This document shows, in pieces, positions 1 through 64,000 of a DNA stretch of 64,000 nt (position 1 is the first letter of the stretch; every line of letters starts with the position of its first letter). The stretch spans positions 3,038,001 to 3,102,000 of the forward strand of contig NZ_CP102332.1 in assembly GCF_024600715.1 (NCBI RefSeq). The letters are read 5' to 3'. The stretch comes from Streptomyces changanensis. GTDB taxonomy: Bacteria; Actinomycetota; Actinomycetes; Streptomycetales; Streptomycetaceae. The position numbers were made by a program, and so were the translations under genes. The notes below the pieces were generated by a model, which did no database searches, was not told the origin of the DNA, and saw nothing but the letters and a program-made list of their open reading frames with translations.

Positions 1-1713
1 GGCCGTGGTCGGGAAGACGTACTGCTTGATGGTGTTGTCGCCCTGGCCGTAGAAGACGCCGAGCTCGTCGCGGCCGTCGCCGTTGAAGTCACCGGTGACG
101 AACTTCGCGCGGGCGCGGGTCCAGGTGCCGGCCGGGGCCGACCACTCGGACTCGACCATGCGGTTGAAGCCACCGGTCGCGTTGGCGGTGAAGGTGAAGA
201 GCCTCGTGACGCCGGTCGTCTTGTCGACGTTCCACAGCGCGACGTCCTCGCGGCCGTCGCCGTTGAAGTCACCGGCCTGCGGCGTCATGTTGCTGTAGTG
301 GAAGGTCGTGTGTCCCGCCGCCACCGCCCACACCTGGACGGGCTGGGCGAACATGCCGTCCGCCTTGGCGGTCGCCAGGAACATCTTGACGCTGGTGTCG
401 GAGTAGCCCTCGACGAAGACGAGGTCGCTGCGGCCGTCGCCGGTGAAGTCGCCCGTGACGCGCTTCTGGTACTCGGCGCGCCACTCGCCCGCCTTCGACG
501 CGTACGTCTTGGTGAAGGCGCCGATCCGGCCGTCGGCCTGACCGCCGAAGGTGTACGTGGCGTCCGTGCCCTCCGCGAAGTCGTACCAGGCCGTCATGTC
601 GCTGCGGCCGTCGAGGTCGACGTCGTTGCGGATCGCGGTGCCGCTGGACCACACGGTGGCGCCGGTGGAGGTGCGCACGACGACGTTGCCGCGGTCCTGG
701 ACGACCAGGGAGCCGCCGGCGGCGCTGGTGCCCGACTGCCACAGCGTGGTGGTGTCCGCGGCGTTGCGCACGACGAGGTTGCCGTCCGCGCCGAGGACGG
801 CGGTGGCGCCCGGGTTGCCGGCCGTGCCGGTCGACCACAGGACGTTGCCGGCGCGGCCGGAGACGACGAGGTCGCCGTCGGCCTGCATCGTCAGCCGGGC
901 CGTCGCCGAGACGAGGACGTCGCCCGGCTGCAGGCGCTGGCCGGCGGCCAGCTGGGAGCGGAAGGCGAAGCCGTCGACGCGGGCGGCGACCGCGCCGGTG
1001 CGGGTCTCCGTCTCCGGCATGCCGAAGCAGCCGCCCTGCCAGGAGCGGGTGCTGACGCCGACCAGCTCGACGCCGCCGCCGGTCCGCTGGCGCAGGACCG
1101 GACCGCCGGTGTCGCCGGCGCAGATCGCGTCGTCGGCGGTGGCGCCGGTCAGGGCGACGGTACCGGCGTCGACGGAGTCCACGCCGAAGGTCGCCGCGTG
1201 CAGCTTGTCCGGCCGCCACTCGGTCCTCGACCGGCCGAAGCCGGCCGACTTCAGGGTCTGGCCCGCGGCCGCCGGCGTGGTGGCCACCGGTACCGGGGTG
1301 ATGCCGGTCGCCGGGGTGGCCAGGCGCACCAGGGCCGAGCCGCCGGTGCCGCGCGGGATGACCTCGACGACCTCGCTGACGTGGCCGCCCGTCCCCGCCA
1401 GGTCGTTGCGGCCGATGGTGGCGACCGTCTTCAGCGCGGGCTTGCCGACCTTGACCTCACCGCCCGCCAGCGGGTCGGGCGCGAAGCAGGCGGCGGCGGT
1501 CAGCACCCACGAGGCGTCGATCAGCGCGCCGGAGCAGGCGCGCATCTGCTCGCCCTCGCCGATCTGCAGGTTCGCGGTGAACGCGTACGAGGCGTCGGTG
1601 ACGGCGGCGCCGACCACCGCGTTCGCGGGTATGGCCGTGCCGAGCAGGCCGGTGGCGACGCCGGCCGTGAGGATGCCTGTCGTCCAGGCGGATCGGTGGG
1701 ATCTACCGAACAC
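1..1713 (-). CDS. Secreted trypsin-fold pseudo-protease with bulb-lectin and FG-GAP repeats (partial)
   Basis: The frame is open for 571 codons from a GTG start and runs off the left edge. An N-terminal export signal (about residues 1-32) is followed by a trypsin-like S1 domain (about 33-250). The usual TAAHC motif reads TAAAC, so the catalytic His is Ala75. The Asp before ALVRL is Gly125. The GDSGGP motif reads GDTGGP, so the Ser is Thr202. The paired cysteines of the fold remain (Cys60, Cys76). Residues about 258-360 resemble a bulb-type mannose-binding lectin (QADGDLVV, GADGNLVV, then WxSGT turns). From about 364, FG-GAP/VCBS calcium-binding repeats occur (DLDGRSD, DFTGDGRSD, DFNGDGRED, DFNGDGRDE). 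The most likely product is a secreted, catalytically dead binding protein. It lies 47 bp downstream of the putative immunity gene, on the same strand. Fold assignment is confident; function is inference. Confidence 0.85.
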   Translation of the reverse strand, partial: MFGRSHRSAWTTGILTAGVATGLLGTAIPANAVVGAAVTDASYAFTANLQIGEGEQMRACSGALIDASWVLTAAACFAPDPLAGGEVKVGKPALKTVATIGRNDLAGTGGHVSEVVEVIPRGTGGSALVRLATPATGITPVPVATTPAAAGQTLKSAGFGRSRTEWRPDKLHAATFGVDSVDAGTVALTGATADDAICAGDTGGPVLRQRTGGGVELVGVSTRSWQGGCFGMPETETRTGAVAARVDGFAFRSQLAAGQRLQPGDVLVSATARLTMQADGDLVVSGRAGNVLWSTGTAGNPGATAVLGADGNLVVRNAADTTTLWQSGTSAAGGSLVVQDRGNVVVRTSTGATVWSSGTAIRNDVDLDGRSDMTAWYDFAEGTDATYTFGGQADGRIGAFTKTYASKAGEWRAEYQKRVTGDFTGDGRSDLVFVEGYSDTSVKMFLATAKADGMFAQPVQVWAVAAGHTTFHYSNMTPQAGDFNGDGREDVALWNVDKTTGVTRLFTFTANATGGFNRMVESEWSAPAGTWTRARAKFVTGDFNGDGRDELGVFYGQGDNTIKQYVFPTTA

Positions 1714-1760
1714 GGATGTTCCAATCGGTTACGGGAAAAGGGTGCGGAAGGCGCGGGCGG

Positions 1761-2222
1761 CTAGCGCCCGTCCGGCTCCGCGAGCGGCCCGAAGGGGTTC
1801 TCCAGACCGCGCAGTTCCTCGACCGCGGCGCCGAGGAAGCGCAGCGCCTCCCCGAGGCCGACCCCGTCGACCTGCCGCTCCCAGAGGACGGACGGTCCCT
1901 CCGGGAGGTCGGCGACGGGGTGGTCGAGGTAGGCGTCGACGGCGACGCGGGCGGAGCTGTGGGGGGTGGAGACGGTCAGCCGGGCGACGAGGTCGACCTC
2001 GTGGGTCAGCGCGAAGTCGGGCGTGAGTCCCACCACGAAGCGGTGCAGCAGCGAGACCTCGACCGAGCCGTCCTCGCGGCGGTCGGTGCGCAGCTCGTGG
2101 GAGAGCTCCCGGTGGTCGCCGAGGGCGGCGCCGTGGAGGAGCAGCTCGCTCGTGTGACCGCGCAGCCGGTCGTGGAGGCGGTCCAGCTCCTGGAGGAACG
2201 CCAGGATCTCGTCGTGTGCCAT
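1761..2222 (-). CDS. Small acidic protein, likely immunity partner of the upstream toxin
   Basis: The product is 153 residues, acidic and Leu/His-rich, with no signal peptide or membrane segment. It starts with MAHDEILAFL; an upstream GGAA is the best ribosome site. It begins 62 bp after the stop of the large toxin gene and on the same strand, the usual place for a cognate immunity gene. I do not recognise the family by sequence. The N-terminal half looks helical (LQELDRLHDRLRGHTSELLL) and the middle looks like beta strands with alternating hydrophobics. The immunity role rests on position, size and acidity only. The protein could also be a housekeeping remnant. Confidence 0.7.
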   Translation of the reverse strand: MAHDEILAFLQELDRLHDRLRGHTSELLLHGAALGDHRELSHELRTDRREDGSVEVSLLHRFVVGLTPDFALTHEVDLVARLTVSTPHSSARVAVDAYLDHPVADLPEGPSVLWERQVDGVGLGEALRFLGAAVEELRGLENPFGPLAEPDGR

Positions 2223-2284
2223 GCGGTTCCGTTTCTCGGGTGGCGGGCGGCCCCGGGAGCGTCCCGGGGCCGCCGGCCGGGTGA

Positions 2285-5200
2285 CTAGCTGGCCATCAGG
2301 GTGTGGACGACCCACGTTCCCTTGTGGCCGCCCTCGCCCTTGTCGACGCGCCGGATGAGGAGTTCGAGCGTGTACGCGTCCTGGACGTTGCCGTTGCTGT
2401 CGGCGACCCGTCCGATCGGCTTGTCGAACTTCTTCTTGATGATCCTCTCGGCGCCGCGGGCGTTCTTCGCGGCCCACTTGGTGAGGTCGACGTTGGCGAT
2501 CACGGCGTCGATGCTCTGCTGCGCCGTGGCCGGGTCGAGGCTGGAGGCCTTGCCGCCCTTGAGCGTCGGCGCCCGGTCCTTGAGGGCCTGGTCGTCGAGG
2601 CCCACGTGGTCCTTCGCGTGGCCGCCGGCGATGTTGTAGTCCTTGTTCAGGTTGCCGCAGTTGTGGACGAGCAGCGGCGCGTCGCCGGCGAGCGCGTAGT
2701 AGGTGCGCAGGCCCTTGACGGACAGGTTGTACACCGTCTCCGCCTCGGTCCACGTGCGCGTCCCGACCACCTCGACGGTGCTGCCGTCCGGGGTGCGCAG
2801 GTCGGCGCCCGGACGCAGGTCGCCCGCGTCGACCCACGCCTGCCGGTCGACCGCCCAGAACGGGTGGTTGCCGGTGGCGGTGACGGTGCCCGTGGCGTCG
2901 CCGCGGTCGCCGTCGGTGTCCACGGTCAGCCGGACCAGGGTCTTGCGGCCGTGGCCGACGATGACGTCCTCGACCTCACGGGCGTCCGTGCGGCCGCTGG
3001 CGGGGTCGGTGGCGACGACGCGGTCGCCGACGCGGATGGCGCTGATGGGGGCGCTGGTGCCGTCGGCCTTCGCGACCCGGGTCGTGGCGGTGAAGCTGTT
3101 GGGCACCTTGCACGGCGGCGGGCTGCCCTTGCCGAAGAGACCCTTGAAGAAGTCGACGGCCTTGTCGCCCCACTTGCCGAACTTGACGGCGGAGGCGCCG
3201 TACCCGGCGATCGGGATGGCCGAGCCGCAGGACAGGCCGGCGTTCAGGGCGTCGCCCTCGGCGCCGTACCAGGCGCAGTTGGCGCCGTCGGCGGCCTCAC
3301 CGAAGCCGGGGACCAGACCGCCGACGTCGAGGATGAAGTGACCCGTCTCCGACAGGATCTCCCACCCGTCGCTGCCCTCGGCCTCCGCGTTGGCGGCGGC
3401 GACGATGGCGGCGTTGTCCTTCATCTCGTTGATGCGCCGGCGCTCGTCGGCCTCGGCGCGCCGCTTGGCGGCCTCCTCCTCCTTGCGCTTGACGATGAAC
3501 GCGGCGTACGCGTCCTTCGACGCCTGCTCGGCGGCCGCGGCGTCCTTGCCGGCGGCGGTCGCCGAGGCGCGGGCCTCGTTCGCGGAGGCCCAGGCGTCGT
3601 CGGCGGAGTAGCGGGCGGACGCCGCGGAGTCGGCGGCGCGGGCGGCGGAGGCGGTGGCCTCGCGGGCCGCTTCCTTCGCGTCGGCCTCGGCGGCGCGCGC
3701 GGCCTTGGCGGACGCGGCGGCCTCGTCGGCGGACTTCTGCGCCGCGTCGGCGGACTTGCGGGCGTCGTCGGCGTGCTTCTTCGCCTGGTCGGCGGAGTCC
3801 TTCGCCTTCTTCGCCCACTCGGTGGCCTCGGCGGCGGCCTTGCGGGCGACGGCGGCGACCCTGGCCGCCTCGGCGGCCTGCTGCTGGGCCAACGCGGCGG
3901 AGACGGCGGCCTGCGCGATCAGCTGCTGGACCGCGGCCTGGTGGGTCGCGGCGAGCTGGTCCTTGCGCTTGGCCTTGTACTGGCCGACCTCGATGAAGTG
4001 GTGCAGCAGCTGCGGCGGTCCCTCCAGGGCGATCCGCGCCGCGGCCTTCACCTCGGGGCCGCCGGTGTTGACCAGCGTCGCGGCCTGGACGCGCTCGTCC
4101 TCGGTGCGCGCCGCGTACTGGCCGGTGGTGATGAACGAGCGGAGCTTCTCCGAGGAGCCGTCGTTCAGCGCGGCCTGCGCGGCGGCGTTGACGCCCTTGC
4201 CCGCGTCGTCGCTGATCGCGATGACGCGCACCCGGTAGTCGTCCGCCGCGGCCTCGTGCTGCCCGGTGGCGAGGAACGCGCGGACCTTCGCCGCGTCACC
4301 GCCGAGGGTCTCCAGCGCGGCGGCGCGGACGGTCGGCGACTCGGCCTCGTCGGCGAGGCGCTCGACGCGCACCACCTCGTCCATCTCGGCGGCCTGGGCG
4401 CGGCCGCCGCGGACGTAGTCCACGACGGCGGAGTCCGAACCGGCCAGCGCCGCCTGGGCGGAGGCGGTGGCCCACGGGCCGCTGTACTTCATGGTCGCGA
4501 CGGCGACGGCGCGGCCCTTGGCGGCCACCTCGGCCTGGTCCGCGCCCGGCTTCGCCGCCTCGGCGGCCAGCCGGTCGGCCTCGGCGACGAGCTTCGCCGC
4601 CTCGGCGTTCTCGTCGGCCTGCGCCTTGCGGCGCTCGTCGTCGGCGGCCTTCAGGTCCCTGGCCCGCTCGATCGCGGCCGCCGTACGGGTGTTGAGGTCC
4701 TCCTGCTCCGACTTGCGCGCCAGGTCGTAGATCTTGCGCGCCTTCACCACGGCGTTGGTGGCGACATCGGCGGCCTTCTTCGCCTCGGCGGCGTGCGCCG
4801 TGGACTCCTTGGCGGCCTTCGTCGCGTCACCGGCGTGCTTGGCGGCCTCGTCGGCGGCCGCGGCGGCCTTCTCGGCGTGCGCGGCGGCGTCGTTGGCGGC
4901 GTCCCGCGCCTCGAAGGCGGCGGCCGCGGACTCGCGGGCCAGGCTCTCGGCGGCGTTCGCCGCGCGCGTTGCCTCGGCGGCGTGGCGGCGGGCCGCGGCG
5001 GCGGCGGACGCGGCCTTGGCGGAGTGCGCCCCGGCCGCGTCGGCGTGGCCGCTGGCCTGGGTCGCGGCGTTCGCGGCGGCGTCGGCGTTGGCACCGGCGC
5101 TCACGGCGGCCTTGGCGGCGTCACCGGCGGCGAGCGCGGCGACACCGGCCTGGAAGGCGGCCTCGGACGCGAGCTTCGCGCCCTTCGCCGCGGTGCGGGC

Positions 5201-6349
5201 CTCCTCGGCGGCCTTGCGGGCGGCGGACGCCTCACCGGCGTCGGAGGCGGCCGCGGCGGCGGCGCCCCGGGCGCGCGAGGCGGCCTGCGCGGCCGCGGCG
5301 GCGGCCGAGGCGGCCTGCGAGGCGGCAGCGGCGGCGACCCGGGCGGAGGCGTTCGCGGCGCGGGCCGCGCTGATGGCCTGCTGCGCGGCGGCGGCGGCGC
5401 CCCGGGCGGCGGTCGCGGCCCGGTTGGCGGCGTTCGCGGCGCGCTTGGAGTCCTTGCGGGCCGCCTCGGTCTCCTCGGCCGCCTTCAGCGCGGCCTCCTT
5501 GGCGAGCTTGGAGGCGGCGACGGCGCGGGCGGAGGCCTCCTTGGCGGCCTCGGTCTCCCGCTTGGCCTGCTCACCGGCGGCCTTGGCCCGCGCGGCCAGC
5601 TCGGCGACGGTCGCGCGCTCCTTGTCGCGGGCGCGCGCCACGTGCTGTCCGACCTCCAGGAACTCCCGGACGTCGTGGACGGAGCCCTCCATGGCCAGCG
5701 CCGCGGCGGCCTTCGTGGCGGCGCCCCCGGACGCCATGATCTGCATCAGCTGCACGCGGTCGTCGGCCTCGCGCGCGCTGTGCTGCGTGTAGTCCAGGAA
5801 CTGGCGTACGTCCTCGACGGTGCCGGCGAGTGCGGCCTGGCCGGCCTCGCGGACACCGCGGCCGCCCTCGTTCATCAGCCGCGCCACCTCGACGCGCTGA
5901 TCGTCCTCCAGCGGCTTCTGCCAGCCGGTGCGCAGGAAGGCGTCGAGGTCCTGCGGCGTCCCGCCGAGCGCGGCCTGCGCCGCCTCACGGACGCCCTTGC
6001 CGCCCAGCGAGATCATCTGAAGCGCGGTCACCCGGTCGTCGTGCAGCTCCGTGATGGCCTTCTCGCTGTCCAGGAACCGCCGCACGTCGGCGTCGGTCCC
6101 CATGAGCGCGGCCTCCGCGGCGGCCTTGACGCCGGGCCCGCCGGTCTTCCACAGCTCCACGACGCGGCCGCGGTCGGTGTCCGGGAGCGGGCTCCCCTCC
6201 ACCGTCGCGGTGCCCCCCGCGGCGGGCCCGTCCGCGAAGGCCGGGGCGGCGCCCACGGTCCCCGCGGCCAGTGCCATGGAGAGCGTGCCGACGCACAGCG
6301 CACGTAGCGCGCGTCCCCGCTTCCCCCCTGATCCATACACCTTGTACAT
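2285..6349 (-). CDS. Polymorphic toxin: ALF repeats, Ala-rich coiled coils, HINT domain, RNase A-like C-terminus
   Basis: This 1,354-residue exported protein has a signal peptide (about 1-40, ending APAFADG). Four ALF-type repeats occupy about residues 60-235 (pattern GGxxVxxAAxxAL, then G-D-xxxFL). A very Ala-rich helical segment follows to about 570. Four more repeats lie at about 620-815, then a second Ala-rich coil to about 990. A HINT autoprocessing domain runs from Cys1080 to the LLVHNC motif at about 1226-1231, with GNHPFW inside. The last ~123 residues hold GGHAKDHVG, a TA-rich helix, PIGRV and a terminal strand, which matches the bacterial RNase A-like toxin fold used in CdiA tails. 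The predicted target is therefore RNA in competitor cells. The ATG at 6349 has GAGGGG directly abutting it. The GTG at 6340 sits about 9 nt after the same sequence and may be the true start. Confidence 0.85.
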   Translation of the reverse strand: MYKVYGSGGKRGRALRALCVGTLSMALAAGTVGAAPAFADGPAAGGTATVEGSPLPDTDRGRVVELWKTGGPGVKAAAEAALMGTDADVRRFLDSEKAITELHDDRVTALQMISLGGKGVREAAQAALGGTPQDLDAFLRTGWQKPLEDDQRVEVARLMNEGGRGVREAGQAALAGTVEDVRQFLDYTQHSAREADDRVQLMQIMASGGAATKAAAALAMEGSVHDVREFLEVGQHVARARDKERATVAELAARAKAAGEQAKRETEAAKEASARAVAASKLAKEAALKAAEETEAARKDSKRAANAANRAATAARGAAAAAQQAISAARAANASARVAAAAASQAASAAAAAAQAASRARGAAAAAASDAGEASAARKAAEEARTAAKGAKLASEAAFQAGVAALAAGDAAKAAVSAGANADAAANAATQASGHADAAGAHSAKAASAAAAARRHAAEATRAANAAESLARESAAAAFEARDAANDAAAHAEKAAAAADEAAKHAGDATKAAKESTAHAAEAKKAADVATNAVVKARKIYDLARKSEQEDLNTRTAAAIERARDLKAADDERRKAQADENAEAAKLVAEADRLAAEAAKPGADQAEVAAKGRAVAVATMKYSGPWATASAQAALAGSDSAVVDYVRGGRAQAAEMDEVVRVERLADEAESPTVRAAALETLGGDAAKVRAFLATGQHEAAADDYRVRVIAISDDAGKGVNAAAQAALNDGSSEKLRSFITTGQYAARTEDERVQAATLVNTGGPEVKAAARIALEGPPQLLHHFIEVGQYKAKRKDQLAATHQAAVQQLIAQAAVSAALAQQQAAEAARVAAVARKAAAEATEWAKKAKDSADQAKKHADDARKSADAAQKSADEAAASAKAARAAEADAKEAAREATASAARAADSAASARYSADDAWASANEARASATAAGKDAAAAEQASKDAYAAFIVKRKEEEAAKRRAEADERRRINEMKDNAAIVAAANAEAEGSDGWEILSETGHFILDVGGLVPGFGEAADGANCAWYGAEGDALNAGLSCGSAIPIAGYGASAVKFGKWGDKAVDFFKGLFGKGSPPPCKVPNSFTATTRVAKADGTSAPISAIRVGDRVVATDPASGRTDAREVEDVIVGHGRKTLVRLTVDTDGDRGDATGTVTATGNHPFWAVDRQAWVDAGDLRPGADLRTPDGSTVEVVGTRTWTEAETVYNLSVKGLRTYYALAGDAPLLVHNCGNLNKDYNIAGGHAKDHVGLDDQALKDRAPTLKGGKASSLDPATAQQSIDAVIANVDLTKWAAKNARGAERIIKKKFDKPIGRVADSNGNVQDAYTLELLIRRVDKGEGGHKGTWVVHTLMAS

Positions 6350-6547
6350 CCCCTCATCGAGCGGACCGGCCTGGTCCCGGCCGGTTCACGCGCTCGGAAA
6401 AAGCGCCCCGTGAGCATAACCGGCAAGATCAAGACGGAGGACCGGGATTCGAGCATACGAATGCCCGAGCCGGGGCGGCTCCACGGGAGCCGAGAGGGAG
6501 GGGGGTGACGGGGGGCGGCGGGGGCGGGCCGGGTGCGGGTACGACGG

Positions 6548-6580
6548 AGGGCGGCACCCCCGCAAGAGGGGTGCCGCCCT
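6548..6580 (-). terminator. Rho-independent-type hairpin after groEL2
   Basis: A perfect 13-bp stem (6548-6560 with 6568-6580) encloses a 7-nt loop. It lies 34 bp past the groEL2 stop. There is no U tract, as is usual in Streptomyces. The remaining 6350-6547 stretch holds the toxin promoter region; I could not define a promoter there. Confidence 0.8.
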
Positions 6581-6613
6581 TCGTCGTTCAGGACGGGTCC
6601 GATCCGCGCGGGA

Positions 6614-8428
<1,815 letters not shown>

Positions 8429-8437
8429 TGCCAATGA

Positions 8438-8464
8438 TTAGCACTCGCCCTAGGAGAGTGCAAG
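8438..8464 (-). promoter_or_regulatory. groEL2: CIRCE operator (distal)
   Basis: On the minus strand it reads CTTGCACTC, 9 nt, GAGTGCTAA. Here the second arm is perfect and the first is degenerate. It sits 9 bp upstream of the other CIRCE, so the two perfect half-sites face each other across the gap. Confidence 0.85.
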
Positions 8465-9267
8465 CGCCCCACCCCGTGACGGGGCCTGCGATCGCCCTCC
8501 GCGAACCACCCCGCGCGCCCCCACCGGGCGTGCGCGCGGGGCGCGTCCACCGGCGCCGTGCGCGCACCCGGGGACCACCGGGTGCGGCACCCCGCCGCGG
8601 ACACCACCGGGCGCCGGCGCCCCCGGCGGCCGGCACCGCGCGGACTCGGCGACCGGGGGCCGGAGGCGTCCCGCGCCAGGCCCGCGGAAGCCGGCAACGC
8701 GCGCGGCGGGGCCACCGCCGCCCCACGCGTACGACGCGGGTCGGACGGGGCGGGCGTTCGCCGGACACGGTCGCGGACCACGCCGCGCGGCCGCGCACGG
8801 GCACCGGCGCACCGGAACGGAGACGGCGCGCGGGGACCGCGGACACGGGCGCGTTCATGACGGGCGGCGGGGCGTGCGGGCCGGGGGCGTACGCACCGGA
8901 GGGGCGTGCCCGCCGAGGGGGCGGCCCCGCACCCCTCACTCCTCACGCACCCCGGGCGCCCGCGGGGTCCTACAGGCCGGGGCGTACCGGCCGGGGGCGT
9001 ACCGGCCGGAGGGGCGTACGCACCCGTCGAGGAGGCGTCGCCTCGCACCACCCACCCTCACGCACCCGGGCGGCGCGAACCCGCGCGACGATGGGGGCCG
9101 TACCGGCCGGGGCGCGGCCCCGCGCCGCTCGCCCCTCACGCACCCCGGGCACGAACCCGCGTGGCGGCCTGGAGCGCCCCATCCGGCACGGACGGCGCGC
9201 GGCACCCGGGCACCGGGCGTGCGCGGGCGCGGTCCGGGCGGGCGGCCGGCCCCGGGACGGGCGGAAA
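8465..9267. other. GC-rich non-coding spacer with degenerate short repeats
   Basis: About 800 bp carry no gene I can support. Several frames stay open only because of base composition, and their translations are Arg/Pro/Gly/Ala mush with no start context. The stretch contains imperfect repeats, such as CTCACGCACCCCGGGC-like units near 8937, 9056 and 9136 and GGCGTACCGGCCGG-like units at 8983-9015. Confidence 0.7.
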
Positions 9268-9295
9268 GCCCGCACCCCGGTGCCGGGGTGCGGGC
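9268..9295 (-). terminator. Hairpin terminator after the cold-shock gene
   Basis: The arms 9268-9280 and 9283-9295 are perfect complements (13 bp; the innermost pairs must open to form a loop). It lies 37 bp beyond the stop of the cold-shock gene. Confidence 0.75.
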
Positions 9296-9331
9296 CCTCC
9301 GTCGCAATGCCGTTGGCCGGACGCGTCGTAC

Positions 9332-9535
9332 CTAGACGGCGATCTTGACCATGTCCGCCTGCGGACCCTTCTGACCCTGCGAGATCTCGAACTCGACCCG
9401 CTGGCCCTCCTCAAGGGTGCGGTAGCCATCCATCTGGATCGCGCTGTAGTGGACGAAAACATCCGCACCACCGTCGACCGCGATGAAGCCGTACCCCTTC
9501 TCCGCGTTGAACCACTTGACGGTGCCCTGAGCCAT
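9332..9535 (-). CDS. Cold-shock protein, CspA family
   Basis: The product is 67 residues, the standard size, starting [10 protein letters not shown]. The RNP1-like KGYGFI and RNP2-like VFVHYSAI motifs that bind single-stranded nucleic acid are both present. It acts in the cytoplasm as an RNA chaperone or antiterminator. A GGGGAG ribosome site lies just upstream of the ATG. An upstream in-frame ATG at 9565 is rejected because it lies before that site and adds residues foreign to the family. The gene lies between groEL2 and the moaD-like gene, a neighbourhood I recall as conserved in Streptomyces. A long 5' leader is likely, which would fit leader-based cold control. Confidence 0.96.
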
Positions 9536-9675
9536 GCCTAACTCCCCTATTACTGGCCCTTGCACAGGACCGCACTTCGCGGACCCGGGTCAGACCTCGC
9601 CCACTGACCGAACCCCTGACTCTCCGAGCCGGGGACGCCCCAGGAGCGTGCGCCGGAACGCGTCGACCGCGGCTG

Positions 9676-9703
9676 AATGTATCTGCCCAACTGCCCTCTG
9701 CAA
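9676..9703 (-). promoter_or_regulatory. Possible promoter of the cold-shock gene
   Basis: On the minus strand TTGCAG is followed after 16 nt by TACATT, close to the vegetative -35/-10 pattern. It would give a leader of about 135 nt. This is motif matching only. The rest of 9536-9920 holds no gene. Confidence 0.35.
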
Positions 9704-9920
9704 CAGGTCAATCGGACGAGAATTCCGAGCACCGGCGAAGGGAGAACCTGTCCGCAATGCTCATAACCCCGGGCAAGTCGGGCCGGGCAAACGGCGCAAA
9801 GTTCGCAAGAAACGACGCTACTTTGGCTACATCTTGTCGCGGCCGGGCGCATTCTCATATGCACGTGGCACAGGCGGCGGCGGGGACTTCCCCAACTCTA
9901 CCGCGCTCAACCATGCAGAA

Positions 9921-9954
9921 TTGCCCCCTCCGCTTTTGTCGGCGGAGGGGGCAA
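9921..9954 (-). terminator. Hairpin terminator after the moaD-like gene
   Basis: A perfect 13-bp stem (9921-9933 with 9942-9954) with an 8-nt loop, 21 bp past the stop codon of the sulfur-carrier gene. Confidence 0.85.
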
Positions 9955-9975
9955 CGGGGAAAAGCGGAAGGGAAC

Positions 9976-10254
9976 TCAGCAACCGCCCGCGACCGCCGGA
10001 ATGATCGAGACGCCCGCGCCGTCGGGGGTCGACGTGGCGAGCCCGCCCTCGAAGCGGACGTCGTCGTCGTTGACGTAGACGTTCACGAAGCGGCGCAGCT
10101 GCCCCTGGTCGTCGAGGACGCGCGCGGCGATGCCCGGGTGGTTCTTCTCCAGGGACTCGATGACCTCGGCGAGGGTGGCCCCCTCGGCCTCGACCTCGGA
10201 CCGGCCGTCCGTGTACGTGCGGAGGATGGTGGGGATGCGGACGTTGACGCTCAT
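9976..10254 (-). CDS. MoaD/ThiS-family ubiquitin-like sulfur carrier
   Basis: This 92-residue beta-grasp protein starts MSVNVRIPTIL and ends PAVAGGC. Family members are adenylated and loaded with sulfur on a C-terminal Gly-Gly. Here one Cys follows the Gly-Gly, so the tail would need trimming before it can work, as known for carriers matured by a JAMM-type protease. It lies 19 bp after thrC on the same strand and shares its terminator, so it is probably expressed from the same SAM-riboswitch transcript. The likely role is delivery of sulfur for cysteine or another sulfur metabolite, in the manner of CysO. A molybdopterin role cannot be excluded. Confidence 0.9.
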   Translation of the reverse strand: MSVNVRIPTILRTYTDGRSEVEAEGATLAEVIESLEKNHPGIAARVLDDQGQLRRFVNVYVNDDDVRFEGGLATSTPDGAGVSIIPAVAGGC

Positions 10255-10273
10255 GTTTCGTGTCTCCCGGGGG

Positions 10274-11566
10274 TCAGTGGGCGAGGCCGGCGTCCCGGAA
10301 CGCGTCCAGGCTCGGGCGGATGGTCGCGGTGGGACCGGTCGTCGGGGCGACCGCGTCCAGGGTCTTGAGGCCGTCGCCGGTGTTGAGGACGACGGTGGTG
10401 AGGGTCGGGTCGAGGAGGCCCTGCTCGACGAGCTTGCGCGTCACGCCCACCGTCACGCCGCCCGCCGTCTCGGCGAAGATGCCCTCGGTGCGGGCCAGCA
10501 GCTTGATCGCGTCGACGACCTGCGCGTCGTCCACGTCCTCCACCGCGCCGCCGGTGCGGCGGGCGATGTCGAGGACGTACGGTCCGTCCGCCGGGTTGCC
10601 GATGGCGAGCGACTTGGCGATCGTGTTCGGCTTCTGCGGGCGCACGACGTCGTGGCCGGCCTTGAAGGCGGCCGACACCGGGGAGCAGCCCTCCGCCTGG
10701 GCGCCGAAGATCCTGTACGGCCTGTCCTCGACCAGGCCCAGCCGGATCAGTTCCTGCAGCCCCTTGTCGATCTTCGTCAGCTGCGAGCCGGACGCGATCG
10801 GGATCACCAGCTGGTCGGGGAGCCGCCACCCGAGCTGCTCGCAGATCTCGTACGCGAGGGTCTTGGAGCCCTCGGCGTAGTACGGGCGGAGGTTGACGTT
10901 GACGAAGCCCCAGCCCTCGCCGAGCGGGTCGCCGATGAGCTCCGAGCAGAAGCGGTTGACGTCGTCGTACGTGCCCTCGATGCCGACGAGGTCGCCGCCG
11001 TAGACCGCGGCCATGACGACCTTGCCCTGCTCCAGGTCGTGCGGGATGAACACGCACGAGCGGAAGCCGGCGCGGGCGGCGGCGGCGCCCACCGCGCCCG
11101 CGAGGTTGCCGGTGGAGGAGCAGGACAGGGTGGTGAAGCCGAAGGCGCGGGCGGCCTCCAGGGCCTGGGCGACCACGCGGTCCTTGAAGGAGTGGGTCGG
11201 GTTCCCGGAGTCGTCCTTGACGAACAGCCTGCCCGGCGCGACGCCCAGCTCGCGGGCGAGGTTGTCGGCCCGCACGAGGGGCGTCCAGCCGGGGTTCAGG
11301 TTGGGCTTGTCGGCGACGTCGGCCGGGACGGGCAGGAGGGGGGCGTAGCGCCAGATGTTGGCCGGGCCGGCCTCGATCCGCTTGCGCAGCTCCTCCGGGT
11401 CGCCGGCCGGGAGGTCGTAGGCCACTTCGAGGGGGCCGAAACAGAACTCGCAGGCGAAGATCGGGCCGAGCGCGAAGCGCTCACCGCATTCGCGACAGGA
11501 GAGTCCGGCGGCGGGGCCGAGGTCGACGGAGGTGGCGCTGGTGGGTGCGGTGGTCTGCACAGCCAT
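10274..11566 (-). CDS. thrC: Threonine synthase
   Basis: This 430-residue PLP enzyme converts O-phosphohomoserine to threonine. The N-terminus carries two CxxC pairs (Cys24/27 and Cys39/42), a zinc-ribbon-like cap seen in one branch of the family. The PLP lysine lies in NPTHSFKDRV, and a glycine-rich phosphate loop (SCSSTGNLAGAVG) follows. The start is an ATG 20 nt downstream of a SAM-I riboswitch. The ribosome site is not strong (AAAGGG about 12 nt upstream), so access to it may be what the riboswitch controls. It is followed by the sulfur-carrier gene. Confidence 0.97.
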   Translation of the reverse strand: MAVQTTAPTSATSVDLGPAAGLSCRECGERFALGPIFACEFCFGPLEVAYDLPAGDPEELRKRIEAGPANIWRYAPLLPVPADVADKPNLNPGWTPLVRADNLARELGVAPGRLFVKDDSGNPTHSFKDRVVAQALEAARAFGFTTLSCSSTGNLAGAVGAAAARAGFRSCVFIPHDLEQGKVVMAAVYGGDLVGIEGTYDDVNRFCSELIGDPLGEGWGFVNVNLRPYYAEGSKTLAYEICEQLGWRLPDQLVIPIASGSQLTKIDKGLQELIRLGLVEDRPYRIFGAQAEGCSPVSAAFKAGHDVVRPQKPNTIAKSLAIGNPADGPYVLDIARRTGGAVEDVDDAQVVDAIKLLARTEGIFAETAGGVTVGVTRKLVEQGLLDPTLTTVVLNTGDGLKTLDAVAPTTGPTATIRPSLDAFRDAGLAH

Positions 11567-11586
11567 GGGAGGCGAGGCCCTTTCTC

Positions 11587-11732
11587 CTCATCTTTCTCAC
11601 TGGCGTCTTTCGCCGTGAGACGGATTTGGCACCTTCCCTAGCCGGGGACCTCGCGGGCACGTGCGCGTGCGAGACCGACTGGAGGGTTGCCGGGGCTTCA
11701 TCGGGCCGTTTCCCTCTGCCCCTCTGGATGAG
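11587..11732 (-). promoter_or_regulatory. SAM-I (S-box) riboswitch
   Basis: The minus-strand leader of thrC shows the S-box core in order: P1 strand CTCATC, AGAGGGGCAGAGGGA, GGCCCGATGAAGCCCCGGCAACC, AGGTGCCAAATCC, a P4 hairpin with loop GAAA, and the closing P1 strand GATGAG. All strongly conserved S-box blocks are present. The element ends 20 nt before the thrC start. I see no terminator stem and U tract between it and the ATG. The 3' strand of P1 runs straight into GAGAAAGGG, the only purine-rich stretch upstream of the start, so control of translation is the likelier mode. Confidence 0.96.
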
Positions 11733-11881
11733 CGGTATGTGGTTGTCGGCGCGGGACCCCGGCATGCGGGCGTCTCACGCGTTGTTCAAGACTGTAACCG
11801 AAGGGGTGGGTGTCCGAGAGGGGCGTCCGACCTACGAGATGGATCACCTGCGGTTGTGGGACGACCCGAGGAGAGGCGCGC

Positions 11882-12838
11882 GTGCTGGAAGAGGTGGAGC
11901 GCTGGCTGGAGCGGCGGTCCTGGTCCGTGGCCGACCGGCCCGTGGACCGGCTGCTCGCCGCCAAGCGGGCCCGCGGCACGACGGTGAGCGTCGTCCTGCC
12001 CGCGCTGGACGAGGAGGCGACGGTCGGCGAGATCGTCACCGTGATCCGGCGGGAGCTGATGTCGGAAGCGGTGCCGCTCGTCGACGAGCTCGTCGTCCTC
12101 GACTCCGGCTCGACCGACCGCACGGCCGAGGTCGCCGCGGCGGCCGGCGCGCGCGTGGTGGCGCGGGACGACGTGCTGCCGCGGATACCCGCCGTCCCGG
12201 GCAAGGGCGAGGTGCTGTGGCGCTCCCTGCTGGTGACCGGCGGGGACGTGGTGTGCTTCGTCGACGCCGACCTGCGTGAGTTCCGCGCGGACTTCGTGAC
12301 GGGCATCGTGGGGCCGCTGCTGACCGACCCGGACGTCGAGTTCGTGAAGGCCACGTACGACCGGCCGCTCGGCTCCGGACCCGCCGCCGGGCAGGGCGGA
12401 CGGGTGACGGAGCTGGTCGCGCGGCCGCTGCTGAACCTGCACTGGCCGCAGCTGGCCGGGTTCGTCCAGCCGCTCGGCGGGGAGTACGCGGCCCGTCGCT
12501 CGCTGCTGGAGCGGCTGCCCTTCCCGGTGGGGTACGGCGTGGAACTGGCGCTGCTGGTGGACGCGCTGCACCTGGTGGGGCTGGACGCGCTGGCGCAGGT
12601 CGACGTGGGCGTGCGCCTCCACCGCCACCAGGACGACCGGGCGCTGGGGCGGATGGCCGCGGCGATCTACCGCACGGCCCAGCTGCGGCTGTCGCGCGGG
12701 CACCTGGTGCGGCCGCGGCTGACGCAGTTCGAGCGCACCGAGGCGGGGTTCGCGCCGCGTACCCACCCGGTGGACACGGAGGAGCGCCCGCCGATGGTCG
12801 AGGTGGCGGAGTACGTGCGGAAGCGCCGGGTGGCCTGA
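11882..12838 (+). CDS. gpgS: Glucosyl-3-phosphoglycerate synthase
   Basis: The product is 318 residues from a GTG preceded by GAGGAGAGG. It is a GT-A fold glycosyltransferase with VVLPALDEEATVGE near the N-terminus, LDSGSTDRT, and a metal-binding VDADL in place of DxD. GpgS transfers glucose from a nucleotide sugar to 3-phosphoglycerate, the first step to glucosylglycerate, a compatible solute, and in mycobacteria to methylglucose lipopolysaccharide. Its neighbour is otsA, so the locus groups two solute pathways that share sugar nucleotides. Upstream in-frame codons back to 11810 lack a ribosome site and are not counted. Confidence 0.93.
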   Translation: MLEEVERWLERRSWSVADRPVDRLLAAKRARGTTVSVVLPALDEEATVGEIVTVIRRELMSEAVPLVDELVVLDSGSTDRTAEVAAAAGARVVARDDVLPRIPAVPGKGEVLWRSLLVTGGDVVCFVDADLREFRADFVTGIVGPLLTDPDVEFVKATYDRPLGSGPAAGQGGRVTELVARPLLNLHWPQLAGFVQPLGGEYAARRSLLERLPFPVGYGVELALLVDALHLVGLDALAQVDVGVRLHRHQDDRALGRMAAAIYRTAQLRLSRGHLVRPRLTQFERTEAGFAPRTHPVDTEERPPMVEVAEYVRKRRVA

Positions 12839-12897
12839 CGGCCGGCGGGTTCGTTTCCGCACGTTTGAGCGTTTCCGGCGCGGGCTAGGTTGGCCTC

Positions 12898-14277
12898 ATG
12901 GTCTCGGACATCCTGGTGGCATCGAATCGCGGTCCGGTCAGCTACGCGCTGCGGGAGGACGGCGAGCTGGAGGCGAGGCGCGGTGGCGGGGGCCTGGTCT
13001 CCGGGCTCTCCGCGATCGGGCCCGACGCGGGCGCGGTGTGGGTGTGCGCCGCGCTGGGCGACGGCGACCGCGAGGCGGTGCGCCGGGGCGTCGGCGAGAC
13101 GGGCGTCCGCATGCTGGACATCGACGCGGAGACGCACGCCGCCGCCTACAACGGCATCGCCAACTCCGTGCTGTGGTTCGTGCACCACATGCTCTACCAG
13201 ACGCCCCTGGAGCCGGCCTTCGACGCGGAGTTCCGCACGCGCTGGGAGGCGTACCGGGCGTACAACCGCGCCTTCGCCGAGGCGCTCGCGGCGGAGGCGG
13301 CCCCGGGCGCGGCGGTCCTCATCCAGGACTACCACCTCGCGCTGGCCCCCGGCATGCTCCGCGAGCTCCGCCCCGACCTGCGCATCGGCCACTTCTCGCA
13401 CACCCCGTGGGCGCCGCCGGACTACTTCGGCATGCTCCCCGACGACGTCGCCCGCGAGCTGCTGCGCGGGATGCTCGGCGCGGACCGGCTCGGCTTCCTC
13501 ACCCGCCGCTGGGCGGACTCCTTCGCCGCCTGCTGCGAGCGGCTCGTCGGCGGCACGGGCGACACGCGGATCGGCGTGCACGGCCTGGGCGCCGACGCCG
13601 ACTTCCTGCGCGCCCGCTCGCGCGAGGCGGACGTCGAGGACCGCATGGCGACGCTGCGGGAGCAGATCGGCGGGGCGGACCGGAAGACCGTCATCCGCGT
13701 GGACCGCACGGAGCTGTCGAAGAACATCGTGCGCGGCCTGCTCTCCTACCGGGCGCTGCTGGAGGAGCACCCCGAGTGGCGCGAGCGGGTCGTCCACATC
13801 GCCTTCGCCTACCCCTCCCGCCAGGACCTCGCCGTGTACCGGGAGTACACCGCGGAGGTCTCCCGGCTGGCGGACGAGATCAACACCGCGTACGGCACGG
13901 ACGGCTGGACGCCGGTCCTGCTGCACGTGAAGGACGACTTCGCCCGCTCCCTCGCCGCGTACCGCCTCGCCGACGTGGCGCTGGTCAACCCCATCAGGGA
14001 CGGCATGAACCTGGTCGCCAAGGAGGTCCCGGTCGTCTCCGACGGGGGCTGCGCCCTGGTCCTGTCCCGCGAGGCCGGGGCGCACGAGGAGCTCGGCGAC
14101 GCCGCGGTGACGGTCAACCCGTACGACGTCACCGGCACCGCCCGGGCCCTGCACGAGGCGCTCTCCATGCCGGCCGCCGAACGCGCCGAACGCACCGAGC
14201 GCCTCGCCGCCGCGGCCACCGCCCTCCCGCCGCAGCGCTGGTTCCTCGACCAGCTGGAGGCCCTCCGCGCCCTGTGA
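12898..14277 (+). CDS. otsA: Trehalose-6-phosphate synthase
   Basis: This 459-residue GT20 retaining glycosyltransferase joins glucose from a nucleotide sugar to glucose-6-phosphate. Family landmarks are SNRGPVSY at the N-terminus, the GGGGLVSGL loop, QDYHLAL, HTPWAPPDYF, RVDRTELSKNI and the C-terminal GMNLVAKE that contacts the nucleotide. It begins 59 bp after gpgS. It converges with otsB, which removes the phosphate, across a strong shared terminator. Confidence 0.95.
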   Translation: MVSDILVASNRGPVSYALREDGELEARRGGGGLVSGLSAIGPDAGAVWVCAALGDGDREAVRRGVGETGVRMLDIDAETHAAAYNGIANSVLWFVHHMLYQTPLEPAFDAEFRTRWEAYRAYNRAFAEALAAEAAPGAAVLIQDYHLALAPGMLRELRPDLRIGHFSHTPWAPPDYFGMLPDDVARELLRGMLGADRLGFLTRRWADSFAACCERLVGGTGDTRIGVHGLGADADFLRARSREADVEDRMATLREQIGGADRKTVIRVDRTELSKNIVRGLLSYRALLEEHPEWRERVVHIAFAYPSRQDLAVYREYTAEVSRLADEINTAYGTDGWTPVLLHVKDDFARSLAAYRLADVALVNPIRDGMNLVAKEVPVVSDGGCALVLSREAGAHEELGDAAVTVNPYDVTGTARALHEALSMPAAERAERTERLAAAATALPPQRWFLDQLEALRAL

Positions 14278-14297
14278 CCCCGGCGGGTCCCGCCCGT

Positions 14298-14345
14298 GCG
14301 TACGGCGAACGGCCCCGGCGTGTGCCGGGGCCGTTCGCCGTACGC
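14298..14345. terminator. Bidirectional terminator between otsA and otsB
   Basis: A perfect 22-bp inverted repeat (14298-14319 and 14324-14345) with a 4-nt GTGT loop sits between convergent genes. It should fold in RNA from either strand. Confidence 0.9.
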
Positions 14346-14380
14346 GGGCATGCAACGTATGCGCCGCCCGGGCTGTTCGG

Positions 14381-15232
14381 TCAGTGCGGGAGGGCGCGGG
14401 CCAGGGAGGCGAGGAAGCCGACCACGGCGGCCGGGCCCGGGAGGGTGAGGTCGGCGCGGGCGGCGAGGGTGCTCACCTCGTCGCTGCCGCTGCACACCAG
14501 CAGGCCCGGGACGCCCTCGGCGCGGAGCTTCTCCACCGCGGCGAAGGCCGGCAGGTCACCCAGGTCGTCCCCCGCGTACAGGACCGCCCCGGCGCCCGTG
14601 GCGCGCACGTGCTCCAGGAGCGCCTCGCCCTTGTCCATCCCGGGCGGGCGCAGCTCCAGGACCATGCGGCCCGGTTCCACGACGAGCCCGTGCCGGGTGG
14701 CCAGGTCGGCGAGGGGATCCACCAGGGCGTCGAACGCCGCCTGCGGGTCGGTCGCGCGGCGCGTGTGGACGGCGACCGCGCGGCCCTTCTCCTCGATCCA
14801 CGTCCCGGGCCACGCGCCGGCCCGCTCCAGGACGCCGGGCAGTTCGGCGCGCGCCGCCGCGACGCCCGGGTGCTCGGGGGCGGCGCGGACCTCGCCGGTG
14901 CGGGCGTCCCAGCGTTCGGCGCCGTAGTGGCCGAGGACGACGAGGCGGTCCAGGCCCGGCACCCCGGCGAAGCCGCCGTACCGGACCGCGACGCCGGCCG
15001 GGCGCCCGGTGACCACCGCGACGGAGCCGACGCACGGGGCCAGCTCGGCGAGCGCGGGCACGGCGTCCGGGTGGGCGCGGGCCTGCTCGGGGTCGGCGAC
15101 GATCGGCGCGAGGGTCCCGTCGAAGTCGACGGCCACGACGGCGGTGCGGGGCCGCGCCAGGATCGCGGCCAGGCCCTCACGACCGGCGGCCGTGGCGGGC
15201 ACGGGAAGGCTGTCATCCGGGTAACTGGACAT
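14381..15232 (-). CDS. otsB: Trehalose-phosphatase
   Basis: This 283-residue HAD-superfamily phosphatase has the catalytic motif DFDGTLAPI, motif II VVTGRP, GHYGAER, and the terminal metal motif GDDLGDLPAF. It dephosphorylates trehalose-6-phosphate made by OtsA. The ATG at 15232 gives MSSYPDD; longer frames upstream run into repeat DNA and have no ribosome site. It is transcribed toward otsA, so the two enzymes of the pathway are encoded convergently rather than as an operon. Confidence 0.94.
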   Translation of the reverse strand: MSSYPDDSLPVPATAAGREGLAAILARPRTAVVAVDFDGTLAPIVADPEQARAHPDAVPALAELAPCVGSVAVVTGRPAGVAVRYGGFAGVPGLDRLVVLGHYGAERWDARTGEVRAAPEHPGVAAARAELPGVLERAGAWPGTWIEEKGRAVAVHTRRATDPQAAFDALVDPLADLATRHGLVVEPGRMVLELRPPGMDKGEALLEHVRATGAGAVLYAGDDLGDLPAFAAVEKLRAEGVPGLLVCSGSDEVSTLAARADLTLPGPAAVVGFLASLARALPH

Positions 15233-15471
15233 GTGTGCGTACCTATCCCGTACGCCCCCGGGACACACCTCCCCGCCCCGGCCGCGTCCGGCCGCCGCCG
15301 ACACCGAGCCACCGCGTCACCCCGGGGACGCCCCGCGCCGAAGCCCTCACCGGACCCGCTCCCGGCCGCGGAGTACCCGCCGTGGCGGGAGGACCGGACC
15401 GCGCGGGCGCGGCCGCCACCTCCGACACCCGCCGCGAACCCCAGGGCCACCCGCCCGTGGCCGGACGGCCG

Positions 15472-15999
15472 TCCCACGCCCCCGGGACGCCCCACGGCCG
15501 CGGAGGAACCGCCACAGCGGGACGCACGGGCCGCGAAGCGGCGGCGGCCACAGTCCCCCGCCCTCCCTGCGAAGCCCCCCGGCGGCAGACACCCCGGGCC
15601 GCCACGCGGCTGTCCCGCGCCCCCGGGACGCCCCCGCGGCCGCGGAGGAACCACCACAGCGGGACCTACAGGCCGCGAAGGGGCGGCGGCCATAGTCCCC
15701 CGCCCTCCCTGCGAAGCCCAGCGGCAGACACCCCGGGCCGCCACGCGGCTGTCCCGCGCCCCCGGGACGCCCCACGGCCGCGGAGGAACCACCGTGGCGG
15801 GACGCGCGGGCCGCGAAGGGGTGGCGGCCGCAGTCCCCCCGTCCTCCCTGGCAAGCCCACCCCGCAGCAGACACCCCCGGCCACCACACCCCGCGGCCGT
15901 CCCGCACCTTGGGACGCCCCACGGCCGCGGAGGAACCGCCGCAGCGGGACCTACAGGCCGCGGAGGGGTGGTGGCCGCGGCCGGCAGTGCCCCGCGGCG
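15472..15999. repeat. Tandem repeat of ~140-148 bp, about 3.7 copies
   Basis: Copies begin at 15472, 15613, 15752 and 15900, each starting TCCC(G/A)C then GGGACGCCC, GGCCGCGGAGGAACC and a shared AGCGGGAC block. The last copy is truncated. Copies differ by substitutions and small indels whose lengths are not multiples of three, so a coding role is unlikely. The whole 15233-16295 gap carries no supportable gene. Confidence 0.9.
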
Positions 16000-16049
16000 G
16001 CGCTCCCGGCCGGTGGCCGTCGGCCGCGGGCCCCCGGCGCGTCCGGGGC

Positions 16050-16215
16050 TCCGGCGCGATGGGCCCCGGCGCGTCCGCGCTGGGCGGGCGTCCGGCGCGG
16101 CGGGCGGGTGGATGTCCGGCGCGTCCGGCGTTCCGGCGCGATGGGCTCCGGCGCGTCCGCGCCGGGCGGGCGTCCGGCGCGTCGGGCGGGTGGGTGTCCG
16201 GCGCGACCGCGGTGC
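16050..16215. repeat. Two tandem copies of an 82-bp unit
   Basis: Copies start at 16050 and 16132 with TCCGGCGCGATGGGC. They also share CGGGCGTCCGGCGCG and GGGCGGGTGG. They differ at a handful of positions. This family is distinct from the 140-bp repeat just upstream. Confidence 0.85.
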
Positions 16216-16245
16216 GGTTTCGGCGTGCCCGGGGTCCACGCGGGC

Positions 16246-16276
16246 CGACCCCCGCCGGGGTCCCCGGTGGGGGTCG
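16246..16276 (-). terminator. Hairpin after the DUF3263 gene
   Basis: A 15-bp stem with one G-U type mismatch (16246-16260 with 16262-16276), 20 bp beyond the stop codon. Confidence 0.65.
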
Positions 16277-16295
16277 CGCCGGCGGGGCGGGTGGG

Positions 16296-16532
16296 TCAGC
16301 GGTGGGATTCTCGGGTGGCGCGCAGGCGGCGGAGGCGGTTGACCGTGACCGGGTCGTGGGCGAGGGCGCGCTCGTCGTCGAGGAGGGCGTTCAGCAGCTG
16401 GTAGTACCGGACCGGCGAGAGGTCCAGCTGCTCGCGGATCGCCCGTTCCTTCGCCCCCGGCCCCGGCCAGGAGCGCCGTTCCATGGCCAGGACCGCGCGG
16501 GCGCGGTCGTCGAGTGCGGGGCGTTCGGTCAT
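16296..16532 (-). CDS. DUF3263 small helical protein
   Basis: The product is 78 residues with the DUF3263 signature: ERRSWPGPGAKERAIRE, then LSPVRYYQLLNALLDD, then DPVTVNRLRRLR. The central part reads as a helix-turn-helix, so nucleic-acid binding is plausible, but no function is established that I know of. It starts just 14 bp downstream of the binding-protein stop on the same strand and may be co-transcribed with it. Confidence 0.9.
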   Translation of the reverse strand: MTERPALDDRARAVLAMERRSWPGPGAKERAIREQLDLSPVRYYQLLNALLDDERALAHDPVTVNRLRRLRATRESHR

Positions 16533-16546
16533 ATCAGCAACTTAAG

Positions 16547-17830
16547 CTACCGCGCCGACGCCGAGGACTGGGCCGACCGGGCGTCCCGGGCGATCTGCTC
16601 CAGGACGGCGCGCGGCTCGCCGCCGGGGGCGACGGCCCGGCCGATGTTCTTCTTCACGCTCTCGCTCACCCGCGCCCACGAGGTGTCGCCGACGGGGTAC
16701 AGCTCCGAGCCGGCCAGCTCCTCCAGGAACGGCCGCATCGCCGCGTGCTGCTCGTCCGCCTCCATGGCGTCGCTCGCGGAGACGGTGACGGGGAGCAGGT
16801 CGTACCGGTCGGAGAAGGCCATGACGTTCTTGTCCTGGTACACGAAGTCCAGGAAGTGGCCTATCTCCTTGCGGTGGCCGTTCTGCTTGAACGCCATCAT
16901 CCAGTCGGCCACGCCGAGCGTCGCCTTGGACTTGCCGGCGACGCCGGGCAGCGGCACCGTGCCGACCTTCACCCCGGCCTTCTCGGCGGTCGCCATCAGC
17001 GTCGGGTGGCCGTTGAGCATGCCGACCTCGCCGCGGACGAAGGCGTCGAACGCCTCCTGCCGGTCGAGTTCACCGGGGGCGACGGGGCCGGTGAGGCCCT
17101 TGCCGACGAGTTCCTTCTTCAACCAGCCGAACGTCTCGACGTTCGCGGGCGAGTCGATCTGGTACGCGGTGCCGGTCGTGTCCCGGTAGCCGCCGCCACC
17201 GCCGAGCAGCCACATCATGGTCTCGGCCTGGGACTCCTCGGGCCCGAGCGGCAGCGCGTAGGGGTACTTCACGTCCTTGGCCTTGAGCTTCTGGGCCGCC
17301 TTCTGCAGCTCGTCCCAGCTGCCGGGCGGCGTGGCGCCGGCCTCCTGGAAGAGCTTCTCGTTGAAGAAGAGCATCCGGGTGCTGGCGCCGAACGGCATGC
17401 CGTACTGGGCCCGGTCCACCTCGCCGGCCTGCCGCAGCATGGGCAGGAAGTTCGCCTGGGTGGGGACGGAGAGGAGGGTGTCGGCGGAGTACAGCCGGCC
17501 CGCCCGCGCGTGGTCCGCGTACGCGCCGATCTGCGCCATGTCCGGCGCCTCGCCGCGGTCGACCATCTCGGCGACCTCGCGGTCGACGTCCTTCCAGGAC
17601 AGGACGGTGACGTCGATCTTCACGCCGGGCGTCTTCTTCTCGTACGCGCGGGCCAGTTCGTCCCAGTACTTCTGCGACGTGTTGGCGCTGTTGCTGCCGT
17701 AGTCGGCGGCGACCAGCTTCAGGGTGACCTCTCCGGCGGAATCCGCTCCGCAGCCCGACAGGGTGGCCGTGATCGTCAGTGCGGCCATCGCCGCGGTCAG
17801 TCCCTTGTAGCGGCGCACTGCCTTACCCAC
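16547..17830 (-). CDS. Sugar ABC transporter substrate-binding lipoprotein
   Basis: This is a family-1 extracellular solute-binding protein of about 427 residues. A lipobox TLSGC places the lipidated Cys at residue 27, anchoring it outside the membrane. The body has the usual two-lobe pattern, with a YGMPFGASTRMLFFN hinge strand and GSWDELQ. No permease genes are adjacent, so it must borrow permeases encoded elsewhere; energy could come from the shared ATPase MsiK. I chose the GTG at 17830 because GGAG lies 6 nt before it; the GTG at 17842 has no ribosome site. It is divergent from the SIS gene with dre-like sites between, which suggests an amino-sugar ligand. Confidence 0.9.
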   Translation of the reverse strand: MGKAVRRYKGLTAAMAALTITATLSGCGADSAGEVTLKLVAADYGSNSANTSQKYWDELARAYEKKTPGVKIDVTVLSWKDVDREVAEMVDRGEAPDMAQIGAYADHARAGRLYSADTLLSVPTQANFLPMLRQAGEVDRAQYGMPFGASTRMLFFNEKLFQEAGATPPGSWDELQKAAQKLKAKDVKYPYALPLGPEESQAETMMWLLGGGGGYRDTTGTAYQIDSPANVETFGWLKKELVGKGLTGPVAPGELDRQEAFDAFVRGEVGMLNGHPTLMATAEKAGVKVGTVPLPGVAGKSKATLGVADWMMAFKQNGHRKEIGHFLDFVYQDKNVMAFSDRYDLLPVTVSASDAMEADEQHAAMRPFLEELAGSELYPVGDTSWARVSESVKKNIGRAVAPGGEPRAVLEQIARDARSAQSSASAR

Positions 17831-17875
17831 CCTTTGCTCCACATCGAACGCGAATTCGCTTCCCGGCAGGATAGG

Positions 17876-17901
17876 AGGTCTACACCTAGGTCTAAACCAC
17901 C
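17876..17901. promoter_or_regulatory. Two overlapping dre-like sites (DasR operator)
   Basis: AGGTCTACACCT (17876-17887) and AGGTCTAAACCA (17888-17899) both resemble the DasR element, whose core is TGGTCTAGACCA. They lie between the divergent binding-protein and SIS genes. DasR is the GlcNAc-responsive GntR-type repressor of streptomycetes. Confidence 0.75.
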
Positions 17902-18000
17902 GGGGTTCCTTGGTATCGCTTCCGCAACGCCCGACGACCGGGGGCCTACCGATGGGTACGTTCCGGAGCGTCCGCAGACGACGACAGTGGGAGCCCGCGC

Positions 18001-18903
18001 ATGTCCCGTACCGCCGCCGAGATCACCACCCAGCCGAGCTGCTGGCGCCGCGCCGCGCGGACCGCCGCCGGGGCCCCGGATGTGCTTCCGCGACCGGGTG
18101 AGCGCGTCGCCGTGACCGGCTGCGGCACGTCCTGGTTCATGGCCATCGCCTACGCGGCGCTGCGCGAGGCGGCCGGGGAGGGCGAGACGGACGCGTTCGC
18201 CGCGTCCGAGTTCCCGGTCGGCCGGGCCGCCGCGTACGACCGGGTCGTGGCGATCACCCGGTCCGGGACGACGACGGAGGTGCTGGAGCTGCTGGCGCGG
18301 GTGCGCGGGGTGACGCGCACGGCGGCGCTGACGGCCGACGCGGCGACGCCGGTGGTGGACGCAGCCGACGCGGTGGCCGTGCTGGACTGGGCGGACGAGG
18401 ACTCGGTGGTGCAGACGCGGTTCGCGACGACGGCGCTGGCGTTCCTGCGCGCGGGCCTCGGTCCCGTACCGGGTGTGAAGCCGGTCGAGCTCGCGGCGGT
18501 CGACGCGGAGCTGGCCGTGACGGAACCGCTGCCGGAGGCCGTGCTGGCGGCCGACCAGTGGACGTTCCTCGGACGCGGCTGGACGTACGGGCTGGCACTG
18601 GAGGCGGGGCTGAAGATGCGGGAGGCGGCGGGCGCCTGGACGGAGGCGTACCCGGCGATGGAGTACCGCCACGGCCCGATCTCGATCACCGGGCCCGGCC
18701 GGGTGACGTGGGTGTTCGGTGCCCTGCCGGAGGGGCTGGCGGCCGACGTCGCCCGGGTGGGCGGCACTCTGCACGCCCACGCCTCGGCGGACCCGATGGC
18801 CGACCTGGTGCGGGCCCAGCGGCTCGCCGTGGCCCTGGCGGAGGCGCGCGGCAGCGACCCGGACCGGCCGCGCCACCTCACGCGGAGCGTGATCCTCTCC
18901 TGA
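18001..18903 (+). CDS. SIS-domain sugar isomerase/deaminase (AgaS/GlmS-like)
   Basis: This 300-residue protein has two SIS domains. The first carries VTGCGTSWFMAI and ITRSGTTTEVLE, the phosphosugar-binding loops. The second carries FLGRGWTYGLALEAGLKMREA and the catalytic-type EAYPAMEYRHGP. It lacks the glutaminase domain of GlmS, so it should deaminate or isomerise an amino-sugar phosphate, as AgaS or NagB-type proteins do. The start is supported by GGGAG 9 nt before the ATG. With nagK and nagA next door, it would complete a kinase-deacetylase-deaminase route. Confidence 0.88.
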   Translation: MSRTAAEITTQPSCWRRAARTAAGAPDVLPRPGERVAVTGCGTSWFMAIAYAALREAAGEGETDAFAASEFPVGRAAAYDRVVAITRSGTTTEVLELLARVRGVTRTAALTADAATPVVDAADAVAVLDWADEDSVVQTRFATTALAFLRAGLGPVPGVKPVELAAVDAELAVTEPLPEAVLAADQWTFLGRGWTYGLALEAGLKMREAAGAWTEAYPAMEYRHGPISITGPGRVTWVFGALPEGLAADVARVGGTLHAHASADPMADLVRAQRLAVALAEARGSDPDRPRHLTRSVILS

Positions 18904-19029
18904 CCCGGCGGTCCCCTTCCTCCGGTACGGCCGCCCGGCGGCGCCGTCGCCGGGCGGGCGGCCGGTCGCCCGCGACCGCCCCCCGATCGTCCGCTCATCC
19001 GATTTGTATGCCGGGGCAACAATCAACGA

Positions 19030-19045
19030 AGTGGACTAGACCTTT
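19030..19045. promoter_or_regulatory. nagK: dre site (DasR operator) before nagK-nagA
   Basis: AGTGGACTAGACCTTT matches the 16-bp DasR element closely around the ACTAGACC core. It ends 13 bp before the first possible nagK start, where it could block the promoter. Confidence 0.85.
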
Positions 19046-19057
19046 CACGCCCCTCGG

Positions 19058-20023
19058 GTGAAACTGTCTCCCGTGAGACACGTCATCGCCCTCGATGTGG
19101 GCGGCACCGGCATGAAGGCCGCCCTGGTCGGGGCCGACGGGGCACTGCTGTACGAGGCGCGGCGGGCCACCGGGCGCGAGCGCGGCCCGGACGCCGTCGT
19201 GGGCACGATCCTCGACTTCGCGGCCGAGCTCCTCGCCCACGGTGAGGAGCGGTACGGCGTACGGGCCGAGGCCGCCGGCGTCGCCGTGCCCGGGGTCGTC
19301 GACCCCGTCGACGGCGTCGCCGTGTACGCCGCCAACCTCGGCTGGCGCGACGTCCCGCTGCGCGCCCTGCTGGGCGAGCGGCTCGGCGGGCTGCCCGTCG
19401 CGCTCGGCCACGACGTGCGCACCGGCGGGCTCGCCGAGGGGCGCGTGGGAGCGGGCCGGGGCGCGGACCGGTTCCTGTTCGTGCCCCTGGGTACCGGCAT
19501 CGCGGGCGCCATCGGCATCGACGGCACCATCGAGGCGGGCGCGCACGGCTGCGCCGGCGAGATCGGCCACATCGTCGTCCGTCCCGGCGGCCCCGCCTGC
19601 GGCTGCGGCGGGCGCGGCTGCCTGGAGACCCTGGCGTCGGCCGCGGCCGTGACCCGGGCCTGGGCGGAGGCGAGCGGCGACCCGGACGCGGACGCCGCCG
19701 ACTGCGCCGAGGCCGTCGCCTCGGGGGACGAGCGCGCCGTCCGCGTCTGGCAGGACGCCGTCGACGCGCTGGCCGACGGGCTGGTCACCGCGCTCACCCT
19801 GCTGGACCCCCGCACCCTGATCATCGGTGGCGGTCTCGCCGAGGCCGGGGAAACCTTGTTCACACCCCTCAGGGCCGCCGTGGCGGAGCGCATCACGTTC
19901 CAGCAGCGGCCCGCCATCGTGCCCGCGGCCCTCGGGGACACGGCCGGCTGCCTGGGCGCGGGGCTCCTCGCCTGGGACCTGCTCGCCGCCGAGCTCGCCA
20001 CCGACCTGGAGGTATCCCCCTGA
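19058..20023 (+). CDS. nagK: ROK-family N-acetylglucosamine/hexosamine kinase
   Basis: This 321-residue ROK sugar kinase has the ATP loop ALDVGGTGMKAAL, catalytic GHDVRTG (the usual ND is HD here), GTGIAGAI, and the zinc-binding CGCGGRGCLE. It phosphorylates a cytosolic amino sugar at C6. Its TGA overlaps the nagA ATG by 1 nt, so the two are translationally coupled. Start choice is uncertain: GTG at 19058 or GTG at 19073 (VRHVIALDVGG); neither has a strong ribosome site. Substrate could be GlcNAc or GalNAc. The dre site upstream favours GlcNAc regulation. Confidence 0.93.
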   Translation: MKLSPVRHVIALDVGGTGMKAALVGADGALLYEARRATGRERGPDAVVGTILDFAAELLAHGEERYGVRAEAAGVAVPGVVDPVDGVAVYAANLGWRDVPLRALLGERLGGLPVALGHDVRTGGLAEGRVGAGRGADRFLFVPLGTGIAGAIGIDGTIEAGAHGCAGEIGHIVVRPGGPACGCGGRGCLETLASAAAVTRAWAEASGDPDADAADCAEAVASGDERAVRVWQDAVDALADGLVTALTLLDPRTLIIGGGLAEAGETLFTPLRAAVAERITFQQRPAIVPAALGDTAGCLGAGLLAWDLLAAELATDLEVSP

Positions 20024-21303
20024 TGGCCGTTCACGCCGACCGCAAGGTCCTCGCCGGGGCCCGCGTGGTGCTGCCGACCGGCGTCGTCGAGGGTGGGCGG
20101 GTCACCGTCGAGGGCACCCGGATCACCGACACCACGGGCGGCCGCCCCGCCACCACCACGGACCGCCGCGCCACCGCTACCACCGCCACCACGACCGGCA
20201 CCGCGGGCCCCGCCGGCCCCTCGGGCCCCGCCCGCACCACTGGCCCCGCCGACATCGCGGCCGTCGCCGGCGCCGACGTGCTGGACCTCTCCGGGCACTG
20301 GGTCGTCCCCGGCTTCGTGGACCTCCACAACCACGGCGGAGGCGGCGCCTCCTTCACCTCGGGCACCCTCGACGAGGTGCTCCGGGGCATCCGCACCCAC
20401 CGGCTGCACGGCACGACCACCCTGGTCGCGTCGACCGTCACCGGCGACATGGACTTCCTCGCGCACCGCGCCGGCGAGCTGTCCGAACTCGCCGAGCAGG
20501 GCGACATCGCGGGCATCCACTTCGAGGGACCGTTCATCTCCCCGTGCCGCAAGGGCGCCCACAGCGAGGCGCTGCTGCGCGACCCGGACCCGGCCGAGGT
20601 GCGCAAGCTGGTCGACGCCGCGCGCGGCCACGCCCGCATGGTCACCCTCGCCACCGAACTGCCCGGCGGCATCGACTCCGTACGCCTCCTCGCCGAGCAC
20701 GGCGTCATCGCCGCGATCGGCCACACGGACGCCACGTACGAGCAGACCGTGGAGGCGATCGACGCGGGCGCCACCGTCGCCACGCACCTGTTCAACGCGA
20801 TGCCCGGCCTGGGCCACCGCGCGCCGGGACCGATCGCCGCCCTCCTGGAGGACGAGCGGGTCACCGTCGAGTTGATCAACGACGGTACGCACCTCCACCC
20901 CGCCGCCCTCGAACTGGCCTTCCACCGGGCCGGCGCCGCCCGGGTCGCCTTCATCACCGACGCCATGGACGCGGCCGGTTTCGGCGACGGCGTGTACAGC
21001 CTCGGCCCACTGGCGGTGGAGGTGCGCGACGGCGTGGCCCGGCTCGTCGAGGGCGGCTCCATCGCCGGCTCCACCCTCACGCTCGACACGGCGTTCCGGC
21101 GGGCGGCGACCGTCGACGGGCTGCCCGTCGAGGCGGTCGTCCAGGCCATCTCCGCCAACCCGGCGAAGCTGCTCGGCCTGTACGACCGGATCGGCTCCCT
21201 CGAACCGGGCAAGGACGCCGACCTGGTCGTCCTGGACGCCGACTTCGCCCTCGCGGGCGTGATGCGCAGGGGCGAATGGGTGGTTGAGCCCCAAGTGGGC
21301 TGA
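20023..21303 (+). CDS. nagA: N-acetylglucosamine-6-phosphate deacetylase
   Basis: This 426-residue amidohydrolase removes acetate from GlcNAc-6-P. Metal and substrate motifs are GFVDLHNHGGGG (His102, His104), HFEGPF, AIGHTDATYE, THLFNAMPGLGHR, ELINDGTHLHP and ITDAMDAAG with the catalytic Asp. Residues about 37-80 are a Thr/Gly/Pro/Ala-rich insertion between two strands of the N-terminal beta-sandwich. The family normally has a short loop there. It overlaps nagK by 1 nt. The product feeds the SIS-domain enzyme encoded upstream. Confidence 0.95.
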   Translation: MAVHADRKVLAGARVVLPTGVVEGGRVTVEGTRITDTTGGRPATTTDRRATATTATTTGTAGPAGPSGPARTTGPADIAAVAGADVLDLSGHWVVPGFVDLHNHGGGGASFTSGTLDEVLRGIRTHRLHGTTTLVASTVTGDMDFLAHRAGELSELAEQGDIAGIHFEGPFISPCRKGAHSEALLRDPDPAEVRKLVDAARGHARMVTLATELPGGIDSVRLLAEHGVIAAIGHTDATYEQTVEAIDAGATVATHLFNAMPGLGHRAPGPIAALLEDERVTVELINDGTHLHPAALELAFHRAGAARVAFITDAMDAAGFGDGVYSLGPLAVEVRDGVARLVEGGSIAGSTLTLDTAFRRAATVDGLPVEAVVQAISANPAKLLGLYDRIGSLEPGKDADLVVLDADFALAGVMRRGEWVVEPQVG

Positions 21304-21446
21304 TGATCCGGCCGTTTGCCGCGAGGTGGCCGGTCCAGGGGGCTGGGCCCGGCCGCCTTCCGTTTGGCATGATCGTGCACCGTGATCTTTCCGGGCCGGG
21401 CCTCCGCAAGCAGCCGGTCCACGACCTTCCGGGGGTGTTGGAACCG

Positions 21447-22373
21447 TTGATCCTCACGGTCACGCTCAACACCGCGCTCGACCTCACCTACACCGTGCCG
21501 GCGCTCGTGCCGCACGCCACGCACCGGGTGACCGACGTGGTGGAGCGCCCCGGCGGCAAGGGCGTCAACGTCGCCCGCGTCCTGGCCGCCCTGGGCCACG
21601 AGACGGTCGTGACGGGCTTCGCGGGCGGCCCCACCGGGGAGGTCCTGCGCGGCCTGCTCGCCCCGCTGCCCGTACGGGACGCCCTGGTGCCCAGCGCCGG
21701 CGCCACCCGCCGTACGGTCGCCGTCGTCGACTCCGCGAGCGGGGACACCACACAGCTCAACGAACCCGGCCCGGTGATCACCCCCGCCGAGTGGGCCGCC
21801 TTCCTCTCCGTCTACGCGGAACTGCTCGACGGAGCCCGAGCGGTCGCCCTCTGCGGCAGCCTCCCGCGCGGCGTGCACGTCGGCGCGTACGCCGAACTCG
21901 TCCGCCGCGCCCGCGCCGCCGGCGTGCCGGTGCTCCTCGACACGAGTGGCGAACCGCTGCGCCGGGGCATCGCCGCCCGACCCGACCTGGTCAAGCCGAA
22001 CGCCGACGAGCTCGCCGCCCTCACCGGCGCCCGCGAGCCGCTGCGCGCCACCCGCGACGCCCGCCGCCGCGGCGCGCACGCGGTGGTCGCCTCCCTCGGC
22101 GCGGAGGGGCTCCTCGCGGTCACCCCGGACGGCACCTGGCAGGCCGCCCCGCCCGCCCGCGTCGCCGGCAACCCGACCGGGGCGGGCGACTCGGCGGTCG
22201 CCGGCCTGCTGTCGGCGCTGGTCGAGGGGGCGCCCTGGCCCGAACGCCTGGCCCGGGCGACCGCGTTGGCGACGGCCACCGTGCACGCCAGGGCGGCCGG
22301 CGAGTTCGACGCCGACCGGTACGGGGAACTGCTGGAACGGGTGTCGGTCCGGGAGCTCGCCACCGCGGCCTGA
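21447..22373 (+). CDS. PfkB-family 1-phosphofructokinase/tagatose-6-phosphate kinase
   Basis: I chose the TTG at 21447, which gives MILTVTLNTALDLTY, the canonical family N-terminus, and 308 residues, the usual length. GGA lies about 6 nt upstream. The PfkB signatures are GGKGVNVARVLAALG and the C-terminal catalytic NPTGAGDSAVAG. LacC/FruK-type enzymes phosphorylate tagatose-6-P or fructose-1-P to a bisphosphate. Directly downstream lies a class II aldolase, which would split that bisphosphate to triose phosphates. It starts 143 bp after nagA, with the same orientation. Confidence 0.9.
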   Translation: MILTVTLNTALDLTYTVPALVPHATHRVTDVVERPGGKGVNVARVLAALGHETVVTGFAGGPTGEVLRGLLAPLPVRDALVPSAGATRRTVAVVDSASGDTTQLNEPGPVITPAEWAAFLSVYAELLDGARAVALCGSLPRGVHVGAYAELVRRARAAGVPVLLDTSGEPLRRGIAARPDLVKPNADELAALTGAREPLRATRDARRRGAHAVVASLGAEGLLAVTPDGTWQAAPPARVAGNPTGAGDSAVAGLLSALVEGAPWPERLARATALATATVHARAAGEFDADRYGELLERVSVRELATAA

Positions 22374-22392
22374 TCCGCCGTCACCCACGGCC

Positions 22393-22476
22393 ACGGTCCA
22401 CGGCTCACGGCCCGTGGCCCACGGCTCACGGCTCACGGCCCACGGCCCACGGCTCACGGCTCACGGCTCACGGCTC
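22393..22476 (+). repeat. 7-bp minisatellite, 12 units
   Basis: Twelve head-to-tail units of consensus ACGGCTC or ACGGCCC fill the gap between the kinase stop and the aldolase ribosome site; one unit reads GTGGCCC. It is non-coding and lies in the transcript leader of the aldolase gene. Confidence 0.95.
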
Positions 22477-22495
22477 ACGGCGGAAGGATCCGGAC

Positions 22496-23389
22496 ATGCC
22501 CCTCGTCAGCACCGCTGACCTCGTCGCACCGGCGCGGGCGGCGGGCCGCGCCGTCGCCGCGTTCAACGTCATCACCCTGGAGCACGCCGAGGCCGTCGCG
22601 GCCGGGGCGGAACGCGCCGGCCGGCCGGCGGTCCTCCAGATCTCCGAGAACGCCGTCCGCTTCCACGGCGGGGACCTCTCCGCCGTCGCGGCGGCCGCCT
22701 CGGCCGTGGCCCGCGCCTCCCGCGCGCCCCTCGCCCTCCACCTGGACCACGTGGTCACCCCGGAACTGCTGCACGCCGCCCACGCGGCCGGCATCGACTC
22801 GGTGATGGTCGACGCGTCGCGGCTCGGCTACGGCGACAACGTGAAGGCCACGGCGGAGGCCGTCCGCTGGGGCCACGCACGCGGCATGTGGGTGGAGGCG
22901 GAGCTGGGCCGCGTCGGCGGCAAGGCCGGCGAACCGCCGCTGGACGCCCACACCCCCGGCGTGCGCACCGACCCGGCGGAGGCCGTCGCGTACGTGGCGG
23001 AGACGGGCGTGGACGCGCTGGCCGTCGCGGTCGGCTCGACCCACGCGATGACGGAGCGGACGGCCACCCTCGACCACGCCCTGATCGCCGCCCTGCGCAC
23101 GGCGGTCCCGGTCCCGCTGGTCCTGCACGGCTCCTCGGGCGTCCCGGACGCCGAACTGCGGGCCGCGGTCCGCGCCGGCATGACGAAGGTCAACGTGGGC
23201 ACGGCCCTGAACACCGCCTACACGACGGCGCTCCGCTCCCACCTGGCGCGGCACCCCGCCGCGGTGGATCCCCGCCCCTACCTCACCGGGGCCCGCGAGG
23301 CGATGGCGGAAACGGTCGCCCGCTTCCTGACGGTGATCACCGGCGGCCCCGACCGACCCGACAGGACCGGCGCGACCGCCACCACCTGA
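22496..23389 (+). CDS. Class II ketose-bisphosphate aldolase
   Basis: This 297-residue zinc aldolase is of the FbaA/GatY/KbaY family. Zinc and catalytic motifs are LALHLDHV, the glutamate-bearing VEAELGRVGG, the Na/phosphate-binding AVGSTHAM and LVLHGSSGV, and the terminal GMTKVNVGTALN. GGAAGGA precedes the ATG. The family splits fructose- or tagatose-1,6-bisphosphate. Placement after a LacC/FruK-like kinase and an amino-sugar set suggests tagatose bisphosphate from GalNAc, but fructose bisphosphate fits equally by sequence. About 155 bp after the stop contain imperfect ~30-bp repeats with CCCGACACGT cores. Confidence 0.92.
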   Translation: MPLVSTADLVAPARAAGRAVAAFNVITLEHAEAVAAGAERAGRPAVLQISENAVRFHGGDLSAVAAAASAVARASRAPLALHLDHVVTPELLHAAHAAGIDSVMVDASRLGYGDNVKATAEAVRWGHARGMWVEAELGRVGGKAGEPPLDAHTPGVRTDPAEAVAYVAETGVDALAVAVGSTHAMTERTATLDHALIAALRTAVPVPLVLHGSSGVPDAELRAAVRAGMTKVNVGTALNTAYTTALRSHLARHPAAVDPRPYLTGAREAMAETVARFLTVITGGPDRPDRTGATATT

Positions 23390-23548
23390 CGGCCCGACAC
23401 GTTCCGACGAGAGGGCACGCTCTGACGGACCGACCTGTTCCGACGGCCCGACACGTACCGGCGGCCCGGCAGGACCTCACGGGCCGACACCTACCGCCGT
23501 CACGACAGGTCCTGACGGGTCCGCGGAGGGCAACGGGCCCGGCAGGTC

Positions 23549-24577
23549 CTAGCTGTCGCGGCGGAGCTGGCCCGGCTTGAGCCAGACCTGGTCGAGGTAG
23601 GCGTCACAGTCGTTGCCCGGCTCGCAGGACATCTTCAGGGTGTTCTCGCCCTTGTGCAGCTGGACCCAGGAGTACGTCTCGGTCCAGCCCTTCTCCCACG
23701 ACCCCTCCGGGGCGTGCGCGAAGTTCGACATGTTGATCTTGCGCGGCTTGCCGTTGTTGACCGTGAGGGACGCCTTCGCGTCCTTGCCGGGGACGCTGTA
23801 CGTCAGGAACAGCGTGTACTGGCCGTCCTCCGGCACGTCGACCTTCCAGCTGGCCGCACCGCCGACACCGTTGAACATCACGTACGCGCCGTCGGCGCCC
23901 TTCGCGCCCTTGACCTCCGTGCCGAGCACGGCGGGCGGGGTGAGCTGGAGCGTCGCCGCGTCCCGCTTCTGCGTCTGCGGCTGGGCCGCGCCGGGGTCGG
24001 TCGACGGGGAGGGCTGGGTGTCGCCCGGTTCCTGGGAGGCGGAGACCGAGGCGCCCGGGGCGGGGTTCGCCTTGTCCTTGTCGTCGTCGCCGTTGGTGAG
24101 GAGCGCCACAGTGATGCCGACCACCACCACGAGGACCACGGCGACGGCGCCGATCAGCAGGCCCTTGGTGTTGGGGCCGCCGCGACCGCCGCGACCCCCA
24201 TGCGCCGGGCCGGGCCGGGTGGGCGCGCCGCCCGGGTACGTCTCGGGCGCGGCGTACTGGGCGTGCGGCTGGCCGTACGGAGCGCCGGGCTGCTGGCCGT
24301 ACGGGGCGCCGGGCGCCTGGCCGTACGGGGCGCCGGGCGCCTGGCCGTACTGCGGCTGCGGCGGGACCTGGGGCCGCGGGCGCTCGCCGACCGCCCTGAC
24401 CTGGTTGTACGACGTTCGGGGGCGTCCGGGCTGACCGCTGGTCGGACCCGGGTAGCCGTAGCCGCCCTGACTGCCCGGCGGCTGGGCACCCGACGCCTGG
24501 CCGTCCGCGTACAGGTAGCCGAACGGATCGTCGTCCTCGGGCGTGCCCGCGCCATTGCCGTGGTTACCGGCAGCCAT
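23549..24577 (-). CDS. Membrane-anchored protein with extracellular CBM6/35-like domain
   Basis: The product is 342 residues. The N-terminal ~125 residues are cytosolic, low-complexity and Gly/Pro/Gln-rich, with a repeated GQAPGAPYGQ-type unit. One membrane helix follows (about 140-162, GLLIGAVAVVLVVVVGITVALL). A Ser/Pro/Ala linker leads to a C-terminal beta-sandwich (about 210-338) with strands YTLFLTYS, KINMSNF, WVQLHKGENTLKMS and the terminal AYLDQVWL. That pattern matches carbohydrate-binding module families 6/35. The protein probably binds cell-wall or environmental sugar. It is convergent with the aldolase. The ligand is unknown. Confidence 0.85.
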   Translation of the reverse strand: MAAGNHGNGAGTPEDDDPFGYLYADGQASGAQPPGSQGGYGYPGPTSGQPGRPRTSYNQVRAVGERPRPQVPPQPQYGQAPGAPYGQAPGAPYGQQPGAPYGQPHAQYAAPETYPGGAPTRPGPAHGGRGGRGGPNTKGLLIGAVAVVLVVVVGITVALLTNGDDDKDKANPAPGASVSASQEPGDTQPSPSTDPGAAQPQTQKRDAATLQLTPPAVLGTEVKGAKGADGAYVMFNGVGGAASWKVDVPEDGQYTLFLTYSVPGKDAKASLTVNNGKPRKINMSNFAHAPEGSWEKGWTETYSWVQLHKGENTLKMSCEPGNDCDAYLDQVWLKPGQLRRDS

Positions 24578-24642
24578 CCCTGGTCACTCCTCATCCGTGC
24601 TCGCCAGCCGTCACCGACCCCGGCGAGCCTACCCCGAACGGG

Positions 24643-26367
24643 CTACCCCGCCCGGCGGTGCACCTTGGCCCGGGACCGCTTCTCCATGTACATCCGCTGG
24701 TCGGCGGAGTTGAGCACCTCTTCGACGGACATCCCGCACTCGGCCCAGCCGATGCCGAAACTGGCGCCCACCCGGACCGCCCTGCCGTCGACCCGGATGG
24801 GCGGGATGATGCCGTTGCGCAGGCGTACGGCCAGGTCGGCGGCGTCGGCCGCGCCGAGGCCGTCGGCGAGGACGACGAACTCGTCGCCACCGAGCCGGGC
24901 GACCGTGTCCCCGTCGCGGACGCCGGCGCTCAGCCGGCGCGCCACCTCGATGAGCACGGCGTCACCGGTGTGATGGCCGAACCTGTCGTTGATCGATTTG
25001 AAGCCGTCGAGGTCGCAGAAGAGCACGGCGAGGCCCTTCCGGCCGTCGTCGACCTCGCCGTCCGGGGCGACGGCGTGGACGTGGCCGTCGTAGGGGCCGC
25101 CGGGCGCGGAGGGGTCGAAGTCGAAACCGTCCGCGCGGTAGGCGTGGTCGTACTCGTATGCGGAGGGGGCGGTGTCCGCGTGGCCGTTGCCGTACGCGGT
25201 GTCGTAGGCGGGTTCGAACCCGGCGGCGTCGCGGCCCGGCTCGAACCCGGCGGCGTCGGCGGCCGTGGCGCGGACGCGGTCGTCGGGGCGGGCGCACAGC
25301 CGGGCGCTGAGGCGGGCGCGCAGCTCTGCGCTGTTGGGCAGCCCGGTCAGCGCGTCGTGGGAGGCGCGGTGGGCGAGCTGCAGCTCGTGCCGCTTGCGCT
25401 CCTCGATGTCCTCGACGTGGGTGAGGAGGAAACGCGGCCCGTCGGCGGTGTCGGCGACGACGGAGTTCCGCAGGGAGACCCAGACGTACGTGCCGTCCCG
25501 GCGGGCGAGCCGCAGCTCGGCGCGGCCGCCCTCGGCGGAGGTGCGCAGCAGGGTGCCGACGTCCTCCGGGTGGACCAGGTCGGCGAAGGAGTACCGGCGC
25601 ATGACGGCGGCGGGCCTGCCCAGCAGCCGGCACAGCGCGTCGTTGGCCCGGAGGAGCCGTCCGTGCTGGTCACCGCCCATCTCGGCGATGGCCATGCCGG
25701 ACGGGGCGTACTCGAAGGCCTGCCGGAACGACTCCTCGCTGGCGCGCAGGGCCTGCTGCTCGCGCTCCAGCCGCACCAGGGCGCGCTGCATGTTTGCGCG
25801 CAGTCGGGCATTGCTGATCGCAATCGCCGACTGGGAGGCGTACATCTGGAGCGCCTCGCGCCCCCAGGCGCCGGGGCGACGGCCGTTGCGGGGCCGGTCC
25901 ACGGAGATGACGCCGAGGAGCTCGCGCTGCCCACCGGAGGTGTACATGGGGGCGTACAGCCGGTCGCGGGGGTGCCACTCGTCCTCGAAACGGGGCTCGG
26001 GACCCTCGGTGTGCCATTGCGGCACGTCGTCGTCTATGAGCACCCAGCCCTCGGTGTGCGGGATGAACCGGAGGTCCCCCCACGCCTCGCCCATGTGGAG
26101 GCGCCGCTCCCAGGAGACGCGGGAGCCGACCCGGCCGGTGATCAGGGCTTCCGCGGCGGCGTTCCCCGCGAAGGCGGCGACGACGAGGTCGCCGTCGGGG
26201 CGGACGAGGTTGACGCACGACAGCTCGTAGCCCAGGCCGGTGATGACACCGTCGGCGACCGTCTGCAGGGTGTCGGCCAGGCTCCGGGCCGTGTTGAGGT
26301 TGGCGACGACCTGGTGCAGCTGCCGCAGGGTCGCAAGACGGACGTACGGCTCCGACTCGGTCTCCAT
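24643..26367 (-). CDS. cdgB: Diguanylate cyclase CdgB (GAF-PAS-GGDEF)
   Basis: The product is 574 residues from the ATG with GGGAGAG upstream. A GAF domain (about 25-185) and PAS/PAC (about 205-340) precede a GGDEF domain. The catalytic site RLGGDEFVVL lies at about 493-497. An RxxD product-inhibition site (RDGD) sits exactly five residues before it. It makes c-di-GMP, the signal that arms BldD to hold back sporulation. The GGDEF domain is split by a low-complexity insert of about 85-90 residues (about 358-445, with AAGFEP twice) between HDALTGLPN and LFCDLDGF. Upstream lie a BldD-like box and an inverted repeat. Confidence 0.93.
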   Translation of the reverse strand: METESEPYVRLATLRQLHQVVANLNTARSLADTLQTVADGVITGLGYELSCVNLVRPDGDLVVAAFAGNAAAEALITGRVGSRVSWERRLHMGEAWGDLRFIPHTEGWVLIDDDVPQWHTEGPEPRFEDEWHPRDRLYAPMYTSGGQRELLGVISVDRPRNGRRPGAWGREALQMYASQSAIAISNARLRANMQRALVRLEREQQALRASEESFRQAFEYAPSGMAIAEMGGDQHGRLLRANDALCRLLGRPAAVMRRYSFADLVHPEDVGTLLRTSAEGGRAELRLARRDGTYVWVSLRNSVVADTADGPRFLLTHVEDIEERKRHELQLAHRASHDALTGLPNSAELRARLSARLCARPDDRVRATAADAAGFEPGRDAAGFEPAYDTAYGNGHADTAPSAYEYDHAYRADGFDFDPSAPGGPYDGHVHAVAPDGEVDDGRKGLAVLFCDLDGFKSINDRFGHHTGDAVLIEVARRLSAGVRDGDTVARLGGDEFVVLADGLGAADAADLAVRLRNGIIPPIRVDGRAVRVGASFGIGWAECGMSVEEVLNSADQRMYMEKRSRAKVHRRAG

Positions 26368-26472
26368 CGCTCGCTCTCCCCGAGACCTCGACAGCAACAA
26401 CTCCAGGTGTGTCAGCGGCTTCCTCGTGCGGGTGTTGACCGCCACTGAATCACAGCGAGCTGCGCACTCGGT

Positions 26473-26501
26473 ACACAGGGTCAACAATTACTGCCCTGTG
26501 T
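26473..26501. promoter_or_regulatory. Inverted repeat, candidate operator
   Basis: ACACAGGG and CCCTGTGT arms of 8 bp are separated by 13 AT-rich bases, in the divergent gap between cdgB and the flavin reductase gene. The binding protein is unknown. Confidence 0.55.
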
Positions 26502-26512
26502 GACTCAAGTCA
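26501..26512. promoter_or_regulatory. cdgB: BldD-like box upstream of cdgB
   Basis: TGACTCAAGTCA fits the BldD operator pattern TNAC, short gap, GTNA as a near-perfect palindrome, about 135 bp upstream of the cdgB ATG. cdgB is a known BldD target in S. coelicolor. Confidence 0.65.
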
Positions 26513-26611
26513 CAATAGCCAGCCCATTTCCCCGAAATTGCGAAGCGCAAATCGATCCTTGGACCTAGGACCCGGCGGGATCCCGCTGGTCCTCCGGCCC
26601 GATGCGGCCGG

Positions 26612-27187
26612 GTGGCGGGCGAGGTTAGCGTTCCCGGTGTGCTGCCAACAACTCGGACCCCGGTGTCAGTCTCCGACCTGCCCCATCCTGAAGGGGTGAG
26701 CGACGAGGAATTCCGTGCGGCGATGTCCCGCCTGGCCGGCGGCGTCGTCCTGGTGACGGCCGTGGAGCCACCGATGGACGAGGACGTGGGCATGACGGCC
26801 ACGGCCTTCATGTCGGTGTCGCTGGACCCGCCGCTGGTCCTGGTGAGCCTGCGCAACGGCTCCCGGATGGACGACCTGCTGGCGGAGCAGCCGCTGTGGG
26901 GCGTGTCCGTCCTCGCGGAGAGCCAGCGGCACATCGCGGGCCGCTTCGCGATGCGGGGCCGGATCAGCGACCGCCTGCTGTTCGCCGACATCCCGTACAC
27001 CCGCGGCGACCTGACCGGCGCGCCCCTCGTCGGCGGGGCGCTGGCCACGCTGGAGTGCCGCACCGAGCGGCGGGTGGAGGCGGGCGACCACACCCTGGTC
27101 ATCGCCCGGGTCCTGGCCACGGCCCTCCCGAGCCCGGAGGGCGCGCCCCTGACGTACTTCCGGGGCGCCTACCGCCACCTGGCCTGA
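26612..27187 (+). CDS. Flavin reductase domain protein
   Basis: The product is up to 191 residues of the FMN-binding split-barrel flavin reductase family. It has the usual order: FRAAMSRLAGGVVLVTA, GMTATAFMSVSLDPPLVLVSL, WGVSVLAESQRHIAGRFAM, and a C-terminal FRGAYRHL. It would reduce flavin with NAD(P)H for a partner monooxygenase, but none is adjacent. The start is uncertain: GTG at 26612, GTG at 26639 or GTG at 26663, all lacking a clear ribosome site. The segment before EFRAAM is not conserved in the family. Confidence 0.88.
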   Translation: MAGEVSVPGVLPTTRTPVSVSDLPHPEGVSDEEFRAAMSRLAGGVVLVTAVEPPMDEDVGMTATAFMSVSLDPPLVLVSLRNGSRMDDLLAEQPLWGVSVLAESQRHIAGRFAMRGRISDRLLFADIPYTRGDLTGAPLVGGALATLECRTERRVEAGDHTLVIARVLATALPSPEGAPLTYFRGAYRHLA

Positions 27188-27374
27188 ACACCGGCAGCCG
27201 GCCGCACGACGGGCGCGGGCGGTCGGCGGGCGGCGGGCGGGCGGGCGGCGGGCGGTACCGCCCCCGGTCAGGGGCGGTCAGGCCGTCAGAGTGGGTCGGG
27301 CCGGTCCGCTCCGGTCCAGTCCGGTCAGGGCCAGCCCGGCCCGGCCCGGTGAGCTCCGGCCCGGGCCGGGCCGG

Positions 27375-27812
27375 TCAGCTCCAGTCGCGGGAGTTGCGGC
27401 CGCGCTTCGTCTCGGCGCGCTGCTTCTTCTCCCGCAGCCGACGCTCGTTGATCCCCCGCGGCACCTTCGTGGGCCGTCGCGGCCTCGGCGGCGGCGCGGT
27501 CGCCTCCGCCAGCAGCGCCGCGAGCCGTACGGCGGCCGCCTCGCGGTTGCGCCACTGCGACCGGTGCTCGGAGGCGCGTACGACGAGCACGCCGCCCACC
27601 AGCCGGCCGGCGAGCCGCTCCAGGGCCCGCTCCTTCCACACCGGCGGCAGCGCCTCCGTGCGGGCGAGGTCGAAGCGCAGCTCCACCTGGGAGTCGCTGG
27701 TGTTGACGTGTTGCCCGCCCGGCCCCGAGGACCTGGAGAATCGCCACTGGAGCTCGGCCTCCGGCAGGGAGACCGAACCGCGGATGACATGGGGACCGGA
27801 CATGCCCTCCAT
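27375..27812 (-). CDS. arfB: Alternative ribosome-rescue factor ArfB (YaeJ-type peptidyl-tRNA hydrolase)
   Basis: The product is 145 residues. It has the release-factor GGQ motif in SSGPGGQHVNTSDS near residue 30, and a basic C-terminal tail (RRLREKKQRAETKRGRN) that in ArfB enters the mRNA channel of stalled ribosomes. It hydrolyses peptidyl-tRNA on non-stop ribosomes. The start may be ATG 27812 or ATG 27803 (MSGPHVIRG); the latter is family-like, but the GGAGG before it is very close. Gaps on both sides hold short GC-rich repeats. Confidence 0.95.
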   Translation of the reverse strand: MEGMSGPHVIRGSVSLPEAELQWRFSRSSGPGGQHVNTSDSQVELRFDLARTEALPPVWKERALERLAGRLVGGVLVVRASEHRSQWRNREAAAVRLAALLAEATAPPPRPRRPTKVPRGINERRLREKKQRAETKRGRNSRDWS

Positions 27813-27929
27813 GTTCCCGAATGGCGCAGTCCCACGTCACCCGCTTTTCCGCGGCAGGAACCACCTCGGCGTGCCCGGCGTTATGAGCTGTGACGCCATC
27901 GAGTACTCAGGCAAGGGAAAGGCACTTCC

Positions 27930-28505
27930 ATGGCTGTAAGCCTGTCCAAGGGCGGCAACGTCTCGCTGACCAAGGAGGCCCCGGGCCTCACCGCCGTCAC
28001 GGTGGGCCTCGGCTGGGACGTCCGCACGACCACCGGCACCGACTTCGACCTCGACGCCTCGGCGATCGGCGTGGACGCGGCCGGCAAGGTCGCCTCCGAC
28101 GCGCACTTCGTCTTCTTCAACAACAAGACCACCCCCGACGGCACGATCGTCCACACGGGCGACAACCGCACGGGTGAGGGCGGCGGTGACGACGAGCAGA
28201 TCAACGTCAACCTCGCGGGCCTCCCGCAGAACGTCGACAAGATCGTCTTCCCGGTCTCCATCTACGACGCGGTGAACCGCTCGCAGAACTTCGGCCAGGT
28301 CCGCAACGCCTACATCCGCATCGTCAACCAGGACGGCGGCACCGAGATCGCCCGCTACGACCTCAGCGAGGACGCCGCGACGGAGACCGCCATGGTCTTC
28401 GGCGAGCTCTACCGCAACGGCACCGAGTGGAAGTTCCGCGCCGTGGGCCAGGGGTACGCCTCCGGCCTGGAGGGCATCGCCCGCGACTTCGGCGTGAACG
28501 TCTGA
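27930..28505 (+). CDS. terD: TerD-family calcium-binding stress protein
   Basis: This 191-residue standard-length TerD begins [20 protein letters not shown]. The calcium-site motifs [10 protein letters not shown] and the [12 protein letters not shown] acidic loop are present, as is [13 protein letters not shown]. The family is linked to tellurite, oxidative and phage resistance, and in Streptomyces to development. AAGGGAAAGG precedes the start. No other ter genes are adjacent, so it is a single-gene unit here. Confidence 0.97.
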
Positions 28506-28679
28506 CGTTCCGACCGGTGCACCGGCGCGCCCCCGCGCGCGCCGCTGCCGCATGACGCCACCGGGCTCCGCGCGACGGCGCGGGGCCCGGCGGCGTACGG
28601 GCGCGGGGCCGGTGGCGTAGGGCGCGGGCCGGTGGCGTACGGCGCGCCGGGGCGCGTTCCGTTGCCTACTGTGGGCCGC

Positions 28680-29192
28680 ATGATCGTGGAACCGCTGGAG
28701 CTCGGCGAGGAGAGCGCCCTCCCGGGCCCGCTCCTGACCGAACTCACCGAGCTGTACGCCTCGAACCGGGAGTTCCAGCAGCTCAGCGGGGACTTCCCGG
28801 ACCCCGACGACATCCGGCCCGAGCAGGTCGCCACCTCGCTCGCCGAGGAGCTGGCCAGGCCGGACGCCGAAGTGCTGCTGGCGCGGTCCGACGGCCGGGT
28901 GATCGGCGTGGCCGTGACCCTCGCCCACCACCCCGACCCGGACGATCCGGACCCGTGGATCGGGCTGCTGATGGTCCACGCCCGCGACCACCGCATGGGG
29001 TTCGGCCGCGAGCTGGCGGAGATCGTCGAGAAGCGGTTCCGGGAGCGGGGCCGCACGGGCGTCAAGCTCGCCGTCCTCGCCGGCAACCGCCGGGCCCTCA
29101 CCTTCTGGCGGGCCATCGGCTACCAGGAGGTCGCCCGCCGCCGGGACCGGGAACGCGGCCGCGACTGCGTGGTGCTGCGCAAGCCCCTGTGA
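28680..29192 (+). CDS. GNAT-family N-acetyltransferase
   Basis: The product is 170 residues from ATG 28680 (MIVEPLELGEES). It has the GNAT acetyl-CoA fold, with WIGLLMVHARDHRMGFGRELAE as motif A (Q/RxxGxG/A seen as HRMGFG) and NRRALTFWRAIGYQEV as motif B. The substrate is unknown. A GTGGG stretch about 5 nt upstream is a weak ribosome site. The preceding 28506-28679 gap contains three imperfect GCGCGGGCCGGTGGCGTA-like repeats. Confidence 0.9.
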   Translation: MIVEPLELGEESALPGPLLTELTELYASNREFQQLSGDFPDPDDIRPEQVATSLAEELARPDAEVLLARSDGRVIGVAVTLAHHPDPDDPDPWIGLLMVHARDHRMGFGRELAEIVEKRFRERGRTGVKLAVLAGNRRALTFWRAIGYQEVARRRDRERGRDCVVLRKPL

Positions 29193-29389
29193 CCGTCCGC
29201 CCCGACCCACCGCGACCTACCGCGACCCGCCCCCGATGACCCGGTCCCCCCGCCGTGCCGGCTGGCCCCCGCCATGCCGGCTGGCCACGTCGTCTCGACC
29301 GCCCCCGCCGTCCCGGACGTCCCGGACGTCCCGGCCATCAGCATCGTCCCGGGCGTCCCGGGCACCCCGTCCGGGCCGGCCGTCGCGGC

Positions 29390-30775
29390 TCAGGGCGCGT
29401 CCGGCTTCTCCGTGCCGTACAGCCAGGTGTCCCAGACCTCCGTCAGGTCCTCGCCGGTCTCCTCCTCGACGTACGCGGTGAACTCGTCCGTCGAGGCGTT
29501 GCCGTGCCGGTGCTCGGCGGCCCAGCCCCGCAGCAGGCCGAAGAACGCGTCGTCGCCGACGGCCTGGCGCACCTTGTGCAGCACCATCGCGCCCCTGCCG
29601 TACACGGGCGGCTGCGAGATGTCGGCGGCGGTCGGCGGCTCGGCGGGCGGGAACGCCCAGTTGGCCGGGTCGGCGAAGGCCTCCTCGTGGTTCTCCTGGG
29701 CGGGCCGGTCCTCGAAGTCCTCCGCGTACAGCCACTCCGCGTAGGTCGCGAACGACTCGTTGAGCCACATGTCGCGCCAGGAGCGGGGGGAGACGGAGTT
29801 CCCGTACCACTGGTGGGCCAGTTCGTGGACGAGGATCTCGACGGTGAACTGGTCGGCGGGGATGACCGGCCGCGTCTGCGTCTCCAGCGCGTACCCCGCG
29901 TCGCCCTCCCGCTCGACGATCACGCCGGCGGAGGTGAAGGGGTACGGGCCGAGGTTCTCCGTCAGCCAGCCGAGCAGTTCGGGCAGCCGGGCGAGCACCG
30001 GCGCGGCTTCGCGGGTGACGGTGCGGTCGGTGGCCGTGACGACCGGCAGCCCGGCCGGAGTGCGGCTGGTGGTGACGTCGAACCGGCCGACGGCGAGGGT
30101 GGCGAGGTAGCCGGCCATCGGTTCGGTGGTCCGCCAGGTGACGGTGGTACGGCCGTCCGCGGTGCGGGCGCGGCCGGGCAGGCCGTTGCCGATCGCCCGG
30201 TAGCCCTCGGGGACGGTGACCGTCACGTCGTACGTGGCCTTGTCGGAGGGGTGGTGGTTGCCGGGGAACCACGCCGTGGACCCGGCCGGCTGCCCCAGCG
30301 CGAGCGCCCCGTCGTCGGTGGGCAGCCAGCCCTCCCGCGACCCGTCGGCGTCGGTGACGGTGCGCGGGGTGCCGGAGTAGCGGACGGCCGTGCGGAAGGT
30401 CGCCCCGCGGGCGAGGTCGGAGCGCGGCCGCAGGGTGAGCTCCTGCCCGGCGCGGCGGACGGAGGCCGGCTCACCGTCGACGGTGGCGCCGTGGACGGTG
30501 AGCCCGGCCAGGTCCAGGTTGAACGCGCTGAGGTCCTGCGTGGCGCGGGCGGTGATCTCGGCGGTGCCGTCGAGGCGACCGGTGCCGGGATCGTAGGCGA
30601 GGGTGAGCGCGTAGTGCCGTACGTCGTACCCGCCGTTGCCCAGGCGGGGGAAGTACGGGTCGCGCAGCCCGGCCGCGCCGGGCGTGCCGGTGACGCCCTG
30701 CGTGCAGCCGGCCGCGAGCAGCGCCACGGCGAGCGACGCGGAGGCGAGCCCGCGCACCCTCTTCCCTCGTCTCAC
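29390..30775 (-). CDS. M1-family metallopeptidase, lipoprotein
   Basis: The product is 461 residues from a GTG start. Lipobox LLAAGC places the lipidated Cys at residue 24. The N-terminal saddle domain is followed by the catalytic domain with HELAHQW at about 315 and the downstream glutamate in NESFATYAE, the M1 zinc site. The GxMEN-type exopeptidase loop is not obvious: the stretch reads EGDAGYALETQTRP. It has no C-terminal HEAT domain, as in short bacterial M1 enzymes. TAGGAT lies about 7 nt before the GTG, so a nearly leaderless message is possible. It acts outside the cell membrane on peptides. Confidence 0.93.
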   Translation of the reverse strand: MRRGKRVRGLASASLAVALLAAGCTQGVTGTPGAAGLRDPYFPRLGNGGYDVRHYALTLAYDPGTGRLDGTAEITARATQDLSAFNLDLAGLTVHGATVDGEPASVRRAGQELTLRPRSDLARGATFRTAVRYSGTPRTVTDADGSREGWLPTDDGALALGQPAGSTAWFPGNHHPSDKATYDVTVTVPEGYRAIGNGLPGRARTADGRTTVTWRTTEPMAGYLATLAVGRFDVTTSRTPAGLPVVTATDRTVTREAAPVLARLPELLGWLTENLGPYPFTSAGVIVEREGDAGYALETQTRPVIPADQFTVEILVHELAHQWYGNSVSPRSWRDMWLNESFATYAEWLYAEDFEDRPAQENHEEAFADPANWAFPPAEPPTAADISQPPVYGRGAMVLHKVRQAVGDDAFFGLLRGWAAEHRHGNASTDEFTAYVEEETGEDLTEVWDTWLYGTEKPDAP

Positions 30776-30816
30776 ACGGCGATCCTAGGCCGGGCCGGGA
30801 CGCGAGGCCTGTCTGT

Positions 30817-30960
30817 CAGGGCGTCAGGGCGCCAGGGCGTCAGGGCGGTGGCGGCGTCGGGACGGCCGGGCCGTCAGGACGGTGGCCCGCGTACGGATGG
30901 CCGGGCCGCCAGGACGGTGGCGGCGTCAGGGCTGCCGGGCCGTCAGGCGGCGGGCCCGCC
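30817..30960. repeat. Imperfect tandem repeats, GTCAGGGC type and ~40-bp type
   Basis: The first part is a run of 8-9-bp GTCAGGGC/GCCAGGGC units. It is followed by imperfect ~40-bp units sharing GGCCGGGCCG(T/C)CAGGACGGTGGC. It fills the spacer between the peptidase promoter and the hbpS-like 3' end and is non-coding. Confidence 0.8.
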
Positions 30961-31014
30961 ATGGCGTCGGAGGCAAGGGGCATCGGGGCATCGGGGCGTC
31001 AGCGTGTCGGCGTC

Positions 31015-31608
31015 TCAGCGGCCGAGGGCGGCGGCACCGGCCCGCGCGTACTCCTCGTCCAGGGCGCCGCTGGGCGCGCCCGCCACGCCGATCCCGGCGA
31101 TCGGCGCGCCGCCCGCGGCCACGGGCACGCCGCCGCCGAGGAAGAGCGTGCCGGGGATGTCCCTCAGGTTGGGCGTGGTCTCCAGGCGCTTGACGAGCGC
31201 GGAGGTGGGGGCGTTCCAGGAGACGGCGGTGAAGCCCTTGCGCTCCGCCGACGCGTACGACTGCGGTCCGGCGCCGTCGCCGCGCAGGACGACGATCGTG
31301 TTGCCGGCGCGGTCGACGACCGCGACGCTCACCCGCTGCCCGTCCTCGCGGGCGGCCTGGAGGGCGGCCTGGGCGGCGCGGGTGGCGGCGTCGACGGTGA
31401 GGTGACTGGTCCGGTGGACGTTCCGGTCGCCGGCCTCGGCGGCGGTGACGGTCCGCTGCGGGGCACCGGCGGCGGCGGTGGGGGTGGTGGCGTTGGCGGA
31501 CACCGCGCCGAAGGTGCCGGCGGCGAGCGCGGCGGCGACGGCGGCACCGGTGAGGAGGCAGGTGCGGCGGGACGCGGGGCGGGGGGACGGGGTGCGGTGG
31601 TCGTTCAC
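31015..31608 (-). CDS. hbpS: HbpS-like secreted haem-binding protein (GlcG/DUF336)
   Basis: The product is 197 residues from a GTG with GGGAG 6 nt before it. A twin-arginine signal (SRRTCLLTGAAVAAALAAG) leads to a GlcG/DUF336 domain: LTVDAATRAAQAALQAA, VAVVDRAGNTIVVLRGD, SYASAERKGFTAVSWN and GGVPVAAGGAPIAGIGVAG. In S. reticuli, HbpS binds haem and iron outside the cell and signals oxidative stress to SenS. Divergent senS and senR genes sit directly beside it, which supports that role here. It is assigned on fold, Tat signal and context. Confidence 0.88.
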   Translation of the reverse strand: MNDHRTPSPRPASRRTCLLTGAAVAAALAAGTFGAVSANATTPTAAAGAPQRTVTAAEAGDRNVHRTSHLTVDAATRAAQAALQAAREDGQRVSVAVVDRAGNTIVVLRGDGAGPQSYASAERKGFTAVSWNAPTSALVKRLETTPNLRDIPGTLFLGGGVPVAAGGAPIAGIGVAGAPSGALDEEYARAGAAALGR

Positions 31609-31750
31609 GGGGGCTCCCGGGGTGGGGTCGGCTGGTGCAACGCCTCCACCATCCCGCCGTGACCTGCGGTTCCGCGTCGCCGAAGCGGGTGACTGAGGGG
31701 TCGGCCGATCGGTTGATGCCGGACGGCGCGCAGGGGCGGAGGATGGGGGC

Positions 31751-33103
31751 GTGACGCACATCGACCCGCCGGACACACCCCGGCACCCCGCCTCCCCCGA
31801 CGGCCCGTACGGCGGGGTCGGCGGGGTCGGCGGCACGGGCGAGGGCGCGTACGGCGTGGGCGGTGCGCACGGCGGTGCCGGCGGTGCGCACGAGACGGAC
31901 GACGGCCCGGACGGCGTTGCCGCGGACGGTGGCGTCGAGCGGGATGCCCGGGGGCTGGCCCGGGTCATGCACGTGGCGTTCTTCCTGCTGCTCGCCGCCT
32001 CGCTCGCCCGCTTCCTGCTCCGCCACCCCTGGGACGGGCGGGGCGCGTGGGTCGTGGCGCTGTCGGTCGCGCTGGCGGCGCTGTACGCCCTCGGGCCCGG
32101 CGCCGCCGCGCCCGCCTCCCGGCGCGGCCGGGTCTGGCTGGCGGCCGTCGTGGTGGTCTGGACGGTGCTGGTGGTGGCGGCCCCGAGCTTCGCGCTGTGC
32201 GCCGTACCGCTGCTGTTCACCGGGCTGCGCCTGCTTCCCCGGCGGGCCGCGCTCGCCCTCGTCACGCTGCTGACCCTCTTCGTCGTCGGCGCCCTCCAAC
32301 GGCTCGCCGACCCGGGCCTCGACCCGGTCACGCTCGTGGCGCCGCCCGCCGCGGCGGCCATCGCGACGGCCGTGTTCCTGCACGCCCGCCGGCAGGCGGA
32401 ACGGCAGCGGGCGCTCATCGCGGACCTGCTGCGCACCCGCCGCGACCTGGCGGCGACCGAACGGCGCGAGGGCACCCTGGCGGAACGGCAACGGCTGTCG
32501 ATGGAGATCCACGACACGCTCGCGCAGGGCCTGTCGAGCCAGCGGATGCTGCTCCAGGCCGCCGACCGCACCTGGGACGGCGACCCCGAGACGGCGCGCC
32601 ACCACGTCCGTACCGCCGCCGCCATCGCCGAGCACAACCTCGCCGAGGCCCGCCGCTTCGTCCACGACCTGGCCCCCGCCGACCTGGCCGGGGGCGGTGG
32701 CCTCGCCCCGGCGCTGCGCGCCCTCGCCGCCCGCGAGACGACCGGCGGCCTCCTGGTGGGCTTCCACGCCGAGGGTGCGGACGCGGCGCTTCCGGACCGG
32801 GTCGCGTCGGCGCTGCTGCGGATCGCGCAGGGCGCCCTCGCGAATGTACGGGAGCACGCCGGGGCCACCCGGGCCGCGCTCACGCTGACCCGGCTCGACG
32901 ACCAGGTGGTGCTGGACGTGGCCGACGACGGCCGCGGTTTCGACCCGTCCGCCGCGCCGCCGCCCGGTACCGACGCGCGCGGCCACGGCCTGCCGGCGAT
33001 GCGCGCCCGGTTGGCGGCCCTGGGCGGCACGCTGACCGTCGAGTCGGCGCCCGGCGAGGGCACCGTGCTCTCCGCCTCGGTCCCCCTGGAGGCCCGACGA
33101 TGA
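31751..33103 (+). CDS. senS: Sensor histidine kinase SenS-like
   Basis: The product is 450 residues from a GTG. A Gly-rich N-terminus is followed by five membrane helices (about 78-92, 99-117, 126-152, 158-178, 190-210). The HisKA_3 dimerisation/phosphoacceptor box is ERQRLSMEIHDTLAQGLSS, and the ATPase has DVADDGRGFD and GHGLPAMRARLAALGG. Five helices with almost no extracellular domain fit SenS, which needs the partner HbpS to sense redox and haem. It overlaps senR by 4 nt (ATGA). Confidence 0.9.
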   Translation: MTHIDPPDTPRHPASPDGPYGGVGGVGGTGEGAYGVGGAHGGAGGAHETDDGPDGVAADGGVERDARGLARVMHVAFFLLLAASLARFLLRHPWDGRGAWVVALSVALAALYALGPGAAAPASRRGRVWLAAVVVVWTVLVVAAPSFALCAVPLLFTGLRLLPRRAALALVTLLTLFVVGALQRLADPGLDPVTLVAPPAAAAIATAVFLHARRQAERQRALIADLLRTRRDLAATERREGTLAERQRLSMEIHDTLAQGLSSQRMLLQAADRTWDGDPETARHHVRTAAAIAEHNLAEARRFVHDLAPADLAGGGGLAPALRALAARETTGGLLVGFHAEGADAALPDRVASALLRIAQGALANVREHAGATRAALTLTRLDDQVVLDVADDGRGFDPSAAPPPGTDARGHGLPAMRARLAALGGTLTVESAPGEGTVLSASVPLEARR

Positions 33104-33837
33104 CACCCCCGGACCCCGGCAGCACCGGCGCCCCCGACACCCGGGGAACCCCCACGACCCCCAGCGCCCCCGGTGTCACCGATGACACCGGCAGCACGCC
33201 CACCCCCGACACCCCCGGGACCGTCCGGGTCCTGCTCTGTGACGACCACGCCGTCGTCCGCGCCGGCCTGCTCGCCCTGCTCGGCAGCGAGCCGGGCGTC
33301 GAGGTCGTCGGCGAGGCGGGCAGCGGCGAGGAGGCCGTCGCGGCGGCCGCGAAGCTGCGGCCCGACGTGGTCCTCATGGACCTCCAGCTCGGCCCCGGCA
33401 TGGACGGCGTCGAGGCGACCCGGCGGATCGCCGCACCCGACGTACGGGTCCTCGTCCTCACCACGTACGACACGGACGCCGACGTCACCCGGGCCGTCGA
33501 CGCGGGCGCCACCGGCTACCTGCTCAAGGCCGAACGCCCCGAGGAGCTGTTCGCCGCGATCCGCGCCGCCGCCGAGGGCCGCACAGCGCTCTCCGCGCCG
33601 GTCGCCGGCCGAGTCCTGGACCGGGCGCGCGGCGCGGCGGCGCCCGCCCTCACGGCCCGCGAGCGCGACATCCTCGGCCAGCTCGCCCACGGCCTCGGCA
33701 ACCGCGACATCGCCCGGGCGCTCTTCATCAGCGAGGCCACCGTCAAGACCCACCTGGGCCGCATCTACGCCAAGCTCGGCGTCGACACGCGCGCCGGCGC
33801 GGTGGCGGTGGCCAAGGAGCGGCGCCTGGTCCCCTGA
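33100..33837 (+). CDS. senR: Response regulator SenR-like, NarL/LuxR type
   Basis: The product is 245 residues. It has an extra Pro/Thr/Asp-rich leader of about 40 residues before the receiver domain (VRVLLCDDHAVVRAGLL). The phosphoacceptor Asp lies in DVVLMDLQL, the conserved Thr in LTTYD and Lys in YLLKAE. A C-terminal LuxR helix-turn-helix reads LTAREREILGQL-like then NRDIARALFISEATVKTHLGRIYAKLGV. GGAGG lies 8 nt before the ATG. It should regulate the divergent hbpS-like gene and redox genes. The long leader is unusual and may be a mis-chosen start, though no better start is seen. Confidence 0.9.
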   Translation: MTPPDPGSTGAPDTRGTPTTPSAPGVTDDTGSTPTPDTPGTVRVLLCDDHAVVRAGLLALLGSEPGVEVVGEAGSGEEAVAAAAKLRPDVVLMDLQLGPGMDGVEATRRIAAPDVRVLVLTTYDTDADVTRAVDAGATGYLLKAERPEELFAAIRAAAEGRTALSAPVAGRVLDRARGAAAPALTARERDILGQLAHGLGNRDIARALFISEATVKTHLGRIYAKLGVDTRAGAVAVAKERRLVP

Positions 33838-34063
33838 GGCCCGGGCGGGTACGCCGGGCCCGCGTCGGCGCGGGTACGCCGGGCCGGCGCCGGATCACGC
33901 CGGGTGCGCCGGGGTCCGCGCCGAGCCTGCCGGGGCCGCACCGCCCGGAGTCGGCGCACCGGGGCCGGCGCACCGGAGCCGCGTCCGCCCGGTACGCGGT
34001 GCGCCCGCGCCGGGCGCGGTGCCCCGGGCCGCGGCCCGCCGGGGACGTGACACCATCGCGTAC

Positions 34064-34564
34064 GTGCTCGACATCGGCTACTCGCTCTCCCGCCGCTTCC
34101 CCGACCCCCCGCAGACCGACTACCGGCGCGCGGACGTCCACGCGCTGCGGCACGACCTGTTCTGCGGGGACGTGTACCTCGCCGACCCGGAGACCGACCG
34201 CGAGGTGTCCACGGCCTGGGGGTGGGTGCCGGTGCTCGACTTCGCGTGGGCGCTCTGCGACATCGTCGAGCAGCTCGACCGCGACCCGCACGGCAGCCGG
34301 GCGGCGAAGCCGCAGTACGCCGAGCTGGACTTCACCGAATCCACCGACCGCATGCTGTTCGAGCGGCGGTTCGGCTGGGTCGACGTGGAGGCCGACTGGA
34401 TGCCCGGCGACGAGCCGCCGCTCACCTTCGGCCACGGCGAACTGAGGCGCGAGGCCCGGGACTTCCTCCACGACCTGATCGCGGACCTCGTCGACATGCA
34501 CGAGGGCCTCGCCGACAACCCCGTCGTCTGGGACCTCCAGGCCCGCTTCCCGCGCCTGCCCTGA
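34064..34564 (+). CDS. Conserved-looking protein of unknown function
   Basis: The product is 166 residues from GTG 34064 (VLDIGYSLSRRFPD). It is acidic and aromatic-rich, with no signal or membrane segment and no repeats. Composition and codon use are those of a real cytosolic protein (GWVPVLDFAWALCDIV, DFTESTDRMLFERRFGWVDVEADW). I do not recognise the family. The frame stays open far upstream through GC-rich repeats, so the start rests on where protein-like sequence begins. It stands alone between senR and the FAD oxidoreductase gene. Confidence 0.75.
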   Translation: MLDIGYSLSRRFPDPPQTDYRRADVHALRHDLFCGDVYLADPETDREVSTAWGWVPVLDFAWALCDIVEQLDRDPHGSRAAKPQYAELDFTESTDRMLFERRFGWVDVEADWMPGDEPPLTFGHGELRREARDFLHDLIADLVDMHEGLADNPVVWDLQARFPRLP

Positions 34565-34754
34565 CCACCGGGCCGGACCCGGCCCCCGCCACGTACCCCG
34601 CACCGCCCCGGACCCGTACCCCGCCGCGCCCCGAGCCCGGCCCCGCACCGGGCCCACCCACCCCCACCCGCCCTGCCCCACCCGCCCGTAACGAACCGCT
34701 CCCCTGCCCGGTCCTTCTCGGTGACAGCCCGTCCCCATCCACCGAGGAGCCACC

Positions 34755-35963
34755 ATGACCCCCCGTCCCGTCCGGCACGTCACCGTCGTCGGCGCCGGCC
34801 TCGCCGGACTCACCGCGGCGATCACCGCCGCCGAGGGCGGCGCCCGCGTCACGCTGTACGAGGCCCACCGCACCCCCGGCGGCCGCGCGCGCACCGCGGA
34901 ACACCCGTACCGCACCAACGAGGGCCCGCACGCCCTGTACCGCCGCGGCCCGCACTGGTCCTGGCTCGCCGCGCGCGGGCTGCTCGGGCCGATGGCGCCC
35001 CTGCCCGCCCGCGAAGGCGCGCGGTTCCGCTTCCACCGCGACGGGGCCCTGCGCCGCACCCCGCCGCTCGGGCTGCTGCGCCTGGCGCGCCGCTCCCCGG
35101 GACGGGCCCCGGTCGACCTGGACTTCGCCACCTGGGCCGGCGCCGAGGTGGGCCCCGCCGCCGCCCGCGCGGCCACGCACTACAGCGGTGTGGCCCTGTT
35201 CCACCACGACCCCGGGTCGCTGTCGGCCCGCTTCGTCCAGGAGCGGCTGCACCGCTCCGCCGCGCTGCCGCCCGAGGCGCGCTACCCGCGCGGTGGCTGG
35301 GGGCGGGTCGTGGAGCGGATGGCGGCGCGCGCCCGGGAGCTGGGCGTGCGCCTGGAGACGGGTGCACGCGTCGACACCTTGCCGGGCACCGCCGACGGGC
35401 CGGTCGTCGTCGCCACGTCGCTGGCCGCCGCGCGGCGGCTCCTCGGCGACCCGTCGCTGACCTGGGAGAGCGGTCGTACGGCCCTGCTGGACCTGGCCCT
35501 GCGCACCCGGGAGGGCGACCCGTTCGTCGTGTCCGACCTGGACGCGCCGGGCTGGCTGGAGCGGTTCACCGCGCAGGACCCGACACTCGCCCCCGCCGGC
35601 AGGCAGCTGCTCCAGGGTCAGTTCCCGGTCGGTCCCGGGGCGTCGAGGGACGAGGGCCTCGCCCGCGCGGAGCGCCTGCTCGACCTCGGCTTCCCGGGCT
35701 GGCGCGACCGGATGGTGTGGCGCCGCGACGCCCTCGCGACCGGCCGGACCGGCGCCGTCGACCGCCCGGGGACGACATGGCGGGACCGGCCGGCGATCGC
35801 GCGCGGCGACGGGGTGTTCCTCGCGGGCGACGCGGTGGCGGCACCGGGCGTCCTGGCGGAGGTGGCGTTCACGAGCGGGCGGGAAGCGGCCCTCCTCGCC
35901 CTGGGAGCCCTCGACGCACCCGCCGGCCGGGGCACCAGGCACCCCGCTTCCCGTACCCCTTGA
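34755..35963 (+). CDS. FAD-dependent oxidoreductase, phytoene-desaturase-like
   Basis: The product is 402 residues with the dinucleotide-binding motif VVGAGLAGLTAAITAAEGG at residues 10-28 and the following acid and GG (YEAHRTPGGRA). A C-terminal FAD motif reads GVFLAGDAVAAPGVLAEVAFTSGREAA. It belongs to the amine oxidase/phytoene dehydrogenase superfamily, but no carotenoid genes are near and the substrate is unknown. GGAGCC precedes the ATG. Its TGA is embedded in the -35 hexamer of the next gene's promoter. Confidence 0.9.
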   Translation: MTPRPVRHVTVVGAGLAGLTAAITAAEGGARVTLYEAHRTPGGRARTAEHPYRTNEGPHALYRRGPHWSWLAARGLLGPMAPLPAREGARFRFHRDGALRRTPPLGLLRLARRSPGRAPVDLDFATWAGAEVGPAAARAATHYSGVALFHHDPGSLSARFVQERLHRSAALPPEARYPRGGWGRVVERMAARARELGVRLETGARVDTLPGTADGPVVVATSLAAARRLLGDPSLTWESGRTALLDLALRTREGDPFVVSDLDAPGWLERFTAQDPTLAPAGRQLLQGQFPVGPGASRDEGLARAERLLDLGFPGWRDRMVWRRDALATGRTGAVDRPGTTWRDRPAIARGDGVFLAGDAVAAPGVLAEVAFTSGREAALLALGALDAPAGRGTRHPASRTP

Positions 35964-35982
35964 CCTCAACCTTGATCGAGGT
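35960..35982 (+). promoter_or_regulatory. SoxR box and -35 element of the quinone reductase gene
   Basis: TTGACC at 35960-35965 overlaps a dyad ACCTCAACC..TTGATCGAGGT (35963-35982). The outer CCTCAA/GAGG halves and overall size match SoxR operators. A -10 is not clear; CAGCCT at a 19-bp spacing would be the MerR-family geometry. S. coelicolor SoxR is known to control a reductase gene of this type in this neighbourhood. Confidence 0.75.
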
Positions 35983-36079
35983 ACCAGCCTGTCACTCGCC
36001 CACCCGCACACCGCCGCCCCGGCCGTCGCTGCCCCGCCGCACCGCCGGCCGGGGGCGGGAGACAGACAGGAATCCCACC

Positions 36080-37081
36080 ATGCGCGCGATCCGCCTGCAC
36101 GCCTTCGGCCCCGCCGAGAACCTCGTCCTCGAAGAGCTCCCGGACCCCGTCCCCGGCCCCGGTCAGGTGCGCGTGGCCGTCGCCGCCGCCGGCGTCCACC
36201 TCCTGGACACGGCCCTGCGCGAGGGGATGCCCGGCCCGTTCCCGGCCCCGGCGGAGCTTCCCACCGTCCCGGGTCGCGAGGTCGCCGGCCGGGTGGACGC
36301 GGTCGGCGAGGGCACCGACCCGGCCTGGCTCGGCCGGCGGGTCGTCGCCCACCTGGGCATGGCCCCCGGCGGCTACGCCGAACGCGCCGTCGTGGACGCC
36401 GCGCGGCTGCACGTGATCCCGGCCCGGCTCGACGAGGCGGAGGCCGTCGCCATGATCGGCACGGGCCGCACCACGATGGGCATCGTGCAGTTCACCGATC
36501 TCACCCCCGACGACGTCGTCATCGTCCCCGCGGCGGCCGGCGGCATCGGCACGCTCCTCGTCCAGTACGCGAAGAACGCCGGCGCCGTCGTCGTCGGCCT
36601 GGCGGGCGGCCCCGCGAAGGTCGCCCGGGTCCGCGCCAACGGCGCCGACGCGGCCGTCGACTACACCCGCCCCGACTGGGCGGCCGAGGTCCGCGCGTTC
36701 CTCGGCGGCGACCGCCGCGCCACGGTCCTCTACGACTCCGTCGGCGGCGACACCGGCCGGACGGCCGTCGACCTGCTCGGCGAGGGCGGCAGGCACGTCG
36801 TCTTCGGCTGGTCCGGCCGGGGCCTCCACGACGGCGGGCCGCTCACCTTCACCGACGGGGAACTGGCCGACCGCGGCATCACCTCCGAGCAGGTCCTCGG
36901 CCGCGTCATGCTCGACCGGGCGGGCGGCGACGTCCGCACCCTGGAGACCCGCGCCCTCACCGAGGCCGCCACCGGCCGCCTGCGCCCGGCCGTCCAGCGC
37001 TTCCCCCTCGCCGCGGCGGCGGAGGCCCACCGCGCCCTGGAGACCCGCCGCACGACGGGCAAGGTGGTCCTGGTCCCCTGA
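36080..37081 (+). CDS. NADPH:quinone reductase-like medium-chain dehydrogenase
   Basis: The product is 333 residues. The N-terminal GroES-like fold reads MRAIRLHAFGPAENLVLEELPDPVPGPGQVRV. The Rossmann NADPH motif is AAAGGIGTLLVQYAKNAGA, followed by ANGADAAVDY. No catalytic zinc cysteines are visible, so it belongs to the quinone oxidoreductase branch. AGGA lies 10 nt upstream of the ATG. A SoxR-type operator in front suggests induction by redox-active compounds such as quinones, and a role in detoxifying them. Confidence 0.93.
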   Translation: MRAIRLHAFGPAENLVLEELPDPVPGPGQVRVAVAAAGVHLLDTALREGMPGPFPAPAELPTVPGREVAGRVDAVGEGTDPAWLGRRVVAHLGMAPGGYAERAVVDAARLHVIPARLDEAEAVAMIGTGRTTMGIVQFTDLTPDDVVIVPAAAGGIGTLLVQYAKNAGAVVVGLAGGPAKVARVRANGADAAVDYTRPDWAAEVRAFLGGDRRATVLYDSVGGDTGRTAVDLLGEGGRHVVFGWSGRGLHDGGPLTFTDGELADRGITSEQVLGRVMLDRAGGDVRTLETRALTEAATGRLRPAVQRFPLAAAAEAHRALETRRTTGKVVLVP

Positions 37082-37237
37082 GGAACCACGAGCGGCCCGG
37101 CACAGCACGGTGACGACCCACCGCGACCACCTGGCCGTACCCCACCGGAGCCGGACCGCCCCGCCTCGCCCCACCGACGGCACCACCTCCCGCCACCGGA
37201 GCCGGGCCCCCGCCGACGGCACCCCACCGGCGACGGA

Positions 37238-37714
37238 CTACTCCGCCGCCCCCAGCGCGGCCAGCGCACCGTCCGTCAGCCGGTACACCGTCCACTCGTC
37301 CTGCGGGCGGGCGCCGAGGGACTCGTAGAAGGCGATCGACGGGGCGTTCCAGTTCAGGACGGACCACTCCAGGCGCTCGTAGCCGCGCTCCACGCAGATC
37401 CGCGCCAGCTCCCGCAGCAGCGCCTTCCCGTGCCCGCCCCCGCGCGCCTCGGGGCGTACGTACAGGTCCTCCAGGTAGATGCCGTGCACGCCGCGCCAGG
37501 TGGAGAAGTTGAGGAACCACAGCGCGAAGCCCACGGCCTCGCCGCGCTCGTCCTCGGCGATGTGCGCGAAGGCGGCCGGGTGCTCCCCGAACAGCGCCTC
37601 GTGGAGGTCCCGCTCGGTGGCCCGCACCTCCTCCAGCGCCTTCTCGTACTCGGCGAGGTCGCGGATCATGGCGTGGACGAGGGGCACGTCGTCAGGCGTG
37701 GCGGTACGGATCAT
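37238..37714 (-). CDS. GNAT N-acetyltransferase, diamine acetyltransferase-like
   Basis: The product is 158 residues from ATG 37714 (MIRTATPDDVPLVHAMIRDLAEYEK), a start typical of the spermidine/diamine acetyltransferase branch. Motif A reads LEDLYVRPEARGGGHGKALLRELA, and motif B reads VLNWNAPSIAFYESLGA. It would acetylate a small amine with acetyl-CoA in the cytosol; the substrate is not known. It is convergent with the quinone reductase gene. The 37715-37868 spacer carries about three ~24-bp repeats of GAGGCCGGCCCGTAGACCCGC type. Confidence 0.92.
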   Translation of the reverse strand: MIRTATPDDVPLVHAMIRDLAEYEKALEEVRATERDLHEALFGEHPAAFAHIAEDERGEAVGFALWFLNFSTWRGVHGIYLEDLYVRPEARGGGHGKALLRELARICVERGYERLEWSVLNWNAPSIAFYESLGARPQDEWTVYRLTDGALAALGAAE

Positions 37715-37868
37715 GCCCGCAGCCTGCCCGGCCCCGACCCCCGCCGTCCACCCCCGTCCCGACCGCCCGCGAGGCCGGCCCGTAGACCCGCCCGAGGCCG
37801 GCCCGTAGACCCGCCCGCGAGGCCGGCCGCCCACGGGCCGCGGCCGACGCCGCAGCGGGCCCGCGACG

Positions 37869-37907
37869 CGGAGGACCCCCGGCCCTGCACGGGCCGGGGG
37901 TCCTCCG
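37869..37907 (-). terminator. Terminator of the tRNA-Thr gene
   Basis: A perfect 17-bp stem (37869-37885 with 37891-37907) with a 5-nt loop begins 1 bp beyond the encoded CCA end. Confidence 0.92.
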
Positions 37908-37908
37908 G

Positions 37909-37985
37909 TGGAGCCGCCTGTCGGAATCGAACCGACGACCTCAAGATTACAAGTCAAGCGCTCTGGCCAACTGAGCTAAGGCGGC
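37909..37985 (-). tRNA. tRNA-Thr (anticodon UGU)
   Basis: This is a 77-nt gene with an encoded CCA end. The acceptor stem GCCGCCT/AGGCGGC is fully paired, D stem GCTC/GAGC, T arm GTCGG TTCGATT CCGAC, anticodon loop CTTGTAA giving UGU. It reads ACA/ACG threonine codons. The anticodon stem as written (CTTGA with TCTTG) has two U-U mismatches in its middle. Confidence 0.95.
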
Positions 37986-38048
37986 AGCCGGGCCAGTGTA
38001 ACCGGACCGCTCCGACGCCCGGTCGAAAATTTCACCGATCCCGGACTG

Positions 38049-38077
38049 CTGACAGGGCCGGGTCCGACGGGTAGCGT
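38049..38077 (+). promoter_or_regulatory. msiK: Promoter of msiK
   Basis: CTGACA, 17-bp spacer, TAGCGT gives a good vegetative-type promoter. It predicts a transcript start near 38084 and a leader of about 80 nt. Confidence 0.6.
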
Positions 38078-38083
38078 CACCGG

Positions 38084-38103
38084 GGGTCCACCTGGGTGGA
38101 CCC
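38084..38103 (+). promoter_or_regulatory. msiK: 20-bp palindrome at the msiK transcription start
   Basis: GGGTCCACC, TG, GGTGGACCC is a perfect 9-bp inverted repeat. It lies right after the predicted -10, in the position of a repressor operator, and could also fold as an RNA hairpin in the leader. Confidence 0.6.
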
Positions 38104-38166
38104 GCCCCCATCCTTCCTTTACTCGGATCGTCCGGCACGTTCCTGCCGGTGAAGGGACCCATCACC

Positions 38167-39303
<1,137 letters not shown>

Positions 39304-39357
39304 CGGCTCCCGGCGCCCACCGCGCCGCCAGGGACCGCCTCACGAGAACACTCACGG

Positions 39358-39385
39358 ACGGCTCCGCGTACCCACGCGGGGCCGT
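39358..39385 (+). terminator. Terminator after msiK
   Basis: A 12-bp stem with one mismatch (39358-39369 with 39374-39385) and a 4-nt loop, 55 bp beyond the stop. Confidence 0.7.
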
Positions 39386-39540
39386 TCGCGTTTGACGGGC
39401 GGAAAGCCGTCGGATACCCCGGCACAGCGGCCGTTTCGTCTCCCGCTCGTCAACACGGAATTCGAAAAGGAGCAGAAAACGCTCCCTCGTGAGAGTGACT
39501 GACTGTCGCTGAAACTTCACCGAGCGCTACGCTCGCCTCC

Positions 39541-39954
39541 GTGAACCAGACAGCACGCCGCATCGGCCGCTCACTCGCCCTCGTCCTGCCCGTCGTTCTG
39601 GTGTTCTCCGGAACCCTCGCGGTCACCAGCGTCCCCTGGGCGGGCCCGCCCTCCGACACCCAGCTCCTCACCGCCTCCGCGGAGAACGTCTCCGTGCCCG
39701 CCAAGCCGCGCGCGCCGGAGGACCTGCTGCGCGAGCGGCTTCTCACGGAGCTGGAGCAGAAGGACCCGGGCGTCGCCCTGACGCACCTCCAGCGCGCCGT
39801 GGAGCAGAGCCCGTCCCTCTCCCGGCACTGCATGTCGATCGCCCGTGAGCTCGGCACCGCCGCCGTCCGCGTCTACGGCCCGACCGAGGCCCAGTCGTAC
39901 TCCCGGCCCGTCTGCGACACGTCGTTCGCGGGCGGCGTGGCGGGCGCGAGCTGA
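39541..39954 (+). CDS. Small exported or membrane-anchored protein of unknown function
   Basis: The product is 137 residues. A basic start and hydrophobic stretch (RRIGRSLALVLPVVLVFSGTLAV, residues 6-28) make a signal or anchor. A disordered linker follows, then a helical domain (DLLRERLLTELEQKDPGVALTHLQRAVEQSP) and two cysteines (Cys in RHCMSIA and PVCDTS) that could pair outside the cell. I do not recognise the family. The sequence looks constrained and the gene follows msiK. Confidence 0.78.
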   Translation: MNQTARRIGRSLALVLPVVLVFSGTLAVTSVPWAGPPSDTQLLTASAENVSVPAKPRAPEDLLRERLLTELEQKDPGVALTHLQRAVEQSPSLSRHCMSIARELGTAAVRVYGPTEAQSYSRPVCDTSFAGGVAGAS

Positions 39955-40003
39955 ACCGCGGAGCGCCCCCTGTGGCCACCGCGGTACGCCTATCGTGCCC
40001 GGT

Positions 40004-40726
40004 ATGCACACCACCCCCACGCAAGCCGTGGTCCTGGCAGGCGGCCAGGGCTCGCGACTGCGCCCCTACACCGACGACCGCCCCAAGCCGATGGTCGAGA
40101 TCCCGGGCACCGGGACCCCGATCATCGGCCATCAGCTGTCCTGGCTCGCCGCCGAGGGCGTGACCCACGCCGTCGTCTCCTGCGGCCACCTCGCGGACGT
40201 CCTCCAGCAGTGGCTGGCCGGCGCCGACCTGCCGCTGCACGTCACCACCGTCGTCGAGGACGAGCCCCTGGGGCGCGGCGGCGGCCTCCGCCACGCGGCG
40301 GCGCACCTGCCGCACGCCGACGAGCCCTGGTACGCCACCAACGGCGACATCTGGACCCGCTTCTCGCTGCGCGAGATGGCCGGCTTCCACACCGAGCGGG
40401 ACGCCACGGCCACCCTCGCCCTCGCCCGCCCCCGCATCCCGTGGGGCGCCGTCGAGACCGACGCCTTCGGCCACATCACCGACTTCATCGAGTCGCCCCC
40501 GTCGCCGTACCTGATCAACGCCGGGGTGTACGTCTTCTCCGCGTCCTTCCGGGAGCTGCTGCCCGAGCGCGGTGACCACGAGCGGACCACGTTCCCCCGG
40601 CTCGCCCGGGAGCAGCGCCTCGCCGGCTTCCCACTCCCCCAGGGGGCCTACTGGCGGGCCATCGACACCGCGAAGGACCTCACCGAGGCCGCCCGCGAAC
40701 TGGCCGCGCAGACCGCCCTCCCGTAG
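40004..40726 (+). CDS. NDP-sugar pyrophosphorylase-like nucleotidyltransferase
   Basis: The product is 240 residues starting MHTTPTQAVVLAGGQGSRLRPYTDDRPKPMVEI, the nucleotide-binding signature of the glucose-1-phosphate nucleotidyltransferase superfamily. Further motifs are the metal-binding NGDIW (usual D-x-D region), INAGVYVFS and YWRAIDTAKD. It would make an activated sugar from a sugar phosphate and NTP. The sugar is unknown. TATCGT lies 7 nt before the ATG, so transcription may begin at the start codon. It has no partner glycosyltransferase beside it. Confidence 0.9.
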   Translation: MHTTPTQAVVLAGGQGSRLRPYTDDRPKPMVEIPGTGTPIIGHQLSWLAAEGVTHAVVSCGHLADVLQQWLAGADLPLHVTTVVEDEPLGRGGGLRHAAAHLPHADEPWYATNGDIWTRFSLREMAGFHTERDATATLALARPRIPWGAVETDAFGHITDFIESPPSPYLINAGVYVFSASFRELLPERGDHERTTFPRLAREQRLAGFPLPQGAYWRAIDTAKDLTEAARELAAQTALP

Positions 40727-40739
40727 CCCGCCCTCCCGT

Positions 40740-40940
40740 GGGCGGGCTCCCCCGCGGACGGGCCTGCCGGGCGCTCCCCCGCAGAGGGCGCTCCCCCGCG
40801 GACGGGCCCCCTGAAGCCCGGCCCTCCCGCGCGTCCTGACCCACCACCGCGTCCGCGCCCCCAGCGCGTCCGGACCCACCACCGCGTCCCACGCCCACCA
40901 GCGCGTCCCGGCCCACCAGCGCGTCCGCGCCCTCCCGGCG
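40740..40940. repeat. GC-rich short tandem repeats between convergent genes
   Basis: The first part has CTCCCCCGC(G/A)GA units of about 20 bp. The second has CC(A/C)CCA(C/G)CGCGTCC units recurring about every 20-24 bp. It is non-coding. Confidence 0.75.
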
Positions 40941-40980
40941 TTTCCAGCCCCTCTGCAGGGCCGGGCCCTCCCCGCACGCC

Positions 40981-41574
40981 CTACCGGCGGGTCCGGGCGC
41001 GGACGTGGACCCGCTCGCCCTGGCGCCCGAAGAGGCTCAGGACCTCCACCGGCCCGTCGCCCGTGCTGCCGAACCAGTGCGGCACCCGCGTGTCGAACTC
41101 GGCCGCCTCACCCGCCCCCAGCACCAGGTCCTGATCGCCCAGCACCAGCCGCAGCCGCCCCGCGAGCACGTACAGCCACTCGTGCCCCTCGTGGGTGCGG
41201 GGGTCGGGGGTGGCACGGGACGGCGGGAGGACCATCTTGTACGTCTGGAGCGGCCCCGGCAGCCGGGTCAACGGCACCACGGTCGAGCCGTGGACGGTAC
41301 GCGGCTTGAGCCGGACCCGCGGGTCGCCGACCTCCGGTGCGCCGACCAGCTCGTCCAGCGGCACCTGGTGGGCCTGGGAGAGCGGCAGCAGCAGCTCCAG
41401 GGTGGGGCGCCGCAGGCCCGTCTCCAGCCGCGAGAGGGTGCTCCGGGAGATGCCCGTCGTCTCGGAGAGCGCCGTGAGGGTCACGCCGCGCCGCCGGCGC
41501 AGCTGTCTGAGCCGCGGGCCGACCGCGGCCAACGCCTGTTCCATGTCCGGTGTCTGCTGGCCCATGCCGGCCAT
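40981..41574 (-). CDS. XRE-type regulator with C-terminal cupin
   Basis: The product is 197 residues from ATG 41574. A helix-turn-helix (about 15-70) reads LRQLRRRRGVTLTALSETTGISRSTLSRLE. A cupin beta-barrel follows (about 105-190) with THEGHEWLYVLAGRLRLVLGD and the PHWFG strand. This class binds a small ligand in the cupin and controls nearby metabolic genes. The adjacent target is not obvious. An ATG at 41565 is an alternative. Confidence 0.93.
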   Translation of the reverse strand: MAGMGQQTPDMEQALAAVGPRLRQLRRRRGVTLTALSETTGISRSTLSRLETGLRRPTLELLLPLSQAHQVPLDELVGAPEVGDPRVRLKPRTVHGSTVVPLTRLPGPLQTYKMVLPPSRATPDPRTHEGHEWLYVLAGRLRLVLGDQDLVLGAGEAAEFDTRVPHWFGSTGDGPVEVLSLFGRQGERVHVRARTRR

Positions 41575-41644
41575 TGCACCCCGGCCGTCCCGGGGGCGGC
41601 AACAGACGTTGCCGGTTCCGGGAAACGGAACCCGCGACACCGCG

Positions 41645-41677
41645 GAGGGCGGCCACCCCCACGGGGTGGCCGCCCTC
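41645..41677 (-). terminator. Terminator after the DoxX-type gene
   Basis: A 15-bp perfect stem (GAGGGCGGCCACCCC with GGGGTGGCCGCCCTC) spans 41645-41677, 20 bp beyond the stop. Confidence 0.88.
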
Positions 41678-41697
41678 GGTGGGCCGCTGCGGACCGG

Positions 41698-43326
41698 TCA
41701 GCCCAGGAGGCCGCCGAGCGGGTTGCGGTTGCCGCCGGATCCACCGGATCCGCCCGACGAACCGTCCTCGGCGCCGCCCGAGCCGGAGTCCTCCTCCGGG
41801 CCGCCGCCGGAGCCGCCGCTGGACGTCGGTCCCGCGCTGGAGGTCGGGGGCGGTTCGGGCTGGGACTGCTCCGGACGCTCGCCCGTGCCCTGGGAGGCCG
41901 TGGGCCGCTCCTCCTCGACGCGGTCCTCCTCGCGGACGGGTTCCCGCGTCGCCTCCTGCCCGGCCGTGGGCGCCTCGGACGGCACCTCGGACGCGGACGG
42001 GGACGCCGACACCGTCGGCTCCGGCTCCCTGGACGCCTCGGGGCTCGCCTCGCTGCGCGGCTCCTCGGGAAGGGGCTGGCCGGGCAGGTGGTTCGTCGGG
42101 TCGGCGTTCGGCCCCGGCACGGTGATCAGGTCGGAGGAGCGCACCGCCCCGCCCAGCACCGAGCCGATCAGCAGGGTCAGACCGATGACGACCGCGGCGA
42201 CGACCGTGCCGCGGCGCAGCACGCGCCGGCGCAGCTCCCACAGCGCGGACCGCGGGCCGAGCGTCCGCCACGCCTCGCCGGCGAGGCGTCCGTCGACGGA
42301 GTACACCGGGGCACCGGCGATGATCAGCGGCGACCAGGCGGCCAGGTAGATGATGTCGGGCGCGTCGTACACCGGCACGGCCCGCCAGCTCACCGTGAGC
42401 AGCAGCGCCGCCGACAGCAGGGCGCCGAACACGGCGGCCACCCGCTGCCACAGGCCGAGGATCGTGAGGACACCCACGATGACCTGTGCGAACGCGATGG
42501 TCAGACCGGCGCCCACCGGGTGGGACAGGGCGAAGTCGCGCAGCGGCTCGGCCAGCGGCCACGGGTGCAGCGACGTCAACCACTTCACCATGGAGCCGCG
42601 TTCCCCGCCGTCGAAGTAGACGGGGTCGCAGAGCTTGCCCATACCGGCGTAGACCGAGATGAGGCCGAGGAAGACGCGCAGCGGCAGCAGCACGACCCCG
42701 AGGTTCATCCGGCGATCGGGGTAGTACGCGTGCCGCTGGTGCGCGGCGGAGCCGTCATCGTCGTCGTCGTACGCGTCGTCGTCGTACGCGTCGTCGTACC
42801 CGTCGTGGGGGTGCGCGTCGTGGGGGTGCGCGTCGGGGCGGGCGTCGTACGCCCCCTCGGCGCGCCGCATCGGCGGCAGCAGCGGGGTCTCGGGGCCGCG
42901 CGGGCCGCCGACGACGGGGGTCGGCATCGTGTCGTCGGAGAGGTCGACGCGCGGGATGAGCCGGGTCGCGCCGCCGTCGCCGCCCAGGAGGGCGCCGTCG
43001 AAGGGGGCGCCGGCCGAGCGGCGTTCGAGCGTGTCGACGGCGGCGGAGTCGCGCATCGCCTGGAGGAGTCCGGTCGCGCCGGGGTCGCCGGGCGAGGACT
43101 TGCCGCTCCACACGACGGGGGCGCGCCGCCGCCCTCCCGGCACCACCCCGCTCATGACGGGCAGGCGGGCCGTGTCGGCGAACCGGTGCGACTGCACCGG
43201 GGCGAGCTGTACCCGGAAACTGGCGTGGTTCACGATGACCTGCGCGGGGTCGCTGTTCACCTTGACCATGCTCAGCGCAGGCTGATCATCGAACCCGGGC
43301 CGGGGCGTTCTGGTGTCCACACTCAT
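41698..43326 (-). CDS. DoxX-family membrane protein with long disordered ends
   Basis: The product is 542 residues. An N-terminal cytosolic region of ~205 residues ends in an Asp/His/Tyr-rich tract (repeats of AHPHD, then AYDDDAYDDDDDG). A DoxX core of four helices follows (about 207-340, starting MNLGVVLLPLRVFLGLISVYAGMGKL). A further helix (TVVAAVVIGLTLLIGSVLGGAV) then leads to a Ser/Pro/Glu-rich extracellular tail ending in Gly repeats. DoxX proteins are tied to oxidative stress and membrane thiol chemistry. The Asp/His tract could bind metal; this is inference. Confidence 0.88.
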   Translation of the reverse strand: MSVDTRTPRPGFDDQPALSMVKVNSDPAQVIVNHASFRVQLAPVQSHRFADTARLPVMSGVVPGGRRRAPVVWSGKSSPGDPGATGLLQAMRDSAAVDTLERRSAGAPFDGALLGGDGGATRLIPRVDLSDDTMPTPVVGGPRGPETPLLPPMRRAEGAYDARPDAHPHDAHPHDGYDDAYDDDAYDDDDDGSAAHQRHAYYPDRRMNLGVVLLPLRVFLGLISVYAGMGKLCDPVYFDGGERGSMVKWLTSLHPWPLAEPLRDFALSHPVGAGLTIAFAQVIVGVLTILGLWQRVAAVFGALLSAALLLTVSWRAVPVYDAPDIIYLAAWSPLIIAGAPVYSVDGRLAGEAWRTLGPRSALWELRRRVLRRGTVVAAVVIGLTLLIGSVLGGAVRSSDLITVPGPNADPTNHLPGQPLPEEPRSEASPEASREPEPTVSASPSASEVPSEAPTAGQEATREPVREEDRVEEERPTASQGTGERPEQSQPEPPPTSSAGPTSSGGSGGGPEEDSGSGGAEDGSSGGSGGSGGNRNPLGGLLG

Positions 43327-43376
43327 CTAACCGAGTGATGCGCCGTTAGGACACTGCCTTGACGGCCCCTGAATGT

Positions 43377-43408
43377 CCGAGACCCGTCAAGATCATGACG
43401 GGTCTCGG
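43377..43408 (-). terminator. Terminator after rlmB
   Basis: A perfect 13-bp stem (43377-43389 with 43396-43408) with a 6-nt loop, 27 bp beyond the stop. Confidence 0.9.
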
Positions 43409-43435
43409 GACGGTGTGACGGAAGGTGCGGACGGG

Positions 43436-44386
43436 TCAGGCGCGGCGGCGCGCCGCCTCGTACAGCACGACACCCGCCGCGACGCCGGCGTTCAGCGACT
43501 CGGCGCCGCCCGGCATGGCGATGCGGACGAGGACGTCGCAGGTCTCGCCGACGAGCCGGGACAGGCCCTTGCCCTCGCTGCCGACGACGATGACGACCGG
43601 GCCCTCCAGCGCCGCCAGGTCGCCGACCTCGGTCTCGCCCTCGGCGGCGAGGCCGACGACGGTCAGCCCGGCCTTCTGGTAGGCCTCCAGGGCACGCGTC
43701 AGGTTGGTGGCGCGGGCGACCGGGGTGCGGGCGGCCGTACCGGCGGAGGTCTTCCAGGCGCCCGCCGTCATGCCCGCGGCACGGCGCTCCGGCACGACGA
43801 CGCCGTGGCCGCCGAAGGCCGACACCGAGCGGACGATCGCGCCGAGGTTCCGCGGGTCGGTGACGCCGTCGAGGGCGACGATCAGCGGGTCCTCGCCGTC
43901 GTCGAAGGCGGCCGCGGCGAGGTCCTCGGGGTGGGCGTACTCGTACGGCGGGACCTGGAGGACGAGGCCCTGGTGGTTGAGGCCGTTGGTCATCCGGTCC
44001 AGCTCGGCGCGGGGGGCCTCCATGAGGTTGATCCCGCCGCGGTCGGCCGCGAGCTTCAGCGCGTCGCGCACCCGCTCGTCGTTGTCGATGAACTGCTGGA
44101 CGTACAGCGTCGTCGCCGGTACGCCGTCGCGCAGCGCCTCGAAGACGGGGTTGCGGCCGACGACCATCTCCGACTGGCCCTTGCCGCCGCGACGGGCGAC
44201 CGGGCGGCGCTGGGACTGGCGGGCCTTGGCGTTGGCGACGCGGTTCTTCACGTGGCCCTTGCGGGCGGACGCGGGCGGCGTCGGGCCCTTGCCCTCCAGG
44301 CCCCGGCGCCGCTGGCCACCGCTGCCGACCGTCGCGCCCTTCTTGTTGCTGGTGCGGCGGTTCCTGCGCTGGCTGTTCCCGGCCAT
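43436..44386 (-). CDS. rlmB: 23S rRNA 2'-O-ribose guanosine methyltransferase (TrmH/SpoU family)
   Basis: The product is 316 residues. A very basic N-terminal tail of about 70 residues precedes the RNA 2'-O-ribose methyltransferase substrate-binding domain ([14 protein letters not shown]) and the knotted SPOUT domain with [37 protein letters not shown] and the terminal [22 protein letters not shown]. It methylates 23S rRNA. It lies just downstream of cysS on the same strand, a conserved actinobacterial pairing. Confidence 0.96.
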
Positions 44387-44470
44387 GACCTACCTGTCTC
44401 CGTCAAACTTCACAGTCGTACTACGTCAGTGTGCCGCCCGGCCGGGCCGGGCGGCACGTTCCAGAGTGCG

Positions 44471-45871
<1,401 letters not shown>

Positions 45872-46516
45872 GGGTCCAGAGTAGTGGCCACCCACTACTG
45901 CCCCACGCCGGTCCGCCCCGGAACACGCCCCGGCCGCGCCCCCCGCCCAGCCCCCGTCCCGCCGCCCCTCCCCAGCACCACGGCGGTCCCTCCACGGCCC
46001 GGGCAGCACCGCAGCCCCTCCGCGACCCGCGCGCCGCACGCCCTTCCCCGGCGGGGAGGCGCCGCACGGCCCGGGGACTGTTGCCGGGGGCGCTCGCTGC
46101 CGGGGCCTCCCACGACGTCCGCGCGGAGGGCCCCGCCACGGCGTGCCGTGTGCCCGGACGCCACCGCACCCCGCTACCCGGCCTGGGACCCCATCCCCCG
46201 CCCGGCCCGGGCACCACACGCCCTTTCACGGCCTCGGCGCCGCATGCCATTCGCGGCCTGGGGGCCGCCGCTACGGCGGGCCCTCCGCGGCCGTAGCACG
46301 GCCCCGGAGGGGAGGCACCGGACGGCCCGGGGGCCCGGTGGCCGCTCGCTGCCGGCCGGTCACGGGCTGCCGCAGCACGGACGCCGCCGCACCCCTCTGC
46401 GCGGCCTGGTCGCCGCCCCTGCGGCGCGCCGCCGCGGCCGTGGCGCCGCCCCTGGGGGCGGGCGCCGGACGGCCCGGGGTGTCTGCCGCGGGGTGGTCCT
46501 CCACGCCGGGACGGGC
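45872..46516. other. GC-rich non-coding spacer with degenerate repeats
   Basis: About 645 bp lie between ispF and cysS with no supportable gene. It holds imperfect repeats such as GCCGCACGGCCCGGGG-like and CGCTCGCTGCCGG units near 46060-46110 and 46310-46360. Open frames here give Arg/Gly/Pro-rich nonsense. It resembles the spacer at 15472 in style but not in exact sequence. Confidence 0.7.
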
Positions 46517-46541
46517 GGCGGCCCTCCACCGGAGGGCCGCC
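46517..46541 (-). terminator. Hairpin after ispF
   Basis: An 11-bp perfect stem (46517-46527 with 46531-46541), 16 bp beyond the ispF stop. Confidence 0.75.
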
Positions 46542-46556
46542 ACTCCGGGGCGGGCT

Positions 46557-47069
46557 TCAGGGGGTGCGGTACACCAGGGCCGTGGCGATCGCGGCCAGAC
46601 CCTCCGCGCGGCCGGTCAGACCGAGGCCGTCCGTCGTCGTGCCGGAGACGGAGACCGGCGCGCCCACCGCCGCGCTCAGCGCCTCGCGGGCCTCCTCCCG
46701 CCGCTTGCCGATCTTGGGCCGGACGCCGATCACCTGGACGGCGACGTTGCCGATGCCGTACCCCTCCGCGCGGACGATGCGGGCGGCCTCCGCGAGGAGG
46801 GTCACGCCGGACGCGCCGGACCACTCGGGGCGGTCGGTGCCGAAGTGGGCGCCGAGGTCACCGAGCCCGGCGGCGGAGAACAGCGCGTCGCACGCGGCGT
46901 GCGCGGCGACGTCGCCGTCGGAGTGGCCGGCCAGACCGAACTCCTCGCCCTCCCACAGCAGGCCGGCGCACCACAGCTCGCGGCCGCGCTCGAAGGCGTG
47001 CACGTCGGTGCCGACGCCGACGAGCGGCAGCACGGGCGGGGCGGGGGCGGCGGGGTGCTCAGAAACCAT
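46557..47069 (-). CDS. ispF: 2-C-methyl-D-erythritol 2,4-cyclodiphosphate synthase
   Basis: The product is 170 residues. Zinc and active-site motifs are [37 protein letters not shown] and the C-terminal [19 protein letters not shown]. It catalyses the cyclising step of the MEP isoprenoid pathway. Its ATG lies inside the 3' end of ispD (11-nt overlap), so translation is coupled with the enzyme two steps earlier. Confidence 0.97.
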
Positions 47070-47829
47070 CGTTGACCCTCCTGCGGGCGAGGACCGCCTC
47101 GGCCAGGACGAGGTCGAGGGGCCGGGTGACCTTGAACGCCTCCTCGTGGCCGGGGACGGCGACGACCCGGACGCCGAGCCGCTCCACCATGCCGGCGTCG
47201 TCGGTGACCTCGCCGGTCACCTCGGCGTGCGCGCGCACGAGCGTCTCCCGGTCGAAGCCCTGCGGCGTCTGCACGGCGCGCAGCCGGGACCGCGCGGGCG
47301 TGCCGAGCACCGGCTCCGGCGCGCCGTCCTCGTGCGGCTCGACCTCCTTGACCGTGTCGGCGAGCGGCACGGCGGGGACGACGGCGGGCGCGCCCCCGTC
47401 GCGTACGGCCTCGATGACCGCGTCGACGGTGTCGACCGGGACGAGCGGCCGGGCGGCGTCGTGGACGAGCACGGTGGTCACCGTGTCGGGCAGCGCCTCC
47501 AGACCGAGCCGTACCGACTCCTGGCGGGTGGCGCCGCCGGCGACGACGACCACCTCGGTGCGCTCGGGCGCCGGGTACTCGTCGAGGAGCGTCCGCACGC
47601 CCGCGACGTCGTCCGGGGGTGCCACGACGACGACGAGGGAGACGGCGCGCGAGGCGGACATGGCGCGGACCGCGTGGACCAGCATGGGGATGCCGCCCAG
47701 CGTGCGGAGCGCCTTGGGGGCCCCGGGGCCCAGCCGTACGCCTCGGCCCGCGGCGGGGATGACCGCCGCGGTGCTGCGGGTGCCTCCCGCACCGGCGACC
47801 CGGGGGGAGGGACGTGCTGCGTCTGACAT
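47059..47829 (-). CDS. ispD: 2-C-methyl-D-erythritol 4-phosphate cytidylyltransferase
   Basis: The product is 256 residues from ATG 47829 ([11 protein letters not shown]), with GGAG 9 nt before it; a GTG at 47856 is less likely. CTP-binding motifs are [35 protein letters not shown], and the C-terminal [13 protein letters not shown] and TDDAGMVE. It activates methylerythritol phosphate with CTP in the MEP pathway. A long low-complexity lead of about 20 residues precedes the catalytic domain. Confidence 0.96.
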
Positions 47830-47994
47830 CGGTTGCACTCCGGCAGGTTTGTTCACTCGGCCGACATGGGTATGGCCACAGCGCGGGCGGGACGCCCCGA
47901 CCGGACCCTTCCGTGACCCCCGGTCGAGCGGGTCGCCCCGGCCCGTCGTCAGCCCGGGCCCGGTCCGCGTGCGGACATGCCGCAGCGCCCGGCG

Positions 47995-48022
47995 ACGCTA
48001 CTGTGGTCTCACAGCATGTCAT
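47995..48022 (-). promoter_or_regulatory. ispD: Promoter of ispD-ispF
   Basis: On the minus strand ATGACA, 16 bp, TAGCGT. Two palindromes lie just upstream: GCAGTGATCACTGC (48034-48047) and TCACATGTGA (48057-48066). They could be activator or repressor sites. Confidence 0.5.
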
Positions 48023-48184
48023 CGGGCACCGCGGCAGTGATCACTGCGTTCAGCGTTCACATGTGAGGCGTACCGCACAGGTGGCGAACCGCACACGCGG
48101 CGATCCACTCGTGGCACTCGGCGCTCAGGACCCGGTGGCGGTGACGCTCCGGGGTTCCGTCAGGGTCCGAGGGCTTCGGCGTCG

Positions 48185-48667
48185 TCAGGACGCGAGGACC
48201 TCGTCGAGCAGGGCCTCGGCCTTGTCCTCGTTGGTGTTCTCCGCGAGCGCGAGCTCGCTGACCAGGATCTGACGCGCCTTCGCGAGCATCCGCTTCTCTC
48301 CTGCGGAGAGACCGCGCTCGCGCTCACGGCGCCACAGGTCGCGCACCACTTCGGCGACCTTGATGACGTCGCCGGACGCGAGCTTCTCGAGATTTGCCTT
48401 GTAGCGTCGGGACCAGTTGGTCGGCTCTTCGGCGTACGGTGCGCGCAGCACCTCGAAGACCCGGTCCAGCCCGTCCTGACCGACGACGTCGCGCACGCCG
48501 ACGAACTCCGCGTTGTCCGCCGGTACACGTACCGTCAAGTCGCCCTGGGCGACCTTGAGCACCAAGTAGGTCTTGTCCACGCCTTTGATCTGACGAGTTT
48601 CGATGGCCTCGATCAGCGCGGCCCCGTGATGGGGATAGACCACGGTGTCGCCAACCTTGAACGTCAT
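48185..48667 (-). CDS. carD: CarD/CdnL-family RNA polymerase-binding regulator
   Basis: The product is 160 residues. The N-terminal Tudor-like RNA-polymerase-interacting domain ([23 protein letters not shown]) is followed by the helical DNA-binding domain with [17 protein letters not shown] and [27 protein letters not shown]. It steadies open promoter complexes, notably at rRNA promoters. It lies upstream of ispD on the same strand with a 355-bp gap that has its own promoter-like elements. Confidence 0.97.
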
Positions 48668-49360
48668 GTGACAGGTACCCCTTCCGTGGCTATCCAGGGT
48701 AACACGAGAACGGCTTCTTCTGAATGGCGTTTTCGCAGGTCAGGGCATATCTCGGGGCTTGACAACAGCAACGCGAACGTGCTGCGGAGGGCTTCCGCGG
48801 GCCGGTATTCGCAGGTCGGAGCGGCTGCGGGCGCGGTCGGAAACGGCTTCGTCACACCCCCTGGGCGGTGGGCCGGACGGGCGAATCCTCCCGGTTTGTC
48901 GGGTTCGGCGGTGTCCACTTCCCGTACTCCGTTCGGTTGTCGGTCACCCGCACGGGGGTGTGGCCGGAGGATTCCCGAATTGATCACCGTGGCTTTTCCG
49001 CGGGGAATGCGTGAGGGCCGGGGAATTGATCACGACGGTTATGTGAACGGCGTGCGAGAAGACGGGCGGGTCGGGCGTGGCGCGACGACGGGGACGACGG
49101 CGGGCGCGGCGGGGACGCGGCGGGGGAAGTGGGGCGTCGCGCGGCCGGGTGCCGTCCCGCACCGTCGCGGGGCGATCGGGCCCGCGGGCGGATGGGCCCA
49201 CAGGGGCGGGTCGGGTGCGGGAGGTCGACGCGGGGTCGGTAACCTGAGCCCGCTGACTGCCCCTCCATGGTCCGGTCCCGCCGGTCCGGCACAGGGACGG
49301 TCGCACCGTTCCACCGACCGTGCCCGTCCTCCGTCCGTACGTCTAGGAGTTGCCGCCGCC
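48668..49360. other. Divergent intergenic region between carD and the lipoprotein gene
   Basis: About 690 bp are without a supportable gene. It is less GC-rich than its surroundings near 48700-48780 and 48970-49050. It holds two direct copies of GAATTGATCAC at 48977-48987 and 49023-49033, a regulatory-looking pair. A frame open across the region in phase with the lipoprotein gene has no start context. Confidence 0.65.
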
Positions 49361-50020
49361 GTGAGCCGCAGCCTTCGACGCGGCGCCATCGCCGCCACCG
49401 CCCTCGTGATCTCGATCGCCTCGCTCACCGCCTGCGGTGCGGGCAACGACGCGCAGACCCTCGGCATCAAGCCGGACACCGCCGGCGCCACCGTCGGCAA
49501 GCTCAAGGTCCAGAACACCCTGGTGATCACCCAGCCGAAGGCCGACGCCGAAGGCCCCGCGGTCGTCTCCGTGACCGTCTTCAACGACGGCCCCAAGGCC
49601 GAGACGCTGGAGTCCGTCAAGGTGGGCTCCGTGCAGGCCGAGCTCAAGCCCTCCAAGGGCTCCGGCCCGCTCACCATCCCCGCGGGCGCCTCGCTCGTCC
49701 TCGGCGGCCCGGGCAACGCCACCGCGGAGCTCCCGGACGGCGTGGGCGAGACGAAGGGCGGCGACGTCCAGGAGGTCGTCCTCCAGTTCAGCGAGAGCGG
49801 CGAGGTGAAGCTGAAGGCCATCGTCGTCCCGGCCACGAGCTACTACGCCGGGTTCGGCCCCTCCGGCGCGCCTGCCCCGTCCGGCTCGCCCTCCGGCAGC
49901 CCCTCCGGTTCGCCGTCGGGCGCCGCCTCCGTGTCGCCGTCGGCGACGCCGACCGGCAACGTGACCCCGTCCGCTCCGGCCGCCGGCGCCTCGCACGCCG
50001 CGGGCGGCGACGGCCACTGA
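49361..50020 (+). CDS. Lipoprotein with beta-sandwich domain
   Basis: The product is 219 residues from GTG 49361 (AGGAG about 10 nt upstream). Lipobox SLTAC gives a lipidated Cys near residue 24. The domain (about 40-165) shows alternating strands TLVITQPKADAEGPAVVSVTVFNDGPKAETLESVKV and IPAGASLVLGGPG, like copper-chaperone/DUF461-type lipoproteins, but the Met/His copper ligands are not evident. The tail is Ser/Pro/Gly repeats (SGSPSGSP) and Ala-rich. It sits on the outer face of the membrane beside phoRP; function unknown. Confidence 0.85.
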   Translation: MSRSLRRGAIAATALVISIASLTACGAGNDAQTLGIKPDTAGATVGKLKVQNTLVITQPKADAEGPAVVSVTVFNDGPKAETLESVKVGSVQAELKPSKGSGPLTIPAGASLVLGGPGNATAELPDGVGETKGGDVQEVVLQFSESGEVKLKAIVVPATSYYAGFGPSGAPAPSGSPSGSPSGSPSGAASVSPSATPTGNVTPSAPAAGASHAAGGDGH

Positions 50021-50030
50021 CGACGTCCGC

Positions 50031-50059
50031 CCGGCGCCGCGCCCTCGGCGCGGCGCCGG
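50031..50059 (+). terminator. Terminator after the lipoprotein gene
   Basis: A perfect 13-bp stem (50031-50043 with 50047-50059), 10 bp after the stop. Confidence 0.8.
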
Positions 50060-50194
50060 CGCGCACGGCCCGTACGGCCGAGCAGGCCCGCCCGCGAGGA
50101 CAGGGCTCGCGCGGCCCGTACGCCCGGACGCGGGCCCTGCCCCGTACCGACCGTGCGGCCTGACGCGGCCCGCGCGGCCCGTACCAACGACGCG

Positions 50195-50231
50195 AAGGGC
50201 GCCCCACCGGTCTCACCGGCGGGGCGCCCTT
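50195..50231 (-). terminator. Terminator after phoP
   Basis: A hairpin with AAGGGCGCCCC and GGGGCGCCCTT as outer arms and a short inner stem, 41 bp beyond the phoP stop. Confidence 0.75.
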
Positions 50232-50272
50232 CCCGCGTACCCGCCCGGGCACGCGGCTCGTCACACGGCGGC

Positions 50273-50953
50273 CTACGGCTCGAACTTGTAGCCCAGGCCG
50301 CGGACCGTCACCAGGTAGCGCGGCGCGCCCGGGTCCGGCTCGATCTTGGCGCGCAGCCGCTTCACGTGGACGTCGAGGGTCTTCGTGTCGCCCACGTAGT
50401 CCGCGCCCCACACCCGGTCGATGAGCTGCATGCGGGTGAGCACGCGGCCCGCGTTGCGCAGCAGCATCTCCAGCAGGTCGAACTCCTTCAGCGGCAGCTC
50501 GACCTTGCCGCCGTCCACCGTGACGACGTGGCGGTCCACGTCCATCCGCACCGGGCCCGCCTCCAGGGCCGCCGGCGTGGACTCCTCCGGCTCGCCGCGA
50601 CGACGCAGCACCGCCCGGATGCGGGCGACGAGCTCGCGCGACGAGAACGGCTTCGTGACGTAGTCGTCGGCCCCTATCTCCAGGCCGACGACCTTGTCGA
50701 TCTCGCTGTCCTTCGCGGTGACCATGATGACGGGCACGTTCGAACGGCTGCGCAGCTGGCGGCAGACCTCGGTGCCCGGCAGCCCGGGCAGCATCAGGTC
50801 GAGCAGGACGAGGTCCGCGCCGTTGCGCTCGAACTCCTCGAGCCCCTCCGGCCCGGTGGTCGCGACCGCGACCTCGAATCCTTCCTTGCGGAGCATGTAG
50901 GACAGGACGTCGCTGAAGGACTCCTCGTCCTCGACGACAAGAACTCGGGTCAC
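50273..50953 (-). CDS. phoP: Phosphate response regulator PhoP
   Basis: This 226-residue OmpR-type regulator has a receiver domain with acidic pair VVEDEESF, phosphoacceptor DLVLLDLMLPG, MVTAKD and YVTKPFS, then a winged-helix domain with LPLKEFDLLEMLLRNAGRVLTR and KTLDVHVKRLRAKIE. It binds PHO boxes during phosphate limitation and represses much secondary metabolism. It overlaps phoR by 4 nt (ATGA). Confidence 0.97.
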   Translation of the reverse strand: MTRVLVVEDEESFSDVLSYMLRKEGFEVAVATTGPEGLEEFERNGADLVLLDLMLPGLPGTEVCRQLRSRSNVPVIMVTAKDSEIDKVVGLEIGADDYVTKPFSSRELVARIRAVLRRRGEPEESTPAALEAGPVRMDVDRHVVTVDGGKVELPLKEFDLLEMLLRNAGRVLTRMQLIDRVWGADYVGDTKTLDVHVKRLRAKIEPDPGAPRYLVTVRGLGYKFEP

Positions 50954-52188
50954 GGATGGACCTCCGGGGCGGTGAGCGGATCGCTGGTGGTGGGGGTGCC
51001 GGGGGTACCGCGGCCGCCGTCGCTGACGCGGTCACGGCGCGCGGCCGCCTCGGGGAGGCGGAGCGTGAAGGTGGAGCCTTGGCCCTCGGTCGACCATACG
51101 GTGACCTCGCCACCGTGCGACGCGGCGACGTGCTTGACGATGGCCAGGCCGAGGCCGGTACCGCCGGTGGCGCGGGAGCGGGCGGGGTCGACGCGGTAGA
51201 AGCGCTCGAAGATGCGCTCCTTGTCCTTGTCGGGGATGCCGATGCCCTGGTCGGTGACGGCGATCTCTATCAGGTCGCCGCCGGGGGCGGTGACGCGGCG
51301 CGCGGCGATGCCGACGCGGGTGTGGGCCGGGGAGTAGTTGACGGCGTTCTCGACGAGGTTGCCGAGGGCCGCGGCGAGCTGGCCGCGGTGGCCCCAGACG
51401 CGCAGCGCGCTGGTGCCGCCGGCGGCCATGGTGATGTTCTTGGTGGTGGCGGTGTGCCGGGAGCGGTCCACGGCCTCGGCGACCAGCTCGTCGACCCGTA
51501 CGGGCTCGGCGTCGTCCAGCGGGTCGTCGTTCTGGACCCGGGACAGGTCGATGAGCTCCTGCACGAGGTTGGTGAGGCGGGTGGCCTCAATCTGCATGCG
51601 GCCGGCGAAGCGGGTCACCGCCTCGGGGTCGTCGGCGGCGTCCATGACGGCCTCCGAGAGGAGGGAGAGGGCGCCGACGGGCGTCTTCAGCTCGTGGCTG
51701 ACGTTGGCGACGAAGTCGCGGCGTACCGCCTCTATGCGGCGGGCCTCCGTCAGGTCCTCGACGAGCAGCAGGACCAGCCGCGAGCCGAGCGGGGCGACGC
51801 GCGCGGAGACCGCGAGGGCCTCGCCGCGGCCGGTGCCGCGCCGGGGGAGGTCCAGTTCGACCTGGCGTATCTCGCCGTCGCGGCGGGTGTCGCGGGCCAT
51901 CTGCAGCATGGCCTCCACCGCCAGCTTGCCGCCCCGGACCAGTCCGAGCGCGTACGCCGCCGAGCTGGCCTTCACCACGGAGTCGCTCTCGTCGAGGACG
52001 ACCGCGGAGGAGCGGAGCACGGACAGGACCGTGTCCACACCGGGTGGCAGCACGGCGTCGGTGTGCAGGGAGGTCCGACTGGGCCTCGCCTGGTCGCGCT
52101 CGCTCCACCGGAACGCGAGCATGGCGATGACACCGGTGAGCAACCCGGCGATCGCTGCCGCTGCGGCGACCGCCGCGTTCACGTCCAT
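50950..52188 (-). CDS. phoR: Phosphate sensor kinase PhoR
   Basis: The product is 412 residues. One N-terminal membrane helix (about 7-27) is followed by a PAS-like region, the HisKA box FVANVSHELKTPVGALSLL, and an ATPase with NLVENAVNYSP, DQGIGIPDKDKERIFERFYRVD and GGTGLGLAIVKHVA. There is no extracellular sensor, as in other PhoR proteins that read phosphate through the Pst system and PhoU. phoU is divergent, with a PHO box between. Confidence 0.96.
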   Translation of the reverse strand: MDVNAAVAAAAAIAGLLTGVIAMLAFRWSERDQARPSRTSLHTDAVLPPGVDTVLSVLRSSAVVLDESDSVVKASSAAYALGLVRGGKLAVEAMLQMARDTRRDGEIRQVELDLPRRGTGRGEALAVSARVAPLGSRLVLLLVEDLTEARRIEAVRRDFVANVSHELKTPVGALSLLSEAVMDAADDPEAVTRFAGRMQIEATRLTNLVQELIDLSRVQNDDPLDDAEPVRVDELVAEAVDRSRHTATTKNITMAAGGTSALRVWGHRGQLAAALGNLVENAVNYSPAHTRVGIAARRVTAPGGDLIEIAVTDQGIGIPDKDKERIFERFYRVDPARSRATGGTGLGLAIVKHVAASHGGEVTVWSTEGQGSTFTLRLPEAAARRDRVSDGGRGTPGTPTTSDPLTAPEVHP

Positions 52189-52261
52189 GCACCCAGGTTA
52201 GGCATGGTCACGGGCGCTCTCCCAGCCGTCCGGGTGGCTGCTCGAACAGTCGTCGCTCAGA

Positions 52262-52294
52262 GTTCACCGAGGGGACGGTGCCGGTTCACTTGTG
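52262..52294. promoter_or_regulatory. PHO box (PhoP operator)
   Basis: Three 11-bp direct repeat units: GTTCACCGAGG, a degenerate GGACGGTGCCG, and GTTCACTTGTG. The two GTTCAC cores lie exactly 22 bp apart, matching the Streptomyces PhoP recognition geometry. It lies between divergent phoR and phoU. Confidence 0.88.
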
Positions 52295-52384
52295 ATGGAG
52301 GCCCTCGACTTGTGACCGTCCGAACGTGGGAGCGTGGGGTCCGAGCCCCACCCGGACCCCGAGCGTAGTGAGAGAGGGACATCC

Positions 52385-53065
52385 ATGCGGGACGCGTACC
52401 ACGAGGAACTGGACTCGATCGGCGAGGGGCTGGTCGAGATGGCCCGGCTGGTCGGATCGGCGATCGGGCGCGCCACGACGGCGATGCTCGACGCGGACCT
52501 GAAGCTGGCCGAGGCGGTCATCGCCGCCGACCAGAAGGTCGACGACCTGCAGCACGACCTGGAGGCCCGCGCGATCGCGCTGCTCGCCCGGCAGCAGCCC
52601 GTGGCGACGGACCTGCGGATCGTGGTGACGTCGCTGCGGATGAGCGCCGACCTGGAGCGCTCCGGCGACCTGGCGCAGCACGTGGCGAAGCTCGCCCGGC
52701 TGCGGTTCCCGGACCGGGCGGTGCCGGGCGACCTGCACGCGACGATCCTGGAGATGGGCCAGCTCGCGCAGCGCCTCATGGCCAAGGCGGCGGAGGTCAT
52801 CATCACGAAGGACGTCGACCTGGCGCTCCAGCTGGAGCAGGACGACGACGAGATGGACCTGCTGCACCGCACGCTCTTCCAGCACCTGATGGACGACCGC
52901 TGGAAGCACGGCATCGAGACGGCGGTCGACGTGACGCTGCTGGGCCGGTACTACGAGCGGTTCGCCGACCACGCGGTGTCGGTGGCGAAGCGCGTGGTGT
53001 ACCTGGTGACGGGCGAGCACGCCGACGAGCTCCAGCTCCCGGAAGCCCCGGTCGAGGGCGCCTGA
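52385..53065 (+). CDS. phoU: Phosphate signalling regulator PhoU
   Basis: The product is 226 residues from ATG 52385 with GAGAGAGGGA upstream. Two PhoU three-helix repeats show the metal-binding signatures EARAIALLARQQPVATDLR and TLLGRYYERFADHAVSVAKR. It links the Pst transporter to PhoR and keeps the Pho regulon off when phosphate is plentiful. It is divergent from phoRP and under the same PHO box. Confidence 0.96.
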   Translation: MRDAYHEELDSIGEGLVEMARLVGSAIGRATTAMLDADLKLAEAVIAADQKVDDLQHDLEARAIALLARQQPVATDLRIVVTSLRMSADLERSGDLAQHVAKLARLRFPDRAVPGDLHATILEMGQLAQRLMAKAAEVIITKDVDLALQLEQDDDEMDLLHRTLFQHLMDDRWKHGIETAVDVTLLGRYYERFADHAVSVAKRVVYLVTGEHADELQLPEAPVEGA

Positions 53066-53198
53066 GGCGGGGGGCGCCAGGTGGTGCGGTGGGGGCGCGG
53101 GCCCGGGTCGGCGCCTCCGTGCGCCGTTGATGCGCCCTCGTCGTGGGGCTTCCAATGGGTGACGAGGCGAACACACGCCCGCCGTTGAGGAGGAACCC

Positions 53199-53348
53199 AT
53201 GGCCGATTCCCCCACGACCCAGCCCCAGCAGGACGCGCCGGACGAGGTGGTGAGCCTGCCCATGCTCGGTGCCTGCGGCTGCGGCTCCGGCTGCAGCTGC
53301 GGCTGCCAGTCGGGCGGCCCCTGCTCGTGCAGTGGCAGCTGCGGATAG
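53199..53348 (+). CDS. mtpA: Small Cys-rich metallothionein-like protein
   Basis: The product is 49 residues from an ATG with an excellent ribosome site (GAGGAGGAA). Residues 1-24 are acidic and Cys-free (DSPTTQPQQDAPDEVV). Residues 25-49 hold 8 Cys, all in Gly/Ser context (CGCGSGCSCGCQ, then CSCSGSC). The clustered CxC motifs are typical of metallothioneins. It lies 133 bp after phoU and before a strong terminator. A metallothionein-like gene mtpA at this spot beside phoU is described in Streptomyces, and I assign it on that basis. Metal binding is not shown here. Confidence 0.85.
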   Translation: MADSPTTQPQQDAPDEVVSLPMLGACGCGSGCSCGCQSGGPCSCSGSCG

Positions 53349-53370
53349 CGCCGCACCGCACCCGCACGAC

Positions 53371-53406
53371 GGGCCCCGCGCCGGGAAGATCCCCGGCGCG
53401 GGGCCC
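53371..53406. terminator. Terminator after mtpA
   Basis: A perfect 15-bp stem (53371-53385 with 53392-53406) with a 6-nt loop. Convergent genes on both sides could share it. Confidence 0.92.
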
Positions 53407-53486
53407 ACGCGTGTCCCGGGCGCCGGGCCCCCGGCAGCAGCGCACCGGAAGGAGCGCACCCGGATCAGCGCACCGGAAGCGCCGTG

Positions 53487-54200
53487 TCACCCGCGTCCCG
53501 CCGGGCCCTCCCCGTACCCGGCGAGGTCCAGGACCTGCCCCGCCGTCCAGCACCCCACCGCACCCGGCCGGGCGGCGAGGTAGCCGGCGACCGTCCGGGC
53601 GTCCCAGGCGCCCGCGCCGAGCAGACCGTGCGCCACGCACCGCAGGTACGCGGCGGACGGCGGGTTCGGCGGGACGGCGCCCATCGCCCAGGGGGCCGTG
53701 AACGTCAGCAGCGGGCGCCCGTCCAGCAGCCCGGCGCACACGAGCGTCTCGTACCGCCCGTCCCCCAGCACGGCGCGACCGTCGCGGAGCACGCCCGTCA
53801 GGTCGAGGTCCGGGCCCTGCCCGGGCGTGCGGTACATCTCCTGGGCGGCGAGGTCCGAGAACTGCCCGGGGGTGATCAGGTACGCCCGGGCCAGCACCGG
53901 CCCGCCCGGGACCGCGGGGTCGTAGAACGCCCGGCCGCCGCCCCACACGGGCGACTCGGTGGCGAAGTACACCGCCCCGGGCACCTCCACGGCCGCGCTC
54001 GCCCGCGGCGCCGCCCGGTCCCGGCACCCGGGATACACCCGCCGCCCACCCTCGGGGCGCCCGCCGCGCAGGTAGCAGCCGAGCCGGCCCGGATCGGCGT
54101 TGGACCCGTAGGCCAGGTACCAGACACCGGCACCCCCCGCCCCGGCCCCGGCTCCCGCCCCGGCCCGCGGGGGCTCCGGCGTCCTCACCACCACACCCAC
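53487..54200 (-). CDS. Gamma-glutamylcyclotransferase-like protein
   Basis: The product is about 237 residues. The GGCT fold signature VWYLAYGSNADPGRLG is followed by VEVPGAVYFATESPVWGGGRAFYDP and a mid-protein beta-barrel. The C-terminal part is Ala/Gly-rich. The reaction is unproven; the family covers cyclotransferases and related enzymes. The start is uncertain: GTG 54200 (VGVVVRTPEPP) gives a short Pro/Gly/Ala lead. The frame is open back to GTG 54362, immediately behind the LysR stop, with low-complexity translation. Confidence 0.8.
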   Translation of the reverse strand: MGVVVRTPEPPRAGAGAGAGAGGAGVWYLAYGSNADPGRLGCYLRGGRPEGGRRVYPGCRDRAAPRASAAVEVPGAVYFATESPVWGGGRAFYDPAVPGGPVLARAYLITPGQFSDLAAQEMYRTPGQGPDLDLTGVLRDGRAVLGDGRYETLVCAGLLDGRPLLTFTAPWAMGAVPPNPPSAAYLRCVAHGLLGAGAWDARTVAGYLAARPGAVGCWTAGQVLDLAGYGEGPAGRG

Positions 54201-54363
54201 ACCGCCATGTTGCCAGCCCGGCACCGGGCCCGCGGCCGTACGCCCACCCGGGGAGGCGGCGGTCCGGGGGGAGGGCGGACGCGTCACGGTGGTGGTGCGA
54301 CCGGCCGCGGGAGGCGGGCCGGAGGCCGGTGCTCCGGCCGCCGTGCGGACGGCGGGCAGCACG

Positions 54364-55293
54364 TCAGCGGAGTCGGTGCGTGGCCGCCGGGGTGGTGTGG
54401 TCGTCGATCCGGCGGGGGCCGAGGTCGCGGGCCGTGTCGACGAAGGCTTGGACGTGGGGTGCGGGGACCGAGGCCGGCAGTGCCAGGGCCCATTCGGTGG
54501 GCGGGGCGTCGTCGATGGGCAGCAGCGTGACGCCGGGGTAGCTGTAGTAGCGCGGGACGTGGCCGTTGAGGGGGCAGACGATGCGTCCCGCCGCGACCAG
54601 GGCGAGGACTTCGTGGAAGGTGCGCGCCCGCGGACCGCGGTGGATCGGCCGTCCGCCGGGAGTGCGGTCGGGACACATGGCCCGGAACCACTCCACGGGC
54701 ACGTGCTCTCCCGGGTCGAGGACCGTCCGGCCGGCCAGGTCCTCCAGGGACACCGAACTGCGCGTCGCCAGGGGCGAGTCCTCGGCGACGGCCAGGACCC
54801 GGCCCTCCGTCAGGACCACCGGGCCGACACGGAAGCGGTGCTCCGGCACGGGCAGCCACATCAGCTGCATGTCCACCTCACCGGTGCGCAGCTTCACGAA
54901 CGGGTCGCTGAAGTGGAACTCCACGAACTCCACACCGCACTCCGGGTACCGGGCACGGTAGGCGTCCACGAGCCAGGTGAGCTCGGACGGCAGGGCGCCC
55001 ATCGCCCCCAGCCGCACGGTCCCGCAACAGCCACGGGCCGCCACGGCGGCCCGGTCCACGGCCGCCCGTATCAGTCCGAAGCCCGGTTCGAGGTCGTCGC
55101 GCAAGCGCTGCCCCAAGCGGGTCAGCGCGACGGTCCGGGTGCTGCGGTCGAACAGGGCACCGCCCAGGCGGCGTTCCTGCTGCCGGATCGATTGGCTGAC
55201 CCGCGCCTGGGAAAGGTGGAGCCGCTCCGCGGTCCGGCCGAAGTGCAGTTCCTCCGCGAGGGTCAGAAAGATCTCGATGTCCCGCAGTTCCAT
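54364..55293 (-). CDS. LysR-family transcriptional regulator
   Basis: The product is 309 residues. The winged HTH reads ELRDIEIFLTLAEELHFGRTAERLHLSQARVSQSIRQQE at the N-terminus. Two periplasmic-binding-like effector lobes follow (VRLGAMGAL, DMQLMWLPVPE). It is divergent from the frameshifted exported-protein gene, which is its probable target by the usual LysR arrangement. The 55294-55510 gap carries an AT-rich dyad-like stretch near 55303-55321 (around TGATCA) that could be its site. Confidence 0.94.
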   Translation of the reverse strand: MELRDIEIFLTLAEELHFGRTAERLHLSQARVSQSIRQQERRLGGALFDRSTRTVALTRLGQRLRDDLEPGFGLIRAAVDRAAVAARGCCGTVRLGAMGALPSELTWLVDAYRARYPECGVEFVEFHFSDPFVKLRTGEVDMQLMWLPVPEHRFRVGPVVLTEGRVLAVAEDSPLATRSSVSLEDLAGRTVLDPGEHVPVEWFRAMCPDRTPGGRPIHRGPRARTFHEVLALVAAGRIVCPLNGHVPRYYSYPGVTLLPIDDAPPTEWALALPASVPAPHVQAFVDTARDLGPRRIDDHTTPAATHRLR

Positions 55294-55510
55294 CGCACCC
55301 CCGATTGATCATCATCGCTTATGAGTGCCGTGCGGAGTTCGGCGTTGTTCGGTCGGCCAGCGTAGAGGAGGGTGGGTCCCGGCCTGGCGCCACGGGGGCG
55401 TCGACCTGCCCGTCGACGGCGCCGGCCGGTCAACGCCCGTCCGGTCACGGACGGTTCCGCGTGCCCGGGTCCTCCCGGGGCATGCCAGAAATCGGAGGGG
55501 AAGACACATC

Positions 55511-55950
55511 ATGCGTCTCACGAAGGTCGCACTGGTCGGCGCGATGGCCGCCGCACTCGCGTTCACCGCCTCGCCACCAGCGCCGACGAGGTCAAGTGGA
55601 AAGCCGTGGAAACCGACCCCACCTGGCACTGCACGAAGTACTTCGACCACAAGGGCTCGAAGAACGTCTTCTTCAAGACCTGCAACGTCATCAACGCGGC
55701 GAACTACGCGCAGACCGTCCTGGTCGTCCAGAACAAGGCGAGCGTCACCATCAACATCGAGGGCGAGATCACCACGAACTTCGGTGGCCACGTGGACTGT
55801 GCCCCCTCGCCGCTCGGGGCGGGCGCCACCCGGGGCTGCTACGGCCCCTCCAAGTACGTCGGCCCCGCCGCCATCGTCGGCAACAACGCCCGACTGAACT
55901 TCAACGGCATCGACGAGTGGCTGGACGAGGCGATGAAGCGGCAGGGGTGA
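55511..55950 (+). pseudogene. Exported small Cys-containing protein, frameshifted
   Basis: An ATG with GGAGGGG about 14 nt upstream starts a clean signal peptide (MRLTKVALVGAMAAALAFTAS) in one frame. After about 20 codons that frame turns to Thr/Ser/Arg nonsense. The mature protein (SADEVKWKAVETDPTW, four Cys, TVLVVQNKASVTINIEGEI) continues in another frame to the TGA at 55948. One missing base near 55573-55580 would join them; adding a G in the CCTCGCC run restores FTASATSADEVKW. The intact product would be about 146 residues, secreted, family unknown to me. It is either a genuine inactivation or a sequence error. Confidence 0.8.
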
Positions 55951-56075
55951 GCCCGGCGCCCTCGCGCCCCGCCGACGACCGGGCTCCGGGGGTCCGGGCC
56001 CCGGGCTCCGGGTCCCGGTGGAGGGCGAAGGTGAGCGTGGCCGCCCCGCGGACGCGCAGGGCCCCGGTACAGCGA

Positions 56076-56116
56076 CAAGGCTCCCACCCGTGGACGAGCC
56101 GCGGGTGGGAGCCTTG
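56076..56116 (-). terminator. Terminator after gpmA
   Basis: A perfect 15-bp stem (56076-56090 with 56102-56116) with an 11-nt loop, 12 bp beyond the gpmA stop. It can also serve the exported-protein gene from the other side. Confidence 0.9.
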
Positions 56117-56127
56117 ACCGCGCGGGG

Positions 56128-56889
56128 CTACTTCTTCTTGCCCTGGTTCTTCACGGCCTCGATGGCGGCCGCGGCGGCGGCCGGGTCGAGGTACGTGCCG
56201 CCCGGGGTGAGCGGGTTGAAGTCGGCGTCCAGCTCGTACGCCAGGGGGATGCCCGTCGGGATGTTGAGGCCCGCGATGTCGGCGTCCGAGATGCCGTCCA
56301 GGTGCTTGACCAGGGCGCGCAGGCTGTTGCCGTGGGCGGCGACCAGGACCGTGCGGCCGGCCAGGAGGTCCGGGACGATGCCGTCGTACCAGTACGGCAG
56401 CATGCGGTCGACGACGTCCTTCAGGCACTCCGTGCGCGGGCGCAGCTCGCTCGGGATGGTGGCGTAGCGCGCGTCACGGGCCTGCGAGAACTCGCTGTCG
56501 TCGGCGAGGACCGGCGGCGGGGTGTCGTACGAGCGGCGCCACAGCATGAACTGCTCCTCGCCGAACTCGGCGAGCGTCTGCGCCTTGTCCTTGCCCTGGA
56601 GGGCGCCGTAGTGGCGCTCGTTCAGCCGCCAGGAGCGGTGGACCGGGATCCAGTGGCGGTCGGCCGCCTCCAGGGCGAGCTGCGCGGTGCGGATCGCGCG
56701 CTTCTGGAGCGACGTGTGCAGGACGTCGGGGAGCAGCCCGGCGTCCTTCAGCAGCTCACCGCCGCGGACCGCCTCCTTCTCGCCCTTCTCGGTGAGGTTG
56801 ACGTCCACCCAGCCGGTGAACAGGTTCTTCGCGTTCCACTCGCTCTCGCCGTGGCGGAGGAGGATCAGCTTGTACGGTGCGTCGGCCAT
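56128..56889 (-). CDS. gpmA: 2,3-bisphosphoglycerate-dependent phosphoglycerate mutase
   Basis: The product is 253 residues. The phosphohistidine motif [12 protein letters not shown] is near the N-terminus. Further motifs are [36 protein letters not shown], the second catalytic His in [14 protein letters not shown], and a Lys-rich end. It interconverts 3- and 2-phosphoglycerate in glycolysis. It is encoded alone. Confidence 0.97.
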
Positions 56890-57005
56890 GCGTACGAGAT
56901 TAGTGGACGCTCCGACGCTTGACGGTCCGCGTCAATTGAGTGGCCCCGGCGCACGTGGGCTCGTAAGTTCCGTTGGAGCAGTCAGCCACTTACGGGGGAG
57001 CTCGC

Positions 57006-58538
57006 GTGTCCATCGTCCCGCTCATACGTTCAGCACGCGCCACCGTCTCGGGGCTCCCACCCGGGTTCTGGTGGCTGTGGCTGTCGACGCTGGTGAACCG
57101 GACGGGCGCGTTCGTCCTGACGTTCCTCTCGCTCTTCCTCACCCAGGAGCTGGGCTTCTCCGGCTGGTACGCGGGGCTCGTCGTCGCGCTGCACGGCCTC
57201 GGCGGCATCGCCGGCTCGCCGCTGGGCGGCATGCTGAGCGATCGGTGGGGGCGCCGGCCGACGATGGTCACCGGCCACCTGGCGGCCGCCGCGTGCGCCG
57301 CGGCCCTCGCGGTGGTGACCAGCCCGTGGGCGGTCGCCGCGGTGGTGCTGGTCATGGGCGTCGCGATGCAGTCGGTGCGGCCCGCGATCGGCGCGACCAT
57401 CGCCGACCAGGTGCCCGAGCACGACCGGCGCCGCGCCTACGCGCTGAACTACTGGGCGCTGAACCTCGGCTTCGCCATCGCGGCGACCGGCGGCGGCGCG
57501 GCCCTGGTCTTCGGCTACCGGGCGCTGTTCGTCGCCGAGGCGGTCGCGGTGGTCCTGTGCGCGCTGATCGTCTTCATGCGGCTGCCGGAGACCCGTCCCG
57601 AGGCCCCGGTCGGCGCGGACGGCAAGAGCACGGCCGAGCCGCGCCTGACCACGCTCGACGTGCTGCGGGACGGACCGTTCCGCACGCTGGTGCTGCTGAG
57701 CCTGCTGGTGTGCACGGTCTTCAGCACGCCGTGGGTCGGCCTGCCGCTGACGATGACCTCGCAGGGCCTGGAGCCGAACGCGTACGGCGTGGTCATCGCG
57801 GTGAACGGCGTGGTGATCGTCGGCTTCCAGCTGCTGGTCAACCGCATCACCGACAAGCGCTCGCCGGTCGCGCTGCTCGTCGTCTCGTCGCTGCTGTTCG
57901 CCGCCGGTACCGGCGCGACGGCGCTGGCTGGGTCGCCGGTGGCGTTCGCGGCGACGGTGGTCGTGTGGACGATCGGCGAGATGGTGTACATCCCGGTCAA
58001 CGCCGCCGCCACGGCCCGCCTCGCCCCGGTGCACGCCCGGGGCCGGTACCAGGGCGTGATGGGCATGGCCTGGGGCGTGGGCGGGTTCGTGGCGCCGGTG
58101 CTGGCCGGCTGGATCGCCACCGGCCCGGGCCCGGCCGCGCTGTGGATCGGCTGCGCGGTCGTCGCGCTGATCGCCGCCGTCGGGTACGGGACGCTGCTGC
58201 GACGGGCCCTGGGCTCCGACGAGCGGGAGCGCGGGGCGGTGGCGGGCGGCGCCGGGGACACACGTGGCGCGGGTGGGGCGGGGCCGGTCGCGGCTGCCGG
58301 GGCGGATGGTTCGGTGGAAGCGGTTGGTCCTGCGGGAGCCGTTGGCCTCGCTGGGGCCGATGCCCCGGAGGCTGAGGGGCGGGTGGGGGCCGCGGTGGTG
58401 AAGGTTCCGGCGCAGAAGACCGCGGCGGGCGCCGTGGCCCCGGCCGCTGTCGTTCCCGCCGCCGCCGCGACGGCGGCCTCCGCGGCGGCCGGGTCCGGTG
58501 ACGGTAGGGCCGCCGCGGGGCGTGCCGGCGCCGTGTGA
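57006..58538 (+). CDS. Major facilitator superfamily transporter
   Basis: The product is 510 residues from GTG 57006 (GGGGAG 6 nt before). About 12 membrane helices occupy residues 18-400. The MFS motif A between helices 2 and 3 reads GGMLSDRWGRRP. The pattern fits a DHA1-type drug exporter, but the substrate is unknown. The last ~110 residues are Ala/Gly/Val-rich low-complexity sequence not needed for the fold, a likely repeat-driven extension. Confidence 0.93.
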   Translation: MSIVPLIRSARATVSGLPPGFWWLWLSTLVNRTGAFVLTFLSLFLTQELGFSGWYAGLVVALHGLGGIAGSPLGGMLSDRWGRRPTMVTGHLAAAACAAALAVVTSPWAVAAVVLVMGVAMQSVRPAIGATIADQVPEHDRRRAYALNYWALNLGFAIAATGGGAALVFGYRALFVAEAVAVVLCALIVFMRLPETRPEAPVGADGKSTAEPRLTTLDVLRDGPFRTLVLLSLLVCTVFSTPWVGLPLTMTSQGLEPNAYGVVIAVNGVVIVGFQLLVNRITDKRSPVALLVVSSLLFAAGTGATALAGSPVAFAATVVVWTIGEMVYIPVNAAATARLAPVHARGRYQGVMGMAWGVGGFVAPVLAGWIATGPGPAALWIGCAVVALIAAVGYGTLLRRALGSDERERGAVAGGAGDTRGAGGAGPVAAAGADGSVEAVGPAGAVGLAGADAPEAEGRVGAAVVKVPAQKTAAGAVAPAAVVPAAAATAASAAAGSGDGRAAAGRAGAV

Positions 58539-58569
58539 GCCCGCGGGGCGGTCGGCCGGTGAGGGTTCC

Positions 58570-58604
58570 GGGGGCGTACGGACACGGGGGTGCCGTACGC
58601 CCCC
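58570..58604 (+). terminator. Terminator after the MFS gene
   Basis: A perfect 12-bp stem (58570-58581 with 58593-58604) with an 11-nt loop. The rest of the gap to 58812 is G-rich repeats of GGCGTCCGGGCGCGGG type and holds no gene. Confidence 0.82.
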
Positions 58605-58812
58605 GGGCGTGTACCCGGGGGCGGCACATGGCGGCCGGGGGGCGCCGTGGTGGCCGCGTAGCGGTGGCGGGGTGGCCGCCGTGGCGGTCGCGGGCGTCCG
58701 GGCGCGGGGCGGTGGCGGGCGCCGGGCGCGGGGGTGCCGGGGTGGCCGCCGTGGTGGCCGCGGGGCGTCCGGGCGCGGGCGCGGGGCGTCCGGGCGCGGG
58801 GGGTGCCGGGGG

Positions 58813-59301
58813 TCAGTCGGACGGCTGGGTGAGGTGGCTGAAGGCGTCGAGGTTGCGGGTGGACTCGCCGCGCGAGACCCGCCACTCGTACTCCTTGCGG
58901 ATCGCCGAGGCGTACCCCATCTCCAGCAGGGTGTTGAACGAGCCGTCCGCCGCCTCCAGGACCGAGCCCATGAGGCGGTCCAGCTCCTCGGGCGTGACGG
59001 CGGAGAGCGGGAGCTTGCCGGTGAGGTAGATGTCGCCGTGGCCGTCGACGGCGTAGCCGACCCCGTACAGCTTGAGGTTGCGCTCCAGCAGCCAGCGGTG
59101 GACGCCCGCCTCGTTCTCCTCCGGGTGGCGGATCACGAACGCGTTCAGCGACAGGGAGTGGTTGCCCAGGCGCAGGGACAGCGTGGTGGACAGCTTGTTG
59201 GTGCCGGGCAGCGTGACGACGTACGAGCCGGGCTCCGGTGACTCCCAGGCCAGGTCGGCGTCGTGCAGTGCGGACTCGATGATCTGCCGTGCGTCAGCCA
59301 T
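58813..59301 (-). CDS. YbjN-domain protein
   Basis: The product is 162 residues. The YbjN fold, related to type III secretion chaperones, shows in [38 protein letters not shown] and [26 protein letters not shown]. There is no signal or enzyme motif, and function is unknown. Its ATG overlaps the end of mshA by 8 nt, so it is translated with the mycothiol gene; a role near thiol or stress control is possible. Confidence 0.94.
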
Positions 59302-60655
59302 GGGGCGAGCGTACGCGACGGCGGTGCTCGTGCATCGCAGCCGCGTACACGTCGGCGGTGGCCGACGCGGCCCGGTCCCAGCCGAAGGACCGCGCGTGGC
59401 GGGCCGCCGCGTCCCCGAGGCGGCCGGTGAGGTCCGGGTCGGCCGCGAAACGGCCCAGTACGCGCGCGTAGTCGCCCGGGTCGTGGCCCTCGACCAGGAA
59501 CCCCGTCTCGCCGTGCCGTACGGCCACGGGCAGGCCCCCTACGGCGGCGGCCACGACCGGGGTACCGGTCGCCTGCGCCTCGATGGCGACGAGCCCGAAC
59601 GACTCGCTGTGCGAGGGCATGACCAGGACGCTCGCCGCCCGGAACCAGTCCGCGAGTCCGGCCTGGGCGACCGGCGGGTGGAAGCGCACGACGTCCGCGA
59701 TGCCGAGGCGGGCCGCCAGCTTCTGCAGGCCCTCCGGCTTGCTGAGGCCGCTGCCGCTGGGCCCGCCCACGACGGGGACGACCATCCGCGCGCGCAGCGA
59801 CGGCTCGGCGGCCAGGAGCCGGGCGGCCGCGTGGAGCAGCACGTCGGGGGCCTTGAGGGGCTGTATGCGGCCCGCGAAGAGCGGCACGAACGCGTCGGCC
59901 GGCAGTCCGAGGCGGGCGCGGGCGGCGGCCCGGCCGTCGGCGGGGCGGAACCGGTCGAGGTTGACGCCCGGGTGGACGACGGCGACGCGCTCCGGGTCGG
60001 CGTCGTAGTGGTGGACCAGTTCGTCGGCCTCGCCGGCCGTGTTGGCGATGAGCCGGTCGGAGGCCCTCACGATCTGCGTCTCGCCGATCACGCGGGCGGC
60101 CGGTTCGGGGGTGTCGCCCTCGGCGAGCGACGCGTTCTTGACCTTGGCCATCGTGTGCATCGCGTGCACGAGGGGCGTGCGCCACCGCTCGGCGGCCAGC
60201 CAGCCGACGTGGCCGCTGAGCCAGTAGTGGGAGTGGACCAGGTCGTAGTGGCCGGGCCGGTTGCCCGCCCAGGCCCGCATGACGCCGTGGGTGAAGGCGC
60301 ACAGCTGGGCCGGGAGGTCCTCCTTGTTGAGGCCCTCGTAGGGGCCGGCGTCGACATGCCGTACGAGGACGCCGGGGGCGAGCTCCACGGACGGTGGCAG
60401 CCCGCCGGCCGTGGCGCGGGTGAAGACCTCCACCTCGATGTCGATCGCGGCGAGACGTTTCGCCAGTTCCACGATGTAGACGTTCATGCCGCCGGCGTCG
60501 CCCGTGCCCGGCTGGTGCAGCGGCGACGTGTGGACGCTCAGCATGGCGACGCGCCGTGGGACGCGGTGCCCGCGCGTGCCGCGGTGGCGGCCCGGCAGCC
60601 GGAGCCGGGGCGGCGGTACCAGGGTGCCGGCGAGCCGGGACACGTACTGGCTCAC
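59294..60655 (-). CDS. mshA: D-inositol-3-phosphate glycosyltransferase (mycothiol synthesis)
   Basis: The product is 453 residues from GTG 60655 ([10 protein letters not shown]), with AAGGA upstream. It is a GT4 glycosyltransferase: [33 protein letters not shown], the acceptor region, [25 protein letters not shown] and the donor-binding [18 protein letters not shown]. It joins GlcNAc from UDP-GlcNAc to inositol phosphate, the committed step of mycothiol. The frame stays open upstream, but the added part is not family-like. A sigma-R-like promoter lies upstream. Confidence 0.97.
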
Positions 60656-60794
60656 GTCGTCGGTCCTTCCGCTCAGGGTCTGGGGCCGGGGCCGGGGCCC
60701 GTGTTCCCAGCCTGTGGGGCTGGTTCCCGGGGCCGGATGTGCGGGCGTAGGGGCATGGCGGAGGGAGGCGCGTGCTCCTCTCCCGTTGCCGCAC

Positions 60795-60822
60795 AACAGT
60801 GGAGGGGCTCCTTTCATTTCCC
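60795..60822 (-). promoter_or_regulatory. mshA: Sigma-R-like promoter of mshA
   Basis: On the minus strand GGGAAA, 19 bp, GTT resembles the thiol-stress sigma-R consensus GGGAAT-N18-GTT with one base change and one extra spacer base. mshA belongs to the sigma-R regulon in S. coelicolor. The remaining 60823-61150 is repeat-rich (CCCTCCGGCGGTGGGC-type units at 61013-61110) without a gene. Confidence 0.55.
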
Positions 60823-61150
60823 TCTTTGCCAATTCATTACGGGAGTGGGGGTGGGTCCCGGGCGAGGGGCGGCGGGGCAGGGGCGGCTGGGGCGGGTCCG
60901 CGTCCGGGGCGGCGAGGGCGGGTGCGTGCCGGGGGCGGTGCCGGGGCGTATCCGGGCCCGGGGCGAGGGGGGTGGCACGGGGGTGCGGGGGCCGGTGCGG
61001 GGGTCGCCGGGCTGCCTCCGGCGGTGGGCCCGGCGCGGTCGTCGGCGGGTGCCGCCGGGCTGCTCTCCGGCGGTGGGCCGCCCCCGGAACTGCCCTCCGG
61101 CGGTGGGCGGGCCCCCGGCGGCACGGTGGGGAACGTCTACGCTCGTCCCC

Positions 61151-61969
61151 ATGGCCCCGCGTACGACCCGACCTGTCGGCACCCCCACCCGCGGGACCAC
61201 CAACCCGAACCGGTTGCGCCGCATGGACCGCTGGATCGCGGCCGAGCACGGCCCCGCCCTGCGCCGCGCGGACGCCCCGCCGGTCGCCGTGGACCTCGGG
61301 TACGGGGCGGCGCCCTGGACGGCCGTCGAGTTGCTGGAGCGGCTGCGGCGGGACGCGGACCCACGCGCGCGCGTGGTGGGCGTGGAGATCGACCCCGCGC
61401 GCGTGGCGGCGGCACGCCCCTACGCGCGCGAGGGCCTGTCCTTCGCGCACGGCGGCTTCGAGGTGCCGGTCGACGGGCCGGTGTCGCTGATCCGGGCGGC
61501 GAACGTGCTGCGCCAGTACGACGAGGACCAGGTCCGGGAGGTGTGGGCGCGCCTGTGCGGGCGGCTCACGGCGCCGGACGGGCTGCTGGTGGAAGGCACC
61601 TGCGACGAGGTGGGGCGCCGGCACGTGTGGGTGGCGCTCGGGCCGGAGGGGCCGCGCACGGTGACGTTCGCCACGCGGCTGGGCTCGCTGGAGCGACCGT
61701 CGGACCTGGCGGAGCGGCTGCCCAAGGCGCTCATCCACCGGAACGTGCCGGGTGAGCCCGTGTACGACTTCCTGCGGGACTTCGACCGGGCGTGGGCGGC
61801 CGCCGCCCCGTACGCCTCCCTCGGCGCCCGGCAGCGCTGGATCGCGACGGCGGCGGCACTGGACGCGCGGTGGCCCCTGGTGGACGGGCGGAGGCGTTGG
61901 CGGCAGGGGGAGTTGACGGTGCGTTGGGAAGCGCTGGCGCCGCGCGGGTGGCGGGGCGCGGGAGCCTAG
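61151..61969 (+). CDS. Class I SAM-dependent methyltransferase-like protein
   Basis: The product is 272 residues. The motif I-like SAM loop is [18 protein letters not shown], the acidic motif II is [14 protein letters not shown], and [14 protein letters not shown] follows. The DxGxG of motif I reads DLGYGAAP. The C-terminal third ([24 protein letters not shown]) is conserved-looking. The substrate is unknown. TACGCT 8 nt before the ATG suggests transcription begins at or near the start codon. It is divergent from mshA. Confidence 0.9.
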
Positions 61970-62040
61970 CCCGCGCGGCGGGCCAGCCCGCCGAGGGGCG
62001 GCCGGGTGCGGACGTGAAGCACTCGGACGCGGCCCCGGGC

Positions 62041-62098
62041 GCTCGGGTACGGACGCGGGGCGCTCGGGTACGGACGCGGGGCGCTCGGGTACGTCCGC
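62041..62098 (+). repeat. 21-bp tandem repeat, about 2.8 copies
   Basis: The unit GCTCGGGTACGGACGCGGGGC is repeated at 62041, 62062 and 62083, the last unit diverging after GTAC. It lies in the 61970-62367 gap, which holds no gene. Confidence 0.92.
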
Positions 62099-62255
62099 AG
62101 GCGCAACCGCAGGGGCATGGGTACGCGGGCCCGGCGGGCGCGGGAGTGTAGGGCCCCGGGCCCGTCCGCGAGGGGCGGCCTGTGGACAACCCGCCCTGGT
62201 GGCGCCACCTGTGGGCAGCCTGTGGACAGTGGGGCCGGCGCCGCTCCACGACCCT

Positions 62256-62304
62256 GTTACTTTCGCGCTCTACATGGCACGATCGCCGGGGCACCGAAAG
62301 TTAC
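62256..62304. promoter_or_regulatory. Inverted repeat upstream of the NlpC/P60 gene
   Basis: GTTACTTTCG and CGAAAGTTAC are near-perfect inverted 10-mers, 29 bp apart, in an unusually AT-rich patch about 65-110 bp before the start codon. It may be an operator or an RNA stem in the leader. I do not see the c-di-AMP riboswitch that often precedes such genes. Confidence 0.5.
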
Positions 62305-62367
62305 TGACGGTAAATCAGATGGGGTGCGGTGCCGCCTGGTCGGTCGACGTCCGGAGGGGGAGAGCTT

Positions 62368-63429
62368 GTGAACCGACGCCGCTGCGTCTCTGTCGCGATC
62401 ACCGTGGTGTGCGCCCTGACCGTGCTGGCGGGGCCCGCGCACGCCGCGCCCGCGCCGACACCGTCACCGGGCGCCGGCGCCCCGGTGGCACCGAAGAAGA
62501 GCCTGGAGGAGGTGCGCGCCGAGATCGACGCCCTGTACCGGCAGGCCGCCTCCGCCACGGACGCGTACAACCTCGCCGAGGAACAGGCGAAGAAGCAGTC
62601 AGCGGAGATCGTCCGGCTGTCGAAGGCGATCGTCGACGGCCGGGAGCGGATCGACGACCTGAAGAGACGGGCGGGAGCCGCGGCCCGCGCCCAGTACCGC
62701 AACGGCGGCATCCCCGAGGAGGCGAAGCTCGTCCTCACCGACGACCCGCGCCTCTTCCTGGAGAGCACCAACCGCGTCGTGCAGGGCCAGAAGGCCACGC
62801 GAGACCTGCTGACCGAGCTCCAGAAACGCCAGGACGACCTGGAGACGTACACCAGGGACGCCAGCGCCGAGTACGGCCGGCTGGAGGCCAACCGCGTCAA
62901 GCAGGCCCGGACGAAGAAGCTCATACAGGACAGGATCGCGGCGGCGGAGCAGCTGGAGTCCCGCCTGGAGGTCGCCGAGCGGGAGCGGCTGCGCGAGCTG
63001 GAGCGGCGGGCGCAGAACGACGCGCAGGCCGAGTGGCTGGCCTCCGGCGCCCTGCGGGAGATCGGCAGCAGTGCGACCGCCGAGGGCAGGAAGGCCATCG
63101 CGTACGCGACCGCGCAGATCGGCAAGCCGTACGTGTGGGGTGCCGAAGGCCCGGACTCGTTCGACTGCTCGGGGCTCACCCTGCGGGCCTGGGGCGCGGC
63201 GGGGCGGGGCATACCGCGCACGTCGCAGGAGCAGTGGCGGCTCCTGCCGCGCGTCGCGGTGCGGGACCTGCGTCCCGGCGACCTGATCATCTACTTCGAG
63301 GACGCCAGCCACGTGGGGATCTACGTCGGCGACGGCCGGATGGTGCACGCCCCGCGACCGGGGCGGGACATCACGGTCGCGGGCGCCGGCTCGATGCCGA
63401 TCCTCGGCGTGGTCCGACCGGACAAGTAG
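62368..63429 (+). CDS. Secreted NlpC/P60 cell-wall endopeptidase with coiled coil
   Basis: The product is 353 residues from GTG 62368 (GGAGGGGGAGAG upstream). A signal peptide (1-29, ending AHAAPA) is followed by a long coiled coil (about 45-225, LEEVRAEIDALYRQA..., RLRELERRAQ). The NlpC/P60 domain has catalytic Cys in DSFDCSGLTLRAW, His in DASHVGIYVGDGRMVHAPR, and GKPYVWGAEGP. It cleaves peptidoglycan stem peptides, like the RipA-type actinobacterial hydrolases involved in cell separation. The coiled coil may keep it inactive until relieved. Confidence 0.96.
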   Translation: MNRRRCVSVAITVVCALTVLAGPAHAAPAPTPSPGAGAPVAPKKSLEEVRAEIDALYRQAASATDAYNLAEEQAKKQSAEIVRLSKAIVDGRERIDDLKRRAGAAARAQYRNGGIPEEAKLVLTDDPRLFLESTNRVVQGQKATRDLLTELQKRQDDLETYTRDASAEYGRLEANRVKQARTKKLIQDRIAAAEQLESRLEVAERERLRELERRAQNDAQAEWLASGALREIGSSATAEGRKAIAYATAQIGKPYVWGAEGPDSFDCSGLTLRAWGAAGRGIPRTSQEQWRLLPRVAVRDLRPGDLIIYFEDASHVGIYVGDGRMVHAPRPGRDITVAGAGSMPILGVVRPDK

Positions 63430-63510
63430 GGGCGTTCGGGACACGGTGGCGCGGCTCACGGCCGCGAGTGGCGACCCTCGGCAGGGGTCCGCCAACCGCG
63501 TGATGTTTCT

Positions 63511-63540
63511 CATGGGGAGGGCGCCAACTACCTCCCCATG
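63511..63540 (+). terminator. Hairpin after the NlpC/P60 gene
   Basis: A perfect 10-bp stem (CATGGGGAGG/CCTCCCCATG) with a 10-nt loop, 81 bp past the stop. A second small palindrome CGGCATATGCCG follows at 63543-63554. Confidence 0.6.
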
Positions 63541-63672
63541 CGCGGCATATGCCGCCGACTCTTCACCGATCGCCATTCCGTTCGGACGCCGGGTGCCGCT
63601 ATGGTCCCCGTCGGCGGGGCGTCGTCCGACGCTCAGCCCGCACCCTCGGGGGGAGGGAAGGAAACCGAACCG

Positions 63673-64000
63673 ATGCCCGTACCCGCGCCCGTGCCCGCAC
63701 AGCGCCAGAGGGTGAACCCGCTCGACCTGTCGAACGGCGACCTGACCCTGCTGGTGATCGAGGACGACCCTGCGGGCACCTTCACCGTCCCCGAACTGGT
63801 CGACGCCGGCGGCGGACGGGTCCGCATACGCACCGCCCGGAACCTCACCGAGGCCGAGCGGCTCCTCACCGACGACGTGCACTGCGTCCTGGTCGACCTG
63901 GACCTGCCCGCCGACGCCCGCCGGGGCGACGACCCACTGGCCGCCCTGCGCCACGTCCTCCAGGTGGCCCCGCGCCACGCGGTGCTCGCCCTGACCACGT
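63673..64000 (+). CDS. Receiver-domain protein, probable PP2C-type regulator (partial)
   Basis: The 5' part (109 codons) runs off the right edge. From ATG 63673, with GGAGGGAAGGA 11 nt upstream, a receiver-like domain begins: LTLLVIEDDPAGTFTVPELVDAG, helix TEAERLLTDD, then the phosphoacceptor strand CVLVDLDLP and AVLALTT. In this chromosomal neighbourhood such receivers usually precede a SpoIIE/PP2C phosphatase domain. That part lies outside the window and is inference. Confidence 0.8.
   Translation, partial: MPVPAPVPAQRQRVNPLDLSNGDLTLLVIEDDPAGTFTVPELVDAGGGRVRIRTARNLTEAERLLTDDVHCVLVDLDLPADARRGDDPLAALRHVLQVAPRHAVLALTT

Follow-up and report, generated by a model that had tools for sequence, protein, structure and literature searches.

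A SAM-I riboswitch in front of a predicted metM-metO operon in Streptomyces changanensis

Described operons and gene content of the locus

The arrangement of a SAM riboswitch in front of this two-gene operon is already published for S. lividans (PMC8079986) and S. albulus (PMC12172450), as far as the excerpted texts of both reports go. In S. lividans TK24, RF00162 lies upstream of SLIV_16930-SLIV_16925, which is filed under threonine biosynthesis (PMC8079986, Table 3, excerpted text). The same excerpt gives 21 of 22 S. lividans elements as transcribed with an upstream start site, and five of six ydaO leaders, so that the lone exception is probably a ydaO leader and the SAM element is probably among those validated. 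In S. albulus, metM has a SAM riboswitch upstream, metO is mentioned as the counterpart of a putative sulfur carrier, and MetM is described as the homocysteine synthase of Streptomyces, crediting Hasebe et al. 2024, whose title, as cited, names an O-phospho-L-homoserine route (PMC12172450, excerpted text). SCO4293 and SCO4294 of S. coelicolor were grouped with sulfate assimilation genes by profile (PMC2267785), and ArgR binding was reported upstream of SCO4293, which falls into one expression type with the cysteine desulfurase SCO2146 (PMC3293853), both according to excerpted text. No metM-metO operon was found in the excerpted texts of PMC13257386, PMC12452182, and PMC3766115. The CysO-CysM-Mec system of cysteine synthesis likewise joins a MoaD-like carrier to a PLP enzyme, but its product is cysteine and not homocysteine.

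We analysed a stretch of 64,000 nucleotides of the S. changanensis genome (NZ_CP102332.1, positions 3,038,001–3,102,000; hereafter the window), in which a SAM-I aptamer precedes two genes on the reverse strand. The first, annotated thrC and here called metM (10274..11566), encodes a predicted PLP-dependent homocysteine synthase of the threonine synthase family (430 aa). The second, metO (9976..10254), starts 19 nt past the metM stop codon and encodes a sulfur carrier of the ThiS/MoaD fold (PF02597; 92 aa, C-terminus ...AVAGGC), as anticipated by the original prediction of a moaD-like second cistron. The closest solved structures to its product are 3dwg_C (E 3.4e-28), deposited as 9.5 kDa culture filtrate antigen cfp10A, and 4n6e_B (E 3.9e-28) of the ThiS/MoaD family. 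A MetO-sized frame was obtained for 79 of 80 relatives and none for the remaining one. Of these 79, 55 end in GG, 21 in GGC, and three are probably wrong frames; the window MetO ends in GGC, and its extra C-terminal cysteine may need trimming. The single Prok-JAB protease match in the genome adjoins another ThiS-like gene and not metM-metO; protease, ThiS-like protein, and a PLP enzyme form a cluster (C1:2430832-2432212) whose genes we take to be mec, cysO, and cysM.

We consider it probable (roughly 0.85) that the riboswitch acts as an OFF switch for metM-metO and provides end-product feedback on methionine synthesis. MetM would presumably take O-phosphohomoserine from the threonine branch and the sulfur of thiocarboxylated MetO to form homocysteine, the precursor of methionine and SAM.

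Aptamer and expression platform

The SAM-I (S-box) aptamer (11585..11734, reverse strand) matches RF00162 over all 108 model positions (1-108) with 75.1 bits (E 8.8e-16), above the Rfam gathering score of 44.4 bits. The S-box core is complete, as originally predicted; the predicted extent of 11587-11732 had placed the aptamer correctly but fell 2 nt short at each end, and the aptamer does lie just upstream of the threonine-synthase-like gene, with a gap of 18 nt, not 20 nt, to the ATG at 11566. With 150 of 341 first-look candidates scored in the 6.9 Mb genome, RF00162 was reported at this site alone, and no second S-box was reported. P1 is formed by CUCAUC (5' strand, 11727..11732) and GAUGAG (3' strand, 11587..11592), the latter overlapping an SD-like AGGAG (11584-11588) and conserved throughout a set of 81 leaders (that of the window and those of 80 named loci, of which 79 carry a Streptomyces title). 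We compared P1 in 27 aptamers, namely that of the window and 26 that precede metM in other members of the phylum. Pair 4 is standard in 26 of them and occurs as six pair types, a covariation confined to the inner P1; pairs 5-8 hardly vary and are standard in 26-27, and the outer pairs 1-3 are poor (standard in 10, 13, and 19). At the level of sequence, the pairing is deeply conserved.

With its complete aptamer, an inner P1 kept among relatives, and a position before a methionine-pathway gene, the element resembles the SAM-I class, but it lacks an intrinsic terminator, and the 3' strand of its P1 runs into or up to SD-like sequence. Intrinsic terminators are a common, though not a defining, expression platform of SAM-I riboswitches. 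The putative platform (11574..11589, reverse strand) comprises GAGG (11586-11589), an SD-like AGAAAGG (11579-11585), and CCUC (11574-11577), a possible pairing partner of GAGG that would compete with P1. Its sequence GATGAGGAGAAAGGGCCTC is exact in 73 of the 81 leaders, shortened within the loop in seven, and altered by one substitution in one. In folding of these leaders, P1 and GAGG:CCUC were mutually exclusive, the mean predicted GAGG:CCUC probability being 0.00 with P1 enforced and 0.47 with P1 forbidden. The contrast was weak for the unpaired probability of the SD region (0.64 with P1 enforced, 0.79 with P1 forbidden), that of the AUG was unchanged by the P1 state (0.55 vs 0.52), and ligand-free ensembles with and without P1 lay less than 1 kcal/mol apart. 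The distance to the ATG is 17 nt from the end of AGGAG and 12 nt from that of AGAAAGG, in either case more than is usual. A pairing of CUCGCC with the GGCGA(G) of P4, picked out by eye as a candidate anti-anti-SD, was dropped, because four leaders (L045, L065, L088, L092) change it without evident compensation.

Plentiful SAM would stabilise P1, the 3' strand of which overlaps AGGAG and abuts AGAAAGG, so that 30S loading on metM would be hindered and metO output would drop along with that of metM. At low SAM, P1 would open, GAGG would be free to pair with CCUC, and AGAAAGG would come to lie in a loop accessible to ribosomes. We found no terminator-like site at window positions 11500-11890 and no terminator-like hairpin in any of the 81 Streptomyces-type leaders, as the original prediction had it; its proposal of translational control therefore gains support, and SAM-dependent blocking of translation appears the likeliest mechanism for the Streptomyces metM leader.

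Control of the same operon by the same ligand through premature transcription termination, for instance by Rho, is the strongest of the alternatives, albeit an unlikely one. It draws on the leaders of other actinobacterial families, of which we compared 26 (those of the 57 phylum pairs that lie outside Streptomyces and whose loci hold both parts; 16 labelled families): eight have a terminator-like hairpin between aptamer and metM (weak in L134), in seven, which have no terminator, the SD begins within or at the P1 3' strand, and 11 have neither; in two loci (L147, L177) no start codon with an SD was found. Against termination in Streptomyces stand the terminator-free window and leaders and the little room that is left, as the aptamer 3' end lies 15-18 nt ahead of the ATG in all 81. 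The same aptamer is thus joined to two or more kinds of platform, and for Streptomyces a translational one is the simplest reading.

Further upstream, a candidate -10 element TACAGT (11791..11796, reverse strand) lies within a block (~11779-11800) whose columns are at least 90% conserved in the 81 leaders, and it fits the S. lividans TAnnnT consensus (PMC8079986, excerpted text). Transcription is predicted to start near 11785; a sigma-70 consensus scan gave no match. A glucosyl-3-phosphoglycerate synthase gene diverges from ~11882 (forward strand). Elsewhere, the window contains an msiK RNA motif (38106-38164, forward strand; 52 bits) with a tRNA gene nearby (37912-37985, reverse strand).

Distribution of the arrangement

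All 121 sampled Streptomyces genomes, that of the window included, have exactly one metM match at E 1e-100 or better, and within this sample the other matches are 79-93% identical to the window protein. The original prediction had proposed a survey of thrC leaders in Streptomyces; RF00162 was found directly upstream of metM on the same strand in 119 of these genomes, with no more than 129 nt between it and the matched part, so that the arrangement is not due to chance. In both remaining genomes (G073, G001), metM lies at the first bases of a contig. Three further Streptomyces RF00162 matches lie elsewhere, above the cutoff in G098 and G103 and below it in G109. The former two, L203 (4389-4530, reverse strand) and L204 (1717-1858, forward strand), precede by 198 and 189 nt genes of IclR-type regulators with best NCBIfam matches to BhcR and PcaR/PcaU, below cutoff, which in our view resemble NdgR. 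The below-cutoff S-box (L205, 9920636-9920718; 29.5 bits) precedes an NtaA/DmoA-type FMN monooxygenase gene.

In a sample of 246 Actinomycetota genomes searched at E 1e-60 or better, we obtained 98 metM rows from 97 genomes. One gene (G245) contributes two fragments to these rows, and two weak matches (G153, G294; 33-34% identity) are unlikely to be MetM. At least 57 of the 98 rows, from 21 labelled families, have RF00162 on the same strand no more than 1.5 kb upstream. Among the matches listed, none of the 20 rows from families f15 and f17 has an S-box, and six of these loci searched against all of Rfam gave no relevant match above gathering. An Rfam scan of ten metM loci without a listed S-box recovered one T-box, one S-box (L187, counted among the S-box-less rows), and one below-gathering cspA-like match, and nothing relevant at the remaining loci. 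The T-box (L188, 1149-1447, forward strand; 102.9 bits) immediately precedes metM; the S-box listed for that genome is found elsewhere, before a MetK-like gene (L158). In the Rfam-consensus register its specifier is AUG, which supports a methionine role of metM within the limits of an uncalibrated register. The nucleotide after the specifier is C and the T-box bulge is UGGU. A purine usually follows a T-box specifier, so the C speaks against the AUG register, and a UGGU bulge would fit discriminator A. For S-boxes away from metM, we read the downstream frames of 15 of the 93 listed, plus eight special loci; judged by eye from the N-termini, the genes behind the 15 are presumably MetK (n = 9), MetH (n = 3), MetX (n = 2), and one unrecognised.

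A SAM-IV riboswitch (L202; C1:1663098-1663215, reverse strand; 106.7 bits) lies elsewhere in the genome, 113 nt ahead of its longest downstream frame, which encodes a SufS-like cysteine desulfurase. We read 11 SAM-IV loci. By eye, a desulfurase-like protein follows in each of four other Streptomyces loci and also in G204, G128, and G348 (L195, L196, L200), and SAM-IV is present in all eight Streptomyces of the sample. The pair of SAM-IV and cysteine desulfurase is also listed for S. lividans (PMC8079986, excerpted text). No metM match at E 1e-60 was obtained in G204, G128, and G348, which weakens the link and leaves a dedicated SAM-IV/metM relay hypothetical. We tentatively suggest, at clearly less than even odds, that SAM-IV on the desulfurase (persulfide supply) and SAM-I on MetM-MetO (homocysteine) guard both ends of such a relay in Streptomyces, and that metM leaders of Actinomycetota come in at least three designs: an S-box followed by a terminator, an S-box whose P1 occludes the SD, and a tRNA-Met T-box. 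Among the publications listed in literature searches, we found none joining SAM-IV and SAM-I into one relay; both elements are listed in the excerpted text of PMC8079986.

Homocysteine or threonine as the product

The window enzyme scores 265.7 bits against TIGR00260, the NCBIfam threonine synthase equivalog model (cutoff 167.1), so that a pipeline using this model will call it a threonine synthase; it also matches PALP (PF00291). It is neither the sole nor the pathway-clustered ThrC of its genome: a hom-thrC-thrB cluster (homoserine dehydrogenase, threonine synthase, and homoserine kinase; L003) lies at C1:4616.6-4620.2 kb, apart from this threonine-synthase-family enzyme with its neighbouring ThiS/MoaD carrier. 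The genome search (150 of 341 first-look candidates scored) gave no RF00162 match at the hom-thrC-thrB location. The window enzyme shares 36% identity with the ThrC encoded there, and 20 of the 29 phylum proteins (three of the 20 from Streptomyces) reach 54-90% identity to the window protein and only 34-42% to this ThrC. A CxxC-n-CxxC motif occurs within the first 60 residues of all 30 MetM-type proteins (29 from the phylum plus the window) and is absent from the first 60 residues of this genome's ThrC. The PLP-lysine pattern NPTxSFKDR is matched by 26 of the 30 (unmatched in four) and is followed by V in 25 and P in one, at a position that is G in this genome's ThrC and in four aligned solved ThrCs. 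A second PLP-site pattern was considered for marking MetM but dropped, as just 15 of the 30 proteins matched it. A third threonine-synthase-like gene (L004; C1:134788-135801, reverse strand) lies near the contig end and is 31% identical to MetM and 34% to ThrC.

The window pair looks like MetM-MetO, a homocysteine synthase with its sulfur carrier. MetM reportedly uses O-phosphohomoserine with thiocarboxylated MetO. We take the window pair to correspond to SCO4293-4294 of S. coelicolor, which fits the annotated product. As in S. albulus (PMC12172450, excerpted text), a threonine-synthase-like enzyme, an adjacent sulfur carrier, and an upstream SAM riboswitch come together, but the window MetO extends one residue beyond GG and the activity of the window MetM is predicted from sequence. 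With S. lividans, a member of the same genus, the window shares RF00162 before a two-gene operon, which is labelled threonine biosynthesis there (PMC8079986, excerpted text) and here is assigned to homocysteine synthesis. MetM may not be the only route to it: adjacent genes for a MetZ-like O-succinylhomoserine sulfhydrylase and a MetA-like acyltransferase (C1:1968072-1970151, forward strand) constitute a possible second homocysteine route, and the claim that MetM is the sole one was dropped for this reason. In a check for missing acylhomoserine routes, matches to MetX in the genome were only short and partial (at most 26.3 bits), and the model cutoff was reached in no control genome either.

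Two readings would give the enzyme a part in threonine synthesis. A bifunctional MetM, forming homocysteine with MetO-thiocarboxylate and otherwise some threonine or 2-oxobutanoate, so that the switch trims both branches, seems quite improbable: a Microcystis relative did make threonine from O-phosphohomoserine and deaminate threonine in vitro, but it is distant (51.6% to S. albulus MetM) and has no riboswitch (PMC12172450, excerpted text). The reading of the original prediction, in which a genuine threonine synthase has its output linked to SAM through the riboswitch, we regard as highly improbable, because the NCBIfam score and the S. lividans filing (PMC8079986) are set against the separate hom-thrC-thrB cluster, the sulfur carrier as operon partner, the relative under a T-box reading AUG, the profile that SCO4293-4294 share with sulfate assimilation genes (PMC2267785), and the description of MetM as a homocysteine synthase (PMC12172450), the papers being cited from excerpted text.

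Since the pair matches MetM-MetO, the switch would guard methionine synthesis, a classic S-box target. The original prediction of a departure from usual S-box targets gives way to SAM feedback on MetM, which is standard methionine regulation, and the apparent oddity of SAM controlling threonine is replaced by ordinary methionine feedback. The riboswitch thereby serves as a clue to function, as the leader RNA points away from the threonine assignment on which the NCBIfam model and the annotation of S. lividans agree. Judging from the phylum survey, other genes named thrC that combine a CxxC-n-CxxC N-terminus with an S-box appear to be metM under a wrong name.
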